A DNA stretch of 64,000 nucleotides from Acidipropionibacterium virtanenii (GTDB lineage: Bacteria; Actinomycetota; Actinomycetes; Propionibacteriales; Propionibacteriaceae), in NCBI RefSeq assembly GCF_003325455.1, contig NZ_CP025198.1, positions 558,001 to 622,000 of the forward strand, in the 5' to 3' direction. Below the pieces are notes generated by a model, which was not told the DNA's origin, made no database searches, and was given only the letters and a program-made list of their open reading frames with translations. Below are positions 1 to 64,000 of the stretch, piece by piece (the first letter of the stretch is position 1; each line of letters starts with the position of its first letter). Both the position numbers and the translations under genes were made by a program.

Positions 1-849
1 TGGCGCTTCACGGTCGGTTTCGGTGCGGTGATCGCCATCGTCGCGTTGGTCCTGCGGCTGAAGTATTCCGAGGAGTCCCCGCAGTGGTCGGCCAAGCACC
101 AGAGTCTGGAGCAGGCGGCCAGGGTGCTGGGGAGCACCTATGACCTCGACGTGGTGGTCGAGCCCGATGACAGCGATGACGCCCTGGTCGACGAAGAGAA
201 ATCCAAGTACGGGGTCAAGGACCTCTTCCGAGGTCAGCAGCGACCCAAGACCTTGCTGGTCTCCATCTGCGCGTTCGCGCAGCAGCTGCAGTACTACGGC
301 GTCGGGTTCTACATCCCGGTCATTGCAGCGATGGTCTTCGGCAAGGACATGGTCTCCACGATCACCGCCACGATCTGCGCTCAGGGGCTCGGCATGATTG
401 CGGGCCTGCTGGGGGTCAGGCTCACCTCCCGACTCGGCCTTCGCCGCCTCGGGCTCGTGGGATATGGGCTCGTCCTGGTCTGTCTGGTGTGGATCGGCCT
501 CGTCGGTGTCGGTGGAGGGCAGGACCCGTCCTTGCTTCCCGTGTTCCTGGTTGTGTTCCTCCTGGCTGGTACCTCGTTCGGGCCAGGGCCGCTGTCGAAG
601 ACCTTGGCGGCTGTCGCGTACCCGACCGAGATCCGTGGAGTCGGAACCGGCTGGTCCGAGACCATGGGCCGTATCGGCTCGGCGCTCGGCCTGTTCTTCT
701 TCCCGGTCGTCCTGGCCGCGATCGGTATCAAGTCCACGATGCTCCTGATCGCAATCTGCCCAACGGTCGCGATCATCGCCCTTCTGACGGTGCACTGGGG
801 AAAGAAGGCTGATCGACAGCATAATTTGGTGACACCGGAAGCAGGGTGA
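1..849 (+). CDS. MFS transporter, C-terminal part (5' end outside window)
   Basis: The reading frame is open from the first base, so the gene begins upstream of the window and only about 282 C-terminal residues are seen. The protein is strongly hydrophobic, with roughly six to seven membrane segments. It carries the major facilitator signature after the central loop (SEESPQW near the start of the visible part) and a late PTEIRGVGTGW segment followed by GRIGSALG, typical of metabolite:proton or sugar symporters. Substrate cannot be read from this fragment. It converges on the DeoR-type regulator gene and is followed by a strong hairpin, so it is probably a transcription unit separate from the sulfosugar cluster. 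Confidence 0.8.
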   Translation, partial: WRFTVGFGAVIAIVALVLRLKYSEESPQWSAKHQSLEQAARVLGSTYDLDVVVEPDDSDDALVDEEKSKYGVKDLFRGQQRPKTLLVSICAFAQQLQYYGVGFYIPVIAAMVFGKDMVSTITATICAQGLGMIAGLLGVRLTSRLGLRRLGLVGYGLVLVCLVWIGLVGVGGGQDPSLLPVFLVVFLLAGTSFGPGPLSKTLAAVAYPTEIRGVGTGWSETMGRIGSALGLFFFPVVLAAIGIKSTMLLIAICPTVAIIALLTVHWGKKADRQHNLVTPEAG

Positions 850-866
850 TCTTGAAGTAGAAAAGT

Positions 867-904
867 AACGACTCGGTTCCGTCGGATGACGGAACCGAGT
901 CGTT
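867..904. terminator. 17-bp perfect hairpin between convergent genes
   Basis: Perfect inverted repeat with 17-bp arms (867-883 and 888-904) and a 4-nt loop, starting 17 bp after the MFS stop codon. There is no clear T-run on either side, so intrinsic termination is inferred from position and stem strength. It could act for both converging transcripts. Confidence 0.7.
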
Positions 905-1060
905 GCGTACCAGGGGTCACTCCGAAACTGGCCCCGCTCGTACGTGGACACCGTCGCATGGATGCGCGTGCCCTTGGGGTGATCACTCAACGGAATTGAG
1001 GTTGGGCATGGAGATCTCAACGAGGGGCTCCAGCTCTCGGGGGGTGACGAGACGGCCAGG

Positions 1061-1888
1061 TCAGCTGATCATCCCCACGCCCTCACGTGCTGGCAGCGAA
1101 TCCGCCTCGTCGACGCGGACCCCCCGGTCCGCGAACTCGGCCAGCAGCTCGGTGCTGGGAAGACGGTCGGTCAGGACGGTGAATCGATCGTCCCACGGGA
1201 CCAGCGCGACGGGTGCGTTGGCATTGAATTTCGTGCTGTCGGCCAGCAGCACGATGTTCTGGCAGATACCGATCAGGGCCCGCTTGATCTCTTTCTCGAT
1301 ATCCAGCGATGCATAGATTCCGCGTGCGTCGAGGGCGGCAGCGCCCATGAAGAACGTCCCGGCCTTCAGCTCCCGTGCGGCCGTGAGCGCAGAGGATCCG
1401 ATGAATGCCTGACTCCGTCGATACAGTTCTCCACCGAGACTGATCGTGGTGACATTCGACCGGTTGAGCATCAGATTGAATACCGGCAGAGAGTGGGAGA
1501 TCACTGTGCCGCGAAAGGTCTCCGGCAGTGCGCGGGCGAATTGGTAGGCGGTGGTGCCGGCATCGATCACGATGACGTCCTGATCACCGACCGCCTGCGC
1601 CGCGGCGCGCGCGATGACCTCCTTCTCCATCGAGTTCACGATATTGCGTCCGAAGAAATCCCTGCTGCCGTCCGTCACCGCTCTCAAGGACACGAGACCA
1701 CCGTGGACCCGTCGCGCCAGCCCGAGTTTCTCGATCGCCGCTGCGTCACGACGGATCGACATCTCCGAGACCTGGAAGTGGTTGGCGAGGCTGGTCGTGC
1801 TGGCGAAACCGAGCTTGCTCAGACGCCGGAGGATCGCGGCCTGGCGTTTGCTGGGGGTGCGCGTCGTCTCTCTGGACGGTTCCGTCAT
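1061..1888 (-). CDS. DeoR/GlpR-family transcriptional regulator (CsqR/YihW-like by context)
   Basis: About 275 residues. An N-terminal DeoR helix-turn-helix (around residues 15-60, with LANHFQVSEMSIRRD) precedes a sugar-phosphate sensing DeoRC domain (VIDAGTTAYQFAR and a later ISLGGELYRRSQAF). I chose the ATG at 1888, preceded by AGAGGTCAGG, over an upstream in-frame ATG that lacks a ribosome site. It is the last gene of the leftward sulfosugar cluster. DeoR-type proteins usually repress neighbouring sugar operons and are released by a phosphorylated intermediate; E. coli CsqR (YihW) does this for sulfoquinovose genes. The effector here is inference. Confidence 0.85.
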   Translation of the reverse strand: MTEPSRETTRTPSKRQAAILRRLSKLGFASTTSLANHFQVSEMSIRRDAAAIEKLGLARRVHGGLVSLRAVTDGSRDFFGRNIVNSMEKEVIARAAAQAVGDQDVIVIDAGTTAYQFARALPETFRGTVISHSLPVFNLMLNRSNVTTISLGGELYRRSQAFIGSSALTAARELKAGTFFMGAAALDARGIYASLDIEKEIKRALIGICQNIVLLADSTKFNANAPVALVPWDDRFTVLTDRLPSTELLAEFADRGVRVDEADSLPAREGVGMIS

Positions 1889-1981
1889 CGCCTGACCTCT
1901 TCCATGGATGGGACCATATCCCACGACGCCCACCGGCCAGGTCGGGCAATGGCTGGTGGTGTCGCGGGATGGTATGCGTGC

Positions 1982-2866
1982 CTACTCGCCGTCCTGTGTC
2001 CTCGATCCCGGAACGACGACCTTGAACACGGCATCGGCGTCCTCGCTCCCGAAACCGAGTGCATGCGCCGCGACCAGCTGCGACAGACCGGATGCACCGA
2101 CAGGAGCGGGGATTCCGCGGCGTGCGGCGATGTCGACGGCGAGCCGGACATCCTTCAGCGCGAGGTCCACACCGAAGCGATTCCCGAAGTCCCCGTTCAT
2201 GATCCACGGGAGCCGCAGGTCGGCCTGGGCCGACCATGCCCCTGTATTACGCAGGGCATCGACGAATGCCTCGTCGGTCACGCCGCATTCCTTGCACAGC
2301 GCATACCCTTCCGACATCACGGCGAGATTCGTCATGCCGATCATGTTCGACACGATCTTGAACGAGGTCGACGCCTCGACCGATCCCATGTAATGCACGC
2401 CTTCGCCGATGCACGCGAAGACGGGTTCGAGCGGCTCGAGCAGCTCTTCCTTGCCTCCGACGAACAGCGGGAGGGTACCGGCCTCCGCCTGGGCCGGCCC
2501 CTTGCCCAGGGGGCAGGCGACGAAGCGCCGGCCGCTGCTCTCGACAGTCCTCTCCAATGCTGACGCCGTCGCCGGGTCGATGGTGGACACGTCCATCCAG
2601 AGGGTGTCGGCGGGTGAGGAGCCGATCGCGTCCCGGTAGACGGCGGTGACGGTCTCGGGCATCGGCAGGCTGGTGATGACGAGGTCCGCGTCGGCGACGG
2701 CGGCAGTGGCGCTACCCCCGTCGGCGGCACCGGCGTCGACGCACGCCTGGACGGCCTGGCGGCTGAAGTCGGAGACGGTGACGTCGAATGCGTCGTCGCG
2801 AGCAAGGTTCTTCGCGATACCGCCACCCATCCGTCCAGCGCCGATGACAGTGATTCTACGGATCAT
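1982..2866 (-). CDS. Beta-hydroxyacid dehydrogenase family reductase, probable sulfolactaldehyde reductase (YihU-like)
   Basis: About 294 residues. The N-terminal Rossmann fold has the GAGRMGGG dinucleotide motif near residues 8-15. The family substrate motif reads MDVSTIDP, the glycine-rich segment GPAQAEAGTLPLFVGG, and the catalytic lysine lies in FKIVSNMIG. This is the 3-hydroxyisobutyrate dehydrogenase superfamily, which includes YihU. YihU reduces 3-sulfolactaldehyde to 2,3-dihydroxypropane-1-sulfonate and regenerates NAD+ in the sulfo-EMP pathway. The start at 2866 has GGAG seven bases upstream and is preferred over the ATG four codons earlier. The family alone does not fix the substrate; the YihT/YihS/YihV-like neighbours point to sulfolactaldehyde. 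Confidence 0.75.
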   Translation of the reverse strand: MIRRITVIGAGRMGGGIAKNLARDDAFDVTVSDFSRQAVQACVDAGAADGGSATAAVADADLVITSLPMPETVTAVYRDAIGSSPADTLWMDVSTIDPATASALERTVESSGRRFVACPLGKGPAQAEAGTLPLFVGGKEELLEPLEPVFACIGEGVHYMGSVEASTSFKIVSNMIGMTNLAVMSEGYALCKECGVTDEAFVDALRNTGAWSAQADLRLPWIMNGDFGNRFGVDLALKDVRLAVDIAARRGIPAPVGASGLSQLVAAHALGFGSEDADAVFKVVVPGSRTQDGE

Positions 2867-2899
2867 GCGTTTCTCCATTTCAGTAGGTGTGTGTTGGTG

Positions 2900-3628
2900 T
2901 CAGAGGCTGGTGATGCCACGGATGACAGTGGCCAGAGAGCCTACGAGTGCGATGGCTAGGACAAGACGCCTGGCCAGATTGTCGTTGATTCTGGGGCCCG
3001 CAAAATTGCCCAACAACGTTCCGCCGGCCGCGGTCGCGATGATGACCGCCCACGCGGATCCGGGTACTTGCGGTAGTCCCCGCCCCGCGAGGGACATGAC
3101 GTTCAGTCCGGTGAAGAACAGTTGAACGGTTGCGACGTATTCCGTGTATCGCCAGCCCGTCGAGTTGGCGTACACCACCAGCGGTGGCCCGCCGACACCG
3201 GCCGTGACATTCATGAACCCTGAGAGGCCGCCTGCCAGAGCGACCCCTTTCCGGCCCTCGAAGACGCTCGATCGTCGCAGGAACTGGATGCTCGCCAGAG
3301 CGCAGATCGTGACTGATCCGATCACGATGGACAGCCACGCCGACGACAACGTTCGAGATATCCAGACTCCGGGTAACAGGCCTATGGCCGAGGCGACGAG
3401 CAGCAGTCCGGTTCTGCGCAGGTTGATGTCTCTGCGAAGGGCGACGGCACTCGCCAGACATACGCCCAGGCCGACGAACTGGCAGGTCTGGATCCCCGTG
3501 GTGGATCCGAGAATGAGGACCAGGAATGGGGAGGCCAGCAGGGCCAGCCCCATTCCTGTGACCCTCTGGACCATCGAGGCGATAAACAGAACCGCCCCGG
3601 TGAGGATCCATGTCGCCGTCACGCTCAT
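2900..3628 (-). CDS. TauE/SafE-family anion exporter, probable sulfonate exporter
   Basis: 242 residues with about eight predicted membrane helices, laid out as two homologous halves, as in the TauE/SafE (TSUP) family. The second half carries the family-typical GVGGPPLVVYAN stretch. Members move sulfite, sulfoacetate and other organosulfonates across the inner membrane. Within this cluster the likely job is to export the C3 sulfonate made by the reductase next to it. It starts ten bases after the stop of the GH31 gene, so it is co-transcribed with it. Export direction and substrate are inferred from context. Confidence 0.75.
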   Translation of the reverse strand: MSVTATWILTGAVLFIASMVQRVTGMGLALLASPFLVLILGSTTGIQTCQFVGLGVCLASAVALRRDINLRRTGLLLVASAIGLLPGVWISRTLSSAWLSIVIGSVTICALASIQFLRRSSVFEGRKGVALAGGLSGFMNVTAGVGGPPLVVYANSTGWRYTEYVATVQLFFTGLNVMSLAGRGLPQVPGSAWAVIIATAAGGTLLGNFAGPRINDNLARRLVLAIALVGSLATVIRGITSL

Positions 3629-3637
3629 TGGCCGAGA

Positions 3638-5896
3638 TTACCCATGCTTGATGACCTGTGCGATCTCAGGCGTCCCGTCGAACCCTTCGAGTCCCGAGAG
3701 GTCCGTCTCGCCGTTGTCCCAGACGTGAACGGTCCAAGGACGGTCGAGCAGATCGTCGGTCGAACGGACGGACCCGTCCACGTCGACGCGCGGTATCACG
3801 GCACCGTCCCTGACGAGCACCGGCAACTGCTCGATCGACACCTTGCGCTCGATGAAGCCGGGGCCCTCGAACCGCTCGTCGGTGAAGAAGTCGTACCAGG
3901 TCCCCTCGGGCAGGTAGATGCTGCGCGTCACCGGATCGGTGCCGTCGTCCATGACCGGTGCCACCAGGAGGTCGTGGCCGAACAGGTACTCGTCGTCGAT
4001 GTCGATGGCGACCCGATCGTCGGGGTACTCCAGGCACAGCGGCCGGATGAACGGCAGACCCTTCGTCTCCACCTCACGACCGACCTGCCACAGGTATGGC
4101 AGCAGGCTGTAGCGCAGCCGGATCCAGTCGCGACAGACCTCAAGTGCCTGCTCGCCGAACTCCCAGGGTTCCCTGGGACGAAGGCCATGGGCCCGCATCA
4201 GCGGGGAGAAGGCGCCGAACTGAGTCCAACGTATGTAGAGGCCCGGGGTCAGTTCAGGACCGTAGAACCCACCAATGTCGTGGCTCCAGAAACTCGGTAC
4301 GCACGACGCGTAGGACAGGCCGCCACGCAACGTCGCCTGCATGCCCACCACGGTGGACTCCGCATCGCCTCCCCACTGCCCGGGGTAGCGCTGGGAGCCC
4401 GCCCAGCCACTGCGCGCCCAGACGAACGGCGTACGCCCGGTGAGGTCTCCGATCATGTCGTAGATCGCACCGTTGTACTTCAACGTGTACAGGTTATGGA
4501 TGTAGTTGCCGGGTGTTCCGTCGGCCGAGACCGCGCCCGGAGGGCAGCCTTCACCGAAGTCAGTCTTGATGACGGCCAGGCCGTCGTCGAAGAACGGACG
4601 CTGCTTGTCCAGGATCCATGCGCGGGTCTCGGGGCGGCTGAGGTCGAACAAGGCCCGGAACCGCCCGTCGGGAGTGGGCGTGCCCTCGATGTGGGCCAGC
4701 CTGCCATCGGGATTGCGCAGAAGATGCCCGCCAGACTCGGCCTCCTCGAACAGGGGAGATGCCGGATCGAGGTACGGGACCTCCCACATCGAAAGGCGCA
4801 GGCCCAGTTCGGCCAGGTCATCAATGAACTTCTTACGGTTCCCGAAACGCTCCTCGTTCCAGATGTAGTCGGTCTGAAGCCGATCGACGATGAGCCAGTC
4901 GGGATCCAGGTGAAGGACGTCGGCGGGGATCGATTCCTCACGCATGCGCTTCCCGACCTCCAGCATCTCAGTGCTCGAGTGGTAGCGGCAGCGTCCCATC
5001 CAGTAGCCGAATGCCCACAGGGGAGGACGCTTCGCCGTGCCCGTCAGCGCGGTGTAGTCGCCGAGACGCGCCTCCGGGGTGGGCGCGGCGAACATGATGA
5101 GGTCGAGGCCCGAGTCGTCAAGGGTCAGCCCGAGCACGCTGGGGCGCTCATGGCCGATATCGGCCGTCACATTCGCGCCGGTGTTGATGAACGCGGAGTA
5201 GCCGTTGGTTGAGTGCCACACCGGGGCCGGCTTGTAGGTGCGCCCGGTGCCAGTTCCGAGCGCGTCGTTGACCTCCAGTACGAGCCGCTGACCGTTCTTG
5301 CGCAGTGGGGAGAACTGCTCGCCGAATCCGTAGATCTGCTCGGTGGTGTCCATCTCCAGGTTGAGGGAGATGCTCTCGTCGCATGACAGCGCTGGGGGAG
5401 CCATGGGGAAACCCGCGACCTGGCGCAACCGCTGTCCGGTACGCATCAGCAGCCTGCCTTCGCGGTACAGCGAGAGGGTGAGGGGGCGGGTTCCGATCCT
5501 CAGCTCCGCTTCGGGCAGTTCGACCCGGATGACATCGTCCGTGCTGGTTACGGTACAGGTCGGATCTCCATTGGTGGAGGCCGTCATGATGCCGGGCCAG
5601 CAGTCGGGCTCGCGCCACATCTGGTGGTCGGCGGGTGCCAGTTGGATCCTCAGCGTGGCAGGCCCCAGCGCCCTGACGCGGGCTTTGAAACCGATCTGCT
5701 CGACAGGCGGTAGCTGGAGGTCCTGGGGAAGATTCGGCATCCCCGTTTCAATACCTTGGTCTTCCGGCGATTCCCCGGTGAGCCATCCCGGTGTATGGGG
5801 CAGTCTCGTGGTTCTGAGGGCAGCCACATCGAAGGTCAGTTCATTGCTGCCGGTGTGAACGTCAGAGACGTACTTGAGCATGTAGTCATCAGTCAT
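3638..5896 (-). CDS. GH31 alpha-glycosidase (sulfoquinovosidase or YicI-type alpha-xylosidase)
   Basis: About 752 residues, full length for GH31. An N-terminal beta-sandwich precedes the (beta/alpha)8 barrel. The nucleophile lies in IKTDFGE (D near residue 445) and the acid/base in QWGGDAES (D near 511); a C-terminal beta domain follows. The start at 5896 (MTDDYML) lies inside the 3' end of the transporter gene, an 8-bp overlap, so the two are translationally coupled. The catalytic block resembles YicI alpha-xylosidases at least as much as the sulfoquinovosidase YihQ. By eye, an Arg (VDRLQTDYIW) could align with the YihQ sulfonate-binding Arg, but the partner Trp is a Thr. The operon favours sulfoquinovosides; the sequence alone does not settle it. 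Confidence 0.85.
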   Translation of the reverse strand: MTDDYMLKYVSDVHTGSNELTFDVAALRTTRLPHTPGWLTGESPEDQGIETGMPNLPQDLQLPPVEQIGFKARVRALGPATLRIQLAPADHQMWREPDCWPGIMTASTNGDPTCTVTSTDDVIRVELPEAELRIGTRPLTLSLYREGRLLMRTGQRLRQVAGFPMAPPALSCDESISLNLEMDTTEQIYGFGEQFSPLRKNGQRLVLEVNDALGTGTGRTYKPAPVWHSTNGYSAFINTGANVTADIGHERPSVLGLTLDDSGLDLIMFAAPTPEARLGDYTALTGTAKRPPLWAFGYWMGRCRYHSSTEMLEVGKRMREESIPADVLHLDPDWLIVDRLQTDYIWNEERFGNRKKFIDDLAELGLRLSMWEVPYLDPASPLFEEAESGGHLLRNPDGRLAHIEGTPTPDGRFRALFDLSRPETRAWILDKQRPFFDDGLAVIKTDFGEGCPPGAVSADGTPGNYIHNLYTLKYNGAIYDMIGDLTGRTPFVWARSGWAGSQRYPGQWGGDAESTVVGMQATLRGGLSYASCVPSFWSHDIGGFYGPELTPGLYIRWTQFGAFSPLMRAHGLRPREPWEFGEQALEVCRDWIRLRYSLLPYLWQVGREVETKGLPFIRPLCLEYPDDRVAIDIDDEYLFGHDLLVAPVMDDGTDPVTRSIYLPEGTWYDFFTDERFEGPGFIERKVSIEQLPVLVRDGAVIPRVDVDGSVRSTDDLLDRPWTVHVWDNGETDLSGLEGFDGTPEIAQVIKHG

Positions 5897-7385
5897 TGGA
5901 GGCTCCGGAAGAGGGGAACTCGTTGTCGGACGGTGATGCCGTCGGGGTGGTGGGGCCGGACGACGCCAGTTTCGAGACCTGACGCGCATCCAGCTCGTCG
6001 ATGAGATGACGCACCTTGTCGTCACTGAGGTTGTACACGAACTTCATCATGATGATAGTGAGAACGCACATGACCAGCGGATAGACGAACATGAGCGCCC
6101 GGATGCCGAAGATCGTGCCAGAGGACTGGTTCTCGGCATTGGCCACGTAACCTACGGTGGCAAGAACGGCGCCGGGAATGAATCCGGCGGCAGCCTGGGA
6201 GATCTTGCGGAACCAGGTGAATGAAGAGTACGTGAGCGCTTCATTGCGAACCTCGGACTTGTACTCGCCGTACTCGACGCAGTCAGAGACCATGCCCCAG
6301 TTCAGCGAGGTCGGGAGACCGGAGCCGAAGTATGCGAAGCAGGAGAAGATGACCAGCGACAGCGTGCTGTGGACCGCGAAGAAGGCGATCGTGTCGGCCA
6401 CGAACCAGATGGCGCAACCGAGGATGTAGGTGTTGCGCTTGCCGATCTTCTTGCTGAGCCATGGTGCGATGGCGACGGCGGGGAAGACGCAGCCGATGGA
6501 GAACAGGCCCAGGTAGGACAATGCCCAGTCGTCGTGAAGGATGTACTGCGTGAAGTACACCTGGACGGCCAGCTTCACGTTGAACGCGGAGAAAGAGAAC
6601 AGGTTCGCGAAGGCGATGCCGATCAGCGGCCGGTTGTGGAGCAGCAGCTTGAACTGGGTGCGCAGCGGCACCTTGCTCTCGCTGGGTGCCGCGGCATTCG
6701 TGGCCTCGTGGGTGAAGCGCTCCTTGACACTGGAGCACATGAAGCAGATAAGCGCGATACCGGCGATCGCGAAGCAGGTGACCGCGACGGTGTAGCCGTG
6801 CCGCTGGTTGGTGAAGAGGTGAACGATCGGCATGAAGGCGACGGTCGCGATGAGCAGGCCGAGGTTGGATCCGCCCTGGCGGATCGAGGAGAGCACCGCA
6901 CGCTCCTGCGGGTCCCGGGTCATGGTGGGGATCATCGATCCGTAGGACACATTGCCGATGGAGTAGACGGTGCCGAAGATGATGTAGGCGGCGTAGGCCC
7001 AGATGGTCTTTCCGCTCAGCGACATCTCCGGCACTGTGAAGTTGGCGATGAGGAGCAGGGCCAAGGGGATGACCGAGTACAGGATGAAGCTCTTGTATCG
7101 GCCGAACCGGCCCGGCTTCCTCTTGTTGTCGATCCAGGTTCCGACAGCCATGTCGGCGAATCCGTCCCAGATCTTGGCGACCAGAAAGACTGTGCCGCCG
7201 ACCGCCGGGTTGAGGCCGAGGCCGTCGGTCATGAACTTCAGCAGGTACAGCTGGCCCATGTCGAACAGGAAGTTGTAGCCGACATCGCCGGTGCCGTAGC
7301 CGAGGCGTTCACGCCAGGAGAGCCGGTTCCGTTGGCTGTTTGATGGTTGTGCGACGGAGTGTTTCGCCGGGGGCTTCACAGGCAT
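5889..7385 (-). CDS. GPH-family glycoside:cation symporter (YihO/YicJ/MelB type)
   Basis: About 498 residues with twelve predicted membrane segments. The start of the conserved region (LGYGTGDVGYNFLFDMGQLYLLKF) and the following WDGFADMAVGTWIDN are hallmarks of the glycoside-pentoside-hexuronide family. ATG at 7385 is chosen because the family match begins about 25 residues later, and the longer frame upstream overlaps non-coding sequence. GPH genes are paired with GH31 genes in both the yicIJ and yihOQ systems, and the gene overlaps the GH31 start here. It most likely imports the glycoside that the GH31 enzyme hydrolyses in the cytoplasm. Confidence 0.85.
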   Translation of the reverse strand: MPVKPPAKHSVAQPSNSQRNRLSWRERLGYGTGDVGYNFLFDMGQLYLLKFMTDGLGLNPAVGGTVFLVAKIWDGFADMAVGTWIDNKRKPGRFGRYKSFILYSVIPLALLLIANFTVPEMSLSGKTIWAYAAYIIFGTVYSIGNVSYGSMIPTMTRDPQERAVLSSIRQGGSNLGLLIATVAFMPIVHLFTNQRHGYTVAVTCFAIAGIALICFMCSSVKERFTHEATNAAAPSESKVPLRTQFKLLLHNRPLIGIAFANLFSFSAFNVKLAVQVYFTQYILHDDWALSYLGLFSIGCVFPAVAIAPWLSKKIGKRNTYILGCAIWFVADTIAFFAVHSTLSLVIFSCFAYFGSGLPTSLNWGMVSDCVEYGEYKSEVRNEALTYSSFTWFRKISQAAAGFIPGAVLATVGYVANAENQSSGTIFGIRALMFVYPLVMCVLTIIMMKFVYNLSDDKVRHLIDELDARQVSKLASSGPTTPTASPSDNEFPSSGASND

Positions 7386-7483
7386 TTTGGATCCACTTCT
7401 TCGTGAAAAGGTGCAGGTCTTCCCAGCGCCGTCGCATTGAGCGCGACGACGCTGTGGAAATAGATGAATGGGTTGGTGGTGTG

Positions 7484-8731
7484 TCAGTTCCTGTCGAGAA
7501 GGCCCCGTGCGAGGGCTGGAGCCATTCCCGGCGTCAGGGGGAGACGGGGCACGATGAGGCAGTGGAGGAGATGATAGATGTCCTGCTTGCCGTTCCACAC
7601 TTTCGTGGTGGGTGTATTGGTCTCATCGAGTTCCTGCCACCATGAGCCGGTCTCGTAATCCAGCAGGTAGTCGCGGCAGTAGTCCCAGAACTCCTGGTAG
7701 TAGTCGGCGTACTCGCTCTTCCCGGTGGCGCTGTGGAGGGCGTACGCCGATCCGATCGCCTCGACAATCACCCACCTCACACGCGAGCGGATGACGGGCT
7801 CGCCCTCCCAGTCGACTGTGTAGACGAAACCCGGGGCGCCGTCGGTCGCCCACGCGTCGGCGACGCCTTGGTGGAACAGCGCTTCAGCATCTGGAAGCAT
7901 CCACTCCGGGACCTTTTTGCCCTCGGCAGCAAGTGTGGCGCGCATCTGGACCAGGAGACGTCCCCACTCGACCCAGTGACCCGGGGTTCCTCCGAAGGCT
8001 CGGAACCGGTCGCCCGGCGCCTCCTTGTTGTAGTCGCGCAGCACGTTCCACTGGTCATCGAAGTGCTCGTTGACCCGGTAAGCGTTGTTGCGCGCGACGT
8101 CATGGATGAGGACGGATGCGATGCGCAGCGCGCGGTCCAGCCAGATATCGTCCCCTGTGACGTCGTGGAGGACGAGGAACGCCTCCACCGAGTGCATGTT
8201 CGCATTCCCGCCGCGGTATTCATCGCAGTGGGCGAAGGTCTCGTCCCAGTTGTCGACGACCATCTGCTCCTCGTCGGACCAGAAGTGTTGGTTGATGCAG
8301 TCGACGGCGAGGGTGAGCAGCTCCTCGGAGCCGGGGACTCCCGCCGCGACGGCGGAGGCCGCTCCGAGGGCGGCGAAGGCGTGGGCGTAGGCCTCCTTCT
8401 TCCGGTCGGTCACCTCGTCGCCCTCATTCGCGACGACCGCGTACCAGCCGCCGTGCTCACGGTCTCGTAGCGGGCCCTCGGTGAGTGCCTTCACCCCGTG
8501 CGCCGCCATGGTGCGTGCGCCCGGGCGGCCCATCAGCGAAGCGATGGAGTAGGTATGCACCATGCGCGCGGTGATCCACAGCTGGGTGCCCTGCTCCTCG
8601 CGGATACCGCCAGTGTTCGACAGCCAGCCGAACCCATTGGGTACTTTGGCGCCACGCCCGAATTCCAGGATGCGGTCGAGCTCGTTCTCCATCCAGCGGT
8701 TGTGGGCGGGCATTCCGATCCAGTTGGTCAT
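7484..8731 (-). CDS. AGE-family aldose-ketose isomerase, YihS-like (sulfoquinovose isomerase)
   Basis: About 415 residues, an (alpha/alpha)6-barrel protein of the N-acylglucosamine 2-epimerase superfamily. Family catalytic histidines are visible in [18 protein letters not shown] (His-x2-Glu) and near the C-terminus in DIYHLLHC. The ATG at 8731 follows AGGAG with suitable spacing. YihS isomerises sulfoquinovose to sulfofructose and also works on mannose/fructose; the first reaction is favoured because the gene sits 47 bp from a YihT-like aldolase gene. A plain mannose isomerase role cannot be excluded. Confidence 0.85.
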
Positions 8732-8778
8732 TGATGGTCTCCTGTTCACGTCGTTGTGGGGGAATGAATGGATGTGTC

Positions 8779-9660
8779 TCAGCGGGAGGCAAGTGTCTCG
8801 TCGACGATCTGGGCCAGACGGGACAGTCGCGCGGCTGCTAGATCCCGCAGTGCGGAGGTGAAGTTGTAATTGGTGAGTGGCAGGGTGCAGGACCACACCG
8901 CGCGGCCGGCCAGGAATCCCTGTGCGCCGGCCCTGACGGCCTGGCGGACCGAGTTGGGGAACAGGTCGGCGTCGACTCCGGAGGAGAGGATGACCCACGG
9001 GGTCGGGATTCTGGAGTCGAGTTCGCGGCAGGCGGCGTACAACTCCTCGTCGGTGCCTCGTCCTCCACGTGGCATCTCGGCCTTGTACAGGTCGGCACCC
9101 AGATCGCCGAGTTCGTCGGCGGCGCGCAGAATCGCGGTCTCCTTGTCGAACTCGGCATGCGTCCGCGGGGTGCGGACCACGGGCTCGATGATGGCGATGA
9201 GATTCTGCGAGTGGCAACGGGTGACGAACTCGTCCACGAGAGACCTGCGCGTCTGGGGATCCTCGTCGGATCGCCAGAGCACCAGCAGTTTCATGGCCTT
9301 CGCTCCGAGCTCGACGGCATGTCGGGGGGTGGACTCGGTGTCGATGGTGACGCGGTCGACCGGGATGCCGTTGCCCGGGTGGAACTCGTCGGCGGAGGCG
9401 ATGAGCGCACAGCTAGAGGCGATCGCTTCGGCTGCGACGACGGCGTCGAGGGCGAACTGGTGATCGACGAGGACGGCGGATGCGTAAGGGCTCAGTTCAC
9501 GAGCTGCGGCGACCTTGAAGTCAGTCATGTCAGCGTCGGAGATGGATCGGCCGCGGGCCGTGACGAGCATGTTGCGCAGCGCCTCGCGTTGGTCGACCGC
9601 CAGCATCGCCAGTCCGCCTGACTCGCGGCTGATGGGGGCGAGGGGAAGGGTTGATGACAT
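8779..9660 (-). CDS. yihT: Class I aldolase, YihT-like (6-deoxy-6-sulfofructose-1-phosphate aldolase)
   Basis: 293 residues. The sequence is recognisably close to E. coli YihT along its length, including [38 protein letters not shown] and WVILSSGVD. The Schiff-base lysine is in ADLYKAEMP (near residue 192). YihT cleaves sulfofructose-1-phosphate to dihydroxyacetone phosphate and 3-sulfolactaldehyde. This is the strongest single marker in the cluster for a sulfo-EMP pathway; the tagatose-bisphosphate aldolase LacD is the nearest alternative family. It sits between the kinase and the isomerase with gaps of 25 and 47 bp, so one operon is likely. Confidence 0.9.
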
Positions 9661-9685
9661 GTGTGAGTCCTTCGTGTCGATTCAA

Positions 9686-10639
9686 TCAATGAAGAATTGC
9701 AGCGGCCTGTGCTTCGACCTGGGGCCAGACGGGCACGGCCTCACGCCCATCGCGACCATGGCAGGAGAGTCCGGCGGTGATATTCGCCTGCACCAGCGCA
9801 TCGGCCCAGCTCACGCCGTGGACGAGAGCCGAGAGGAGACCCCCGTGGAAGACGTCGCCGGCACCGAGTGTCGAGACGATATCGGAGGGCTGGGCGAATG
9901 CTGGAGCGCTGGCCGAACCGGGCTGATCGGTGCCTGAGCCGGCGAATCCGGCTCCTTCGCCGTCCCACCAGGCAGAGCAGCCGTTCGCCCCGTCGGTGGC
10001 GACGACAGCATGAGCGCCACGAGCTAGGGCCCTCCGAGCGGCGGTGTCCAGATCGTTGATTCCGGACCATTCAAGAAGAGTCTTGGCGGTGGGGACGTAG
10101 AGATCGACGTCGGCGGGGTCGAATCCTTCGATGGGCGCGTTGCCGGAGTCGATGGAGATCAGTGGGCGGTGCCCGCTGACCCGGTGCTTGATCAGGTCGG
10201 TGACTGCTCGGTATCCCATGTGGTCGACGTGGACCCATTCGGAGGCCGTGATGCGCTCCTGGGCGAGAGGCGTCAGGGAGTTGAGCGGGTTCGAACGGGT
10301 TGTGACGATCGATCGGGTGCTGGCGGATTGATCGACGATGATGCATGACGTCTGGGTCTTCACGGATTCATCGACGACCACGCCGGTCGTGTCGACGCCG
10401 GCATGGTCCAGAAGGGTGAGCGCCTGGTCTCCGGCCTCGTCGTGGCCGACGCGGCCGACGACGGCGGTGGACACACCCTGCCTGGCGAGGGCCACCGCCG
10501 CATTCGAGGCCGGGCCCCCGCCGGTGACGATGACGTCCTCGGCCTCCATGCGGCCCTCTTGCTGAGGGAAAGCCCTCACCATGGCGATGACATCAAGAGT
10601 GATGACACCGACACATGTCACGACAACGTTGTTGGACAC
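9686..10639 (-). CDS. PfkB-family sugar kinase, YihV-like (sulfofructose kinase)
   Basis: About 317 residues. N-terminal VTGGGPASNAAVALARQG and C-terminal TLGAGDVFHGG (catalytic Asp) are the two PfkB signatures. I place the start at a GTG (10639) because AGGAGGAG lies upstream and the kinase homology starts at once; the longer frame runs into the promoter region. YihV phosphorylates sulfofructose at C1 with ATP, giving the substrate of YihT. It is the first gene of the leftward cluster, and a palindrome lies about 100 bp upstream. Specificity is inferred from the neighbours. Confidence 0.85.
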   Translation of the reverse strand: MSNNVVVTCVGVITLDVIAMVRAFPQQEGRMEAEDVIVTGGGPASNAAVALARQGVSTAVVGRVGHDEAGDQALTLLDHAGVDTTGVVVDESVKTQTSCIIVDQSASTRSIVTTRSNPLNSLTPLAQERITASEWVHVDHMGYRAVTDLIKHRVSGHRPLISIDSGNAPIEGFDPADVDLYVPTAKTLLEWSGINDLDTAARRALARGAHAVVATDGANGCSAWWDGEGAGFAGSGTDQPGSASAPAFAQPSDIVSTLGAGDVFHGGLLSALVHGVSWADALVQANITAGLSCHGRDGREAVPVWPQVEAQAAAILH

Positions 10640-10735
10640 GACTCTTCGCTCCTCCTGAGGCTGGTGCGCAGCCCTCTCGACCCCGAGATCTGTTGTTCGG
10701 AACACTAACAGAAGATGTTTGGAGGTGAACAGAGA

Positions 10736-10758
10736 CGATCTCAAACTGTTTGAAATCG
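10736..10758. promoter_or_regulatory. 23-bp palindrome, candidate operator of the sulfosugar cluster
   Basis: Near-perfect palindrome with 11-bp arms (CGATCTCAAAC / GTTTGAAATCG, one mismatch) around a single central base. It lies about 95 bp upstream of the kinase start, in an AT-richer stretch. Its position fits an operator for the DeoR-type protein encoded at the other end of the cluster; that link is inferred. Confidence 0.45.
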
Positions 10759-11201
10759 AACATCTGGGTCCCCATCCCGCTGAGGCTGGCGGTGTGCGCA
10801 TCCAGCTGGTACAGCGCCTCTGAAGGGCTGTCGTGGCGATGGCGTGGTGGGGCAGTTGGCCTGGCCCGACTGTTCAGGCACCAGCCTCGGTGCGCCACGA
10901 GTAACCTTCTGCGTGTGCCGTGCGATGATCGAGGGAATGTGAGCGATCGATGATGAAAGGCCAGCGGGTACCCGGCTGCTGCGGATCGGCCGGTATGACT
11001 GAAGAGCTGACTCCCCTGCTGATGCTCCATGGGTGGCGTCGCGAGCGGCACGCACGCGCGGTGGCGGTGCGCATGTCGACGCGATCGCCGACTGTGTCGG
11101 CGGCCACGTATCTGGGTCGGCGCCGGTAGGAGCAAGACAGGAGAACACGCTGGCAGGTTCGACTGGCTACAGCTGAGCCGAGCAGACGTGCTGCAGGTGG
11201 A
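10759..11201. other. Intergenic region between sulfosugar cluster and CRISPR trailer end
   Basis: No convincing gene is seen. Frames that cross it have no ribosome site, family match or sensible start, and several run into degenerate CRISPR repeats. It is the leader-distal flank of the array. Confidence 0.5.
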
Positions 11202-12607
11202 TCGTCAATGAAGGGCTCTCCGGTAAGGGGAGCGACACAGCTGGTTCGGGGCGGCGCACTGCTCGGAACCGACGCCTGAACCAGGGCTCCCCAATGAGGG
11301 GAGCGACTGCCAAACAAGTTCTCACTGCGGCAACGGCCTGCCTGCCTCAACGAAGGGCTCCTCGAAGAAGAGGAGCGACGAACTGCCGCGCAGCCCAGTC
11401 CTCGGTGTCGGTGCCGCCTCAACGAAGGGCTCCCCGGTAAAGGGGAGCAACCTGGCACCTGGCGTCAAAACGCTCGAGGGACTTCAGCCTCAACGAAGGG
11501 CTCCTCAATGAAGAGGAACGACGTGATTCCCATGGTGCTGGGCGACCTCAAGCCCGAGCCTTAACGAAGGGCTCCCCGGTAAAGGGGAGCGACTCCGTGC
11601 GACCGTCCTGCTGAACCGACCGGTAAATGCCTCAACGAAGGGCTCCCCGGCAAAGGGGAGCGACGCGGGGTCGGGGTGGGGCAGCATCTGGTCGGCGCGG
11701 TGGCCTCAACGAAGGGCTCCCCGGCAAAGGGGAGCGACATCAGTTCCGTGCGGGACTGCGGCATGGGGTCGGCGCCTCAACGAAGGGCTCCCCGGCAAAG
11801 GGGAGCGACGTGTAGCCCAGGGCGTCCTCGTGGTCGCTGACCGCGCCTCAACGAAGGGCTCCCCGGCAAAGGGGAGCGACCGAGACGCTGCACACCGCCG
11901 ATCTGGCCGCCCGACGCGCCTCAACGAAGGGCTCCCCGGCAAAGGGGAGCGACTGGTCGGTGCTGCAATCCCCTCCCGCACCCTCCTCACGCCTCAACGA
12001 AGGGCTCCCCGGCAAAGGGGAGCGACGCGATGGCTGGTGCTAATCCCAGGCGATATCACCTAGCCTCAACGAAGGGCTCCCCGGCAAAGGGGAGCGACAT
12101 GAAGGCCCGCTGCGCCATCCGCCGCGTCCCGAACTCCAAGCCTCAACGAAGGGCTCCCCGGCAAAGGGGAGCGACAATCCTCTTGCCCAGTTCAAGCAAG
12201 GAATGATGCAGCCTCAACGAAGGGCTCCCCGGCAAAGGGGAGCGACGTGTGAGCTAACAAAGGTGGTTCTTGATAAGTGGTTGCCTCAACGAAGGGCTCC
12301 CCGGCAAAGGGGAGCGACTTGTCGACTGCGACCTTGCGGTTGGTGCGCCGCGGGCCTCAACGAAGGGCTCCCCGGCAAAGGGGAGCGACGGATCGCATCG
12401 ATGATCCGAGCCCGCAGCGCCTCCCCGCCTCAACGAAGGGCTCCCCGGCAAAGGGGAGCGACCGGCGATCTCCTGCTCCATGCGCGCCACATCGGTCTGG
12501 CCTCAACGAAGGGCTCCCCGGCAAAGGGGAGCGACCAGCCGGGCTGGTGGTGGTTGTCGCAGGCGGGCGGTGCCTCAACGAAGGGCTCCCCGGCAAAGGG
12601 GAGCGAC
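11202..12607 (-). CRISPR. CRISPR array, leader-distal segment (20 repeats, six degenerate)
   Basis: Twenty 36-bp repeats with spacers of about 33-39 bp. On the + strand each begins GCCTCAACGAAGGGC and ends GGGGAGCGAC. Repeats from 11629 onward are identical; the six before it (near 11202, 11274, 11344, 11416, 11487 and 11558) carry substitutions or short deletions. Decay at this end, together with the leader and cas genes at the other end, puts transcription on the minus strand. Several degenerate copies keep the hairpin through paired changes (for example CTCCTC with GAGGAG at 11344-11379). The segment is cut off from the rest of the array by an IS21-family element. Confidence 0.97.
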
Positions 12608-12611
12608 TAGG
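12606..12611. repeat. Left target-site duplication of the IS element (ACTAGG)
   Basis: The six bases directly left of the element's TGAATATT terminus equal the six at 15212-15217. The first two bases are the last two of the CRISPR repeat ending at 12607, so the insertion point is the repeat-spacer junction. Confidence 0.85.
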
Positions 12612-12729
12612 TGAATATTCGCGTACTTGAAGGCCGGTGGTTCGTGCCTTTGGGAACCAGTCCTGGTGCGTGTGGGGGCCGGGGCTGGCATGCATCGGGA
12701 CCACCCGCTCCGACCCCCATGCGGGTAGG

Positions 12730-13497
12730 TCAGCCCATGCCCTGACTGGCGTGACCGTCTTGGGCCGCCTTCTCCCTCATGTTGACCTGGCCGGTGTTGA
12801 TCCATACAGCGGTATGTACGATGCGGTCCAGGATCGCGTCAGCATGAACCCCGCCACCCAACCGGGCATGCCAGTCCTTCTTCGCGTATTGGGTCGCGAA
12901 GATCGTCGACCCCGTATCGTGACGGTGCTTCATCAACTCCAGCAGCATCGCCCGCATCGGCTCATCAGGTGGGTCCAGGAGCCACTCATCAAGGACCAGC
13001 ACGGTGAACGCCGCATACTTCTTGATGAACTTCGATGTGCCCCCGGGGCGGTCCCCGGCCACTCTCCACGCCTCGGCCAGGTCCGGCATCCGAATCACAT
13101 GAGCCCGGTACCGATGAGCACACGCGGCCTTGGCGATCGCCGAGGCCAGATAGGACTTCCCCGATCCCGTGAAACCCTGCAACACCACATTGCGGTGAGC
13201 GGCCACGAACCCGCAGGTGGCCAGCTCGGCCAGGACCGACCGATCCAGGCCCCGCTGGTCGACCAGGTCCACCGACCTCAGGTCGGCATTCGGGTAACGC
13301 AGCCCGGCCCGCCGGATCAGCCCGGTGACCTTGGTGTCGGTGAACGCGATGTAGGCGTCATCGACGATCAGGCGGATCCGCTCGCCGAACGCCAGACCAC
13401 CGGCCAGCACATCGTCCTGGGCCTCCAGGGCACTGAGCAGATCGCCGGCGCCCATCTCGCGGAGCTTGCGGGTGGTCTCGATATCGATGATGCTCAC
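12730..13497 (-). CDS. istB: IS21-family transposition helper ATPase IstB
   Basis: 255 residues. AAA+ ATPase with Walker A GFTGSGKS near residues 108-115 and a Walker B-like VLVLDEWLL. IstB is the helper that binds target DNA and recruits or activates the IstA transposase. Its start overlaps the istA stop by 4 bp (ATGA), giving coupled translation. Length and motifs match the family; no truncation is seen. Confidence 0.93.
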   Translation of the reverse strand: MSIIDIETTRKLREMGAGDLLSALEAQDDVLAGGLAFGERIRLIVDDAYIAFTDTKVTGLIRRAGLRYPNADLRSVDLVDQRGLDRSVLAELATCGFVAAHRNVVLQGFTGSGKSYLASAIAKAACAHRYRAHVIRMPDLAEAWRVAGDRPGGTSKFIKKYAAFTVLVLDEWLLDPPDEPMRAMLLELMKHRHDTGSTIFATQYAKKDWHARLGGGVHADAILDRIVHTAVWINTGQVNMREKAAQDGHASQGMG

Positions 13498-15050
13498 AGC
13501 TGGTCTCCCCCGTAGTAGGAGGCGCCCCGCACGAACCCGGTTCCCGGGTCCTCGGCACTCGCGACGCTCCGGTCGCCGGCCCGATCGCGACCGGTGGCCA
13601 GGATCGGCTGGAGATGGGCGTAGCGGGGCGAGCCGACCGAGTCCAGGCCGATCCGCGCGGCGGCCTCAAGGCGGGTCGCCGAGTAGCGCCGTGAGAGCCT
13701 CAGCACGGCCAGGGCGGGGTCGATGCCCTGCTCGGCCACCGGTACCGAGGCGAAGATCCGCTCGACCACGGTGGCCGTGGCCTCCCCGATCCGATTCGCC
13801 CATGCGCGGACCCTTCCGGGGTCCCAGGCCCGCCAGGCGCCGCCGGCCGGCAGGTCGGCCTCGCGGGTGGAGTACCGGTTGACCGCGGTGGCCGCCAGAA
13901 GCTGGTGACTGGCCAGCCGGCTGTCGGCCGACCAGACCTCCAGGGTGGTAGCGGTCAGTCTCAGGTCCACGTGCTCTCCGGCGTGGGTCCAGGGCACCGA
14001 GTAGTGGTTGCGGGCCCAGGTCACGTGCCCGTCACGAGCCACCCGGCGGCCCCGCACCCAGGTGGAGACCTCGAACCGCACCGCCGGCAGCCGGTGCAGC
14101 AGGGGCTGCTCCTCAGTGGTGAACACACCGGCCCGCGACCCGGGGCGTTTCTGGAACGGTGCGGCGTTGTAGGCACTGATGCGCTCACCGATGGCCTGGC
14201 GCAGGGTCTCCAGACTGGTGAACGTGGTCTGGCGCAGCGCGGCGATCACGACCGTGGCGATATGGCCGACGGTGTTCTCCACACTCGCCTTGTCCTTGGG
14301 TCGGCGGACCCGCCCGGGCAGCACGGCCGCCGAGTAGTGAGTCGCCAGCTCGCGGTAGGAGTCGTTGAGGACGATCTCGCCGTCGCGGGGATGGGAGATC
14401 ACCCCGGTCTTCAGGTTGTCGCACACGATCCGGGGCACCGAGCCGCCGAAGAACTCGAACATCGCCACATGGGCCCGCAACCAGGTGTCCTGGCGCATGT
14501 CCAGGGTCGGCTCGACGAACGCGTACCGGGAGAACGGCAGGCAGGCCACGAACAGGTACACAGTGGCGACCTCGCCGGTGACAGGATCGATCAGCTCCAT
14601 CGTGGGCCCCGACCAGTCGACCTCCACAGTGCGCCCCGCCTTGTGGCCGACCCGCGAATCGATCCCGCTGAGCGCGACGTGGTGCTCGTATCCCCGGCAG
14701 AACCGGTCGTAGCTCATCGCGACCCCGCCCGCAGCGGCGACCGTGTCGGTGTACTCGCCGTGGAGCAGTTTCAGGGTGACTCCGACCCGGGCCAGCTGCC
14801 GGTGGATCTCGGCCCAGTCAGGCAGGGTGAACACGCTGACGTGCTCGCCCCGGCCGGGGAACAGCCGCCGATAGACCTCGGCGTCATCGAGGTCGGCGAC
14901 ATCATCCCAGTCGATACCCTGCTGATCGGCGACCTGAAGGACCGCGGCGACACTCTTGCGGGCCACGCCCTGGGAGGTGGCGATCGCCCGGCCTGACAGG
15001 CCTTGAGCATGGAGGCGGAGCACTCGCTTCGCCGGAATTCGACTTACCAT
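13494..15050 (-). CDS. istA: IS21-family transposase IstA
   Basis: About 518 residues. An N-terminal helix-turn-helix region (ISL-like LRLHAQGLSGRAIA) precedes an RNase H-like catalytic core with the DDE residues in EVDWSG, VCDNLKTG and KASVENTV. A beta-rich C-terminal domain follows. I take ATG at 15050 (MVSRIPAK), the second Met of the frame. It cuts and joins the element's ends with IstB. The reading frame is intact over the full family length. Confidence 0.93.
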   Translation of the reverse strand: MVSRIPAKRVLRLHAQGLSGRAIATSQGVARKSVAAVLQVADQQGIDWDDVADLDDAEVYRRLFPGRGEHVSVFTLPDWAEIHRQLARVGVTLKLLHGEYTDTVAAAGGVAMSYDRFCRGYEHHVALSGIDSRVGHKAGRTVEVDWSGPTMELIDPVTGEVATVYLFVACLPFSRYAFVEPTLDMRQDTWLRAHVAMFEFFGGSVPRIVCDNLKTGVISHPRDGEIVLNDSYRELATHYSAAVLPGRVRRPKDKASVENTVGHIATVVIAALRQTTFTSLETLRQAIGERISAYNAAPFQKRPGSRAGVFTTEEQPLLHRLPAVRFEVSTWVRGRRVARDGHVTWARNHYSVPWTHAGEHVDLRLTATTLEVWSADSRLASHQLLAATAVNRYSTREADLPAGGAWRAWDPGRVRAWANRIGEATATVVERIFASVPVAEQGIDPALAVLRLSRRYSATRLEAAARIGLDSVGSPRYAHLQPILATGRDRAGDRSVASAEDPGTGFVRGASYYGGDQL

Positions 15051-15211
15051 CGGTGACAACTCCTTTCGTCACGTGCCTCTCACATGACGGGAGGAGCCTA
15101 GGCAGGCCGGTCCCCATCACCACCACGAATGGTCCCCATCCGCGCCAACCTACTCATCACTGGCTGGCCCCCACTAGCACCATCACCGGACCTCATCAGA
15201 GCAAATATTCA

Positions 15212-15217
15212 ACTAGG
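15212..15217. repeat. Right target-site duplication of the IS element (ACTAGG)
   Basis: Matches 12606-12611. Removing the element and one copy rebuilds a normal repeat followed by a spacer of 39 bp (4 bp from the left, 35 bp at 15218-15252), close to the longest intact spacers, which shows that the two array segments were once one. Confidence 0.85.
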
Positions 15218-16585
15218 CGCACCATGTGGCAGCGTCATGCAGGTCCAGGGCGGCCTCAACGAAGGGCTCCCCGGCAAAGGGGAGCGACACGACGCGGTCG
15301 TGCAGATGGCTGCCACCGACCGGCCTCAACGAAGGGCTCCCCGGCAAAGGGGAGCGACACGGTGGAATGGTGACGTCCGATGATCTCACCATCGGCCTCA
15401 ACGAAGGGCTCCCCGGCAAAGGGGAGCGACATGGAGGACAAGACTAAGAAGCACATCACCATTCAGCCTCAACGAAGGGCTCCCCGGCAAAGGGGAGCGA
15501 CTTGCTTCCATGTTCTTCCTTCTTTCACTTGACGGGGCTGCCTCAACGAAGGGCTCCCCGGCAAAGGGGAGCGACCCGATATCATGCCATACTTCTTGGC
15601 CCAATTACCGCCTCAACGAAGGGCTCCCCGGCAAAGGGGAGCGACTAGCAGTAATATAGGAACCATTCAAAGTTCCCACAGCCTCAACGAAGGGCTCCCC
15701 GGCAAAGGGGAGCGACATGCTGCGAGGCGGCATCTGAATGGCAGCACGAGAAGCCTCAACGAAGGGCTCCCCGGCAAAGGGGAGCGACCAGTTCTTCTCC
15801 TTCTCGCCGTCGCCCCACGCCTTGCCTCAACGAAGGGCTCCCCGGCAAAGGAGAGCGACGGGCGTGACCGTGTGGGCCAACCCGGACGATATCGGCCTCA
15901 ACGAAGGGCTCCCCGGCAAAGGGGAGCGACCGGCCAGACCCATCTGGATCAGCCGCTGCTCACCGTCGCCTCAACGAAGGGCTCCCCGGCAAAGGGGAGC
16001 GACTCTTGGTGAGCGGCTGGAGGTTGATCTGGGTGGTGGCCTCAACGAAGGGCTCCCCGGCAAAGGGGAGCGACCACACGTCGCGGGTCTGCCCGTTCGG
16101 CAGGGTCAGGGGGCCTCAACGAAGGGCTCCCCGGCAAAGGGGAGCGACTGTCTATCCCCGCGGGTTTCCGGCCGATCTTCCGGAAGCCTCAACGAAGGGC
16201 TCCCCGGCAAAGGGGAGCGACCCGGCGAATTCCTCGTCGACTACGTGCGCGCGGTCGGGCCTCAACGAAGGGCTCCCCGGCAAAGGGGAGCGACACCAGC
16301 CCCGCTACAACATGTTCGACCGGTGGATGCCTCAACGAAGGGCTCCCCGGCAAAGGGGAGCGACCCGCCGGACTCACGGGTCACCCTGCCGTCCGGTCGC
16401 GTGTCGCCTCAACGAAGGGCTCCCCGGCAAAGGGGAGCGACACAGATCCGGCGAGACAGTACCGATTCCTGCTCACCGCCTCAACGAAGGGCTCCCCGGC
16501 AAAGGGGAGCGACCAGGAGCGTCAGCCAGGTGACGTAGAAGATCAGCGCGCCTCAACGAAGGGCTCCCCGGCAAAGGGGAGCGAC

Positions 16586-16689
16586 CCCCCGCCCCGCCGT
16601 TGGCGGTGGAGAGTCCCCCGCCTCAACGAAGGGCTCCCCGGCAAAGGGGAGCGACCCCCCGCCCCGCCGTTGGCGGTGGAGAGTCCCCC
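16586..16689. repeat. Tandem duplicate spacer
   Basis: The 34-bp spacer at 16586-16619 is repeated exactly at 16656-16689, with one repeat between. This is a 70-bp unit duplication, most simply explained by slippage or unequal recombination, not by two identical acquisitions. Confidence 0.93.
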
Positions 16690-17664
16690 GCCTCAACGAA
16701 GGGCTCCCCGGCAAAGGGGAGCGACGAGCCGCTGGTCGATGCGGCGGCGCAGCGCGCCCGCGCCTCAACGAAGGGCTCCCCGGCAAAGGGGAGCGACCGG
16801 CGGGGCAACACGGGACATGGCTAGGCGAGGCCGGGCCTCAACGAAGGGCTCCCCGGCAAAGGGGAGCGACTCCGAGGTGCTGCCCTCCATCCGCAAGACC
16901 GGCTCGCCTCAACGAAGGGCTTCCCGGCAAAGGGGAGCGACCGAACTGTGGTGTGAAGGGCTCCGAATTCGGTTTGCCTCAACGAAGGGCTCCCCGGCAA
17001 AGGGGAGCGACTGGACTCTTCCGCTGACCGCGGACCTCGGCACCATCCCCGCCTCAACGAAGGGCTCCCCGGCAAAGGGGAGCGACGAAGGCACGGGTCG
17101 ACATCATTGCGGCCCAGCGCGGGCCTCAACGAAGGGCTCCCCGGCAAAGGGGAGCGACAGATCGGCATGGAAGGGCTCAAATGCTGGACTCCCGGCCTCA
17201 ACGAAGGGCTCCCCGGCAAAGGGGAGCGACGGGCGCGTTCGGGGTCGTCGACCCGGGCGAGGCGCCGGCCTCAACGAAGGGCTCCCCGGCAAAGGGGAGC
17301 GACGTCCAGGGGCTCCTTGCATTCGTGTCTAATCTGTTCTGCCTCAACGAAGGGCTCCCCGGCAAAGGGGAGCGACAACCCCGGGTCGGTCTCCTCGATC
17401 AGGAAGGACCTGCCTCAACGAAGGGCTCCCCGGCAAAGGAGAGCGACTTTCGTTGATTCGGGTAACCAGGAAAAATATAAGGGCCTCAACGAAGGGCTCC
17501 CCGGCAAAGGGGAGCGACCGGACGTGAGTAGCCTGGCGGAGTCCGAGGCAGGAAGCCTCAACGAAGGGCTCCCCGGCAAAGGGGAGCGACGACATGCCAG
17601 GTCCCAGGAGACACTTCTCCCGTGATCTGCCTCAACGAAGGGCTCCCCGGCAAAGGGGAGCGAC

Positions 17665-18132
17665 GACCGGAACGGATGCGACCTCATCCACTGACTTGAT
17701 GCCTCAACGAAGGGCTCCCCGGCAAAGGGGAGCGACCCGGATCGTCAAATCCGATTCCGACATTGATGGAGAGGCCTCAACGAAGGGCTCCCCGGCAAAG
17801 GGGAGCGACGAGCGGCGAGCGCTACAAGGTGAAGGCGGCGAACCGCCTCAACGAAGGGCTCCCCGGCAAAGGGGAGCGACGGTCCCCAGCCGAAGCGTCG
17901 AGGGTCTGCTCGACTCGCCTCAACGAAGGGCTCCCCGGCAAAGGGGAGCGACGACCGGAACGGATGCGACCTCATCCACTGACTTGATGCCTCAACGAAG
18001 GGCTCCCCGGCAAAGGGGAGCGACCCGGATCGTCAAATCCGATTCCGACATTGATGGAGAGGCCTCAACGAAGGGCTCCCCGGCAAAGGGGAGCGACGAG
18101 CGGCGAGCGCTACAAGGTGAAGGCGGCGAACC
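17665..18132. repeat. Duplicated four-unit block of the CRISPR array
   Basis: Spacers at 17665, 17737 and 17810 recur in the same order at 17953, 18025 and 18098. The spacer at 17881 separates the two sets. The period is 288 bp, that is four repeat-spacer units, so a four-unit segment was duplicated in tandem and the fourth spacer of the second copy is replaced or lost at the junction. Confidence 0.93.
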
Positions 18133-20799
18133 GCCTCAACGAAGGGCTCCCCGGCAAAGGGGAGCGACCCGGGCGGTACGGCTGTGAAGACGTGCGCCTG
18201 CGGCCTCAACGAAGGGCTCCCCGGCAAAGGGGAGCGACCTTTGGTTTTTCCGAGTGTGTGCTGGCCGCCGAAGCCTCAACGAAGGGCTCCCCGGCAAAGG
18301 GGAGCGACTTCCCGGAACGCCTCGGCGCCAGCACGTGCACCTCGTTGCCTCAACGAAGGGCTCCCCGGCAAAGGGGAGCGACGGGCTTCACGTCGGCCCA
18401 CGCGAAGACGATGTTGCTGCCTCAACGAAGGGCTCCCCGGCAAAGGGGAGCGACGGATCCGCAAGAACAAGGTGAGCACGACTCAGCGTGAGCCTCAACG
18501 AAGGGCTCCCCGGCAAAGGGGAGCGACTCCTTCGGGTGGTTCGTCCTGCTGACATGGTCCATGGCCTCAACGAAGGGCTCCCCGGCAAAGGGGAGCGACT
18601 GGCCTGACGCCGACCTCACCGCCACACAGCAGCGGCCTCAACGAAGGGCTCCCCGGCAAAGGGGAGCGACGGTTCGGGCCTGCCAGCGCTCCACGGGTTC
18701 TCCTAGGAGCCTCAACGAAGGGCTCCCCGGCAAAGGGGAGCGACCGTATCGGAGCGTCTGCACCAGTGCACGCTTGGCACGGCCTCAACGAAGGGCTCCC
18801 CGGCAAAGGGGAGCGACTTCCCGCCCGTCAAGATACCCGGATTCCGTAAGGGCGGGCCTCAACGAAGGGCTCCCCGGCAAAGGGGAGCGACACCGTTCAT
18901 CGCAGGTCCTCCTCCCCCAAGATGATCGGGCCTCAACGAAGGGCTCCCCGGCAAAGGGGAGCGACTTCCGGGGGGACATCGGCCAGATCCGTGACGACGT
19001 GCGCAGCCTCAACGAAGGGCTCCCCGGCAAAGGGGAGCGACCACCTGACTGCTCATCGAGCCCGTCCTTTCGCCGCGCCTCAACGAAGGGCTCCCCGGCA
19101 AAGGGGAGCGACCAGCAGGGACGCGATCACCGGGGCTAGTGCGGTCAGCCTCAACGAAGGGCTCCCCGGCAAAGGGGAGCGACGCGTGATGGGAAGGCCG
19201 TGCCCGTGCTGCCGTCCGCGCCTCAACGAAGGGCTCCCCGGCAAAGGGGAGCGACCAGGGATGAAACTGTCATCCGATTCCCCGCACACGCAGATGCCTC
19301 AACGAAGGGCTCCCCGGCAAAGGGGAGCGACGGAATCTCATGACAATCTCGACCGGTGACGAGAACCAGCCTCAACGAAGGGCTCCCCGGCAAAGGGGAG
19401 CGACACGCACTGGAGGCACTGCACCCTACCCGGGTGCTCATGCCTCAACGAAGGGCTCCCCGGCAAAGGGGAGCGACCCCGTGCGAGCGTCCTTGGAGCG
19501 GCGGCCGATCATGCCTCAACGAAGGGCTCCCCGGCAAAGGGGAGCGACATGCTGCTGCCGCCTGCTCGTCGTCAGCCTCAGGTGTCAGCCTCAACGAAGG
19601 GCTCCCCGGCAAAGGGGAGCGACCAAGGTCTACCAGCTCGCCCTTGATGGTTTCCTCGGCCTCAACGAAGGGCTCCCCGGCAAAGGGGAGCGACATCCGG
19701 GAATTGGGGGGCTGACCGGCCAAACCGGACTTTTGCCTCAACGAAGGGCTCCCCGGCAAAGGGGAGCGACGTCAAGCGACCGGAGGGAGCGGCTGCCCAA
19801 GGGTTGGGGCCTCAACGAAGGGCTCCCCGGCAAAGGGGAGCGACCTACTCGGTCTGGTGCAAGGCCAGCACCGACAGCGCGCCGCCTCAACGAAGGGCTC
19901 CCCGGCAAAGGGGAGCGACCTGCAGCCAGTAGCAGGCGTCCTGGGGTTCGGCGAGGATGCCTCAACGAAGGGCTCCCCGGCAAAGGGGAGCGACCTGGCT
20001 ATCTCCCCGAACGTCATGCATGCGGGCAAGCCTCAACGAAGGGCTCCCCGGCAAAGGGGAGCGACCGTCGATCGCATCATCAGCGACGTCAGTCGATGAT
20101 GTGCCTCAACGAAGGGCTCCCCGGCAAAGGGGAGCGACGGCGCGTGCCAACAGCGCAGCCTCTCGACCTTCCGGCCGCCTCAACGAAGGGCTCCCCGGCA
20201 AAGGGGAGCGACTGTGGGTCAACGCTGCCGGACGCGCCAACCACTGCCTCCAGCCTCAACGAAGGGCTCCCCGGCAAAGGGGAGCGACGGCCATGTCGTC
20301 CACCATCTCAGCGACCGTCTCGGAGCCTCAACGAAGGGCTCCCCGGCAAAGGGGAGCGACTGGCCACTGCCGCGCAGACCATTCCCTCCGTGCAGGCCTC
20401 AACGAAGGGCTCCCCGGCAAAGGGGAGCGACGTTCCAATTCATCGAGCCGATGCCCACGGGATAGGTGGCCTCAACGAAGGGCTCCCCGGCAAAGGGGAG
20501 CGACCCGGAGTACCGGGCTGGGGGTTCCAACGGCCTGCCCGGCCTCAACGAAGGGCTCCCCGGCAAAGGGGAGCGACACCCACAACAGGACGGTCGGGAT
20601 CAAGGTCCGCGCGCCTCAACGAAGGGCTCCCCGGCAAAGGGGAGCGACGTGAGGTCTTAGGGTCGTCGGGATTCGGCAGCATGTTGGGGGCCTCAACGAA
20701 GGGCTCCCCGGCAAAGGGGAGCGACGGGCAGGACTCCTCGAAGCGCTGGGAATGGTCCACCAAGCCTCAACGAAGGGCTCCCCGGCAAAGGGGAGCGAC

Positions 20800-20984
20800 A
20801 GCGGTCTCGCGGAGCGGGTCCTGACAAGCAGTCCAGCACCCTCTCCGCGAGAGTCCATCGTAGCGCTGCACTGCCCGCGCACCTCGGTGGCTCCTGAACT
20901 CCCGGCATCCATCCACTGACAAGGCCGGATGAAGGCGCGAGTGGTTACCGGGAATCCGCGGAGCGGGGGACCTCTCGCATGGGG
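20800..20984 (-). promoter_or_regulatory. CRISPR leader
   Basis: A 185-bp non-coding stretch between the cas2 stop and the first repeat. A 10-bp perfect inverted repeat (TCTCGCGGAG at 20805-20814 and CTCCGCGAGA at 20843-20852) sits immediately next to the first repeat. A third copy of the core CGCGGAG lies at 20957-20963, within an 11-bp match to 20808-20818. A possible -10 element TACGAT precedes the repeats on the minus strand, but no good -35 was seen. It should hold the array promoter and the signals for polarised spacer integration. Confidence 0.75.
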
Positions 20985-21284
20985 TCAGATGATCATCGAC
21001 CCGTCTCCGACGATGTAGCGGGAGTGCCCCAACCATGTCACAGCCCGGTCATCCGCCGTCTTTGAGAGACCAAGGTCGCTGACGAGCACGGAGTCCTGAT
21101 CGCGGTCCATGATGTCCTCCAGCTCACGCTGGAGGACGAGCACATGGCTGGGCGAGCAGTCGACCATGAAGACACTGAATTGAACTCTCAATCCGAACCG
21201 CTTGAGAGTCACAGCCATGTGGCCCCGTCGCTTGTCATCGGGGACGTCGTAGGCGATGAGATATCGATGACTGTCCTGTCTCAT
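20985..21284 (-). CDS. cas2: CRISPR integration protein Cas2
   Basis: 99 residues, normal Cas2 length. The ferredoxin-like fold starts YLIAYDVPDDKRR, with the conserved Asp of the first strand. Cas2 forms the bridge of the Cas1-Cas2 integrase that inserts new spacers at the leader end. Its start overlaps the cas4-cas1 stop by 4 bp, and it is the last cas gene before the leader. Confidence 0.96.
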   Translation of the reverse strand: MRQDSHRYLIAYDVPDDKRRGHMAVTLKRFGLRVQFSVFMVDCSPSHVLVLQRELEDIMDRDQDSVLVSDLGLSKTADDRAVTWLGHSRYIVGDGSMII

Positions 21285-22885
21285 CGGACTGTCATTCCCT
21301 TGTACTCATTCCGTGTGCCGTCCACGACTCCCAGGATGATCCGAGCCTGCACTTCGATCGCTCGGCGCCACGAGACCGTGTAGCCGAAGCTGGGATGGGA
21401 GATCTCGGTGGTCACCCTGCGCTCGTAGGCGGAGACGATGGCATTCCGGCCCTGAGTGGAGAGACGCGAGTCGCCCAAGGTGTGCGAGAACATATCCGTC
21501 GTGAGGGCACCGTTGTTGATGCAGGTGAGGACCACTGAGTCTGCGATCGGCGCGCGGAACTCCTCCATCAGGTCCAGGGCGAGAGCCGGCTTGTTCCTGC
21601 TCGGGGAGTGGAGAAACCCTGCGTGCGGATCAAGACCACAGGCGGCCAGCGCCCGGATGCAGTCGGACAGGAGCAAGCTGTAGGTGAAGTTCATCGCGGC
21701 ATTCAGCGGATCGGTGGCCCCTCGACCATGCCGGCCCGGCCATGTGTTCAAGAACGCCCGCGCCTCGGCGCCCTTGAGCATGGACGGCAACCCCGAGAAG
21801 TAGATCTGGGCGGCGCGGCCTTCCAGGGCGAACACCTCGGGCAGAGAGGGCATCGTCTCGGTCGCCCGTGCCAAGGCTCTCAGTTCGGTGACCAGATCGG
21901 GCCGATCACCGTTCCGGCGGATCATTGTGGCCTGATTCCCTATCTTTGCTCGGATGATCTGCTGGGCGATCGGCAGAGAGCCGAGTTCAGACATCACATG
22001 CTGATGGACCCGAGCCTGACCGTTCGGCGAATCGGCGCTTGAGGCCCAGCCGATGACGCGGCCCCGGCCACTGCACCACACCACAGTCAGACGCCGCCAG
22101 AGCATCTCCCGGATGAGGGCACTCGACAGGTCCACGTTGCCGTGGACAACGATCCCACACACCTTCTCCAGTGGAACGCTGGCGAGTTCCTCGCCGTTCT
22201 TCGACACGGTGACTCGCCCCTGTCTAAGCGATCCACGAGCGCCCGGAGTCATGACGTGCAGGATCGTCCCATCAGGATCGGAGACCGAAATACTCCTCGC
22301 CTTCTGGCCTTCCATATGACGGTTCTCGTCCGGGAGGCAGACGGTGGCGTGTGAGCAGCCCACGCATCGAGGATCGTCAAGGAGTGGTTTGGGGGCCTGA
22401 GCGGCGCCGATCAGGTTACGAGTGCTCTGAACCCATTCGCGGCACTCCTGTCGCGCGGCATCGTCGATGATGATGGGAATCTGAGTGTGATGGTTGGTGA
22501 AGTACACGCCGGCGCCGGTGACGCGATGGCCCATCTCCTCAAGGCAGATGACTTGGGCGATCACCTGGATCCGCTGTGACTCGGTGATCAAAGCCCGCCT
22601 TCGTGACGGCGTCGACTTGTACTCCACAATTTCCAGTGACTGATCATCCTGCTCTTTGACGACGTCGCAGCGGCCGGTGAGGCCCAGTTCCTCACTGTGG
22701 ATGAGCATCGCTCGTTCTGCGCCGGGACGAGACTCGGAGGCGTTGTCGACGCGCTTGTGAGCCATCGTCCCGGCGGTGATCGCGAAACTGTCCACCTGCT
22801 CTCCTTGGGCCTCGATCCAGGCCCGGCGAGGGCAGAAGACGGTGTGTGCGATCAGGCTGATTGGAATCGTGTCATCTGAGTCCAT
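21281..22885 (-). CDS. cas4-cas1: Cas4-Cas1 fusion protein (type I-G adaptation)
   Basis: 534 residues. The N-terminal ~190 residues are a Cas4 nuclease: CPRR near the start, RecB-type GRCDVV...EYKS, and a cysteine cluster (CVGC...VC) that would bind an iron-sulfur centre. The rest is Cas1, with VHGNVDLSS in the N-terminal beta domain and DPLNAAMN, GFLHSP and LALDLMEEFR carrying the active-site His and Asp. Such fusions are typical of type I-U/I-G; in Geobacter they select PAM-flanked prespacers and trim them. The start overlaps the csb3 end by 34 bp. Confidence 0.95.
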   Translation of the reverse strand: MDSDDTIPISLIAHTVFCPRRAWIEAQGEQVDSFAITAGTMAHKRVDNASESRPGAERAMLIHSEELGLTGRCDVVKEQDDQSLEIVEYKSTPSRRRALITESQRIQVIAQVICLEEMGHRVTGAGVYFTNHHTQIPIIIDDAARQECREWVQSTRNLIGAAQAPKPLLDDPRCVGCSHATVCLPDENRHMEGQKARSISVSDPDGTILHVMTPGARGSLRQGRVTVSKNGEELASVPLEKVCGIVVHGNVDLSSALIREMLWRRLTVVWCSGRGRVIGWASSADSPNGQARVHQHVMSELGSLPIAQQIIRAKIGNQATMIRRNGDRPDLVTELRALARATETMPSLPEVFALEGRAAQIYFSGLPSMLKGAEARAFLNTWPGRHGRGATDPLNAAMNFTYSLLLSDCIRALAACGLDPHAGFLHSPSRNKPALALDLMEEFRAPIADSVVLTCINNGALTTDMFSHTLGDSRLSTQGRNAIVSAYERRVTTEISHPSFGYTVSWRRAIEVQARIILGVVDGTRNEYKGMTVR

Positions 22886-23871
22886 GGAGAAAAGTATTCC
22901 AACGGATGGAACTCTCCGCTGAGAATCATGCGTTCCGGTGCGCTAGAACTGCCACCTTTGTGGACCGTGAAATCGCAGGCGCCGATAACCCCCATTAGCG
23001 GTAGCTCGAGCAGTGCCGCTGAGACCCTCTCCTCGTCTGGTGACGGTAAGCCATTGACAGCCTGGCTGGCCACGACAGCTCTCCATGCTGCTGGCGACAC
23101 CATACGGTCCAGCACTGGAATCAGCGCCCGTTTCGTGTGGAGCGTTCTCAGTGGCGAGGCGCACGCCGTGGCGCTGACTCTGCTGACAGCCGGAACAAGG
23201 GCGAAGCCGCTGATCCCCCACAGCCCACACCATGCCAGTACGTCGTCGGCAGGCCCGGGTCGAGTGAGGCCCGTCGAGGTCCGAGACTCCGGACTGTTCT
23301 TGCCAACGGTGTCTGTGACGGACGCCCCTGTCAGCCCCTCAATGATCGACAAGGTCGAACGATTGGCGACGACGTCAGCCAACGGTGCCAGACGCTTCCC
23401 GACGAACTCCTCGCCGCGGTTCCTGGTCTTCATCTCCCATCTCGATGCGGCGCGGTCAGGTTGGAGTTCATTATTGTGGACGACCCAGTATCCAGGTTCT
23501 CCAAGATTTGAAAGAAAGAGCGCGTCCAGCTCGGTGAGGTCCGATCCGAGGAACTCCTCACGACGACTCTCAAGGTCGATCCATCCCGCGGTACTCCTGG
23601 GAGGCTTGATCCTGGGGCTGAACAACCCTGTTGCACTGTCAGCACCCTTGGCCTGAACCCACGACCCTTCGTCGGCATGGCGAGTCGCGTGAGCCTTGAC
23701 CGCTTCCCCGGCATCAGGCCCGTTCCAGGTGACAACGGCTTCGGCGGCGCCCTCGACGGTCCAGCCAAGGCGCACGCGCTCGGCTCCGGCCTCCTCGAGT
23801 ATTCCGGCCAGCCCGATCATTGCGAAGTGGGTCATGGCGCTGTTGAGCCCTCCGGAGATGACGATCTTCAT
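22852..23871 (-). CDS. csb3: Csb3-type Cascade subunit (Cas8-like, type I-G/I-U)
   Basis: About 339 residues starting MKIVISGGLNSAMTHFA at 23871, with GGAGGG just upstream and a 4-bp overlap with the cas3 stop. It sits in the place where type I-U loci of the Geobacter sort encode Csb3 (GSU0052-like). No Csx17 gene is present in the operon, so this protein is the best candidate for the Cas8-like large subunit that recognises the PAM. I see no catalytic motif. The call rests on position, size and N-terminal resemblance, so it is less secure than its neighbours. Confidence 0.7.
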   Translation of the reverse strand: MKIVISGGLNSAMTHFAMIGLAGILEEAGAERVRLGWTVEGAAEAVVTWNGPDAGEAVKAHATRHADEGSWVQAKGADSATGLFSPRIKPPRSTAGWIDLESRREEFLGSDLTELDALFLSNLGEPGYWVVHNNELQPDRAASRWEMKTRNRGEEFVGKRLAPLADVVANRSTLSIIEGLTGASVTDTVGKNSPESRTSTGLTRPGPADDVLAWCGLWGISGFALVPAVSRVSATACASPLRTLHTKRALIPVLDRMVSPAAWRAVVASQAVNGLPSPDEERVSAALLELPLMGVIGACDFTVHKGGSSSAPERMILSGEFHPLEYFSPWTQMTRFQSA

Positions 23872-26498
23872 GATCCCTCCTTGGAGACGCGGCAGTCGGC
23901 TGCGCGCAGCACTGCTTCGAGGTAGCAGCATGTCCAGGCGCCGAGGCGCCAACTCGTACGGCTCATGAGTGAGCACCATTCCCCGCTGACGAACAGGTCC
24001 ATGATGCGTTCCTTGAGTGCTTCGTCATCGCAGTCATTGATCAGCGACGGTGCATCGAGTTGGGGGAGGACTCGTCCGTGCCCGTGGCTTGTTCCAATGA
24101 GCCGAGCGACCAACTCCGGGTCGTTGCTCTCTTCAATGACCGGCCATGCGACGGCCACCGACCGCAGTTCATGACGCCAGCCTCTTGGTAGTCCTCCGGA
24201 CCATCTCCTTCGCGACGCTGCCTGGGCACTCCGCGCAGGGCTCTTCGCGAGAACTGGGGCGTCGTTCGGGGCATTGAGCCGGTACCTCTGGAATCGCTGG
24301 TCGGACTTGCCGTCGTCGTGATGGAGTCCTGCCACAGACAGGGCCTCCCGGGCCTCCGAGGCAAGCCCGATGGAGTCTGCCAGGTTGGTGGCGCGATCCG
24401 CGACGCCTTCTTGATGGTCGGCCAATGTCACCAGATCTCCGGACCTCGTCCACAGCTGGCGGATCGATTCGTTGTCCTCAATCGCGCCGGGGGGACGCAC
24501 GACAATCCAGGCGAGTCTGACACCTTCCACGACATCGGGGCCCCTAGTGACCACCCCGATACCGCCGGAGCGCAGGAACTCTTCCTGGGCATCGTCATCA
24601 TCGAGACCACAGAGATCTGTGAGCCAGTGACTTTCCCGATCGCCATCCATGATGACCTGGGTGCCCACGGCGCCCCACCCGGTTTCCAGATCACCTTCGG
24701 GTCGAGTGGCGTCGTCGACCACTACCCCTTTGCGAGTCACTGCGTGGCCTGTGTCAATGAAGACCACGTCCCCACTACGGATGTCGACTGTGTCGTCATC
24801 AGACTTGACCACGCTGCTCACTTCGTCATTCCGCAAGACAAAGGCCCTGGCATGAGATCCGTTACCCGTGAGGATCCCCAAGACCACCTGCCGGAGCCTC
24901 CAGAGGGTGACAGGGAAGACTTCGTCCTGGATAGGTGAGGTGGCGTCCAGAAGTGGCAACACCAAAGCGTCGTCGTCGGGTAGGGGACCACGAATCACGA
25001 GTCCGCCCTCGAGCTGATCGGGGCGGAGTGAGTCCCGGATCCACAGTTCCAGCTCCTCGTCCGCGAGCAACGTGTCTGCGGTCGCCTCCCACCGCATAGC
25101 GTCGCCCGGGTGGGGGAGTTTCACGATCTCCCTCTCTGGGGACTTGGACGGCGGGGGAACATCCATGACGTGCTGGGGTCTGGCGTCCCCGGTACCGGTG
25201 AGCTGAGCCAACCAGGAATCTCCGTTACGGAGATCCGACTCCACGTAGGGGAGTTGATCCTTGACGGCTGACTCATCGGGGCCGATCACGGTGATCGGAC
25301 CATCGTGCCTGGAGCCCTTTCGGTTCACGCGTCCGAAGCGTTGGGCAAGGCTGTCGGCCGGGGCCAGCTCGGTGAGCAACCCGACGAAGTCGACGTCGAT
25401 TCCGACCTCGACGGTCTGAGTGGCGACCAGGAACTGAGGTGATTCACGGTCCTGGCGTCCGGCGATCCCGAACAGATCCGGGAACTGCGCCTTCAGGCGT
25501 GCCAGGTCCATCGGTCGCATCGGGCCGACCCAGCATGGGCAGTTGTCGCCGAGTTCCTCGGCGAGCCTCAGCGCGGTATTGACGTTGTTAACGATGCAGC
25601 CGATCGTGCCGCCGGTGCGGGTCTCGCGAAGCAATCGTGCCTCAGTCGCAAGAGTTGCGAGGTACTTCGCCGTGGCCTTTCGGCCGTTCCAATCCGGTGA
25701 GCGGACGATCCGAACGGGCTTGGGCCGAGTCATGCGTGGCTCGAGGCCCGGATACTCGAGATCCTCGGCGGAGATGCCGATCTCTGTGCCGCCATTGTCG
25801 GTCCGTGCCGTTGCCGACGACTCAACGACCTGGAGGCCCGGTACCCCGAGGGTTGGGGATGTCTTGGCAACGTACCGAGAGACCCAACGCGCTGTCCCGA
25901 GAAGCTGTCTCGAGAGATGCGCCTCATCAATGACGACGACCGAGTCCATCCCCAGCAGACCTGCCTCTCTTGGGCGAGCGGCCCTACTGGTTCCGTAGCC
26001 GCGCATGAGAAGCCGGCTGCCCCACATGTCTGGGGTGGCGCAGATCACCGCACACGCGCTCGGATCGTCGATCCAGGTCCGGTCCGAGGCGATACCACCA
26101 CGGAGATTGGCGAGGATGACGGGACCGGAGTCCGGGGCGATAGTGATGGACGCCAGGGCTGCTGTCATTTCCTGCGCGAGCGGATCGGCCGAGGTCGTCA
26201 GCCAGTCCAGAACACGCTGGGCCCGGTCGGCCTGGGAGTCGACAAGCGCTCGTCGATCGACGACCACGCACAGACGCCGGGGAAGCCTCGGGCCGGACCC
26301 GGCGGCGCTCAGAGCAGCCAGGAAGATGTGGGCCTCGACCACGGCGCTTTTCCCGGACCCAGTGGGTGCCGTGATGGCGTCGGGCCATCGTCCTTGTTCG
26401 AAAATGGTGTCGACCAGTCGAACCTGCCATGGGAATGGTTCGTTATGGTCGTTGATCTCCGCGAAGAATCGTGGAAAATCAGAAATGGTGAGCGTCAT
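23868..26498 (-). CDS. cas3: Cas3 helicase-nuclease with C-terminal HD domain
   Basis: 876 residues. The SF2 helicase comes first, with Walker A APTGSGKS (residues 44-51), IDEAH (190-194), TQTVEVGIDVD and the motif VI-like QRFGRVNRKG. The HD nuclease is C-terminal, with ADHQEGVADRA and HHDDGK near residues 725-735. This helicase-then-HD order is the opposite of most Cas3 proteins and is characteristic of type I-U/I-G. It unwinds and degrades target DNA after Cascade binding. It overlaps both neighbours by 4 bp, consistent with one operon. Confidence 0.96.
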   Translation of the reverse strand: MTLTISDFPRFFAEINDHNEPFPWQVRLVDTIFEQGRWPDAITAPTGSGKSAVVEAHIFLAALSAAGSGPRLPRRLCVVVDRRALVDSQADRAQRVLDWLTTSADPLAQEMTAALASITIAPDSGPVILANLRGGIASDRTWIDDPSACAVICATPDMWGSRLLMRGYGTSRAARPREAGLLGMDSVVVIDEAHLSRQLLGTARWVSRYVAKTSPTLGVPGLQVVESSATARTDNGGTEIGISAEDLEYPGLEPRMTRPKPVRIVRSPDWNGRKATAKYLATLATEARLLRETRTGGTIGCIVNNVNTALRLAEELGDNCPCWVGPMRPMDLARLKAQFPDLFGIAGRQDRESPQFLVATQTVEVGIDVDFVGLLTELAPADSLAQRFGRVNRKGSRHDGPITVIGPDESAVKDQLPYVESDLRNGDSWLAQLTGTGDARPQHVMDVPPPSKSPEREIVKLPHPGDAMRWEATADTLLADEELELWIRDSLRPDQLEGGLVIRGPLPDDDALVLPLLDATSPIQDEVFPVTLWRLRQVVLGILTGNGSHARAFVLRNDEVSSVVKSDDDTVDIRSGDVVFIDTGHAVTRKGVVVDDATRPEGDLETGWGAVGTQVIMDGDRESHWLTDLCGLDDDDAQEEFLRSGGIGVVTRGPDVVEGVRLAWIVVRPPGAIEDNESIRQLWTRSGDLVTLADHQEGVADRATNLADSIGLASEAREALSVAGLHHDDGKSDQRFQRYRLNAPNDAPVLAKSPARSAQAASRRRWSGGLPRGWRHELRSVAVAWPVIEESNDPELVARLIGTSHGHGRVLPQLDAPSLINDCDDEALKERIMDLFVSGEWCSLMSRTSWRLGAWTCCYLEAVLRAADCRVSKEGS

Positions 26499-28069
26499 GA
26501 CTCCTCCGGAGTGTCGACGGGGACAAGCAGGCCTCCGCCCAGATGCCGTGACTGGCCGAGGCTGATGAGTGCTCGATTCCCGACCAGATGGCCCAGCTCA
26601 AATTCAGCGCTGTATGGCTGCACCGCGCCGATTGCCTTCGGTGCCTTGTGCACATACCGGTCGACCCGCGAATCACTGATGCGATGGGTCGAAAGCACTC
26701 GCACGGCCAGGGACTTGTCCGTCACCGCTTGGACCATTGCCCAGTAGTCCCGCCTCGGCAGATCCGGTAGATGATCCCTGAACACATGGAACAGGGACAG
26801 TAGGGCAGCCTCCTCGAACCCCCATCGCCCAAGGTCCGGATGGTCATTCTGACGCCGGGTCTCGGGCACCAGGCCTCTTGCACTGCGCCAAGTACGCCGC
26901 CACCCAGAGCGAACCTCCGGCCAGAAGTCATGCAGGCCGATCAGCGATGGAGACCCGAGCTTCAAGTCCTGCCCGGATCCGCTCTGAGTGCGCATCCAGA
27001 CACGCAACGTCGGAGCATCGAGAGCGCGGAGGATCTGTGCCTGATCCGCCGGTTCAAGACCTGCTGGCAGGAGGATCATGAGTGCACCATTGCTGAACTC
27101 GTCGGCGCTTGGGCCGGTCCCGTGACGATCCGCCATGAAGCTCGAGGGAACGTACTGGATGGCGACTCGATTCGCCGGGTTCCGCACACCTCGCGGAAAG
27201 GCTCCAGTGACGCTGGCCGGTGCGGAGTCTCCCATTCGAGACACCAGCATCCGATGTGTCGCCACACACCAGTCGACGACCTCCTCGGGACGCAGAGCGC
27301 GTTCTACCGGAATGGCGAATGCGAATGGCCACGGGTCCGGTGAGACAGGACGAGTCGGTACTTCGTACTGGAGCACCTGCAGCGCGGCGCGGGGGATCGG
27401 TGATCCCGAGGTACGCTCGGTCTGCCTCGCCTTGTCATTCGCCTTGGTCGGGAATTTTGTGGGATGCTCCCTTTCCCATGCGCGCTCGAGCTCATCAAGT
27501 CGCCCGGGCGCGGGAGTACGCACTGAGATTCCCCTCGGATGGAGTTCGCTGGGTTCCGAGATGAGTTTGTGGGTTGTCTCGATGGGCTCGATGGTCAGCA
27601 CGACGGGGGTGTCGGACTCACCCAGACACGAGACGTCACCACACAGACGCCCGATCGTCTCATGCACGTGTGAGGGTGCCTCATCCCAGAACCAGCCGAC
27701 CGGTCCGGCTAGCGCCGTAGCTGTGCTGACCGTGCGACCGGACTTCTTGATTCGGGGGGCGTTGCTCTTCGGGGGTTTTTCGAGCGTGCCTTCATCCCTG
27801 TAACTGGTGACCGAGGAGTATGCCGGGACGTACTCCGGCACCATCAGTTCGGTCGGCGGATGATGCTCGAGCCAGTTCAGCGCGGCGGCCGACTCGGATG
27901 AGATTCGCAGCTGGCCTTTTATGGGGTCTGCCGCTGTGCCGTTGCCCGCAGCGTTGATAAGGGCGGAATACAACCGAGCCGTATCAGGCAGTCGTGACGG
28001 TGAGCCGTCTTCCAAGTGGCCCTGGAACATCCCGAGTGGGAAGCGGGCTCTGATGGTCAGCGGAGGCAT
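26495..28069 (-). CDS. csb2: Csb2 (Cas5-Cas6 fusion, GSU0054 family)
   Basis: 524 residues from ATG at 28069 (MPPLTIRARFPLGMFQGH), two bases after the csb1 stop. The longer frame would overlap csb1, so this start is preferred. The Csb2 family combines a Cas5-like N-terminal part, which caps the crRNA 5' handle, with a Cas6-like C-terminal part that cuts the repeat RNA. Histidines suited to RNA cleavage exist, but I cannot assign the catalytic one. It supplies pre-crRNA processing in this locus, as no separate cas6 gene is seen. Confidence 0.9.
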   Translation of the reverse strand: MPPLTIRARFPLGMFQGHLEDGSPSRLPDTARLYSALINAAGNGTAADPIKGQLRISSESAAALNWLEHHPPTELMVPEYVPAYSSVTSYRDEGTLEKPPKSNAPRIKKSGRTVSTATALAGPVGWFWDEAPSHVHETIGRLCGDVSCLGESDTPVVLTIEPIETTHKLISEPSELHPRGISVRTPAPGRLDELERAWEREHPTKFPTKANDKARQTERTSGSPIPRAALQVLQYEVPTRPVSPDPWPFAFAIPVERALRPEEVVDWCVATHRMLVSRMGDSAPASVTGAFPRGVRNPANRVAIQYVPSSFMADRHGTGPSADEFSNGALMILLPAGLEPADQAQILRALDAPTLRVWMRTQSGSGQDLKLGSPSLIGLHDFWPEVRSGWRRTWRSARGLVPETRRQNDHPDLGRWGFEEAALLSLFHVFRDHLPDLPRRDYWAMVQAVTDKSLAVRVLSTHRISDSRVDRYVHKAPKAIGAVQPYSAEFELGHLVGNRALISLGQSRHLGGGLLVPVDTPEES

Positions 28070-28071
28070 TC

Positions 28072-29280
28072 TCAGGCCTCGTCCGCATCGGCGTCGATTC
28101 CGCCGAGAATGATCGGGTTCCCCGTCACTTCGAACACCTGACCTTCCCAACGGATCCCCGCCTTCGTCTCTGCCGCATCGATGGCCTCGGCGAGCAGAGG
28201 TCCGGTGACGTCGCGGGTCAGCGGGGCGATCTCACGCTGGGTTCCTCGACGGCCGTCAAGCGCAACGCGTGTCTCGCCTGCCTCACGGAGATCGCAGTTC
28301 GCACGCAGATTGAGTTCTTCGTCGCCCAGGGCGATGCCGTGGAGAGCCAGAGCCGCAAGCAGCGCGCGGCAGGCGACATTGGCTTCGTTGTCTGTGCCGA
28401 ACCGGATCTGTCGCAGCGCGCTGAAGGTGAGGACGTGAGACCGGATGATGGAGCTGCACGAGACCAGACCGAGTGCGTCCAGGCTGGGGGGAATGGATCC
28501 AAGGCCGAGTACCGATGCCGACGTTTTCCCGGATTTGGCGGCCTTGGCCTTCTTCTTGATGCCTTCGACAGTGTTGGCGGACATCTCGGACTCCTGGGTC
28601 TTCAAGAGCGTCAACATGTCCTTCTCGGTCAGCTGGACGCTGGGAGCCAAGTCATCTTTCCGGGCTGCTCCGCGGGGAGAGGGCCTGCGCCCGTGCTCGC
28701 TCTGATCGGCGAGGACCCCAATGATCTCACCCACCGCGCAGGATCGGTATCTGGCCTGATGAGCCTTCCGGGTGGAATCCCACGAGCCGAGCACGAGACT
28801 GACAGGGCTGAGTTCGAGGAGCGCGGTCGCGTCGGCGGTTGTGGCATTTCGCGCAGCGACATATTCAGGGGCCTCGGTGACCGGTTTGCCGTCGTGGGAG
28901 CCGAAGCGGATGTGGCCGTCGGTGTAACGGTGGGGCAACTGGTAGTCGAACGATGTGAGCTCCATATGGCCCTCGTAGGTGACACGGATGCTCGGCATGC
29001 GAGTGAGCGCCGCGTCGCCCTCCTGAATGGCGAGAGCGATCGCGTCCTCGATGCGGTTGATCTGGCTGGCTTTCCCATCAATGACGACGGCGCTCTTCGC
29101 TTCACCGTCGATGTATCGAGTCTCGTAGGCATATGTGCCGTTGCTGCCGCGAACGTAGCGGGCCGGTGCGATGCCGGCGTGGGGGCCGGCGGCCGGGATG
29201 AGGTCGGTGATGGAGGAGAGGACGGTTGCGCCACCGGCGCGGCATGCCGACTCAACGTCGGTGTAGGTGAGGGTGTTCAT
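28072..29280 (-). CDS. csb1: Csb1 (Cas7 backbone subunit, GSU0053 family)
   Basis: 402 residues, first gene of the cas operon. It starts MNTLTYTDVESACRAGG, with AAAGG upstream. The family forms the helical Cas7 backbone along the crRNA. Typical Csb1 features are visible, such as the ...SPVSLVLGSWDSTRK segment and the late SSIIRSHVLTFSALRQIRF. A Lys/Ala-rich insert (EGIKKKAKAAKSGK) lies near the middle. The 150-bp gap upstream contains no obvious promoter, which raises the possibility that transcription enters from the promoter at 29728-29756. Confidence 0.93.
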   Translation of the reverse strand: MNTLTYTDVESACRAGGATVLSSITDLIPAAGPHAGIAPARYVRGSNGTYAYETRYIDGEAKSAVVIDGKASQINRIEDAIALAIQEGDAALTRMPSIRVTYEGHMELTSFDYQLPHRYTDGHIRFGSHDGKPVTEAPEYVAARNATTADATALLELSPVSLVLGSWDSTRKAHQARYRSCAVGEIIGVLADQSEHGRRPSPRGAARKDDLAPSVQLTEKDMLTLLKTQESEMSANTVEGIKKKAKAAKSGKTSASVLGLGSIPPSLDALGLVSCSSIIRSHVLTFSALRQIRFGTDNEANVACRALLAALALHGIALGDEELNLRANCDLREAGETRVALDGRRGTQREIAPLTRDVTGPLLAEAIDAAETKAGIRWEGQVFEVTGNPIILGGIDADADEA

Positions 29281-29430
29281 TCTGGAACCTTTCTTCGTTG
29301 AAGGTGTTGCCGGCCGGGATGGCCTGCAAGTCTCAGTGTGGACGGGGGGTCCGACAGTTTTCTCTCTAAGAGACCAGATGGTCGTACGACGGATGCGAAC
29401 TCATGGATGATGGGGATCGATGATCAGTCG

Positions 29431-29688
29431 TTACTGCCGTGTCGCGGTGCAGTGGCGTACGAACCGTTCGATGTGTCGTGCTTGATCATCGGCGCTTTGG
29501 GGTGTGCCGCCGATGCTCCTCTGATGCCGCGTGTGCTCTGGTCCGGGCCCTGGACAGTAGATGCGCACACCGTGTCCCTGTTCTCGGACCGTCCATCCGT
29601 GATCGACGGCGGCCAGTACCGCGTCAGCGACGGCTGGTTTGAGGCGTCGACGAATCTCGCGTCGATCGAGAACTCTCCCTGACCCCAT
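29431..29688 (-). CDS. Small HicA-like (dsRBD-fold) protein
   Basis: About 85 residues from ATG at 29688, which has AGGGG seven bases upstream; an ATG six codons earlier is possible. The order of elements (an N-terminal helix, DHGWTVREQGHGVRIYCPG, then SIGGTPQSADDQARHIERF) is like the small double-stranded RNA-binding fold of HicA-type proteins, which commonly read GW.V...GH.....P......IPGTP. HicA toxins are mRNA interferases with a catalytic His; an equivalent His occurs here in GHG. No HicB partner is adjacent, and whether it is toxic is unknown. It lies between a good promoter and csb1 on the same strand. Confidence 0.6.
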   Translation of the reverse strand: MGSGRVLDRREIRRRLKPAVADAVLAAVDHGWTVREQGHGVRIYCPGPGPEHTRHQRSIGGTPQSADDQARHIERFVRHCTATRQ

Positions 29689-29727
29689 GGTCACCCCTGA
29701 GCGCATGTACCGGTGCTGTTGAGAACG

Positions 29728-29756
29728 ATGCTACGGGCTCCGGCGTCAAAGTGCAA
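29728..29756 (-). promoter_or_regulatory. Sigma-70-type promoter upstream of the HicA-like gene and cas operon
   Basis: On the minus strand TTGCAC (29756-29751) and TAGCAT (29733-29728) are separated by exactly 17 bp, the best promoter match in the cas upstream region. The start would fall near 29720, just upstream of the HicA-like gene. The -35 box overlaps the protospacer-like sequence at 29760-29776 if that is extended to normal spacer length. Confidence 0.65.
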
Positions 29757-29759
29757 CTC

Positions 29760-29776
29760 AAACGGGAAAAACCCAT
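29760..29776 (-). promoter_or_regulatory. Protospacer-like target next to the promoter
   Basis: The minus strand reads ATGGGTTTTTCCCGTTT from 29776 to 29760. It matches the spacer-like sequence beside the repeat fragment at 29835-29851 in 16 of 17 positions, with the mismatch at nucleotide 6. The upstream flank is GTAC, so the PAM position would be TAC. A full-length target would cover the -35 box. Confidence 0.5.
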
Positions 29777-29834
29777 GTACTCTGTTTGGACGCAAGGGCG
29801 GCCCGTGGCCGCGATCAGACTGAAGCGCAGCTGG

Positions 29835-29905
29835 AAACGGGAAAACCCCATGCCTCAACGAAGGGCCGCGCCACGGTCACGCTACCTCAACAAGCTTGGA
29901 GCGAG
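29835..29905 (-). ncRNA. Candidate crRNA-like guide (repeat fragments plus pseudo-spacer)
   Basis: On the minus strand, 29866-29852 equals the last 15 bases of the CRISPR repeat (GCCCTTCGTTGAGGC), including the whole 5'-handle region. It is followed directly by ATGGGGTTTTCCCGTTT (29851-29835), which nearly matches the promoter-side sequence at 29776-29760. A second, more decayed repeat-like piece lies upstream at 29905-29884 (CTCGCTCC...GTTGAGG). This layout is like CreR or CreA RNAs, in which a degenerate repeat and short spacer let Cascade repress a nearby promoter. No promoter of its own was found; readthrough from the HTH gene, which ends 20 bp upstream, would suffice. Function is inference. 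Confidence 0.5.
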
Positions 29906-29925
29906 TAGGGGCCCGTGGCTCACAT

Positions 29926-30405
29926 CTAGCGTCCGACAAGGCTTGATCTCATATCGGCGATCAATCTGTCCCCCTCCTCGGCATCATCCAGGGAGAGTGA
30001 GCAGCACTCGTCGTAGCCCGTCTTTCCGGTGCGTTGCAGCCATTTGTTGACGTCGCGCCAGACCCATATCGGTCCTGTGGTGGACCAGTCGAACTCGGTC
30101 GGAAATGCTGTGTCGCCCGTGACCTGCTTCGTCCATTTCGCGACCGCCGGCCTGGAGACTCCCGCCCGCGCAGCGATCTCAGAGGCGGAGACCAGGTCCA
30201 GGCGAAGGCGGCGCGGCTGGACGCCCAAGGTCTCAAGCATGATGTGAGCAGCGCGGATGGCACTCAAGGGGGCATCGGCGGTCTGGTCGACGTGGGCGAA
30301 CTGGAGGCGCCCCATCTGAGACCAGTCGATGCCGTTCTCGGCCAGTCGGTCGATGGTGTCGTCGTCGATGGGGTTGATGACGAAGGTCAGCTCGTACGTG
30401 CTCAT
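29926..30405 (-). CDS. HTH DNA-binding protein next to the cas locus
   Basis: About 159 residues from ATG at 30405, which has AGGGGA upstream. A beta-rich N-terminal part (STYELTFVINPIDDDTIDRLAENG) is followed by a helix-turn-helix at roughly residues 70-95 (SASEIAARAGVSRPAVAKWTKQ) and a WVWRDVNKWL segment. This architecture is common in small actinobacterial MerR/AlpA-like regulators of unknown role. It is transcribed toward the repeat-like fragments and the cas operon and could regulate either. It could also be an unrelated resident gene. Confidence 0.75.
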   Translation of the reverse strand: MSTYELTFVINPIDDDTIDRLAENGIDWSQMGRLQFAHVDQTADAPLSAIRAAHIMLETLGVQPRRLRLDLVSASEIAARAGVSRPAVAKWTKQVTGDTAFPTEFDWSTTGPIWVWRDVNKWLQRTGKTGYDECCSLSLDDAEEGDRLIADMRSSLVGR

Positions 30406-30453
30406 GAATTCCCCTGTCATTTGCCGAGGGCGAGTGGCATGCCTGAAGCACCA

Positions 30454-30469
30454 GTTAATCACAGTTAAC
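30454..30469. promoter_or_regulatory. AGTTAA direct repeat, possible operator
   Basis: AT-rich motif AGTTAATCACAGTTAA-like, with the hexamer repeated at 10-bp spacing (one helical turn) and partial dyad symmetry, about 50 bp upstream of the HTH gene start. A self-regulation site is plausible but unproven. Confidence 0.3.
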
Positions 30470-30639
30470 CAGGAAGTTCAATGGTCACGCGTGTTGTCGT
30501 CGACGATCAGCCGACCCGAGTCATCAATGCAGGGAACCGGCCGTCCGGGTCCCCTCCTCGGGCGACATCCGCCCAATCAGGGCCAGGCCCCGCCGGTGGG
30601 TGACGCCGACAATTGGGCGCCGCTTGTCATACTGAGCCC

Positions 30640-31299
30640 ATGCCAGAGACTCTCGGGACCGACGCCAGGTCGATCGTCGCTGCTGCGCTCGACAGGGCTC
30701 TCGACAAGCAGTGCCCGGTCGCGGCGTCCAATGTGGCACGCCTGCAGCGTCTCCATCCTGAGAAGACGTCCGGAGAGCTCATCGCCTATTTCGAGAACTG
30801 GTACCTGGGAACGGTCTCTGCCAGCGGCGTGGCACCGGAGGTGAAGACGCCCGGGCCGGACCGCCCGGTCCGCATCCCCTCAGAACTCGGGGACTTCCTG
30901 GCCTACCTGACCTCTTCCGTCCTGTTCATCCTGGAGGTCGCGGAGATCCAGGGCCTCGTCCCCGCCGATCACGAGCGTCGCAGGCTGCTCGTGCTGGCCG
31001 CGCTGCTGGGGGAGGCCGATGCGACGGCCCTCGAGCCGATCATCGGACCGGTGGGTCCTCTTTGGGGCGCCAGGATCGTCGACGAGATCCCGACGACGGC
31101 GGTGGACGCCGCCAACCAGGTGCTCCGGTCGCGGATCACCATGGCGTGGAGAGCCGGTGACGGCGCACCGGTGCCCGGCACGCACTCCCCGCTGATGGTG
31201 GAGGCCCGCGTCGCCGGGGACGGTGACGGCCTGACCGGATGGCGTGCGGTGACGTCGGTCCGAAGGATCCTCGGGCCCGACGGAGATTCTCGAGGCTGA
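30640..31299 (+). CDS. Conserved hypothetical protein
   Basis: About 219 residues, starting MPETLGTDARS. The pattern VAASNVARLQRLHPEKTSGELIAYFENWYL near residues 30-60 recurs in actinobacterial proteins of unknown function. A mildly hydrophobic stretch (LAYLTSSVLFILEVAEIQGL) follows, and an LLGEADATALEPIIGPVG segment lies further on. No Shine-Dalgarno is obvious before this ATG, so the transcript may be leaderless. No function can be assigned. Confidence 0.7.
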   Translation: MPETLGTDARSIVAAALDRALDKQCPVAASNVARLQRLHPEKTSGELIAYFENWYLGTVSASGVAPEVKTPGPDRPVRIPSELGDFLAYLTSSVLFILEVAEIQGLVPADHERRRLLVLAALLGEADATALEPIIGPVGPLWGARIVDEIPTTAVDAANQVLRSRITMAWRAGDGAPVPGTHSPLMVEARVAGDGDGLTGWRAVTSVRRILGPDGDSRG

Positions 31300-31442
31300 T
31301 TCCGACTCCGGACCAGATGAGGGCGGCCCGCCTGCCGGCGTCGAAGATCGACGGGTGACGCCGGGGCGTAGAATGTCACAACATATGTCACGTCTGAGCG
31401 TGGACGCGACCCCCCGCCAGAGAAGGTCTCATCAGCTCGTCC

Positions 31443-32753
31443 ATGTCCTCATCGCCGTCTTCGCCTGCCTCCTCCGGGGCCACCTCGCCTGCCTGGCAGG
31501 CGGCCGTCCCCGCCATCACCTTCCTTCTCTTCGTCTCCCTGCTGCGCTCCCCGATCACCGCGATCCCGCCGCTGCTGGGCCGCATCGGCGCCGCTCTCGA
31601 CATGAGCGCCGGCGAGATGGGCGCCCTCACCTCGATCCCGGTGTTCTGCTTCGGCATCCTCACCCCTCTCGCCTCGATGGTGCTGCGGCGTCTCGAGGTG
31701 AACGTCGCGGCCCTGTGGGCGCTCGGGCTCATCATGGCCGGCGCTCTCATCCGTTCCTCGGGTTCGGTGTGGGCCGCCTTCGGGGGCACGGCCGTCATCG
31801 CTTCCGGCATGACGATGGGCAACCTCATCGCCCCCATGGTGATCGCCCGCGACTTCCGCAGCCGCACGGCGCTGATGACCGCCTCCTATTCGGCGGCGAT
31901 CAACGTCGCCGTCACCCTCTCGACGGCGTTGGCGGTGCCGTTGGCCCTGGTCATCGGATGGCAGGGGTCCTCGGCCGCCTGGGCCCTGGTGCCCGGCATC
32001 GTCGCCGCCGTCATCTGGTGGAGGGTCTTCCCGCCCCATGGGCGCGGCTCAGAGGCGGCCGTCATCGCCGAACGCGGCAAGGCCCGCAAAGCCACCTCGA
32101 CCCCGGCACCACCATCTCCGACCGGGACGACCGGCCGACGGAAGCACGGCGTCCGGATGGCCTCCTGGCCGCTGGCCTGGATCATGGCCGCCGCCTTCGC
32201 CGGCCACAACTTCTCCTACTACTCGATCGTCGCCTGGCTGCCCACCGCCCTGCGCGACACCGCAGGAATGGGGGAGTCCGGTGCCGGCGTGGCCTCCAGC
32301 GTCTTCCAGGTGACGGCGATCATCGGGCCACTGCTCGTCCCCATCATGATGAACCGCCTGGGTTGGCCGATCCTGCGGATCATCGTCGTCGTCAGCTGCG
32401 CCTGGCTCGCCCTGCCCTTCGGGATGCTCCTGGCGCCGAGCGTCTGGTTCGCGTGGTGCATTCTCGGCGGTATGGCGCAGGGGGCCTTCTTCAGCGCCCT
32501 GTTCACCGTCGTCATCCAGCGCACTGAGACTCCGGACGAGAACCGTCAGCTCACCGCGCTCATCCAGACCACCGGTTACATCGTCGCCGCCGTCGGCCCG
32601 ATCCTCATCGGGCACCTGCACTCCGTGGTCGGCGGATGGTCGCTGCCCTTCGGGGTCATCGGAACCGGCACCGTCGTCATGACGGTCTGCGCGATCATCG
32701 CGGTGCGCGACAGATCCACCCCGCCGGGACGCGCCGAGACCGCCACCCCCTGA
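31443..32753 (+). CDS. MFS transporter, CynX/NimT family
   Basis: 436 residues with twelve predicted membrane helices and a charged central loop (residues ~200-235). The early LLRSPITAIPPLLGRI segment and the paired-half layout fit the cyanate/2-nitroimidazole (CynX/NimT) family of the major facilitator superfamily. No cyanase gene lies nearby, so the substrate is open. The gene stands alone, with its stop three bases before the end of the opposing chaB gene. Confidence 0.85.
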   Translation: MSSSPSSPASSGATSPAWQAAVPAITFLLFVSLLRSPITAIPPLLGRIGAALDMSAGEMGALTSIPVFCFGILTPLASMVLRRLEVNVAALWALGLIMAGALIRSSGSVWAAFGGTAVIASGMTMGNLIAPMVIARDFRSRTALMTASYSAAINVAVTLSTALAVPLALVIGWQGSSAAWALVPGIVAAVIWWRVFPPHGRGSEAAVIAERGKARKATSTPAPPSPTGTTGRRKHGVRMASWPLAWIMAAAFAGHNFSYYSIVAWLPTALRDTAGMGESGAGVASSVFQVTAIIGPLLVPIMMNRLGWPILRIIVVVSCAWLALPFGMLLAPSVWFAWCILGGMAQGAFFSALFTVVIQRTETPDENRQLTALIQTTGYIVAAVGPILIGHLHSVVGGWSLPFGVIGTGTVVMTVCAIIAVRDRSTPPGRAETATP

Positions 32754-32756
32754 CGC

Positions 32757-32984
32757 TCAGCGACGGTGCCACTTCCCGTCGTCGCCCTTGGCGTACTCGT
32801 CCTTGACGGCGGACCAGGCCACCTTGTGCGCCACCTCCTCCTGACTCTCGTTGCCACGACGCGACTTCGGATCCTTGTACTGATCGAGGGCGTTGTTGTA
32901 CGCCTCCTTGTAGATGTCCTGCGCATGCATGGGGAGCACCCGCTGCACAGAATCGGGCAGTTCATTGGTGTCTGAGTACGGCAT
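32757..32984 (-). CDS. ChaB family protein
   Basis: 75 residues, starting MPYSDTNELPDSV with AAGGAG seven bases upstream. It has the ChaB pattern LP...Q..YKEAYNNALDQYKD and a C-terminal AWSAVKDEYAKGDDGKW. ChaB was named as a regulator of the cation transporter ChaA in E. coli; in actinobacteria it is a small stress-associated protein of unclear role. Converges on the CynX-type transporter gene. Confidence 0.85.
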   Translation of the reverse strand: MPYSDTNELPDSVQRVLPMHAQDIYKEAYNNALDQYKDPKSRRGNESQEEVAHKVAWSAVKDEYAKGDDGKWHRR

Positions 32985-33421
32985 CTCTGCTCCTTCTCGT
33001 TGAACGGGGCGGAACCCCCGATCGGACCGTACCGCGGTGAAAAGCATTCCACGGCGGCCCGTTCTCGTGGCGGCCGATCATTTTCGGAGGCTGGTCGAAT
33101 TGCCGCCGCATGTGGCGAACGATACCGCGGGGCGTGGCCATATCAACGGGACGCGGAGCCTTGTCACGGGGCGCCTCGCCACGGGCCCGATGGGCGGACT
33201 GCGCGCGGCCGTCCTCTCGCCGACCGGGCAGCATAGCCGCCCGCAGGGCCGGTGTCCTCACCCCTGAGTAGGTGATGGCCCACCTGCGCGGAGGATCGCA
33301 AAGGGTCCCCGACGCCGGGGCCCGGACGCCTCGGAAAAAATCCATCACGCCTTGCGTCGAACGGAGACTGCGTCATTGTGGAAGCTGTCAGGAGAACTTC
33401 TGTTCCTGAAAGGAGTCGACA
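32985..33421. other. Intergenic region, 437 bp
   Basis: No gene is supported. It separates divergent chaB and the small stress-type gene at 33422 and must contain both promoters, but I could not pick confident -10/-35 boxes. Confidence 0.4.
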
Positions 33422-33667
33422 ATGACTGACACTGAATTCGTGGAGACCGGCGCGATCACAGGCACCAAGGACAAGAACTACAACCTCACATGGTTCCTCC
33501 AGTCCTGCTTGGAGAACGCCCTTCGCCTGCAGACCTACATCGCCGACGCCGAGGCCTCCGGCGACACCCAGCTCGTCGAGCTGTTCACGAAGGCCCAGGC
33601 CAACTCGCAGAAGGGGGCCGAGCTGGCGAAGCCGCTGCTCGCCTCCCGTCTCGTCCGGGAGGAGTGA
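33422..33667 (+). CDS. Small conserved helical protein
   Basis: 81 residues with AAAGGAG upstream. After a short polar N-terminus it is almost entirely amphipathic helix (FLQSCLENALRLQTYIADAEASGD, then LVELFTKAQANSQKGAELAKPLL), suggesting a two-helix hairpin that probably oligomerises. The arrangement recalls small ferritin-like or rubrerythrin-like stress proteins, but metal ligands are not evident. It lies 3 bp upstream of a zinc-ribbon protein gene and is surely co-transcribed with it. Confidence 0.75.
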   Translation: MTDTEFVETGAITGTKDKNYNLTWFLQSCLENALRLQTYIADAEASGDTQLVELFTKAQANSQKGAELAKPLLASRLVREE

Positions 33668-33670
33668 ACC

Positions 33671-33907
33671 ATGGCTGTCTGTCAGGTGTGCGGCAACGAC
33701 TACGACAGGCCGTTGGCGGTGACCCAGGACAACCGGAGCGGGATCTACGACAGCTTCGAGTGCGCCATCCATGACATGGCTCCGCGATGCGCGCACTGCG
33801 GCTGCCAGATCCTCGGCCACGGTGTCCAGGTGGATTCGGAGATCTATTGCTGCGCGCACTGCGCCGCCGGTGCGACGGGGCAGACCTCCGTCACAGACCG
33901 GGCGTGA
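33671..33907 (+). CDS. Small zinc-ribbon protein
   Basis: 78 residues with nine cysteines: CQVCG near the N-terminus, CAIHDMAPRCAHCGC centrally and CCAHC near the C-terminus. Such patterns bind one or two zinc ions. The family is widespread next to stress genes in actinobacteria, often annotated only as a metallothionein-like protein. Role unknown; operon context suggests metal or oxidative stress. Confidence 0.8.
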   Translation: MAVCQVCGNDYDRPLAVTQDNRSGIYDSFECAIHDMAPRCAHCGCQILGHGVQVDSEIYCCAHCAAGATGQTSVTDRA

Positions 33908-34031
33908 GCTCGGCGAATCTGTCGGCACCCGCGGATCGCCACCCGCGGGTGCCGACAGTTCAGCATCCCAACACGCCGATCGCGTCAGTGTGGTTGATGA
34001 GGACCTTCAGACGCTGATGAAAGGAGAAACC

Positions 34032-34832
34032 ATGGAACTTGGAATCGCAGGAAGGACGGCACTGGTCACCGGGGCCGATTCGGGTATCGGCTGGCAGACC
34101 GCCAGGTCCCTGCTCGACGAGGGGGCCCGGGTCGTCCTCACCGATCTGCAGGAGGATCCGCTGCGCGACGCCGCCCAGCAGCTCGACGCGCCAATCGACC
34201 GCTGCCGTTGGCACCCGGCCGACATCACCGACGTCGAGTCCCTGAAGGGCCTCAGAGAGTTCGTGGAGAGTTCCTTCGGCGATATCGACATCCTGGTTCA
34301 GAGCGCCGGCGTCACCGGTGCGCAGGGCCAGTTCCACGAGATCTCCGATCAGGGCTGGGTCGACACCCTCACCACCGATCTGCTGGGGCCGGTGCGCGTC
34401 CTCCAGCAGTTCCTGCCGGCTCTGCGCCGCGGCGGATGGGGTCGCGTCGTCCTGCTGGCCTCCGAGGACGCCGTCCAGCCCTACGACGACGAGCTGCCCT
34501 ACTGCGCGGCGAAGGCCGGCGTCCTGGCACTGGCCAAGGGGCTGTCGCGCAGCTACGCCCGCGAGGGCCTGCTGGTCAATACCGTCTCCCCGGCCTTCAT
34601 CCACACCCCGATGACCGACGCCATGATGGAGCGCCGTGCCAGTGAGCTCGGGGTGACGCGCGATGAGGCCATCGAGTCCTTCCTCGACGAGGAGCGCCCC
34701 TACATGGAGCTCAAGCGGCGCGGGACGCCGGAGGAGGTCGCCGCCGTCATCACCTTCCTCTGCTCGGACCGCGCCTCCTTCGTCAACGGGTCGAACTACC
34801 GGGTCGACTCCGGATCGGTCGCCACCATCTGA
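34032..34832 (+). CDS. SDR-family oxidoreductase
   Basis: 266 residues from ATG at 34032, with AAAGGAG upstream. Classical short-chain dehydrogenase: TGADSGIG cofactor motif near residue 15, an SAG motif (QSAGV) replacing the usual NAG, a catalytic Ser (LLASED) and Tyr157-Lys161 in YCAAK. The C-terminal GSNYRVDSGSVATI is close to the standard GG ending. The substrate is unknown. Located between stress genes and fur-katG. Confidence 0.85.
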   Translation: MELGIAGRTALVTGADSGIGWQTARSLLDEGARVVLTDLQEDPLRDAAQQLDAPIDRCRWHPADITDVESLKGLREFVESSFGDIDILVQSAGVTGAQGQFHEISDQGWVDTLTTDLLGPVRVLQQFLPALRRGGWGRVVLLASEDAVQPYDDELPYCAAKAGVLALAKGLSRSYAREGLLVNTVSPAFIHTPMTDAMMERRASELGVTRDEAIESFLDEERPYMELKRRGTPEEVAAVITFLCSDRASFVNGSNYRVDSGSVATI

Positions 34833-34956
34833 CGGGTGCTCCGCCCCGATCGCGCCGTCATCCCACTCGACGACGGCGCGGCCGGGGCGGGCAGGCGGCT
34901 CGCGGCAGACCGGCGCCCACATTTGTGTCACTAAAGAATGTGATACGTTCAAAACC

Positions 34957-35487
34957 ATGACCACGACATCCCGTCCTGCCGGCGTCCCCGTCGACGCCCC
35001 GGACTGGTCCGAGGAGTTGCGGGAGTCCGGCCTGCGCATCACCTCCGGCCGCATCGCCGCCCTGGAGTACCTCAGCGAGCATCCCCACAGCACGGTCGCC
35101 GAGATTCTGCGCGCCCTGCGCAGACACCACCCCAGCCTGTCCACCCAGTCGGTCGGCAACATCGTGCGGGATCTCGCCCGCTACGGCATGATCCGCCGCA
35201 TCGACCTGCCCGATTCGGGTGCCGCCCGCTACGAGACCCGGGTCGGCGACAACCACCACCACATCCAGTGCATCATCTGCGGGCGGATCAAGGACGTCGA
35301 CTGCGTCGTCGGCCACGCCCCCTGCCTCACCCCGTCCAACACCCAGGGCATGCGCATCCTCGAGGCCGACGTCACCTTCCGCGGCGTCTGCGCCGAGTGC
35401 GAGCGCAAGAACCCCGACTTCCCGGCGCTGCGCACCCACGCCGCCAGGCGGGCGCCGATGAGGCGCAGACCGCCCCTGCGGGGCTGA
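34957..35487 (+). CDS. Fur-family regulator (FurA/PerR type) upstream of katG
   Basis: About 176 residues. Winged-helix N-terminal domain ([18 protein letters not shown], then [18 protein letters not shown]). The [10 protein letters not shown] stretch carries regulatory metal ligands, and the CxxC pairs CIIC and CAEC form the structural zinc site. In actinobacteria a FurA gene directly precedes katG and represses it until peroxide oxidises the protein; the 82-bp spacing here matches. The AT-rich sequence just before the start (GTGTCAC...GTGATAC) is a possible autoregulatory box. A basic tail ([13 protein letters not shown]) is unusual. Confidence 0.88.
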
Positions 35488-35569
35488 CCTCCAAGGGCCG
35501 ACGACCCCCCAAGAACTCCCGGAGCCCCGATCAGGGCCCCGGGCCCGAACGAAGAAAGGAACTGCCTGT

Positions 35570-37840
35570 ATGAGCGACCTGGAATCCGGCTGCCCTGTAC
35601 CCCACTCCTCAGGAACTCACTCCTCAGGACCCCACATGTCAGGTCAGGGAGGCAACCCCGCCGACTCCTGCCAGCCGCGTCTGCCGCACCCGACCCAGGG
35701 ACAGGCCAACCACGAGCACTGGCCGAACAAGCTCAACCTGAAGGTTCTCAGCGAGAACGCCGACGTCATCAACCCGCTGGACCCGGGCTTCGACTACAAG
35801 CACGAGTTCGAGAGCCTCGACTACGAGGCTCTCAAGGCCGACATCAAGGAGCTGCTCACCACCTCCCAGGACTGGTGGCCCGCCGATTTCGGCAACTACG
35901 GCCCGATGATCATCCGGGTGGCCTGGCACTCCGCCGGCACCTACCGCAAGTGGGACGGCCGCGGTGGCGCCGGCACAGGCCAGCAGCGCTTCGCCCCGCT
36001 GAACTCCTGGCCCGACAACGGCAACACCGACAAGGGACGCCGACTGCTGTGGCCCGTCAAGAAGAAGTACGGCAGGAAGATCTCCTGGGCCGATCTGATG
36101 ATCCTGGCCGGTAACGTCGCCCTGGAGGAGATGGGCTTCAAGCCGCTGGGATTCGGCGGCGGACGCGTCGACGCCTGGGAGCCCGAGGACGTCTACTACG
36201 GCACCGAGCCCGAGTTCAAGCAGACGTCTGACCGGATGTCCGGCGAGGGCACCGAGCGCGAGCTCGAGAAGCCCTTGGCCGCCACTGTGCAAGGGCTCAT
36301 CTACGTCGACCCCGAGGGCCCCGAGGGACAGCCAGACCCGGTCGTCTCGGCACGCGACATTCGCCTCACCTTCGGCGGGATGGGCATGGAGGACGACGAG
36401 ATCGTCGCCCTGATCGCCGGCGGCCACACCTTCGGCAAGTCCCACGGCGCCGCCCCCGACGACAAGTACGTCGGCGCCGAGCCCGAGGCGGCCCCCATCG
36501 AGCAGCAGGGCCTGGGCTGGAAGAACTCCTACGGCACCGGCAAGGGCGACGACACCATCGTCTCCGGCCTGGAGGTGACCTGGACCTACCACCCCACCCG
36601 CTGGGACGACGAGTTCCTCCACATCCTGTTCGCCTACGAGTGGGAGCCCGTCAAGGGCGAGGGCGGCCACTGGCACTGGCGCCCCAAGGACGGCGCCGGC
36701 CAGGACATGGTGCCGATGGCCCACTCGGCCGCCAAGCGCGAGCCCCGGATGTTCACCTCCGACATCGCGCTGCGCGCCGACCCCGGCTTCGAGAGGATCG
36801 CCCGGGAGTTCCACCTCGATCAGGACAAGTTCGCCGACGCCTTCGCCCGCGCGTGGTTCAAGCTGACCCACCGCGACATGGGCCCCAAGTCGCGGTACCT
36901 GGGCCCCGAGGTGCCTGCCGAGGACTTCATCTGGCAGGATCCGCTGCCCGCCCGCGACCACGAGCTGATCGATGACGCCGATGTCGCGGCGCTGAAGAGG
37001 ACCATCCTCGATTCCGGGCTGTCGGTGGCCGAGCTGGTCAAGACCGCCTGGGCGTCCGCGTCGACCTTCCGCAAGGGGGACAAGCGCGGCGGCGCCAACG
37101 GCGGGCGGATCCGCCTGGAGCCCCAGCGCGGATGGGAGGTCAACGAGCCTGCGGAACTCGCCCGGGTGCTCGACGTCTACGAGGGCGTCAAGCGCGACTT
37201 CGACGGCGCCAATGCTCCGAAGAAGGTCTCGATCGCCGACCTCGTCGTTCTCGGCGGGGCCGCCGCCGTGGAGAAGGCTGCCGCCGACGCCGGCACCCCG
37301 GTCGAGGTGCCCTTCGCGCCCGGCCGTGTCGACGCCACCCAGGAGCAGACCGACGTCGACGCCTTCAACCTGCTGGAGCCGACCGCGGACGGGTTCCGCA
37401 ACTACTGGCGCCCCGGCCACCGGCTGCCCGCTGAGAACCTGCTGGTGGACCGCGCCGCCCAGCTCAGCCTCACCCCGCCCGAGATGACCGTCCTGGTCGG
37501 CGGACTGCGGGCCCTCGGCGCCACCTACAAGGGCTCGTCACTCGACGTGATGACCGACCTTCCCGGCGTGCTCAGCAACGATTTCTTCTCCAACCTGCTG
37601 GAGCTCGGCAACGAGTGGAAGCCCCTGGACAAGGGCGGGAACGCCTTCCAGGCATCCGACGAGGTGACCGGGGAGAAGAAGTGGACCGGCACCCGCAACG
37701 ACCTGGTGTTCTCCTCGAACGCCGAGCTGCGGGCCATCGCCGAGTTCTACGGCGCCGACGACGCCCAGGAGAAGTTCGTCCGCGATTTCGTGGCGGCCTG
37801 GGTGAAGGTCTCGAACCTGGACCGCTTCGACCTGCGCTGA
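35570..37840 (+). CDS. katG: Catalase-peroxidase KatG
   Basis: 756 residues, normal two-domain length. The distal heme site is RVAWHSAG (R116, W119, H120) and the proximal His is in [10 protein letters not shown] (His286). The residues of the Met-Tyr-Trp adduct appear conserved (W119, Tyr in LIYVDPEG, Met in FGGMGM), as does the access-channel Asp (SWPDN). It removes hydrogen peroxide and can use peroxides to oxidise donors. A His/Ser-rich N-terminal extension ([13 protein letters not shown]) precedes the core. It is regulated with the upstream Fur-type gene. Confidence 0.97.
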
Positions 37841-37866
37841 GCCCTGTCCGGGCCCGTCATACGTGA

Positions 37867-37934
37867 CCGATCTCCCGACAGATCGAGGTTTTCAGCCCGA
37901 ACGGGCTCACAACCCCGATCTGTCGGGAGATCGG
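37867..37934. terminator. Long two-way terminator hairpin between katG and dps
   Basis: Perfect 19-bp inverted repeat (37867-37885 and 37916-37934) with a 30-nt loop that contains its own small hairpin (GCCCGAACGGGC). The right arm is followed by TTTT on the plus strand, suiting katG; the other strand serves the converging dps transcript less clearly. Confidence 0.8.
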
Positions 37935-37965
37935 TTTTCCGACCACGACCCCTGAAGCAGGGGTC

Positions 37966-38505
37966 TCACTCGTAGTCCGGAACCCTCGTCTCGGCGCTGA
38001 TGAACCAGGCCTGCTGCTCCAGTGCCGCAATGTGGTCGTGGAGCAGGTCGGAGGTCGTCGGATCCTCGGCGTCGACGTCGTCGTGGACCGTGCGCATCGT
38101 CCGCACCGCTGACTCGATGGCGGCGACCACCAGGTTGATGGCGTCATGGGTGGTCATCTCACCCTGCGGGAGGTCCGGAAGGGTGGTGGTGCCGGCCACC
38201 ACGCTCGGGCGACCGTCGGGGGTGGCGTGCAGGGCCCTCATCCGCTCCGCGATGATGTCGGCGGCGCCGCGAGCCGCGACGACCACCTCGTCGAGATTGA
38301 GATGAAGGTCCCGGAAGTTCGGCCCCACGATGTTCCAGTGGGCCTGCTTGCCCACCAGGTGCAGCGCGATGAGATCCACCAGCACCCGCTGCAGGTTCTC
38401 GGCCAGCCCCGGCGATGCGACGAAGCCGTGCTCCGCGTTCTCCCTGGCGGTCTCGGTGGCCCCGGTCGGCCGGGGGACGTTGATCTGAAGTCGGTCAGTC
38501 ATCAT
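37966..38505 (-). CDS. dps: Dps ferritin-like DNA-protection protein
   Basis: About 179 residues; two adjacent ATGs (38505 and 38502) follow AAGGAG and either could be used. The Dps ferroxidase motif is plain: QAHWNIVGPNFRDLHLNLDE with His, Asp and Glu ligands, in a four-helix bundle. The protein forms dodecamers that oxidise iron with peroxide and shield DNA. It converges on katG, as expected for an oxidative-stress cluster. Confidence 0.93.
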   Translation of the reverse strand: MMTDRLQINVPRPTGATETARENAEHGFVASPGLAENLQRVLVDLIALHLVGKQAHWNIVGPNFRDLHLNLDEVVVAARGAADIIAERMRALHATPDGRPSVVAGTTTLPDLPQGEMTTHDAINLVVAAIESAVRTMRTVHDDVDAEDPTTSDLLHDHIAALEQQAWFISAETRVPDYE

Positions 38506-38575
38506 GTTCTCCTTGTCCTGTTGCGTCGTCATGTCGGTATGTCGCTGTGTGCCGCGTCTGCGCCGGGTTTCCGGG

Positions 38576-39757
38576 TCACCTGATGCTCCGGGCGATCTCG
38601 TCGCGATCGGTCGGGCGGCGGGCCAGCAGCGTGCGCGCGGCGTCCAGCCGGCCCTCGGCCTGCCACAGCAGGACGCCGACCGGTGCGCCGGTGCTGTCGA
38701 GATAGACGGCGACCGGCTCTCCGTCGCCGGTCTCGGTCGCCAGCACCTCCAGACTCGGGTCCAGGGTGCCGACGGCCTGCCAGCCCACCCCGAAGACCAC
38801 CGAGTAGAAGTACGGGGTGTAGGCGTAGGGCTCCGGGTCCCCCGCCATCGAGCGGCCCACCGCACGCCCCATCTTGCGGGCGCTGTCCACGTGCTCCACG
38901 CGGGTGCGTCCCAGGATGGCGTCCGGGTACGAGGCGACGTCCCCGGCGGCCCAGACGGCCTCGTCGGAGGTCTTGAGGTGGGCGTCGACCACGATCCCGT
39001 CGTCCACCTCCAGGCCGGCCGCCTCGGCGAGCTCGGTCGCCGGGACCGTCCCCAGTCCGGCGATCACCGCGTCGGCTCTCAGGGCGTTGCCGTCGTCGAG
39101 GGTCACGATCGTCGCCTGGCCGTCCCTGCCGATGACAGAGGCCTGCCTGCCCGGCAGCAACTGCACCCCGGCGTCGGTGAACAGGCGCTGGTAACCCGAT
39201 GCGATCTCGGAGGGGAACATCGAGCCCCCGAGGGTCTCCTCGGGGAACACGAGGGTCACCTCGCAGCCCTGACCGATGAGTGCCGCGGCCAACTCGGAGC
39301 CGATGTAGCCGCCGCCCACGATGACGAATCGGCGGCCGGGGGTCGCGAGGCGACGCACCCGGTGGTAGTCGTCGGCGCTGCGGAAGTAGATGACGGCGTC
39401 ATCCTGGGCGTCGTCGAGCTGACGGGGATGGACGCCGGTGGCCAGCAGCAGCCGCTCGTACCCGACATCCTCGCCCTCGGCCGTGCGCACCTGGTGCTTC
39501 TCGCGGTCGATGGAGGTCACCTCGGTCTCCAGATCCAGGTCCGCGCCGGTCTCCGGCTGAGTGCCCAGCGGCACCTGGCTCCATCCGAAGCTCGGATCGG
39601 TCCACAGCTTCTTGGTCAGCGCGGGCCGGGTGTACGGCGGATCGACGTCGGCGCTGAGAATTCCGATCGTGCCCTCGCCGTCCAGCTCGCGAATGCCTCG
39701 CGCCGCCCCGTCGGCGACCATGCCGCCGCCGATGATCAGATACTTGTAGGTTCTCAT
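38576..39757 (-). CDS. FAD-dependent NAD(P)H oxidoreductase (ferredoxin-reductase-like)
   Basis: 393 residues from ATG at 39757, with AAGGAGGG upstream. Two Rossmann motifs are seen: LIIGGGMVADGAA for FAD at the N-terminus and FVIVGGGYIGSELA for NAD(P)H near residue 150. DEAVWAAGDVA is the second FAD-binding motif. Family members reduce ferredoxins, rubredoxins or disulphides; a C-terminal reductase domain is present. It lies 70 bp upstream of dps on the same strand and may be co-transcribed. The electron acceptor is unknown. Confidence 0.87.
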   Translation of the reverse strand: MRTYKYLIIGGGMVADGAARGIRELDGEGTIGILSADVDPPYTRPALTKKLWTDPSFGWSQVPLGTQPETGADLDLETEVTSIDREKHQVRTAEGEDVGYERLLLATGVHPRQLDDAQDDAVIYFRSADDYHRVRRLATPGRRFVIVGGGYIGSELAAALIGQGCEVTLVFPEETLGGSMFPSEIASGYQRLFTDAGVQLLPGRQASVIGRDGQATIVTLDDGNALRADAVIAGLGTVPATELAEAAGLEVDDGIVVDAHLKTSDEAVWAAGDVASYPDAILGRTRVEHVDSARKMGRAVGRSMAGDPEPYAYTPYFYSVVFGVGWQAVGTLDPSLEVLATETGDGEPVAVYLDSTGAPVGVLLWQAEGRLDAARTLLARRPTDRDEIARSIR

Positions 39758-39812
39758 CTGCCCTCCTTGCATTCGTCGTTCCTGTGCTCATCGCCGGGAA
39801 GGATCGGCCCGG

Positions 39813-40712
39813 TCAAGGGGTGGGCCGCCCGCCATTGACGTTGAGCGTCTCGCCCAGCACGTAGCTGGATTCCGATGAGGTGAGGAAGACGTAGGCCGGC
39901 GCCAGTTCGGTGGGCTGCCCCGCACGACCCAGAGGCGTGTTCTTGCCGAAATCGGGCAGCGCCTCCTTCGGCTGGCCCTCCGAGACCTGAAGAGGCGTCC
40001 AGATGGGCCCGGGAGCCACCGCGTTGACCCGGATTCCGCGCGGCGCCAGCTGCTGGGCGAGACCCTTGGTGAAGTTGTTGATCGCGGCCTTCGTGGAGGC
40101 GTAGTCGAGCAGGATGGGCGCCGGCTGGTAGGCCTCGATCGACGTCGTGTTGACGATCGTCGATCCGGGCGCCAGGCAGGGCACGGCGGCCCGCACGATG
40201 CGGAACTGGGCCAGGATGTTCACCTGATAGGTGCTGAGCAGCTGCTCGTCGGAGATGTCCTCGATCGACTCTGTGAAGATCTGTCGCCCGGCGTTGTTCA
40301 CCAGCGCGTCCAGGCCGTTGAGCCCGGCCACCGCGTCGGCGACCACGCTGCGGCAGAAGTCCGGATCGGCGACGTCCCCGGGCAGCGTGATGACGCGCCG
40401 GCCGGCGCGTTCGATGAGTTCGGCGACATCCTGGGCGTCCTCCTCCTCGTCGGGCAGGTAGGACATGGCCACATCGGCGCCCTCACGTGCGAAGGCGATC
40501 GCGGTGGCCGCCCCGATGCCTGAGTCCGAGCCGGTGATGAGGGCCTTGCGCCCCGCCAGGCGACCGGTGCCGACGTAGCTGTCCTCACCGCGATCGGTCT
40601 GCGGCTTCAGCGCCGCGTCGAGCCCGGGCTCGGGCTGGTCCTGCTCCGGCGGGGAGATGGAGGGGTATCGGGTGACTGGATTCTGGAAGGTGAGCTGTGA
40701 GACGTCTGCCAT
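39813..40712 (-). CDS. SDR-family oxidoreductase (YhdF/YdaD-type general stress dehydrogenase)
   Basis: 299 residues from ATG at 40712. A proline-rich N-terminal extension (QDQPEPGLDAALKPQTDRGED) is typical of the YhdF/YdaD branch. The core has TGSDSGIG, NNAG, a catalytic Ser (NTTSIEAYQ) and Tyr-Lys in DYASTKAA, and ends with LNVNGGRPTP. Bacillus relatives are sigma-B general stress proteins. It is probably NADP-linked; the physiological substrate is unknown. Confidence 0.87.
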   Translation of the reverse strand: MADVSQLTFQNPVTRYPSISPPEQDQPEPGLDAALKPQTDRGEDSYVGTGRLAGRKALITGSDSGIGAATAIAFAREGADVAMSYLPDEEEDAQDVAELIERAGRRVITLPGDVADPDFCRSVVADAVAGLNGLDALVNNAGRQIFTESIEDISDEQLLSTYQVNILAQFRIVRAAVPCLAPGSTIVNTTSIEAYQPAPILLDYASTKAAINNFTKGLAQQLAPRGIRVNAVAPGPIWTPLQVSEGQPKEALPDFGKNTPLGRAGQPTELAPAYVFLTSSESSYVLGETLNVNGGRPTP

Positions 40713-40877
40713 GATGGTCCTCCCATCGGGTCGGTGTCGAAGGTTCTGAACGGGTCCCGGCGTACCACCAGGGCGGTGGGCCGCGCCGCGGTCGTCGAGC
40801 GGGGGAGCGTGCCCGGGGATCGGCGAACTGTCGTCCGCATCCCCGAGCACGCTCCGGTACTGCAGTCGCGACGGCCC

Positions 40878-41135
40878 TCACTGACCGCCGTGGCTGTGCT
40901 CGCCGCCCTCGACCTTGGCCTCCCGGGGCTGTGCCTGAGCCCCCTCGCGACCGGCCTCGTGCGGATCGGCGGCGTTCTTCTCGCCGAACTTCCCGCTGCT
41001 CTGCTGACCGGCCTCGTGGGGATCGGCAGCGTTCTTCTCGCCGAACTTCCCAGTGCTCTGCTGGCCGCCCTTCTGAGCCTGCTCCTCGGTGTCGGAGCGA
41101 TTTCCGAACTGTCCCGGATTGTTCTTGTCAGCCAT
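40878..41135 (-). CDS. KGG/YciG-type repeat stress protein
   Basis: 85 residues, extremely hydrophilic, glycine- and lysine-rich with no hydrophobic core, likely disordered. It contains three imperfect repeats of a unit like GQQSSGKFGEKNAADPHEAG; two consecutive units are nearly identical in protein and DNA. The YciG/Con-10 KGG family is induced by desiccation, osmotic and stationary-phase stress. AGGAG precedes the start. Confidence 0.85.
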   Translation of the reverse strand: MADKNNPGQFGNRSDTEEQAQKGGQQSTGKFGEKNAADPHEAGQQSSGKFGEKNAADPHEAGREGAQAQPREAKVEGGEHSHGGQ

Positions 41136-41553
41136 TGTTCAGGCTCCTCTCTTTGCATTCCGCTTCACTGGATCTCCGATGTCCAGCTGCCAGTGACGCT
41201 ACTGCGGGGGACCGACGAGTCAACCGGCTTCTCCAACTTTTTTCCAGATCGGCGTCACACTCCCGTCCGCACTGTAAAAACCCTGGTCAGAACGCAGTGA
41301 TGTGGTTGTGTCAGGTGTGCTTACCCGGGATGCGATGAAGGTTCCGGCCGTTTCACCCTTTGGGGTGTGTCGCCCGGAGATGACGGCCGTTACCGTTGCG
41401 AACGGTGGCTGCGGCGGAAATCAGCCGGGGGCATCCTCTCCGCAGCCGCCGCCAAATATGTACGACGTACCTGTCGGTGGACCAGTCATTTCATGAAGGG
41501 CTCGTTCTCGTGGCGGCTCTTGGTGTGGAAAAGCGCACGGGAAGGAGGTCGGT
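41136..41553. other. Intergenic region, 418 bp
   Basis: No gene is supported; frames crossing it lack start signals. It holds the promoter regions of the divergent KGG protein and lipoprotein genes. AT-richer patches occur near 41240 and 41275. Confidence 0.4.
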
Positions 41554-42048
41554 ATGAGGCCAGCATCCATGCGGATCCGGCGCCCCACGGGGCTCCTCAT
41601 GGCGCTGCTGCTCTGCCTGGTGGCCGGATGCTCGGCAAGCTGGCCGCGCGATACCAGTGGCTCTCTGGATGCGGCCACCGGTGGGACACTGCGCGTCGGG
41701 GTCTCGGTGAATCCTCCCTGGGTCACCCGCGCGCCGAACGGCGGCGTCAGTGGCAGTGAGGCACGACTGGTCCGAGGGTATGCGCGCACGATCGATGCCG
41801 ATATCCGCTGGCGGGTCGGCTCCGAGAGCGTGCTGGCCGAGGAGATCCGCGACGGCGAGCTGGACGTCGTCATCGGAGGACTGACGTCGAAATCCCCGTG
41901 GACCGACAAGATGGCGCTCACCCGTCCCTATCGGACGGTCACGGCGCCCGATGGCAGTTCGGTGAAGATGGTCATGGGGGCACCGCTGGGGGAGAATGCC
42001 CTGCTGGTCTCTCTGGAGAAGTATCTGGCCGAGCACGGAGCCCGGTGA
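41554..42048 (+). CDS. Lipoprotein with a short extracellular solute-binding domain
   Basis: 164 residues. A signal peptide with lipobox (LLCLVAGCS) places it on the outer face of the membrane. The rest resembles family 3 solute-binding proteins: TLRVGVSVNPPWV, then LVRGYARTIDADIRW and IRDGELDVVIGGLT. Usual family members have about 250 residues, so roughly the second lobe is shortened or missing. The next gene begins at its stop codon (1-nt overlap), which suggests coupling to the CDF-like protein. It could be a degraded transporter subunit or a specialised binding lipoprotein. Confidence 0.75.
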   Translation: MRPASMRIRRPTGLLMALLLCLVAGCSASWPRDTSGSLDAATGGTLRVGVSVNPPWVTRAPNGGVSGSEARLVRGYARTIDADIRWRVGSESVLAEEIRDGELDVVIGGLTSKSPWTDKMALTRPYRTVTAPDGSSVKMVMGAPLGENALLVSLEKYLAEHGAR

Positions 42049-43070
42049 TGAGTGGCGCCTCGGTGGACGTGCAGTCGGGAGCCGGTGAGCGCAGCCTGCC
42101 CGAGGAGCCCAGCCGGGCCCTGCGATCGGCTATCAGGCTCGAATGGGTGACGATCGCCTCCCAGATCGTCATCACCGTGCTGGTGGCCGTGGTCTCCGGG
42201 CAGTCCCAGGCGATGAAGGTCGCCTGGATCGACGATCTGCTCTCGGTTCTGCCGCCGGCCGCATTCCTCATCGCCACTCGCAGGATCCGGCGCCCACCCG
42301 ACATCGACCACCCTTACGGCTACCACCGCTCGATCGGCGTCGCGCATCTGGTCGCAGGCTCGGCGCTCTTCGCGATGGGCGCCTATCTGGCCCTCGATTC
42401 GGCGATGACGCTGATCACGGTCGAGCGCCCGCCGATCGGGATCACGGTGCTCGTAGGCTGGCAGGTATGGGCCGGCTGGCTGATGATCGTCGTGATGGGC
42501 GTCACCAATGTGGCTCCGGTGATCCTGGGGCACTACAAGATGAAGCTTGCCGAGCCGCTCCACGACAAGGTGCTCTACGCCGACGCGAAGATGAGTCGGG
42601 CGAACTGGACGTCTGCACTGGCGACGATCGTGGGCGTCCTCGGTGTGGGTCTGGGCTGGTGGTGGGCGGACGCGGCGGCGGCCATCGCGGTGTCCATATC
42701 GATCCTCAGGGACGGCGTCAGCAATATCCGAAGCGCCGTCGGCGGGCTCACCGACCGCCGGGCCCGCAGCTATGACGACCGGCAGCCCCACCCGCTCGTC
42801 GGACGCATCGACGTCGAGCTCGCCTCGACCGGTTGGATCGACCACGCGGTCAGCCGGGTCCGCGACGAGGGGCACCTGTTCCACGTCGAGGCCTTCGTCG
42901 TCCCCGCGGACGGACGGCCGCTGACGGCCGATCGGTGCGCCGAACTCGTGGACCGTCTGCGCTGCCTCGACTGGAAGGTCCACGACGTCGTCATCGCCCC
43001 GCTGCCCGAACTGCCCGCAGGACAGGCCTTCCCTCCCGAGCAGCCGAGCGCCGAGCAGGGCGGCCCGTGA
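42048..43070 (+). CDS. Cation diffusion facilitator-like membrane protein with altered metal site
   Basis: 340 residues, six predicted membrane helices and a C-terminal cytoplasmic domain (VELASTGWIDHAVSRVRDEGHLF...). Overall layout and HPYGYHR match the CDF family. By eye the metal ligands differ: the TM2 pair reads DDLLSVLP and the TM5 site DAKMSRAN, where classic members have Asp-x3-Asp and His-x3-Asp. It may carry another ion or have a regulatory role. The coding start overlaps the lipoprotein stop by one base. Confidence 0.8.
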   Translation: MSGASVDVQSGAGERSLPEEPSRALRSAIRLEWVTIASQIVITVLVAVVSGQSQAMKVAWIDDLLSVLPPAAFLIATRRIRRPPDIDHPYGYHRSIGVAHLVAGSALFAMGAYLALDSAMTLITVERPPIGITVLVGWQVWAGWLMIVVMGVTNVAPVILGHYKMKLAEPLHDKVLYADAKMSRANWTSALATIVGVLGVGLGWWWADAAAAIAVSISILRDGVSNIRSAVGGLTDRRARSYDDRQPHPLVGRIDVELASTGWIDHAVSRVRDEGHLFHVEAFVVPADGRPLTADRCAELVDRLRCLDWKVHDVVIAPLPELPAGQAFPPEQPSAEQGGP

Positions 43071-43155
43071 GCCCCGGACCTCGTCACCGGACAGACGACC
43101 GTAGACGGCCACACCCAAGAGCACACCCGATGGACGCACACCCGATGGAGGAGTC

Positions 43156-45285
43156 ATGACGGATCAGCAACACCAGGGCCGATCGACCGACGGACTCGAG
43201 CCGCGCACCCCGACCGGTGCCGCACCGAGCGACGAACCGGAGTCGGCGGCCCAGCAGGGGCAATTCCTCACCACCTCGCAGGGGGCCCGGCTGCGCGACA
43301 CCGACCACTCCCTGAAGGCCGGGCGGCGCGGGCCGGTCCTGTTGCAGGATCACCACCTGCGCGAGAAGATCACCCATTTCGATCACGAGCGGATTCCTGA
43401 ACGCGCGGTGCATGCCCGTGGGGCCGCCGCCCACGGCGTCTTCGAGAGCTACGGGACGGCATCGTCGGTGACACGCGCCGCCTTCCTCCAGCACGGCGCA
43501 GTGACGCCGACCTTCACCCGCTTCTCCACGGTGCTGGGTTCGCGCGGCTCGGCCGACACCGTGCGCGACACCCGCGGATTCGCCACCAAGTTCTACACCG
43601 GGGAGGGCACCTTCGACCTGGTGGGCAACAACATCCCGGTGTTCTTCATCCAGGACGGCATCAAGTTCCCCGACGTCATCCACGCCGCCAAACCGCATCC
43701 CGACCGGGAGATCCCGCAGGCCCAGTCGGCCCACGACACCTTCTGGGACTTCGTCTCCCTGCACACCGAGGCCCAGCATCACACCCTGTGGAACATGTCC
43801 GACCGCGGCATCCCGCGCTCCTTCCGGATGATGGAGGGTTTCGGCATCCACACTTTCCGGATGGAGAACGCCCAGGGGGAGCACACCCTGGTGAAGTTCC
43901 ACTGGAAGCCGGCGCTGGGCGTCCACTCCCTGACCTGGGAGGAGGCCCAGATGGTCTCCGGGATGGACCCCGACTTCCACCGCCGCGATCTGGCCGACGC
44001 CATCGAGTCCGGCGCCTTCCCGCAGTGGGAACTCGGCATCCAGGTCCTCGGCGACAACGAGAACCAGACCTTCGAGGGGATCGATCTGCTCGATCCCACC
44101 AAGATCGTGCCCGAGGAACTGGCGGCGGTTCAGGCCGTCGGCAGGCTGACGCTGACCAGGAACCCGGAGAACTATTTCGCCGAGACCGAGCAGGTGGCCT
44201 TCCACCCGGGCAACCTGCCTCCGGGCATCGACGTCACCGACGATCCTCTGCTGCAGGTGCGGCTGTTCTCCTACCAGGACACCCAGCTCACCCGGCTGGG
44301 CGGGCCGAACTGGAATCAGCTGCCCATCAACCGTCCCCATGCCCCGGTCAACGACATGCTGCGCGACGGCTACGGCGAGCAGGCCGACCACTCGGGGACG
44401 GCCCCCTACCGGCCCAACAGCCTCGACGGCGGCTGCCCCTTCACCGCCGGTGACGCCGAGCACGCGTTCACCGATCTTCCGGTGAGAGTGCCCGAATCGG
44501 TGAAGAACCGCGAGCTCGCCTCGAGTTTCGAGGACCACTACAGCCAGCCCAGGATGTTCTGGAGGAGCCTGACGCCGGTCGAGCAGCGTCACACCATCGC
44601 CGCCTACTCCTTCGAACTCGGCAAGTGCCGCGAATCGGCCGTCAGGCGACGCCAGCTCACCTGCCTGGCCCGGATCGACCCGACGCTGTGCCAGAGGGTG
44701 GCCGACGCCCTGGGAATGGAGGCGCCCGAACCCGCCGAGCCCCTCGACGACCGCCTCGATCCGAGCCCGGCGCTGTCCCAGCTGGGCCGCTCCTGGCCGG
44801 TGGACGGACGGAGAATCGGCGTCATCGTCGATCCCGACGATGCCGATGACGGCCTCGCCGATCTGCTGGAGGCGGTCGCGGACGCGTCGATGACGCCGGT
44901 GCTCGTCGCTCCCCGCGGCGGAACGGCGGCAGGACTCCCGGTCGACGAGACCTTCGCCACGGCGCGATCGGTGGAGTTCGACGCCATCATGGTGGGCGGC
45001 AATCCGGTGCCGACCGAGGACGCGACGCCGAGCCTGGATCAGAAGGCCGGCGCTCCGGCCGCGGCGGGCATAGACCCGCGCCTGGCCCTGATGATCCAGG
45101 AGTGCTGGCGTCATGCCAAGGCGATCGGAGCCTGGGGACGCGGGCGCCAGGTGATCGCCGAGGCGGGCGTGCAGGCCAGCCCCGGGGTCGTCGAGGACGA
45201 TCGTCCGGGCCCGGTGCTCGACGAACTCACCGAACTGCTCGGCGCCCACCGGGTCTGGCAGCGCTTCACTCCCGAGCGGGCATGA
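43156..45285 (+). CDS. katE: Large-subunit catalase (HPII type)
   Basis: 709 residues, the clade of large monofunctional catalases. The heme-site His lies in the segment ERAVHARGAAAHGVFE, the distal Asn in FDLVGNNIPVF, and the proximal Tyr in RLFSYQDTQLTRLGGPN. A C-terminal flavodoxin/DJ-1-like domain begins near residue 550 (RRIGVIVDPDDAD), as in E. coli HPII. It dismutates hydrogen peroxide. GGAGG precedes the start. The window thus encodes both a catalase-peroxidase and a large catalase. Confidence 0.96.
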   Translation: MTDQQHQGRSTDGLEPRTPTGAAPSDEPESAAQQGQFLTTSQGARLRDTDHSLKAGRRGPVLLQDHHLREKITHFDHERIPERAVHARGAAAHGVFESYGTASSVTRAAFLQHGAVTPTFTRFSTVLGSRGSADTVRDTRGFATKFYTGEGTFDLVGNNIPVFFIQDGIKFPDVIHAAKPHPDREIPQAQSAHDTFWDFVSLHTEAQHHTLWNMSDRGIPRSFRMMEGFGIHTFRMENAQGEHTLVKFHWKPALGVHSLTWEEAQMVSGMDPDFHRRDLADAIESGAFPQWELGIQVLGDNENQTFEGIDLLDPTKIVPEELAAVQAVGRLTLTRNPENYFAETEQVAFHPGNLPPGIDVTDDPLLQVRLFSYQDTQLTRLGGPNWNQLPINRPHAPVNDMLRDGYGEQADHSGTAPYRPNSLDGGCPFTAGDAEHAFTDLPVRVPESVKNRELASSFEDHYSQPRMFWRSLTPVEQRHTIAAYSFELGKCRESAVRRRQLTCLARIDPTLCQRVADALGMEAPEPAEPLDDRLDPSPALSQLGRSWPVDGRRIGVIVDPDDADDGLADLLEAVADASMTPVLVAPRGGTAAGLPVDETFATARSVEFDAIMVGGNPVPTEDATPSLDQKAGAPAAAGIDPRLALMIQECWRHAKAIGAWGRGRQVIAEAGVQASPGVVEDDRPGPVLDELTELLGAHRVWQRFTPERA

Positions 45286-45297
45286 CCGATGGTTCGG

Positions 45298-45966
45298 TCA
45301 GCCGAGCATCTCCGGTTGCTGCGAATCGGGAAACTCCTGCGTGGCGACCCCGGGCAGCATTCCGTGGGCGACGCCCCACAGCACCGCCTGGCTGCGACGG
45401 GTGACCCCGATCTTGCGGTAGGCGGATCGGATGTAGGACTTCACCGAGTTGATGCTGAGGTAGCAGCTGGCGGCGATGTTCTGGTTGGTGATGCCCTGTG
45501 CGATCAGGGCGATCATCTCCGCCTCCCGCGCCGACAGACCCGCGTCGCGACCGGGCCAGTCGCCGGCGACGGCGTCCTTCGACGTCTCGACCATCCGCAT
45601 CACCGGTTCGCCGTTGTGGGCGCGGACGATCGCGTCGCACAGCTCGCGGGTGCCGAGAGCCTTGGAGACGTAGCCGGCGACCCCCATGTCCATGAAGGAG
45701 TGGGCTCGTTGGGGATCGAGATTGTCGCTGTAGATGAGGACGCGGATATACCGCGGATCCCTCAGAAGATCCGACAGGGCGATCTCCGGCCTGAGCTTGG
45801 CGAACGCATCGAAAAGAATCACGTCGACCGGCCGTTCCGGCACGGTGGAGGTGGCGACCTCGACCACCTCGAAACGAGGATCGGAGCTGAGCATGTCAGA
45901 TATTCCATGGACGACGACCGGGTAATCGTTGACCACACTCACAGTGATGGTCGGTTCGATGATCAT
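45298..45966 (-). CDS. LuxR-type response regulator-like protein
   Basis: About 222 residues. The N-terminal receiver-like domain begins ITVSVVNDYPVVVHGI and has a possible phospho-acceptor region at VDVILFDAF. The C-terminal GerE/LuxR helix-turn-helix reads LSAREAEMIALIAQGITNQNIAASCYLSINSVKSYIRSAYRKIG. The acidic pair that normally precedes the phosphorylation site is reduced (a single Asp then Tyr), so control may be phosphorylation-independent. No sensor kinase gene is adjacent. It converges with katE and starts about 175 bp from a small stress operon. Confidence 0.85.
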   Translation of the reverse strand: MIIEPTITVSVVNDYPVVVHGISDMLSSDPRFEVVEVATSTVPERPVDVILFDAFAKLRPEIALSDLLRDPRYIRVLIYSDNLDPQRAHSFMDMGVAGYVSKALGTRELCDAIVRAHNGEPVMRMVETSKDAVAGDWPGRDAGLSAREAEMIALIAQGITNQNIAASCYLSINSVKSYIRSAYRKIGVTRRSQAVLWGVAHGMLPGVATQEFPDSQQPEMLG

Positions 45967-46141
45967 TTCAGGGTTTTCCTTTGATGGGGTCGCAGTCCAG
46001 TGGGGCTCTTTACAACGGTACCGCGTGGGGACTGTGTGAGCGACCCGGCGGGGCCCGAGTCTCCGCGTCGCAGCGCGGTGGCCGTGCTGCAGGCGGTGCG
46101 GCCGGAGAAGTTGAATAAGAAATCGGGACGAGAGGCGGAGG

Positions 46142-46384
46142 ATGAACATCGATCCAGTTGCGGAGCTGAAGGGCGAACTCGCCGAGGCGCTCGCCGTCGT
46201 CGAGCGTGCGGCCAGGAGCGCCGATTCGGACGAGGTGAGGGATGTCGCCGAGGCGGTCGCGACAATAGGGATGGTCACGAAGGTTGCTTTCACGCTTGTC
46301 ACTGATTTCGTCGACAGGTTGGGAAACGGTGGGATGAGTATTGATTCAGAGATGAAACAGATCGAGTGGGCGAAGGAGCGATGA
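46142..46384 (+). CDS. Small hypothetical protein
   Basis: 80 residues, acidic and helical (ELKGELAEALAVVERAARSADSDEVRDVAEAVATIG). It overlaps the next small gene by 4 bp (ATGA), so both are made from one transcript. GGCGGAGG upstream could be the ribosome site. No family is recognised. Confidence 0.6.
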   Translation: MNIDPVAELKGELAEALAVVERAARSADSDEVRDVAEAVATIGMVTKVAFTLVTDFVDRLGNGGMSIDSEMKQIEWAKER

Positions 46385-46638
46385 TGCACAGAATCACTAT
46401 CACGACGGGAAGTGGAAGATTCATGATCGAGGGGAGCAAGAGGGAGATCCAGGAGATCGCCGAGGGGATCGCCAGGAGCTTCTCGCGGGATTCGGGGGCG
46501 TGGCTGGCCCACGGCGACCGGACGGTGTGGATACCGGCGATATCCCAGGTCAAGATCGATCTGGCGGGGTCCGAGCTGCCCGGACTGGAGTCCACCAGGG
46601 TGGGAACCATCAAGAGCTGCATCGCCCCGATGCACTGA
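46381..46638 (+). CDS. Small hypothetical protein
   Basis: 85 residues starting MMHRITITTGSGRFMIEG, with GAAGGAG just upstream inside the preceding gene. It has the alternating pattern of a small alpha/beta fold and ends VKIDLAGSELPGLESTRVGTIKSCIAPMH. No function can be given; it is translationally coupled to the preceding gene and lies 51 bp before nhaA. Confidence 0.6.
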   Translation: MMHRITITTGSGRFMIEGSKREIQEIAEGIARSFSRDSGAWLAHGDRTVWIPAISQVKIDLAGSELPGLESTRVGTIKSCIAPMH

Positions 46639-46689
46639 GCAGCGTGCTGTCCCGGACACGACAGGACCACCGATACCACAGGAGGCGGC

Positions 46690-48519
46690 ATGCCCGGTGA
46701 CAATCCGGTCACCGAGAAGATCGAGGAGCGGGAGCTGCGAGGCTTCCGCCGCGGGCTCATGGCCCAACGGTGGCTGAGCAGCGATACTCTCGCCGCGCTC
46801 GCGCTGGGGCTGGCCACGGTCGTCGCGCTGGTCTGGGCCAATGTCGGTGCCAGCTATGAGGCGGTCTGGTCCAGCGAGTTCGGCTTGCGACTGGGGCCGG
46901 TGGAGTTCCAGCTGACGCTGCGCGAATGGATCGACGAGGGTGTCATGTCGGTCTTCTTCTTCATGGTCGGCCTGGACGTCCGCCGCGAGCTGACTGTGGG
47001 AGAACTACGCTCGGGCCGTCGTGCGGTGCTGCCGGTGGTGGCGGCGCTGGGCGGCCTGGTGCTGCCCGCGCTGGTCTTCCTCGCCGTCGCCGGCGGCGAG
47101 TACGGCGACGCCTGGGGGACCGTCATCTCCACCGACACCGCGTTCGCGGTGGGCATGCTGGCCGTGGTCGCTCCTCGCAACGCTCCCCGGCTACGGGTGT
47201 TCCTGCTGGCGCTGGCCGTGGTCGACGATATCGCCGCGCTGGCGGTGATCGCCTTCGTCTACACCGATCAGCTGTCGCCCGTGGCGCTCGGTCTCGCCGC
47301 GCTGGGCCTGCTGGGGGTGTGGGGCCTGGAACGGCTCCACGTGTGGCGCCCGCTGCCCTACGCGGTTCTCGGCATCTACACATGGGCCTGCTTCCAGGCC
47401 TCGGGTGTCCACGCGACCCTCGCCGGGGTGCTCATCGCCCTGTTGATGCCGGTCTATCCGTTGCGCGGCCGCGACCTGCGCCCGGCGGAGCGGGTGTTCA
47501 ACCTTTTCCACCAGGCGCCCCGGCCCGACATGGCCCGCCGGGTGCATGACGCCGTCTCGTACTCGGTGCCGTTGAACCAGCGGCTGTCCTCGGCCCTGAC
47601 CCCATACGTCAACTATCTGGTGGTGCCGGCCTTCGCCGTCTCCAACGCGGGGGTGCTGCTCACCGGGGAGACCCTCGGCGCCGCCGCCGGATCGAGGCTG
47701 ACCTGGGGCATCGTCTGCGGCCTGGTGGCCGGCAAGGCGGTCGGCATCACGCTGGCCGCCACCCTCGTCATCAAGCTCATGCCGTCCTCCCGGCTGCCGG
47801 GCCTCGACATGCCGCGCATCGCCGGCGCCGGGGCGCTGTCAGGTATGGGCTTCACCATCTCGCTGCTGGTCACCGGCCTGGCTGTCGATGACCCCGAGTC
47901 CGCCGACGAGGCCCGGGTCGGCGTGCTCGCCGCCTCGCTGCTGGCGCTGCTGCTGGCCTGGGTGGTGTTCCGTGTCGGGGAGAGGCTGCGACCGCTGGAT
48001 CCGCCCGCAGGGACCTTCCTGGACAGGGAAATCGATCCGGACAACGACCACATCCGGGGGGAGCGGGAGGCCCCGGCCACGCTGGTCGTCTACGCGGGAA
48101 TGAACCCGGCCTACCGGCGTCACACCGCCCGCGCGCTGCGGGAGGCCTTCGATGATCTCGGCGCCGAACGGCTGCGGATCGTGTGGCGCCACCACACCCT
48201 CACCGACGACACTCGCACGGCCGCCTTCGCCCTGGAGGCGGCGTCGGCCCAGGGGCAGTTCTGGGCGATGCACGACGAGCTGGTGCGGATGGACGGGCAG
48301 ATCGACACCGACAGCACGCGCGGAGCCGCCGAGCGGATCGGGCTGGACGTCGACGCCTTCGAGCGGCGCAGGTCGCGACAGACCGATCGTGAGCGCATCG
48401 ACAACGACAACCTCGATCTGGAGGGCTCGGAGGCCGGCGAGAGGCCGCTGCTGTACCTGGACGGGCAGCGGTTCGCGGAGCCGGTGAACAGTTTCAACCT
48501 GATATCGGCCATCCGATAA
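46690..48519 (+). CDS. nhaA: NhaA Na+/H+ antiporter fused to a thioredoxin-fold domain
   Basis: 609 residues. Residues ~1-445 form the NhaA antiporter, with SVFFFMVGLDVRREL, the TDTAFAVGML segment and the ion-binding pair Asp179-Asp180 in VVDDIAAL. From ~455 a DsbA-like thioredoxin fold follows (ATLVVYAGMNPAYRRHT...RIVWRHHTL...AHSAQ-type helix QGQFWAMHDEL). The usual Cys-x2-Cys is replaced by AGMNPAYR, so the domain cannot do thiol exchange. NhaA-thioredoxin fusions are known in actinobacteria. The antiporter regulates pH and sodium; the added domain may be structural or regulatory. Confidence 0.92.
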   Translation: MPGDNPVTEKIEERELRGFRRGLMAQRWLSSDTLAALALGLATVVALVWANVGASYEAVWSSEFGLRLGPVEFQLTLREWIDEGVMSVFFFMVGLDVRRELTVGELRSGRRAVLPVVAALGGLVLPALVFLAVAGGEYGDAWGTVISTDTAFAVGMLAVVAPRNAPRLRVFLLALAVVDDIAALAVIAFVYTDQLSPVALGLAALGLLGVWGLERLHVWRPLPYAVLGIYTWACFQASGVHATLAGVLIALLMPVYPLRGRDLRPAERVFNLFHQAPRPDMARRVHDAVSYSVPLNQRLSSALTPYVNYLVVPAFAVSNAGVLLTGETLGAAAGSRLTWGIVCGLVAGKAVGITLAATLVIKLMPSSRLPGLDMPRIAGAGALSGMGFTISLLVTGLAVDDPESADEARVGVLAASLLALLLAWVVFRVGERLRPLDPPAGTFLDREIDPDNDHIRGEREAPATLVVYAGMNPAYRRHTARALREAFDDLGAERLRIVWRHHTLTDDTRTAAFALEAASAQGQFWAMHDELVRMDGQIDTDSTRGAAERIGLDVDAFERRRSRQTDRERIDNDNLDLEGSEAGERPLLYLDGQRFAEPVNSFNLISAIR

Positions 48520-48612
48520 CTCGGCCGGTCCCTTGACCGCGCGCCGGGCGGCAGTAGCGTCCACTCACAACACCGGGAGAGGCGTTCGTCACAAGGGATG
48601 AGGAGGCGTGGG

Positions 48613-49794
48613 ATGCGAGCAGTGACCTGGCAGGGGAAGAGGGATGTCCGCACCGAGACCGTGGACGATCCGGGGATCGTCGAGGCCGGTGATGCGGTGG
48701 TGAGGGTGACGTCCACCGCGATCTGCGGATCCGATCTGCACCTGTACGAGCTTCTGACGCCGTTCATGCTGCCCGGCGACATCCTCGGCCATGAGGGGAT
48801 GGGGGTGGTCGAGCAGACCGGCGCGGAGGTGACCTCGGTGAGAGCCGGGGACCGGGTCGTGGTGCCGTTCAACGTCTCGTGCGGGCACTGCCGGATGTGC
48901 CGCGCCGGCCTGCAGTCGCAGTGCGAGACCACCCAGGTGTCGGCCTTCGGGACCGGCGCGGCGCTGCTGGGCTACTCGAAGCTGTACGGCTCGCTGGCCG
49001 GCGCCCAGGCGCAGTACGTGCGGGTGCCCCATGCCGACTACGGGTTGATGAGGGTGGGCACGGACCTGCCCGACGAGCGCTATCTGTTCCTGTCTGACAT
49101 CCTCCCGACGGCCTGGCAGGGCGTGCAGTACGCCGGCGTCACCCCCGGGAGCTCGGTCGCGGTGCTGGGGCTGGGGCCGGTGGGCCAGCTCGCGGCCCGA
49201 CTGGCGGCGCACCTGGGGGCCAGGGTCTACGGTGTCGACCCGGTGGCCGAGCGGCGCGCCATGGCCGGCCGGCACGGCGTCACCACCTTCCCCGACGCCG
49301 AGGACGCCCGCGGCCCGATGCGCTTCGACACCGATGGGCGGGGGCCCGACGCCGTCATCGACGCGGTCGGCATGGAGGCGCACGGCAGCCCGGGCGCGAC
49401 GGCGCTGCAGCGTGCGATCGGAGTCCTGCCGGGCGAGGCCCAGGAGAAGGCGATGACCACGGTCGGGATCGACCGGGTGGCGGCCCTGCGCGCCGCCGTG
49501 GACCTGGTGAGCCGCGGCGGCACGGTGTCGCTGTCGGGGGTCTACGCGGGCATGGCCAGCCCGACACCGCTGATGGAGATGTTCGACAAGCAGCTCACCG
49601 TGCGGATGGGCCAGTGCAATGTGCGTCGCTGGACCGACGATCTGATGCCCTTGGTCGAGGACCCCGACGATCCGATCGGCCTGGAGGATCTGGTGACCCA
49701 CCGGCTGCCGCTGGAACAGGCACCGGAGGCCTACCGGATGTTCCAGCACAAGGACGACGGCTGCGTCAAGGTGATCCTGGATCCGGCCGGCTGA
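48613..49794 (+). CDS. Zinc-dependent alcohol dehydrogenase family protein
   Basis: 393 residues from ATG at 48613 (MRAVTWQG), with GAGG upstream. Medium-chain dehydrogenase: catalytic zinc ligands in AICGSDLH and LGHEGMG, the structural zinc cysteines CGHCRMC...C, and the VLGLGPVGQLAA cofactor motif. The closest pattern is the glutathione-independent formaldehyde dehydrogenase-like branch, which has the same ICGSDLH...GHE layout. It is paralogous to the gene at 51774, and the two flank a P450 gene. Substrate unknown. Confidence 0.87.
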   Translation: MRAVTWQGKRDVRTETVDDPGIVEAGDAVVRVTSTAICGSDLHLYELLTPFMLPGDILGHEGMGVVEQTGAEVTSVRAGDRVVVPFNVSCGHCRMCRAGLQSQCETTQVSAFGTGAALLGYSKLYGSLAGAQAQYVRVPHADYGLMRVGTDLPDERYLFLSDILPTAWQGVQYAGVTPGSSVAVLGLGPVGQLAARLAAHLGARVYGVDPVAERRAMAGRHGVTTFPDAEDARGPMRFDTDGRGPDAVIDAVGMEAHGSPGATALQRAIGVLPGEAQEKAMTTVGIDRVAALRAAVDLVSRGGTVSLSGVYAGMASPTPLMEMFDKQLTVRMGQCNVRRWTDDLMPLVEDPDDPIGLEDLVTHRLPLEQAPEAYRMFQHKDDGCVKVILDPAG

Positions 49795-49979
49795 GAGGCG
49801 CTTCCCACCCCTGCGGATGTGGTTTTTCCGGTCGGGCCGGCGCATCGTGGCATTCAGATTCCCGGAATCGATTTCATGCGCGTGCGATCGATGGTTGGTT
49901 GAATGTGCAGGGAACTGTGCTTGAAACACCTCGTAGGGATCCTCATGATTGCGGACACGGGAACGGGGAGGAAAGAATC

Positions 49980-50372
49980 ATGAACCGGAGCGATGAAGCC
50001 GCGAGCCAAGGCGCTCCACGCCCTGGTGAAACGGGTTCCAAGTCGTTGTACTACGCGCAGCGGATCTGTTCTCTCGGCGATGAGCCGGAGTGCGACGGGC
50101 GAAGCCTCGTGACCACCAGCCATGAGGTGATCCGGCACTGGGCCACCCGTCGCAACGCCGCGCCGGCGACCGTGATCGGCACCGAGTACGGCGACGAGCC
50201 GGGTGTGCTGCGTCTGGACTTCGACGCTGCCAGCCCGAATCTGCGTCACGTCGACTGGCGCGAGTGGTTGGCCATCTTCGACCAGCGCGAACTCGCCTTC
50301 CTGTACCAGGAGAACCGGTCCGACGGGTCGCGGAGCGATTTCTTCAGGATCTGCGGTCCCCGAACGCCGTGA
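49980..50372 (+). CDS. Conserved small protein of unknown function
   Basis: About 130 residues from ATG at 49980 (GGGGAGG upstream). Pattern SHEVIRHWATRRNAAPATVIGTEYGDEPGVLRLDF...WREWLAIFDQRELAFLYQ resembles a family found widely in bacteria and sometimes mislabelled as a branching enzyme. No catalytic motif is seen. It sits 46 bp upstream of the P450 gene, possibly co-transcribed. Confidence 0.7.
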   Translation: MNRSDEAASQGAPRPGETGSKSLYYAQRICSLGDEPECDGRSLVTTSHEVIRHWATRRNAAPATVIGTEYGDEPGVLRLDFDAASPNLRHVDWREWLAIFDQRELAFLYQENRSDGSRSDFFRICGPRTP

Positions 50373-50418
50373 ACCGCATGGTGAGTGATCACACGGCCAC
50401 AGCACGACAGGAGCAGCA

Positions 50419-51645
50419 ATGACATCCGTACCGTTCGACAGCACCGTCGCCCTTCTGCGCGAGGGCTACCCCTTCGTCTCGGCGCGCTGCGACGCGCTCG
50501 GCACAGACCTGTTCACCAGCAGGATCGCGCTGCAACGAGTGACCTTCATGCGCGGGGCGCCGGCCGCCGAGCTGTTCTACTCCAGCGGCCACTTCACCCG
50601 CCGGGGAGCCGTGCCCCCGACGGTCCAGCACCTCCTCCAGGACAAGGGCTCGGTCCAAGGGCTGGACGGCGCAGCCCACCGTCACCGCAAGCACGCCTTC
50701 CTGGCGGTGATGGGTCCCGACGCCATGCCTGGCCTCGGCGACCTGTTCGAGCAGGAGTGGCGCGCCGCGCTGCAACGGCATGACGACGACCGGTTCGTGC
50801 TCAACGACCTCGCCGAGGAGATCCTCACACGCACGGCATGCCGCTGGTCGGGGATACCGACCGACCGGGTCGACGTTGAACGCCTCACCAGGGAACTGAG
50901 CCTGATGGTGGGGTGGTCCGGTAGCCAGGGGCCCGGCAACTGGTACGCGCAGTGGCGCCGACGCGGCACCGAGCGCTGGGCCGCGGAGCTGGTGGAGCAG
51001 GTGAGACGAGGAGAACTCGCCCCGGAACCGGGCACCGCGCTGCGCGTCCTGGCCGAGCACGCCGACGAGAACGGCGAGGAACTGCCCTCCGAGCTCGCCG
51101 CGGTCGAACTCATCAACGTGCTGCGTCCGATGCTGGCGATCGCCCGGTTCATCACCTTCGCGGCGGTGGCGCTGCATGAGAACCCGAAATGGCGCGAGCG
51201 CTTCGCCGCCGGCGACGTCGAGGATCTGGAGCCCTTCGTCCAGGAGGTCCGCCGCTACTACCCGTTCTTCCCCGTGGTGCCGGGGCGCACCGTCGACTCC
51301 TTCACATGGGACGGCCATCGGTTCGACCGGAACGAATGGGTCATCCTCGATCTGTACGGCACCTGTCACGACCGGCGGCTGTGGGACGACCCGGAGGCCT
51401 TCGAGCCCGAGCGGTTCCGCGGCTGGAGCTGGGACGACGACCCGTACTCGATGATCGCCCAGGGCGCCGGCGACCACGCCGGGACCCATCGGTGCCCCGG
51501 CGAGTGGAGCACCGTCGAGCTGCTGCGCCGCGCCGTGGTGCTGCTGTCGACCTCCGGCCTCACGGTCCCGGCGCAGGATCTCACCGTGCCCCTGAACCGG
51601 TTCCCGACCATGCCACGCAGCGGCGTCGTCCTGGCGCGCGGCTGA
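50419..51645 (+). CDS. CYP152-type cytochrome P450 (fatty-acid peroxygenase)
   Basis: 408 residues. The heme-ligand Cys359 lies in HRCPGEW, and the I-helix carries Arg236-Pro237 (LRPML) where ordinary P450s have an acid-alcohol pair. The VRRYYPFFPVVPGR segment matches the P450BSbeta/SPalpha group. These enzymes use hydrogen peroxide directly, with the fatty-acid carboxylate held by the Arg, to hydroxylate (or decarboxylate) fatty acids and need no redox partner. None is encoded nearby. The dense peroxide-handling neighbourhood fits that chemistry. AGGAG precedes the start. Confidence 0.88.
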   Translation: MTSVPFDSTVALLREGYPFVSARCDALGTDLFTSRIALQRVTFMRGAPAAELFYSSGHFTRRGAVPPTVQHLLQDKGSVQGLDGAAHRHRKHAFLAVMGPDAMPGLGDLFEQEWRAALQRHDDDRFVLNDLAEEILTRTACRWSGIPTDRVDVERLTRELSLMVGWSGSQGPGNWYAQWRRRGTERWAAELVEQVRRGELAPEPGTALRVLAEHADENGEELPSELAAVELINVLRPMLAIARFITFAAVALHENPKWRERFAAGDVEDLEPFVQEVRRYYPFFPVVPGRTVDSFTWDGHRFDRNEWVILDLYGTCHDRRLWDDPEAFEPERFRGWSWDDDPYSMIAQGAGDHAGTHRCPGEWSTVELLRRAVVLLSTSGLTVPAQDLTVPLNRFPTMPRSGVVLARG

Positions 51646-51773
51646 ATGGTCCTGGCACGCGGCCGACCGGGCTCCTGATCCAGACCGGACGCAGATTTTC
51701 CCGGCCGCGATGTTGTCTCGGCGACAGTGCTGCATAGCGTGGGCGCAAATGGCCGATCGACGAGGAGGAGATC

Positions 51774-53000
51774 ATGAAGGCGATTGTCTGGCACGGTATC
51801 GGCGATATTCGCCTCGATGACGTTCCGGAACCGACCGTCCAGGATTCCCACGATGCGATCGTGCAGATCACCAGGTCCGCGATATGCGGCACGGATCTCC
51901 ATTTCGTCCGCGGCACCGTGGCCCCCATGAGGGAGGGCGAGATCCTCGGCCATGAGGGCGTCGGCGTGGTCGCCGCGGTCGGCGACCAGGTCCGCGGCTT
52001 TCGACCGGGAGACCGCGTCCTGGTGAATTCCAGCGTCTCGTGCGGGGCCTGCCGGTACTGCCGCCAGGGCCGCACCGCCCAGTGCGACGTCGCCAACACC
52101 AACGGTCCGGATGCCGGCACCGCCTTCTTCGGCGGGCCGGTCAGCACCGGGCCGATCGACGGGCTCCAGGCCGAGTACGTCCGGGTGCCGTGGTCGGAGA
52201 ACTCCATGCACCTGCTGCCCGACAACGTCTCGGACGATCAGGCCATCCTGCTCACCGACATGTGGCCCACCGGGTGGTTCGGCGCCGAGCGCGCGGGCGT
52301 GCGACCCGGCGACATCGTCGCGGTCCTGGGTGCCGGCGGCGTCGGCCAGTTCGCCGCGGCCTCGGCGTACAAGATGGGCGCCGGGCGGGTCATCGTCGTC
52401 GACCACCACCGGTCCCGCCTCGAGACGGCGCGCGGCCAGGATGCCGAAACCGTGAACTTCGACACCGAGGATCCTGTCGAGGCGATCATGGACCTCACCA
52501 ACGGGATCGGCGCCGACGCCGTCATCGACTGCGTCGGACAGGACTCCGAACGCCCCAGGACGGGCCCCGCCGCGATCACCGGCGCCGACGCCGCGGCATT
52601 CGACGCCGAGGCCCGCCGGATCGCACCCGACTCCCCGCCCGACGGGTTCGGGCCCGATCACCAGTGGAAGCCCGGAGACGCCCCGTCGTTGGCCGCCCGG
52701 TGGTCGGTCGACGCGGTGGCCAAGTACGGCCGCCTCTCCATCATGGGCGTCTACTCGCCGCGCGAGTTCGTCTACCCGATCGGGCAGGCGATGAACAAGA
52801 ACCTCACCATCCGGATGGGCAACTGCGACCACCACAGGGTGACACCGCAGCTGATCGACATGGTCGCCGCCGGCCAGTTCGACCCGACGCGCTTCATCAC
52901 CCAGCGCGAGCCCCTGCACTCGGCGATCGACGCCTACCGGACCTTCGACCTGCGCGAGGACGGCTGGTTGAAGGTGGAGATCTCCGATCCGTCCAGCTGA
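51774..53000 (+). CDS. Zinc-dependent alcohol dehydrogenase family protein (second copy)
   Basis: 408 residues, ATG at 51774 after AGGAGGAG. Catalytic zinc ligands are in AICGTDLHF and LGHEGVG, the structural zinc cluster is CGACRYC...C, and the cofactor loop VLGAGGVGQFAA. It shares the branch and general layout of the gene at 48613, including the long insertion between nucleotide and catalytic regions. Together with the P450 the two may oxidise alcohols or aldehydes derived from lipids; that is inference. Confidence 0.87.
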   Translation: MKAIVWHGIGDIRLDDVPEPTVQDSHDAIVQITRSAICGTDLHFVRGTVAPMREGEILGHEGVGVVAAVGDQVRGFRPGDRVLVNSSVSCGACRYCRQGRTAQCDVANTNGPDAGTAFFGGPVSTGPIDGLQAEYVRVPWSENSMHLLPDNVSDDQAILLTDMWPTGWFGAERAGVRPGDIVAVLGAGGVGQFAAASAYKMGAGRVIVVDHHRSRLETARGQDAETVNFDTEDPVEAIMDLTNGIGADAVIDCVGQDSERPRTGPAAITGADAAAFDAEARRIAPDSPPDGFGPDHQWKPGDAPSLAARWSVDAVAKYGRLSIMGVYSPREFVYPIGQAMNKNLTIRMGNCDHHRVTPQLIDMVAAGQFDPTRFITQREPLHSAIDAYRTFDLREDGWLKVEISDPSS

Positions 53001-53042
53001 GCCCGCCGAGGCCCGTCACCCTCCACCGCAAGGAGCACCCCC

Positions 53043-53126
53043 GTCGCCGATCAGCTGCCCCTGGAGGTGCTCAAGGAGGCCGCGAAGACCAAGGCTCAGG
53101 AGGTGCTTGCGCACCGCGACGACTGA
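53043..53126 (+). pseudogene. Possible tiny ORF or gene remnant
   Basis: AAGGAG at 53031 is followed by a 27-codon open stretch reading VADQLPLEVLKEAAKTKAQ... and ending LAHRDD before TGA. It looks like coding sequence (charged helix, biased third positions), but the first codon is GTC, not a normal start. It may be a decayed small gene, a real short protein with a rare start, or chance. Confidence 0.3.
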
Positions 53127-53384
53127 CGATGCGATCGAACAATCGAGCCGAATTCCTGACACGCCTCTGGTGATGGATTGTTCGCGACGGGGCGTCCATA
53201 GTATGTGACGAGATATCTGGAGATGGAGAACTCACGCATGCCGACGTAACGGCGTCAGAGCGGCAACCAGGAACCTCTGATGCACATCATATCAATAGAC
53301 ATGGTTGGACGTGCATGAGATACGTCTTGAAAAGTCCTCAGACTCTCCGCATGGTGGCCGAAGATACTGCTTAGAGGAGGAACG

Positions 53385-53684
53385 ATGAGGCACGGTGACG
53401 GCCCCGACGAACAGGACGGTGCCCGGTTCAGCGAAGCGAATTCGAAATCGCCGGACGACGCGCAGGAGAACTGGTCTGACGGGTCCCGGAGCAACCTCTC
53501 ACGGATCGAGAAACCACAGCGCGGGATCAGATATGGCGTCGGCATCGGAGCAATGCTGGTCCTGGTGGCCCTGGGGATCAGCGCCGTCATGTTCCTCGGC
53601 CGGGCCGGCCTGCTGCCCCTGGCGCTGTGTGTGGCGGGCGGCGGTTACATCACCTGGCGGCAGTTCCACCCGCACATCCCTTAG
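53385..53684 (+). CDS. Small membrane protein
   Basis: 99 residues with GAGGAGG upstream. A polar N-terminal half (about 45 residues, Asp/Ser-rich) is followed by two hydrophobic segments (GVGIGAMLVLVALGISAVMFL and LLPLALCVAGGGYITW). Likely a two-helix inner-membrane protein. No family recognised. Confidence 0.65.
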   Translation: MRHGDGPDEQDGARFSEANSKSPDDAQENWSDGSRSNLSRIEKPQRGIRYGVGIGAMLVLVALGISAVMFLGRAGLLPLALCVAGGGYITWRQFHPHIP

Positions 53685-53864
53685 CCGGCAGAACCGGCAG
53701 CCGTTGACACGTTTTCCGCTCGGGGTTGTCTCACCCGCAGCTCTGCATAGCGTGGGCGCACATGAGGGGCCCTTATATGCCGGATCGGTGGGGAGAAGAC
53801 TACTGACGCAACAGGAACCGCAGAGAACTCGACGGGCGGCGGCGCCGCCCGGAACGGAGGAATC

Positions 53865-54953
53865 ATGACCGACAGAAGAACAAACGGAATCCCGCTCAGC
53901 GCGCTGCGCCCGGTGCTCGACGCCGAGGGCCCGCTGGCCACCGTGTACCTGCAGGCCGGAGAGGCCGGCGCCGACGCCGAGGAGCAGGTGCGGTTGCGCT
54001 GGAAGTCCCTGAGTTCCCAGCTGTCACAGGCGGGCGCCGACGGTGCCACCCTGGCTGCCCTGGAGGACGCGATTCTGGTCGACGACATCACCGCGGTCCA
54101 GGCCGAGGGGCGGGTCCTGGCGGCCAACCGCGACGGCGTCCTGCTGAATGAGCGCTGGGACGCCACCGGCGACGCGGGGGACCGCGCCTCGCTGGGACCC
54201 GACGCCGATCTGGGCGGCTACCTGCGCGAACTGGCCCGTTCGGTCCGCGCCCTGGTGGTCGTCGCCTCCAAGGAGGGCGCCACCCTCCAGCGGGAGGTGC
54301 TCACACCCGCCCAGGTACTGGAGGCCGTCGGCACGCAGAACGTCACCGGCTCCGCGACCGAATCGGTGCACAAGCCGCGCGGCAACTGGCTGGAGCACAA
54401 GCGCATCCAGCGCACCGCAGACGAGGCGGCGACGCAGAACATCCGCGACGTCGTCGCCCGGCTGGTCACTACCGCCGAGGACTGGCATCCCGACGTGCTG
54501 GTCATCGGCGGCGAGGTGCAGGGGCGCAGCCGGCTGCGCGAGGAGCTTCCGCCCGCCCTGCAGGAGATCGCCGAGGAGGTCGAGACCGGTGGCGGCATTC
54601 CCGGAGGCGGCGCCGACGCCGTAACCGAACAGGCCCTCTCCGATGCCGTCGAGGACGTGGCCGAGCGGCTGGTGGAGCAGCGCGACCTGGAACTGACGAA
54701 TCGCTTCGAGGAGGCCAGGGCCGCCGGCCGGACCGCCGAAGGGGGTCATCAGATCCGCGACGCCGTCCAGCTGGGGGCCGTCGACACCCTCCTGCTGCGA
54801 CCCGACCGGCCGGGCGAGGATGAGAGTGAGCTGTTGCGTGCCGCGGCCGAGGTGGATGCCTCGGTGGCCCTTCTCGACGCCGATCTGAACGGTGATATCG
54901 CGGCGATCCTGCGTTTCAAGGTCGCTGCCGGAGCGGCGATCGAACATCCGTGA
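53865..54953 (+). CDS. eRF1/Pelota-like protein of the Rv2629/Balon (baeRF family 2) type
   Basis: 362 residues. The early LRPVLDAEGPLATVYLQ segment, the central LVVVASKEGATLQREV and the C-terminal L7Ae-like domain (HQIRDAVQLGAVDTLLLRPD) match the bacterial archaeo-eukaryotic release factor family typified by mycobacterial Rv2629. Relatives such as Balon bind the ribosomal A site in dormant cells. The peptide-release GGQ tripeptide of true eRF1 is not present. Location in a stress cluster fits a hibernation role, but this is inferred from family knowledge. Confidence 0.75.
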   Translation: MTDRRTNGIPLSALRPVLDAEGPLATVYLQAGEAGADAEEQVRLRWKSLSSQLSQAGADGATLAALEDAILVDDITAVQAEGRVLAANRDGVLLNERWDATGDAGDRASLGPDADLGGYLRELARSVRALVVVASKEGATLQREVLTPAQVLEAVGTQNVTGSATESVHKPRGNWLEHKRIQRTADEAATQNIRDVVARLVTTAEDWHPDVLVIGGEVQGRSRLREELPPALQEIAEEVETGGGIPGGGADAVTEQALSDAVEDVAERLVEQRDLELTNRFEEARAAGRTAEGGHQIRDAVQLGAVDTLLLRPDRPGEDESELLRAAAEVDASVALLDADLNGDIAAILRFKVAAGAAIEHP

Positions 54954-55011
54954 CACCAGTCTGGAAGGGCAGGCCGAACGGCGACAGGATCTCCGTGTGC
55001 TCGGGAGTCAG

Positions 55012-56130
55012 TCACCGTCGGTGCTGTTCCGCTGAGCCCTCCTCGGCGTCCTCCTGCTCGTCCGCATCGTTGAATGAACTGCGCAGGGACCGTGCTCGTT
55101 CGATCTGCTCGTCGCGCTTACGGGCTCGCTTGTCGCTGGCGCGGGTGTCCCGGGCGGGAAGCTGAAGGACGGCTTCGGCGGCGATGCCCGCCTGGAGTTC
55201 GCGGGCTCGTTCGAGTTCGGAATCGATCTCGGCGCCGATCAGCAGGACGGCGTTGACGATGTAGAGCCACAGAAGAAGAATGATGACTCCGGCCAGAGCG
55301 CCGTAGGTGGCATTGTATTTTCCGAAGTTCGACACGTAGAAGAAGAAGGCCGCGGAGGCCACGACAGTGACGGTGATCGCGACCAACGCCCCGACGCTGA
55401 CCCAGCGGAATCTCGGCTGTCTGACGTTCGGGGTGGCGTAGTAGAGCAGCGCAGTCAGGATCACGACGATGAAGGCCAGCGCGAACCACTTGAGCACGCC
55501 CCAGGCGGTCAGCGCGGCGGGGCCGACTCCCAGCAGCCTGCCGATCGCCTCGGCCACGGGCCCCGAGACCACGAAGATCACCAGCGCCGCCGCTCCCAGA
55601 GCGAGGATGAGAGCCGTCAGCCCGTACATCTGGGCGTTGAACTTGATGACGCCCCGGCCCTCGGGAATGTCGTAGATCCGGTTCATGGAACGGCTGAACG
55701 CCTTGACGTAACTGGAGGCCGACCACAGGGCGGTCAGCAGGCCGATGACCAGTCCGATTCCGGGTGCGGGGGTCGTCAGGACGGCGTCCAGCACCGGCTT
55801 CGCGGATTGCCACGCGGCGGAGGGCACGGCACCCTCGAGTTGGTTCAGGAAGGATGTCAGCGTCCGGCCTCCCTGACCGAACAGGCCGAGGATCGACACC
55901 AGGGCGATCATGCCCGGGAACATCGACATGACCGTCCGATAGGTCAGACCGGCGGCAAGATCGTTGCACCCGTCGACCGAGAACTCCCGGACCGCGGCCT
56001 GCGCCACGAATCTCCAGGAAGGCCGGTCGATCTGGGCGAGCGACTCGGGTTTCCCGACGTCCTCAGAGCCCGGTGACTCTTCCTTCTCCTCCTTCGCGGC
56101 GCGGCCGCGCCGCGGTGAGTCGGTACTCAT
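55012..56130 (-). CDS. YihY/BrkB (UPF0761) family membrane protein
   Basis: 372 residues. About six membrane helices, with the family signatures DGCNDLAAGLTYRTVMSMFPGMIAL near the start, ALWSASSYVKAFSRSMNRIYD and the late YGALAGVIILLLWLYI...LLIGAEIDSEL. The C-terminal tail is charged (RASDKRARKRDEQIERARS). Once annotated as ribonuclease BN, the family is now treated as membrane proteins of unknown transport role. Convergent with the preceding gene. Confidence 0.9.
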   Translation of the reverse strand: MSTDSPRRGRAAKEEKEESPGSEDVGKPESLAQIDRPSWRFVAQAAVREFSVDGCNDLAAGLTYRTVMSMFPGMIALVSILGLFGQGGRTLTSFLNQLEGAVPSAAWQSAKPVLDAVLTTPAPGIGLVIGLLTALWSASSYVKAFSRSMNRIYDIPEGRGVIKFNAQMYGLTALILALGAAALVIFVVSGPVAEAIGRLLGVGPAALTAWGVLKWFALAFIVVILTALLYYATPNVRQPRFRWVSVGALVAITVTVVASAAFFFYVSNFGKYNATYGALAGVIILLLWLYIVNAVLLIGAEIDSELERARELQAGIAAEAVLQLPARDTRASDKRARKRDEQIERARSLRSSFNDADEQEDAEEGSAEQHRR

Positions 56131-56221
56131 CAGGGCTCATGTGTCCTTTCGTTCCTGAAACATCCGGCCGCCGCGCAACTGGAGGCCGGGACCATAACCT
56201 CAACCGATCACTGTGCCGGGC

Positions 56222-56518
56222 TCAGTTGCCGGGCCACTCCCCGGTCGCCCGCTGGAACAGTCTGGCCCCGCCCCGATCGACGAGTGCCTTGACGCCCGCG
56301 AAGACCGCGCCCTGTATCGCGGCAGCCGCCAGGACCTCCCCCAGTCCGAACTCCGACTCCAGCGCCTTGGGAGCATCCTTCGAACCTGATCGGGAGGCCT
56401 TCTTCCAGATCTGTTTGAAGATGGCTCCAGCCACCACGCCGCTGATGATGCTGCTCACCATTCCAACAGGTCGATAGAGAATCTTCGCCGACCTGCTGCC
56501 ATTCTCCTGTTCAGGCAA
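56222..56518 (-). CDS. DUF4235 family small membrane protein
   Basis: About 98 residues if the TTG at 56518 is used; the conserved part starts KILYRPVGMVSSIISGVVAGAIFKQIWKKAS and ends LVDRGGARLFQRATGEWPGN. Two short hydrophobic segments are present. The longer in-frame extension does not look like coding sequence. The start codon is uncertain, with no strong ribosome site. Role unknown; often seen near stress genes of actinobacteria. Confidence 0.7.
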   Translation of the reverse strand: MPEQENGSRSAKILYRPVGMVSSIISGVVAGAIFKQIWKKASRSGSKDAPKALESEFGLGEVLAAAAIQGAVFAGVKALVDRGGARLFQRATGEWPGN

Positions 56519-56741
56519 GATGGTCTCACTTTCCGAGTTGTTGTACGGGGATTTCCGACTGCAATTCAACCACGGATCAGGAGTCCGGGTCGGGATGGTG
56601 CGCCGGCTCGCACGCGAAGCACCGGCCAGGTACCTGCTGCCGCACGGTGCCGACCAGCCGGTGGGCGGGCCGGGGACCGCGAGCAGAAGCACCCTGACCG
56701 GTGCGTCGAGGGCATCGCTCATCGATGTGGGAGCGCCCGTT

Positions 56742-57008
56742 CTACACGCGGTGTCGCCTGCCGGCGACCATTCCGTAGAGGAACAGCACGATCAGCGATC
56801 CGACGATGGCGAGGAGCCAGGTCTGGAGACTCCAGAAGTCCTCGAGTCCGACGCCGAAGATGGCGCTGCCGAGCCAGCCGCCGAGCGCTGCGCCGATGAC
56901 TCCCACGATGAGGGAGCCCAGCCAGCCGCCGGGTGCCCGGTCCTTGAGAATGAGCTTCGCGATGCCTCCGGCGATCAGGCCGAGGACGATCCAGCCGATG
57001 ATTCCCAT
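56742..57008 (-). CDS. GlsB/YeaQ/YmgE family membrane protein
   Basis: 88 residues with three hydrophobic segments and the glycine-rich pattern GIIGWIVLGLIAGGIAKLI...GGWLGSLIVGVIGAALGGWLG, diagnostic of the transglycosylase-associated/GlsB family. Expressed under general stress in many bacteria; biochemical role unclear. AGGAG is found upstream. Confidence 0.88.
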   Translation of the reverse strand: MGIIGWIVLGLIAGGIAKLILKDRAPGGWLGSLIVGVIGAALGGWLGSAIFGVGLEDFWSLQTWLLAIVGSLIVLFLYGMVAGRRHRV

Positions 57009-57142
57009 TTCCTCTCCTGTTCATCGAGTTTCCCTGTGCGCATTCCACTCTGGCATGCAGGGAGGATTCCATCCCCACCCGTGGGGGTGGGATGACGCCC
57101 TTCCCGTGAGTGGGTGGGTGTGAGGCCTCCCACCGCGGCCGA

Positions 57143-57343
57143 TCAATCCTTCTTGTTCTCGGCGGCCTTGTTCTCCTTCAGAGGGGAACGGCCCTGGCCG
57201 TGCGGGCCGTAGGCCTTGGGCGGTCCCTGAGGGATGTGCCCTGAGTCCTCGGCGGGAGGAATGCCCTCATCGGTGCTGGCGGCTCCGTCGGTCTCCTCCT
57301 GCGGAGTCAATCGCGAGGTCTCGGAAATCTGATCGTCACTCAT
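57143..57343 (-). CDS. Small hydrophilic protein
   Basis: 66 residues starting MSDDQISETSRLTPQEE, with AAAGGAG upstream. Pro/Glu/Gly-rich and likely disordered, ending with a lysine-rich tail (SPLKENKAAENKKD). No known family. Lies in line with another small acidic protein gene. Confidence 0.6.
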   Translation of the reverse strand: MSDDQISETSRLTPQEETDGAASTDEGIPPAEDSGHIPQGPPKAYGPHGQGRSPLKENKAAENKKD

Positions 57344-57399
57344 GTCGTTCTCCTTTCGTGTCGTGGTCTGCGGTGCTCGCGCGGATGTCAGCCGAGGGA

Positions 57400-57663
57400 T
57401 CACGGGCTGTCCGGCGCCCGGCCCTCCTCATCGATCTCGGCGCGCCGCTCGTCATCGGGACCGAACCGGTCCAGAGCGTCGGAGACCAGCCCGCGCGCGG
57501 TATCGGCCAGTTCGTCGGCGTCATTCTCCACAGTCTCGGCGCGGGATTCCTCGCTGGTCGCCCGGGTGCCGGTCTCATGGTTGAGAAGGTGTTCGGCGAA
57601 GCGCTGGTCGGCGTCGTCGATCTCGGTCTCATCACTGGGATTGGTCTGGTCGGTATCAGCCAT
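57400..57663 (-). CDS. Small acidic protein
   Basis: 87 residues starting MADTDQTNPSDETEIDDADQ, with GAAGGAGG upstream. Strongly acidic, probably disordered with one helix (ADELADTARGLVSDALDRF). No family recognised. It ends 57 bp upstream of the next small gene; the two are likely an operon. Confidence 0.6.
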   Translation of the reverse strand: MADTDQTNPSDETEIDDADQRFAEHLLNHETGTRATSEESRAETVENDADELADTARGLVSDALDRFGPDDERRAEIDEEGRAPDSP

Positions 57664-57827
57664 GTCTGACCTCCTTCGATCCGTGGTTCTTCGATGTTCG
57701 CGCGTTATGGGGCGCAACCCAAGGGATTTCTGGCTCGGATTCGAGAACCCGGCGTCGAGTGGGACTTTCAGCGCGGGAGACTGCCGTGACACCCCGCGAT
57801 TCCGTCCGGGGCAATTAGCCTGGGGGC

Positions 57828-59141
57828 ATGACCTCTCGCGCCACCCCTCGTCCCAGCACCCGTGCCGTCGCTACGGCCACCCCGGCCCTCGACGACGCGT
57901 GGCGACGATTCATCCCGGGTCTCATCACAGACGACGTCCGGCTGGACCTCCCCCTGGACCATTCCAACCCCGATGACCCGCGGACCATTCAGGTCTACGC
58001 CCGCATCGTCGCCACCCCCGAGGGCCTCGACAAGCCCTACCTGGTCTTCCTCCAGGGCGGCCCCGGATGCGAGTCGCCCCGGCCCACCCTCACCGATCCG
58101 CAGTTCCCCGGCTGGCTGGCCCGAGCCCTTCAGGACTACCGCGTCGTCCTCCTCGATCAGCGCGGCACCGGGCTCTCCTCCCCGGTCTCCGAACCGGTCG
58201 GCGGCGCCGAGGACCAGGCCGAGTACCTCACCCATATGCGCGCCGACCAGATCGTCGAGGACTGCGAGGACATCCGCCGCCATCTCGGCGTCGAACGCTG
58301 GGCGGCCCTGGGTCAGTCCTTCGGCGGGTTCACCCTGCTGCGCTACCTCTCGGCGCACCCCGGGTCCCTGACCGCCGGATACTTCACCGGAGGGCTGTCG
58401 GCCGTCGGGCACCATCCCGATTCGGTCTACGCCGTCACCTTCGAGGGCATGGCGCGCAAGTCCGAGGAGTACTACCGACGCTTCCCCGAGGACCGCGACA
58501 AGGTGCGCGCACTGGTCGATCTGGCCGCCGACAACGGCGTCCGCACCCCTTGGGGAGACGTCGTCACGCCCTCACGGGTCCGCTCCCTCGGCAACTGCCT
58601 GGGAGCCTCGGGCGGCGCCGAGAAGCTGCACTATCTGCTGGAGCTGGAACCAAGCTCCCGGGCCTTCCGCCACGACCTGGCCGGGATGCTGCCCTTCGGC
58701 GGACGCAATCCGCTCTACGCCGTCATCCACGAGTCCTGCTACGCCGACGGTGCCACCACGGGCTGGGCGGCGGCCCGCGCCCTGCCCGACGCCTTCCGCG
58801 ACGACCCCACCCTGCTGACCGGCGAGCACCTGTTCCCCGAATGGTTCGACACCGACTCGGCCCTGCAGCCGTGGAAGGAGGTCGCGCACCTGCTCGCCTA
58901 CCACCCCTGGCCCAGGCTCTACGACGTCGACGCGCTGCGGGCCGCGCAGGTGCCGTGCGCGGCCGCCGTCTACTACCACGACGCCTATGTGCCGCTGCAG
59001 CTCTCCATGGAGACCGCCGCCCTGCTGCCCGACATGCACCCCTGGGTCACCAGCGAGTACGAGCACAACGGCTCCAATGCCTCGGGCGGCGCCGTGCTGG
59101 ACCGGCTCATCGGACTGGCCCGCCGCGATCTGGTGCGCTGA
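57828..59141 (+). CDS. pip: Prolyl aminopeptidase (alpha/beta-hydrolase)
   Basis: 437 residues, typical of the larger proline iminopeptidases. Oxyanion-hole motif QGGPG near residue 75, LLDQRGTGLS, and the nucleophile Ser164 in GQSFGG; a cap domain follows and the His is near the end (SEYEHNG). It removes N-terminal proline from peptides in the cytoplasm, an activity well known in dairy propionibacteria. The next gene begins two bases after its stop. Confidence 0.88.
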   Translation: MTSRATPRPSTRAVATATPALDDAWRRFIPGLITDDVRLDLPLDHSNPDDPRTIQVYARIVATPEGLDKPYLVFLQGGPGCESPRPTLTDPQFPGWLARALQDYRVVLLDQRGTGLSSPVSEPVGGAEDQAEYLTHMRADQIVEDCEDIRRHLGVERWAALGQSFGGFTLLRYLSAHPGSLTAGYFTGGLSAVGHHPDSVYAVTFEGMARKSEEYYRRFPEDRDKVRALVDLAADNGVRTPWGDVVTPSRVRSLGNCLGASGGAEKLHYLLELEPSSRAFRHDLAGMLPFGGRNPLYAVIHESCYADGATTGWAAARALPDAFRDDPTLLTGEHLFPEWFDTDSALQPWKEVAHLLAYHPWPRLYDVDALRAAQVPCAAAVYYHDAYVPLQLSMETAALLPDMHPWVTSEYEHNGSNASGGAVLDRLIGLARRDLVR

Positions 59142-59143
59142 TC

Positions 59144-60064
59144 ATGGACGCCGTCTCCACCCAGCAGGGGCTGGAGCACGCCGTCGCCGCGGGCGGCTCG
59201 GTGATCCACGTCGACTCCCCGGCCGATGTGGATCTCTGGCTGCCCCGGCGCGGCGTCTCCCTGTTCGACGGTGGAGCGATGATTCACGTCCACGGCCGCT
59301 CGCGGATCGTGCTGGCCGACGGCACCGCTATCGCCCACGACGAGGCGACCGTCACCTGTGGACCCGACGCCGTGGTCAGCGCCGCGGACCGGGTCACGGT
59401 GTTCGGGTCCGGGGTGGTCAATGCCTCGGGGGACGCCCATGTGATCGCCGACGGTTCGGCCTCGGTGACCGCCTGGGACCGCGTCCATGTGGAGCTGACC
59501 GGGGCGGCCACCGCCACCGTCTCCGGCGAGGTGATCGTGGACGCCGCCCACGACTCCCGGGTGCGGGCCGGCGGTCTGGCGCAGGTGGGCCTGCGCGATG
59601 ACGCCATGTGCCTGGTTCGCGGGATGGCCCCCGACGGGGGAGTCAGGGTCACCAGCCTCGACGCCGTATGGGAGGCCGAGGAGGGGAAGGTCTGCTCGGC
59701 GTCCGGCGACGTCTCCACCCTGGCCGACCCGTACACCTGGTGCCGGATGTTCCATGTGGGGATCACCGGGGGCGTCGCCACCGTCTTCAAGGCGGTCGAC
59801 GCCTTCTGGACCACCGCCCGGGCCGCCCGGGCCGGCGTCTTCTACCGTCCCGGAACCTTGCCGCAGGCCCCCGACTGGGTGGATGACGACGTCGCCGGCC
59901 ACGGCCTGCATTTCTCGCCCACCCCCTTCCAGGCCCGCGAGGTGGTGCGCAGCTGTGCCCGCGTGGTGTCCTGCGGGGTGCTGGTCGCCGAGCTGCGGCC
60001 GGTCAGCGACGACGTCTGCAAGGCGCCGCGGGTGGTGCGGGCGTGCGAGGTGGTCGACGAGTAG
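59144..60064 (+). CDS. Predicted beta-solenoid protein of unknown function
   Basis: 306 residues from ATG at 59144. From residue ~25 to ~190 short repeating strands are seen, each of about 10 residues and alternating hydrophobic positions (ASVTAWDRVHVELTGAATATVSGEVIVDAAHDSRVRAGG). This pattern suggests a right-handed beta-helix. The C-terminal part differs and has several Cys (MCLVRG, KVCSASG, WCRMF). No signal peptide. Tightly spaced behind the prolyl aminopeptidase gene; no family recognised. Confidence 0.7.
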   Translation: MDAVSTQQGLEHAVAAGGSVIHVDSPADVDLWLPRRGVSLFDGGAMIHVHGRSRIVLADGTAIAHDEATVTCGPDAVVSAADRVTVFGSGVVNASGDAHVIADGSASVTAWDRVHVELTGAATATVSGEVIVDAAHDSRVRAGGLAQVGLRDDAMCLVRGMAPDGGVRVTSLDAVWEAEEGKVCSASGDVSTLADPYTWCRMFHVGITGGVATVFKAVDAFWTTARAARAGVFYRPGTLPQAPDWVDDDVAGHGLHFSPTPFQAREVVRSCARVVSCGVLVAELRPVSDDVCKAPRVVRACEVVDE

Positions 60065-60318
60065 CGGAGCGCTGCGGCGTCGGTTCCCGGTGCCCGACGT
60101 CCGACCACCGGAGCCTGTATTCGTGCCAGGCGGACGGCCCTGACCCCTGGACCCTGATTCGACCAAGGCTGATAGAGTAGGTCCTCGCGCCCGCGGCCGA
60201 TGAGGCCGCCCGCATTCCTGAACCTCTCGCACTTCTGCGAGCCGCACGACCACACCCCTGTCGCCGGATCTCCACGCGGCGACCCGGGCCACGCCCTGCC
60301 CCGGCCAGGGGCCCCGCA

Positions 60319-61893
60319 ATGCACGATCTCAACCGGAACACGCCTGTGACCATGACCCAGAACCCGACCCCCCGGACCGACACCGAACCGGATCAGAAGT
60401 ACGCGGAGAAGCAGGAGAGCACGCTGCCCGTCCTGCCCGCGGGCGTCGACGACACGTCGGCGCCCGACCCCGAGCGGGTCGGAACCCAGGCACTCGAGAA
60501 CCCCGGCGTCCTGCGGCGCAGGATCACCCGGCTGGCTGTGCCCGCACTGGGCGAGAACGCCCTGGAGAACGCCCTCGACATCGTCAACACCGTGCTGGTC
60601 TCCGCACTGGGAGCCGCCGCCCTGGCCGGTGCCGGCGCGGCACTCCAGGTGATGCAGATCGTCATCTCGGCACTCACCGCGCTGTCGACCGGGGCGTCGA
60701 TCCTGGTGGCCCACGCCGTCGGCGCCGATGAGCCGGCCGAGAGCACCAGGCTGGCCCGCCAGGCCCTCATGTGGAGCCTCATGCTATCGGTGCCGATAGC
60801 CCTTGGCGGGGTGCTCGGCACCGACGGCATCGTCTCGATCTTCGGCCTGGCGCCCGCGGCCGCCGAGGTGGCCCGCTCCTACCTGGTCATCGCCATGGCG
60901 TCGATCCCGGTGCTCGCCATGCTCATGATCAGCGGCGGCGTGCTGCGCGGCGCCGGTGACGCCAGGACGCCGATGTACGTGACGATGGGCGCCAACGTCA
61001 TCAACATCGGACTGGCCTACGCGCTGATCCACGGACACTTCGGGCTGCCTCAGCTGGGGGTCGCCGGGGCCGCCATCGCGGGATTCATCGCCCGCACCCT
61101 GGCCCTGGTCGCGATGGTCTGGCTGATGGCCAAGGGCCGCGCCGGGGTGAGCCTGGCCCGCCCTGTCGGCACCATCCTCGTCTACTGGAAGCCGCGCTGG
61201 GACGCAGCTCGCGCCATCCTCAAGCTGGGCCTTCCGGCGGCCGCCGAGCAGCTCGTGATGAGCGGTGCGTGGCTGGCCTTCACGATGATCGTCGCCCGCC
61301 TCGGAACCGAGACGATGGCCGCCCAGCGGGTGACCTCCAGCGTCCAGAACGTCGTCTTCCTGCCCGGACTGGCCCTCATGATCGCCACCACCTCCCTGGT
61401 CGGTCAGGCTCTGGGGGCCAGGCACCCGCTGCTGGCGCGCCAGGTGGCGGGGCGCACCGAGCGCTGGGGGATGGGCATCGCCGTGGTCCTCGCCCTGGTG
61501 GTGTGGCTGGGTGCCCGCCCGATCATGGGCCTGTTCACCGACGACCCGCAGATCATCGCGCTGGGGGCCGCGGCCCTGCCGGTGATGATGCTCACCCAGC
61601 CCTTCTGGGCCTGGACCATCCAGAACTCGGGCATGCTGCGCGGCATGCGAGACACCATCAGTCCGCTGGTCATCGAGGCCATCGGCAACTGGTCGGCGGT
61701 GGCGATGGTCTGGTTCATCGTGGAGCACGGCGGCGGCCTCACCGCCGCATGGTGGGCCTTCGTGGCCGTCGCCCCGCTCACCAGCCTGGCGATGACCTGG
61801 CGGAAGCGGGTGCGGGCCCGCAAGGTGGGCGCCTATCTGCCCGGCGAGACGCTGCTGCCCCGGCTGCGGAAGCGGGCCGTTCAAGCCGGGTGA
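60319..61893 (+). CDS. MATE-family efflux transporter
   Basis: 524 residues. After a polar N-terminus of about 55 residues, twelve membrane helices in two halves follow, with MATE signatures such as LAVPALGENALENALDIVNTVLV and the matching second-half GLPAAAEQLVMSGAWLAF. A MISGGVLRGAGDARTPMYV segment is typical of the DinF/NorM-like group. Likely exports cationic or toxic compounds with H+ or Na+. ATG at 60319 or 60352 could be the start. Confidence 0.88.
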   Translation: MHDLNRNTPVTMTQNPTPRTDTEPDQKYAEKQESTLPVLPAGVDDTSAPDPERVGTQALENPGVLRRRITRLAVPALGENALENALDIVNTVLVSALGAAALAGAGAALQVMQIVISALTALSTGASILVAHAVGADEPAESTRLARQALMWSLMLSVPIALGGVLGTDGIVSIFGLAPAAAEVARSYLVIAMASIPVLAMLMISGGVLRGAGDARTPMYVTMGANVINIGLAYALIHGHFGLPQLGVAGAAIAGFIARTLALVAMVWLMAKGRAGVSLARPVGTILVYWKPRWDAARAILKLGLPAAAEQLVMSGAWLAFTMIVARLGTETMAAQRVTSSVQNVVFLPGLALMIATTSLVGQALGARHPLLARQVAGRTERWGMGIAVVLALVVWLGARPIMGLFTDDPQIIALGAAALPVMMLTQPFWAWTIQNSGMLRGMRDTISPLVIEAIGNWSAVAMVWFIVEHGGGLTAAWWAFVAVAPLTSLAMTWRKRVRARKVGAYLPGETLLPRLRKRAVQAG

Positions 61894-61944
61894 TCGGGGG
61901 AAGGCTGGGATGCGGGCGGCATTTTCACGGCCCCGAGGCCCGGT

Positions 61945-63108
61945 TCAGACGCTTCCGGTACCGGATCGGGGGTTCGGGAGCGTAAAAATGCCGGCCAGCG
62001 CTGACTGCAGGCGGCCGACGGCGTGGCCCATCGGGATCCGCTCCTGCTCCAGGCGCAGGTGACCGCTCTCCAGCTCCCGGTAGGTGGCCTCCTCGGTCTC
62101 GGTGAGCCCGGCGACGCCGTGTGCCTGGGTGGGTTCGGGAACTGCGAGGCTACGGAACCGGTGGAGGGTCTCGGCATCCATGAGGACCGAACGCGCTCCC
62201 GGCAGCCGGCCGCGGGCCCGCGACAAGATGTTGAACCCGTGAGTGTCGAGATCCCCCCAGTAGAGCACGGGTGAATCCGCGATCCAGCCCACCTGATCGA
62301 GCTGGACGACGGCGTGCCCACGGCCATGCACCGCCACCACCCCGGGCAGCGGCGGCAGCCCCGCCAAGGTGGTGAGGTTCTCGACGATCAGCACCGCGGC
62401 CGGGGCCAGCGCCAACCTGTCGAGCTCGGCGACGCCGGTGGTGAGGTCATGGAGCCGGGACCCCTCCAGCGCGTCGTCGAGAATCCGGATCCGGAAACGC
62501 TGCGGCTCCTCGGCCAGTCCCGTGCCCACCTGCCCGGTGACCGCTGTGAGGAGGCGTTCGACCAGTCCGCGATGGCGCTCCAGCCATTTGGTGTCGACGC
62601 CGGGGACGGCGACCATCCGCGGCATGAGACCGGAGTCGGGGTGGTCGGTCAGCCATGCCGTCATCGCCAGCAGCCGCTGAAGGTCGGTGTGGTCGAGGGC
62701 AGCGGCATCGTCGATCAGGCCCGGCAGCCCGTCTGCCAGATAGCTGGACTCCGGCCAACGGCTCCGGATGGCTCCGGCCGTCTGCCGGCACCTTCGCCAG
62801 CCGGCTGCCTGACCTGCGAGCTCCGCGAGCGCCTCGGCGGAGGTGACGCGCACTCGGGCCGGCAGCTTCTGGCGTCCCCAGCTGGGCCAGTTGCGGGTCG
62901 CCCATTCCAGCTCGGCACCATCTGGGCCCCGCCATCGGCGCCACGACGTCGCCCATCCGGCGAATGCGTCGGGATCGGCCAGGGCCTGGGTCTCGGTGGG
63001 AATGCCCAGGGAGAAGGTGACGTCGAGGCGGGGCTCGGTGATCCATGCGCGGTGATTGCGGCGGTACTTCGTCACAGCCCAGCGGCGCAGCTCGGCCTGA
63101 TTCTTCAC
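61945..63108 (-). CDS. jetD: Wadjet system nuclease subunit JetD
   Basis: 387 residues. The N-terminal DUF3322-like part (KYRRNHRAWITE...) precedes a C-terminal Toprim domain of the topoisomerase VI A type, with VLIVENLTTL and the metal-binding YWGDLDTHGF. JetD is the endonuclease that cleaves plasmid DNA extruded by the JetABC SMC-like complex. The start overlaps the jetC stop by 4 bp (ATGA). Confidence 0.92.
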   Translation of the reverse strand: MKNQAELRRWAVTKYRRNHRAWITEPRLDVTFSLGIPTETQALADPDAFAGWATSWRRWRGPDGAELEWATRNWPSWGRQKLPARVRVTSAEALAELAGQAAGWRRCRQTAGAIRSRWPESSYLADGLPGLIDDAAALDHTDLQRLLAMTAWLTDHPDSGLMPRMVAVPGVDTKWLERHRGLVERLLTAVTGQVGTGLAEEPQRFRIRILDDALEGSRLHDLTTGVAELDRLALAPAAVLIVENLTTLAGLPPLPGVVAVHGRGHAVVQLDQVGWIADSPVLYWGDLDTHGFNILSRARGRLPGARSVLMDAETLHRFRSLAVPEPTQAHGVAGLTETEEATYRELESGHLRLEQERIPMGHAVGRLQSALAGIFTLPNPRSGTGSV

Positions 63109-64000
63109 AGCAGGGAGTCCTGGGACTCGGAAGGATCCGGGGCAGTGGTCCCGGGCTCTCCGGTCGTTCCGGGCCTGTCGGTCGTTCCGGGCCCGTCGGT
63201 CCTGCCGGGCTCCTCGGTGGTGCCCGAGGCTGCGGCCTCCACCGGCTGCTCAGGGCTCCCGGTCCCTCCGGCGTCCCCGGAGCCCTCGCCGGCATCGTCG
63301 GTGCCGGCCTCGTCGAAGCTGCGGGCCAGCACCCGGCTCTCGTGGCCGGGCTCGTTCTGGAACAGGATCACTCCGCCGACGTAGTCCTCGAGGGTCTGGA
63401 GCATCTTCATCGGGGTGGCCAGCAGCAACTGGAACCCGAAACTGCGGAACACCTCCAGCCCGGCCCGGGTGAACTCCGGGTCGGTCTTGTCGAAGGCCTC
63501 GTCCAGGGCCACCAGCCCGTACTGGGGTACGGCGGCGCCGTCGCGGGCCAGCTGATAGCGCAGCGCGGCCGCCAGACAGAAGGTCACGAACTTCTGCCGT
63601 TCCCCGCCGGACCGTCCCCCGGCGTCCTCGTAGAAATCGATCGGTCGCGCATCGGCGTCGATCACCTCGGCACGGAACTCGACGTGCTGCCGGGTGTCCA
63701 GGCACAGATCGCGCCACTTGCGGTCCGCCAGTTCCTGGGAGCGGAATCGGGCCATCAGACGCTGAATGCGCAGGAATCGCTCCTCGGCTCCGCGACGCGC
63801 CTCGGGATCGTCGCCGGCCTCCATCACATCGGAGACGGAGTTGGCGGTGATGTCCTGGAGCTCGGCGAGGAAGTCGCGGACCTCGGGGAGGTGGCGCACC
63901 GAGACCTTCACCTGGAGGTGAGCGCCGGGGGAGTACTCGGTGCGCATGAGGGACTCGTTGATCGGGTCGATCCGGTTGCGCACCTCGCGGCGGGAGGTGC
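63105..64000 (-). CDS. jetC: Wadjet SMC-like ATPase JetC, C-terminal part (5' end outside window)
   Basis: The frame is open to the right edge, so about 298 C-terminal residues are seen. The ABC signature GGRSGGERQK and Walker B LVALDEAFDKTD are those of the MukB-like ATPase of Wadjet. After the ATPase head a Pro/Gly/Thr-rich tail of about 50 residues is found (TDGPGTTDRPGTTGEPGTT), which is unusual for the family. jetA and jetB are expected beyond the right edge. Confidence 0.9.
   Translation of the reverse strand, partial: TSRREVRNRIDPINESLMRTEYSPGAHLQVKVSVRHLPEVRDFLAELQDITANSVSDVMEAGDDPEARRGAEERFLRIQRLMARFRSQELADRKWRDLCLDTRQHVEFRAEVIDADARPIDFYEDAGGRSGGERQKFVTFCLAAALRYQLARDGAAVPQYGLVALDEAFDKTDPEFTRAGLEVFRSFGFQLLLATPMKMLQTLEDYVGGVILFQNEPGHESRVLARSFDEAGTDDAGEGSGDAGGTGSPEQPVEAAASGTTEEPGRTDGPGTTDRPGTTGEPGTTAPDPSESQDSLL

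What the first reader, a model, noticed from the sequence alone, without database searches (positions are those of the whole stretch)
29752..29905. CRISPR-repeat-like guide next to the cas operon with a near match to a promoter (CreR/CreTA-like)
Seen: on the minus strand, 29866-29852 is identical to the last 15 bases of the CRISPR repeat, including the crRNA handle. The 17 bases that follow match 29776-29760 in 16 of 17 positions, and the one mismatch is at position 6, a position that type I Cascade tolerates because the base is flipped out. A target of spacer length would cover the TTGCAC -35 box of a good promoter that faces the HicA-like gene and the cas genes. Known: CreR RNAs repress cas genes and CreA RNAs repress a toxin through Cascade. 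Inference: this is a type I-G version, either autoregulation of cas or an addiction module with the HicA-like protein as the kept-down gene.
Basis: partly seen in the sequence, partly recalled or inferred. Interest (0 to 1): 0.9.

Follow-up and report, generated by a model that had tools for sequence, protein, structure and literature searches.

The report
CRISPR-like guide silencing a toxin/cas promoter
Beside its CRISPR immune genes this bacterium carries a miniature, decayed CRISPR unit whose RNA almost perfectly matches a nearby promoter, and relatives in several genera carry different guides that each match their own promoter, so the CRISPR machinery very probably acts there as a gene switch that keeps a toxin-like gene, the CRISPR genes, or both turned down.

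Summary
Minus 29866-29852 equals the last 15 bases of the type I-G repeat. The next 17 bases match 29776-29760 at 16/17, with the mismatch at position 6. That 17-mer occurs nowhere else in the 3.43-Mb genome.

It is not chance. Of 49 csb1 upstream regions from relatives, 14 hold an isolated repeat 3' end followed by a guide that matches ≥13/17 of a local promoter. All 14 targets lie on the coding strand with a TA/TT PAM (0.01 expected from shuffles). Guides differ between species but fit their own target (14.3/17 against 5.5/17 across species). Mismatches fall at positions 6 and 12.

The TAC PAM is independently the immune PAM of this clade: phage protospacers of 8 of 9 tested spacers have TAC.

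In most relatives the target is the cas promoter (CreR-like). In this genome and its congener it is the promoter of a HicA-like gene, PDC-M06A, whose HTH partner PDC-M06B lies on the other side of the guide. csb1 has its own PafBC-like promoter there. I favour a CRISPR-repressed toxin unit (CreTA/CrePA-like), with cas autorepression as the main rival. RNA, repression and toxicity are untested. Papers I could read list CreR in I-B, I-E and V-A, not I-G.

The parts
29926..30462 (-). HTH protein, PDC-M06B-like; usual partner of the HicA-like protein, here upstream of the guide
   Evidence: PADLOC PDLC04388 E=1.5e-7; 67% identical orthologue in G004
29852..29866 (-). psiR1: 3' end of the I-G repeat, including the presumed 8-nt 5' handle GTTGAGGC
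   Evidence: 15/15 to the array repeat; no other isolated exact copy found near csb1
29814..29851 (-). psiS: spacer-like guide (38 nt); the first 17 nt (29851-29835) form the matching stretch
   Evidence: 16/17 to 29776-29760
29788..29813 (-). psiR2: degenerate second repeat, hairpin GCGGCC-ACG-GGCCGC followed by CCTTGCG
   Evidence: a repeat-like CCTTCG-type element lies at the same distance (+52 to +63) in G004, Gordonia, G045 and M. frederiksbergense
29777..29779 (-). PAM TAC of the target
   Evidence: read directly; same PAM as phage protospacers of this clade
29760..29776 (-). target (protospacer seed region) of the guide
29728..29756 (-). promoter: -35 TTGCAC (29756-29751), 17-nt spacer, -10 TAGCAT (29733-29728), facing the HicA-like gene and cas genes
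   Evidence: read directly; same geometry in G004 (TTGTCA-17-TAGGGT)
29431..29688 (-). HicA-like ORF, PDC-M06A-like (85 aa from the conserved ATG; 91 aa from 29706), candidate kept-down gene
   Evidence: PADLOC PDLC04383 E=4.7e-7; 66% identical in G004; BFVD fold match to a HicA-like toxin, probability 0.98, E 0.066
29335..29356 (-). PafBC/RecA-NDp-like promoter element TGTCGGAC-N8-CACACT, 76 nt upstream of the csb1 ATG
   Evidence: present in 9 of 24 clade members, null 0.05
28072..29280 (-). csb1 (cas7g)
   Evidence: TIGR02570, PF09617
26495..28150 (-). csb2 (cas5-6g, pre-crRNA nuclease)
   Evidence: TIGR02165, PADLOC Cas56g
23868..26498 (-). cas3g
   Evidence: TIGR02621
22852..23979 (-). 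cas8g-type subunit
   Evidence: PADLOC PDLC01374 E=1.5e-91
21281..22885 (-). cas4g/cas1g fusion
   Evidence: NF049935 and PF01867/PF01930
20985..21284 (-). cas2
   Evidence: TIGR01573, PF09827
15253..20834 (-). CRISPR array, 77 repeats
   Evidence: repeat positions and count
11344..12642 (-). CRISPR array, 18 repeats; the last ones degenerate

Best explanation
Minus 29866-29788 is a minimal, degenerate CRISPR unit (psiR1-psiS-psiR2). Its transcript is very probably cut by Csb2 into a crRNA-like RNA carrying the normal 8-nt handle. That RNA loads the type I-G Cascade and takes it to 29779-29741, where a TAC PAM and a 17-nt match (position 6 flipped out) allow binding. The lack of match beyond position 17 should prevent a full R-loop and Cas3 cutting. 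Bound Cascade covers the -35 box and represses transcription towards the HicA-like gene (PDC-M06A). If Cascade is lost, titrated by other crRNAs, or blocked by an anti-CRISPR, the promoter opens and the HicA-like protein is made. So the unit works like CreTA/CrePA: a toxin-type gene held down by the CRISPR effector. Read-through may add cas autorepression. Shown: the anatomy, PAM, covariation and gene order. Inferred: RNA, binding, repression and toxicity.
For: (a) Guide-target co-conservation: with correctly oriented upstream regions, 14 of 49 have a handle (at most 2 mismatches) plus a pair of at least 13/17, all 14 with a TA/TT PAM on the coding strand; shuffles give 0.01 on average. With exact handles, 6 of 6 have a pair. 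Sixteen regions taken on the wrong side by mistake gave none with that PAM and strand. (b) Covariation: own pairs average 14.3/17 and cross-species pairs 5.5/17. Between the window and its congener G004, where both flanking genes are orthologous, guide and target share six matched double changes, and each guide fits the other's target only 9-10/17. (c) Mismatches sit at positions 6 and 12: 18 of 35, binomial p=1e-8. (d) The TAC PAM agrees with phage protospacers of 8 of 9 spacers tested, one of them from this genome's own array. B. lactis I-G uses TAT and Thioalkalivibrio I-G uses TTN. (e) The target abuts a -35/-10 promoter in several loci. (f) For the toxin branch: the ORF behind the promoter is PDC-M06A and its partner PDC-M06B lies just upstream of the guide. 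Elsewhere the pair is an A-then-B operon. csb1 has its own PafBC-like promoter here, and in the other 22 clade members guides and that promoter never co-occur.
Against: No RNA or expression data exist here. Toxicity of PDC-M06A is untested, and Pfam/NCBIfam do not call it HicA. An HTH partner is still present, so the protein may not need CRISPR control. No clear terminator separates the HicA-like ORF from csb1, so the same promoter may drive cas. In most relatives the target is the cas promoter with no toxin gene between, which makes cas autorepression the default reading. RNA folding of the 96-nt unit is not exceptional (z -1).
Confidence: 0.62

Rival explanations
1. Pure CreR: the guide directs Cascade to repress the cas operon, the HicA-like ORF being only a passenger first gene of that operon. 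Cas levels then track free Cascade and crRNA supply.
For: In Gordonia, M. frederiksbergense, G045, G945, G953, G055, G021 and others the target lies 100-220 nt upstream of csb1 with no convincing ORF between. The window's promoter faces cas and no good terminator is seen.
Against: In the window and G004 a separate PafBC-like promoter sits 76 nt upstream of csb1, a conserved ORF of a two-gene defence-candidate family lies in between, and its partner flanks the guide.
Confidence: 0.3
2. Relic: a decayed mini-CRISPR with a once-acquired self-targeting spacer, tolerated because most of the spacer does not match, and without present function.
For: The repeats are degenerate, and this genome does carry at least one full self-matching spacer with a non-TAC flank.
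Against: Relics do not covary with their targets, keep the PAM, and place mismatches at positions 6/12 in 14 loci of many genera. Repeat degeneration is the rule in known CreA genes (PMC9458426, PMC8501985).
Confidence: 0.04
3. Chance similarity or a plain direct repeat such as an operator pair for the HTH regulator, not connected with CRISPR.
For: The two 17-mers are direct repeats 75 nt apart and partly palindromic (GGGTTTTTCCC), and an HTH gene is adjacent.
Against: Other genera have unrelated 17-mers at the same place behind the same repeat 3' end, without the HTH gene and with the clade's PAM. The repeat 3' end itself is unexplained by an operator.
Confidence: 0.02

Closest known systems
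CreR (crRNA-like autorepressor of cas; Liu et al. 2023, cited in PMC13131331 and PMC12948488)
   Same: Ectopic degenerate repeat plus a short guide next to cas; partial match to a PAM-flanked promoter; mismatches at flipped positions. Most relatives fit it fully by anatomy.
   Different: Held papers name types I-B, I-E and V-A, not I-G. In the window the promoter is that of a HicA-like ORF placed before cas. The original CreR paper is not in the library, so an I-G mention there cannot be excluded.
CrePA (CRISPR-repressed protein toxin; Shu et al. 2025, described in PMC12737573)
   Same: A crRNA-like RNA directs Cascade to the promoter of a small protein gene of toxin type.
   Different: Known CreP typically has a KilA-N domain and blocks FtsZ. 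Here the protein is HicA-like and has its own HTH partner. The effector is I-G.
CreTA of Halobacterium hubeiense / Haloarcula hispanica, type I-B (PMC8501985)
   Same: psiR1-psiS-psiR2 layout, located immediately upstream of cas (H. hubeiense), guide positions 1-5 and 7-11 pairing with a PAM-flanked promoter, positions 6 and 12 free.
   Different: CreT is an RNA toxin. Here the match runs to position 17 and the downstream gene codes for a protein.
PDC-M06 (PADLOC phage-defence candidate, two genes)
   Same: Both proteins are recognised.
   Different: Usual order is A then B in one operon. Here the order is B, guide, A, and transcription of A faces a CRISPR guide.

Membership tests
Type I-G CRISPR-Cas | Csb1, Csb2 (Cas5-6 fusion), Cas3g, Cas8g, Cas4-Cas1 fusion, Cas2 and 36-nt repeats | tested here: met
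Cre guide RNAs (CreA/CreR) | ectopic repeat-like sequence outside arrays followed by a spacer-like guide, adjacent to cas | tested here: met
   psiR2
Cre guide RNAs (CreA/CreR) | partial complementarity of the guide to a PAM-flanked promoter site, positions 6/12 free | tested here: met
Cre guide RNAs (CreA/CreR) | conserved in relatives by covariation of guide and target | tested here: met
Cre guide RNAs (CreA/CreR) | guide RNA made and processed; Cascade-dependent repression | not testable with these tools
   needs RNA-seq and reporter assays
CreR | target is the promoter of the cas operon | tested here: inconclusive
   Met by position in most relatives. In the window the promoter is upstream of the HicA-like ORF, and csb1 has its own PafBC-like element.
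CreTA/CrePA | the repressed gene is a toxin | tested here: inconclusive
   PDC-M06A match; BFVD fold match to a phage HicA-like toxin at E 0.066. Toxicity untested.
HicA toxin (Pfam/NCBIfam) | match to a curated HicA family model | tested here: not met
   no hit in Pfam or NCBIfam; hence 'HicA-like' only
HicA toxin (Pfam/NCBIfam) | dsRBD-like alpha-beta-beta-beta-alpha fold | tested here: inconclusive
   predicted secondary structure agrees; no significant PDB match; BFVD match below significance
PDC-M06 | adjacent PDC-M06A and PDC-M06B genes | tested here: met
   order differs from other genomes

The most novel reading that the evidence does not exclude
A HicA-like/HTH defence-candidate pair (PDC-M06) has been split and wired to a type I-G Cascade through its own crRNA-like guide. 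The toxin-type gene is locked by the CRISPR effector itself and released when phages disable Cascade, while in sister genera the same guide class evolved into repressors of the cas promoter, replacing a DNA-damage (PafBC-type) promoter.
Probability: 0.4. Interest if true: 0.9.

Novelty: new variant of a known kind. Interest (0 to 1): 0.82.

Why it matters
If true, RNA-guided self-regulation extends to type I-G, which the held papers do not list, and across several actinobacterial genera, with pairs that covary and so can be found by a simple computation. It gives a ready natural PAM and seed data set for a poorly studied effector (TAC in one clade, TTN in another). It may also be a new kind of anti-CRISPR sensor built on a HicA-like protein. 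It makes the question of how I-G cas genes are controlled directly testable, by guide deletion and promoter fusions.

Tried and rejected
1) Chance: rejected.

2) PAM from the window's own main array: no phage match. One spacer of its other array gave TAC. Spacers of M. frederiksbergense and Gordonia gave the rest.

3) Prophages in the same family as PAM source: the only strong hit was a self-matching spacer in a conserved host gene.

4) My scans contained loci whose csb1 lay on the minus strand and which I read on the wrong side. Corrected, where 16 of those wrong-side regions serve as a control. The window and the main relatives were not affected.

5) HicA by Pfam, NCBIfam, PDB sequence and PDB fold: no significant match. 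A missing match does not show that the fold differs.

6) The RNA fold of the unit is not unusual and there is no Rfam hit.

7) Viral contigs hold no relative of the HicA-like protein at this sensitivity.

8) The guide of L042/G073 (handle 3 mismatches, TAC PAM) is likely but not counted among the 14. L070 (13/17, CGA PAM) is judged chance.

Full report
WHAT IS THERE. The window is part of a 3.43-Mb genome (G000) of the same bacterial family as Propionibacterium acidifaciens (L003 and G117 contig C29 have the same length). It carries a type I-G cas operon on the minus strand: csb1 28072-29280, csb2, cas3g, a Cas8g-type gene, cas4g/cas1g, cas2. Arrays with the repeat GTCGCTCCCCTTTGCCGGGGAGCCCTTCGTTGAGGC follow. 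Upstream of csb1, all on the minus strand, come a HicA-like ORF (29431-29706), the promoter and target under study, the repeat fragment with its guide (29866-29788), and an HTH ORF (29926-30462).

The 15-base identity, the 16/17 match with the mismatch at position 6, and the TTGCAC-17-TAGCAT promoter are all as stated. The 17-mer, with one further mismatch allowed, occurs only at these two places in the genome. A second, degenerate repeat (hairpin plus CCTTGCG) follows the guide at 29813-29788, so the unit has the psiR1-psiS-psiR2 layout known for creA genes (PMC8501985). Type I-G Csb2 cuts repeats to leave an 8-nt handle a few bases 3' of the hairpin (PMC9638904); here that handle would be GTTGAGGC.

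RELATIVES. I took csb1 homologues from named contigs and from whole genomes of the family, order, class, the family of G708 and the genus of G945. I searched the region upstream of csb1 for an isolated repeat 3' end and then asked whether the next 17 bases match anything nearby. The first five loci tested with no PAM condition all gave their best match on the csb1 coding strand behind TAC: the window, G004, Gordonia desulfuricans, G045 and Mycolicibacterium frederiksbergense. In the final, correctly oriented set of 49 upstream regions, 14 have a handle with at most 2 mismatches and a pair of at least 13/17. All 14 lie on the coding strand with a TA or TT PAM, against 0.01 expected from dinucleotide shuffles. 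With exact handles, 6 of 6 have a pair. Sixteen regions that I had first read on the wrong side of csb1 gave none with that PAM and strand.

COVARIATION. Across the 13 pairs, a guide matches its own target at 14.3 of 17 positions and other species' targets at 5.5. The window and G004 have orthologous neighbours (HTH 67%, HicA-like 66% identical). Their guides differ at 7 positions and their targets at 8, and six of these are matched double changes. Mismatches fall on positions 6 and 12 (18 of 35; p=1e-8), the positions that type I effectors leave unpaired and that were shown to be free in H. hubeiense CreA (PMC8501985). The matrix includes G073, which has a weaker handle, and G952, whose handle has three mismatches; it was made before L045, L055 and L063 were added. 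Some of those pairs were first found with a score that was lenient at positions 6, 12 and 18; the search used plain match counts and returned the same mismatch pattern.

PAM. The rule was checked independently of the guides. Spacers of M. frederiksbergense, of Gordonia and of this genome's other array were matched to phages. The protospacer flanks are TAC for 8 of 9 spacers in at least one phage, and TTC only for the ninth. Bifidobacterium lactis I-G uses TAT (PMC12915315). A second subgroup, with repeats ending CATTGCGGC, has guides whose targets carry TTN, the PAM reported for Thioalkalivibrio I-G (PMC9638904).

WHICH GENE IS CONTROLLED. In most relatives nothing convincing lies between target and csb1, so those are cas autorepressors of the CreR kind. 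In the window and G004 the promoter is followed by a conserved 85-aa ORF. PADLOC recognises it as PDC-M06A and the HTH protein on the other side of the guide as PDC-M06B. In the other genomes checked, nine with a detectable HTH partner plus G027, the A gene precedes the B gene on one strand, so the order B, guide, A, cas is a rearrangement. The HicA-like protein has a predicted alpha-beta-beta-beta-alpha order and matches an Arthrobacter phage HicA-like toxin model with probability 0.98 but E 0.066. No Pfam, NCBIfam or PDB match is significant, so I call it HicA-like and no more.

A SEPARATE cas PROMOTER. Nine of 24 members of the TAC clade, including the window and G004, have a PafBC/RecA-NDp-like element (TGTCRG-N10-YANNNT) 67-178 nt upstream of csb1; shuffles give 0.05. 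The motif rests on my knowledge of RecA-NDp promoters; PafBC acting through a RecA-NDp motif is from PMC6789036. Leaving out the window and G004, guides and this element never occur together, counting the likely G073 guide (8 loci with a guide only, 7 with the element only, none with both; hypergeometric p about 0.02 by my arithmetic). The two exceptions are exactly the two genomes in which the guide faces the HicA-like gene. This is why I put the toxin branch ahead of pure cas autorepression here, without being sure of it.

MECHANISM AND STATUS. Shown by sequence: layout, match, PAM, promoter, covariation and gene order. Inferred: transcription, Csb2 processing, Cascade loading, binding without cutting because the match ends at position 17, repression, and toxicity. 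The held papers describe CreR for I-B, I-E and V-A (PMC13131331) and as widespread in type I and V-A (PMC12737573). The original CreR paper is not held, so whether I-G was predicted there is unknown. I rate this as a new variant of a known kind.

Noticed in passing
window 29335-29356 (-) and the same place upstream of csb1 in L003, L035, L036, L037, L038, L041, L005, L046: PafBC/RecA-NDp-like promoter element (TGTCRG-N10-YANNNT) upstream of csb1 in 9 of 24 clade members, suggesting DNA-damage-inducible cas genes; apparently an alternative to CreR-type guides.
   Followed up: partly
L019, L044, L045, L050, L055, L075: A second I-G subgroup (those checked have repeats ending CATTGCGGC) also has guide-target pairs upstream of csb1, with TTN PAM. 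In L050 and L055 the target lies upstream of the guide.
   Followed up: partly
L042 (G073), about 240 nt upstream of csb1: A 57-aa ORF with a purine-rich stretch before its ATG lies between a guide-targeted promoter and csb1, a possible further small protein under guide control.
   Followed up: no
L119 (G000:C1:1998104-1998138) and the window array: One spacer of this genome's array matches its own chromosome perfectly (34/34) in a gene conserved across the family; the 5' flank is TCG, not TAC, so it is presumably tolerated.
   Followed up: partly
L149 (G000:C1:1248000-1266000): A second CRISPR array (66 repeats of GGGCTCACCCCCGCATACGCGGGG type, type I-E-like by my knowledge) in the same genome.
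   Followed up: no
window 11344-11593 and 15253-20834: The terminal repeats of the small array are degenerate (up to 7 mismatches), and the large array contains a duplicated block of spacers.
   Followed up: no
L037 about 15745-17009 (G170): Within the array region a 1.3-kb stretch is about 70% identical to human faecal phage contigs, possibly an insertion in or next to the array.
   Followed up: no
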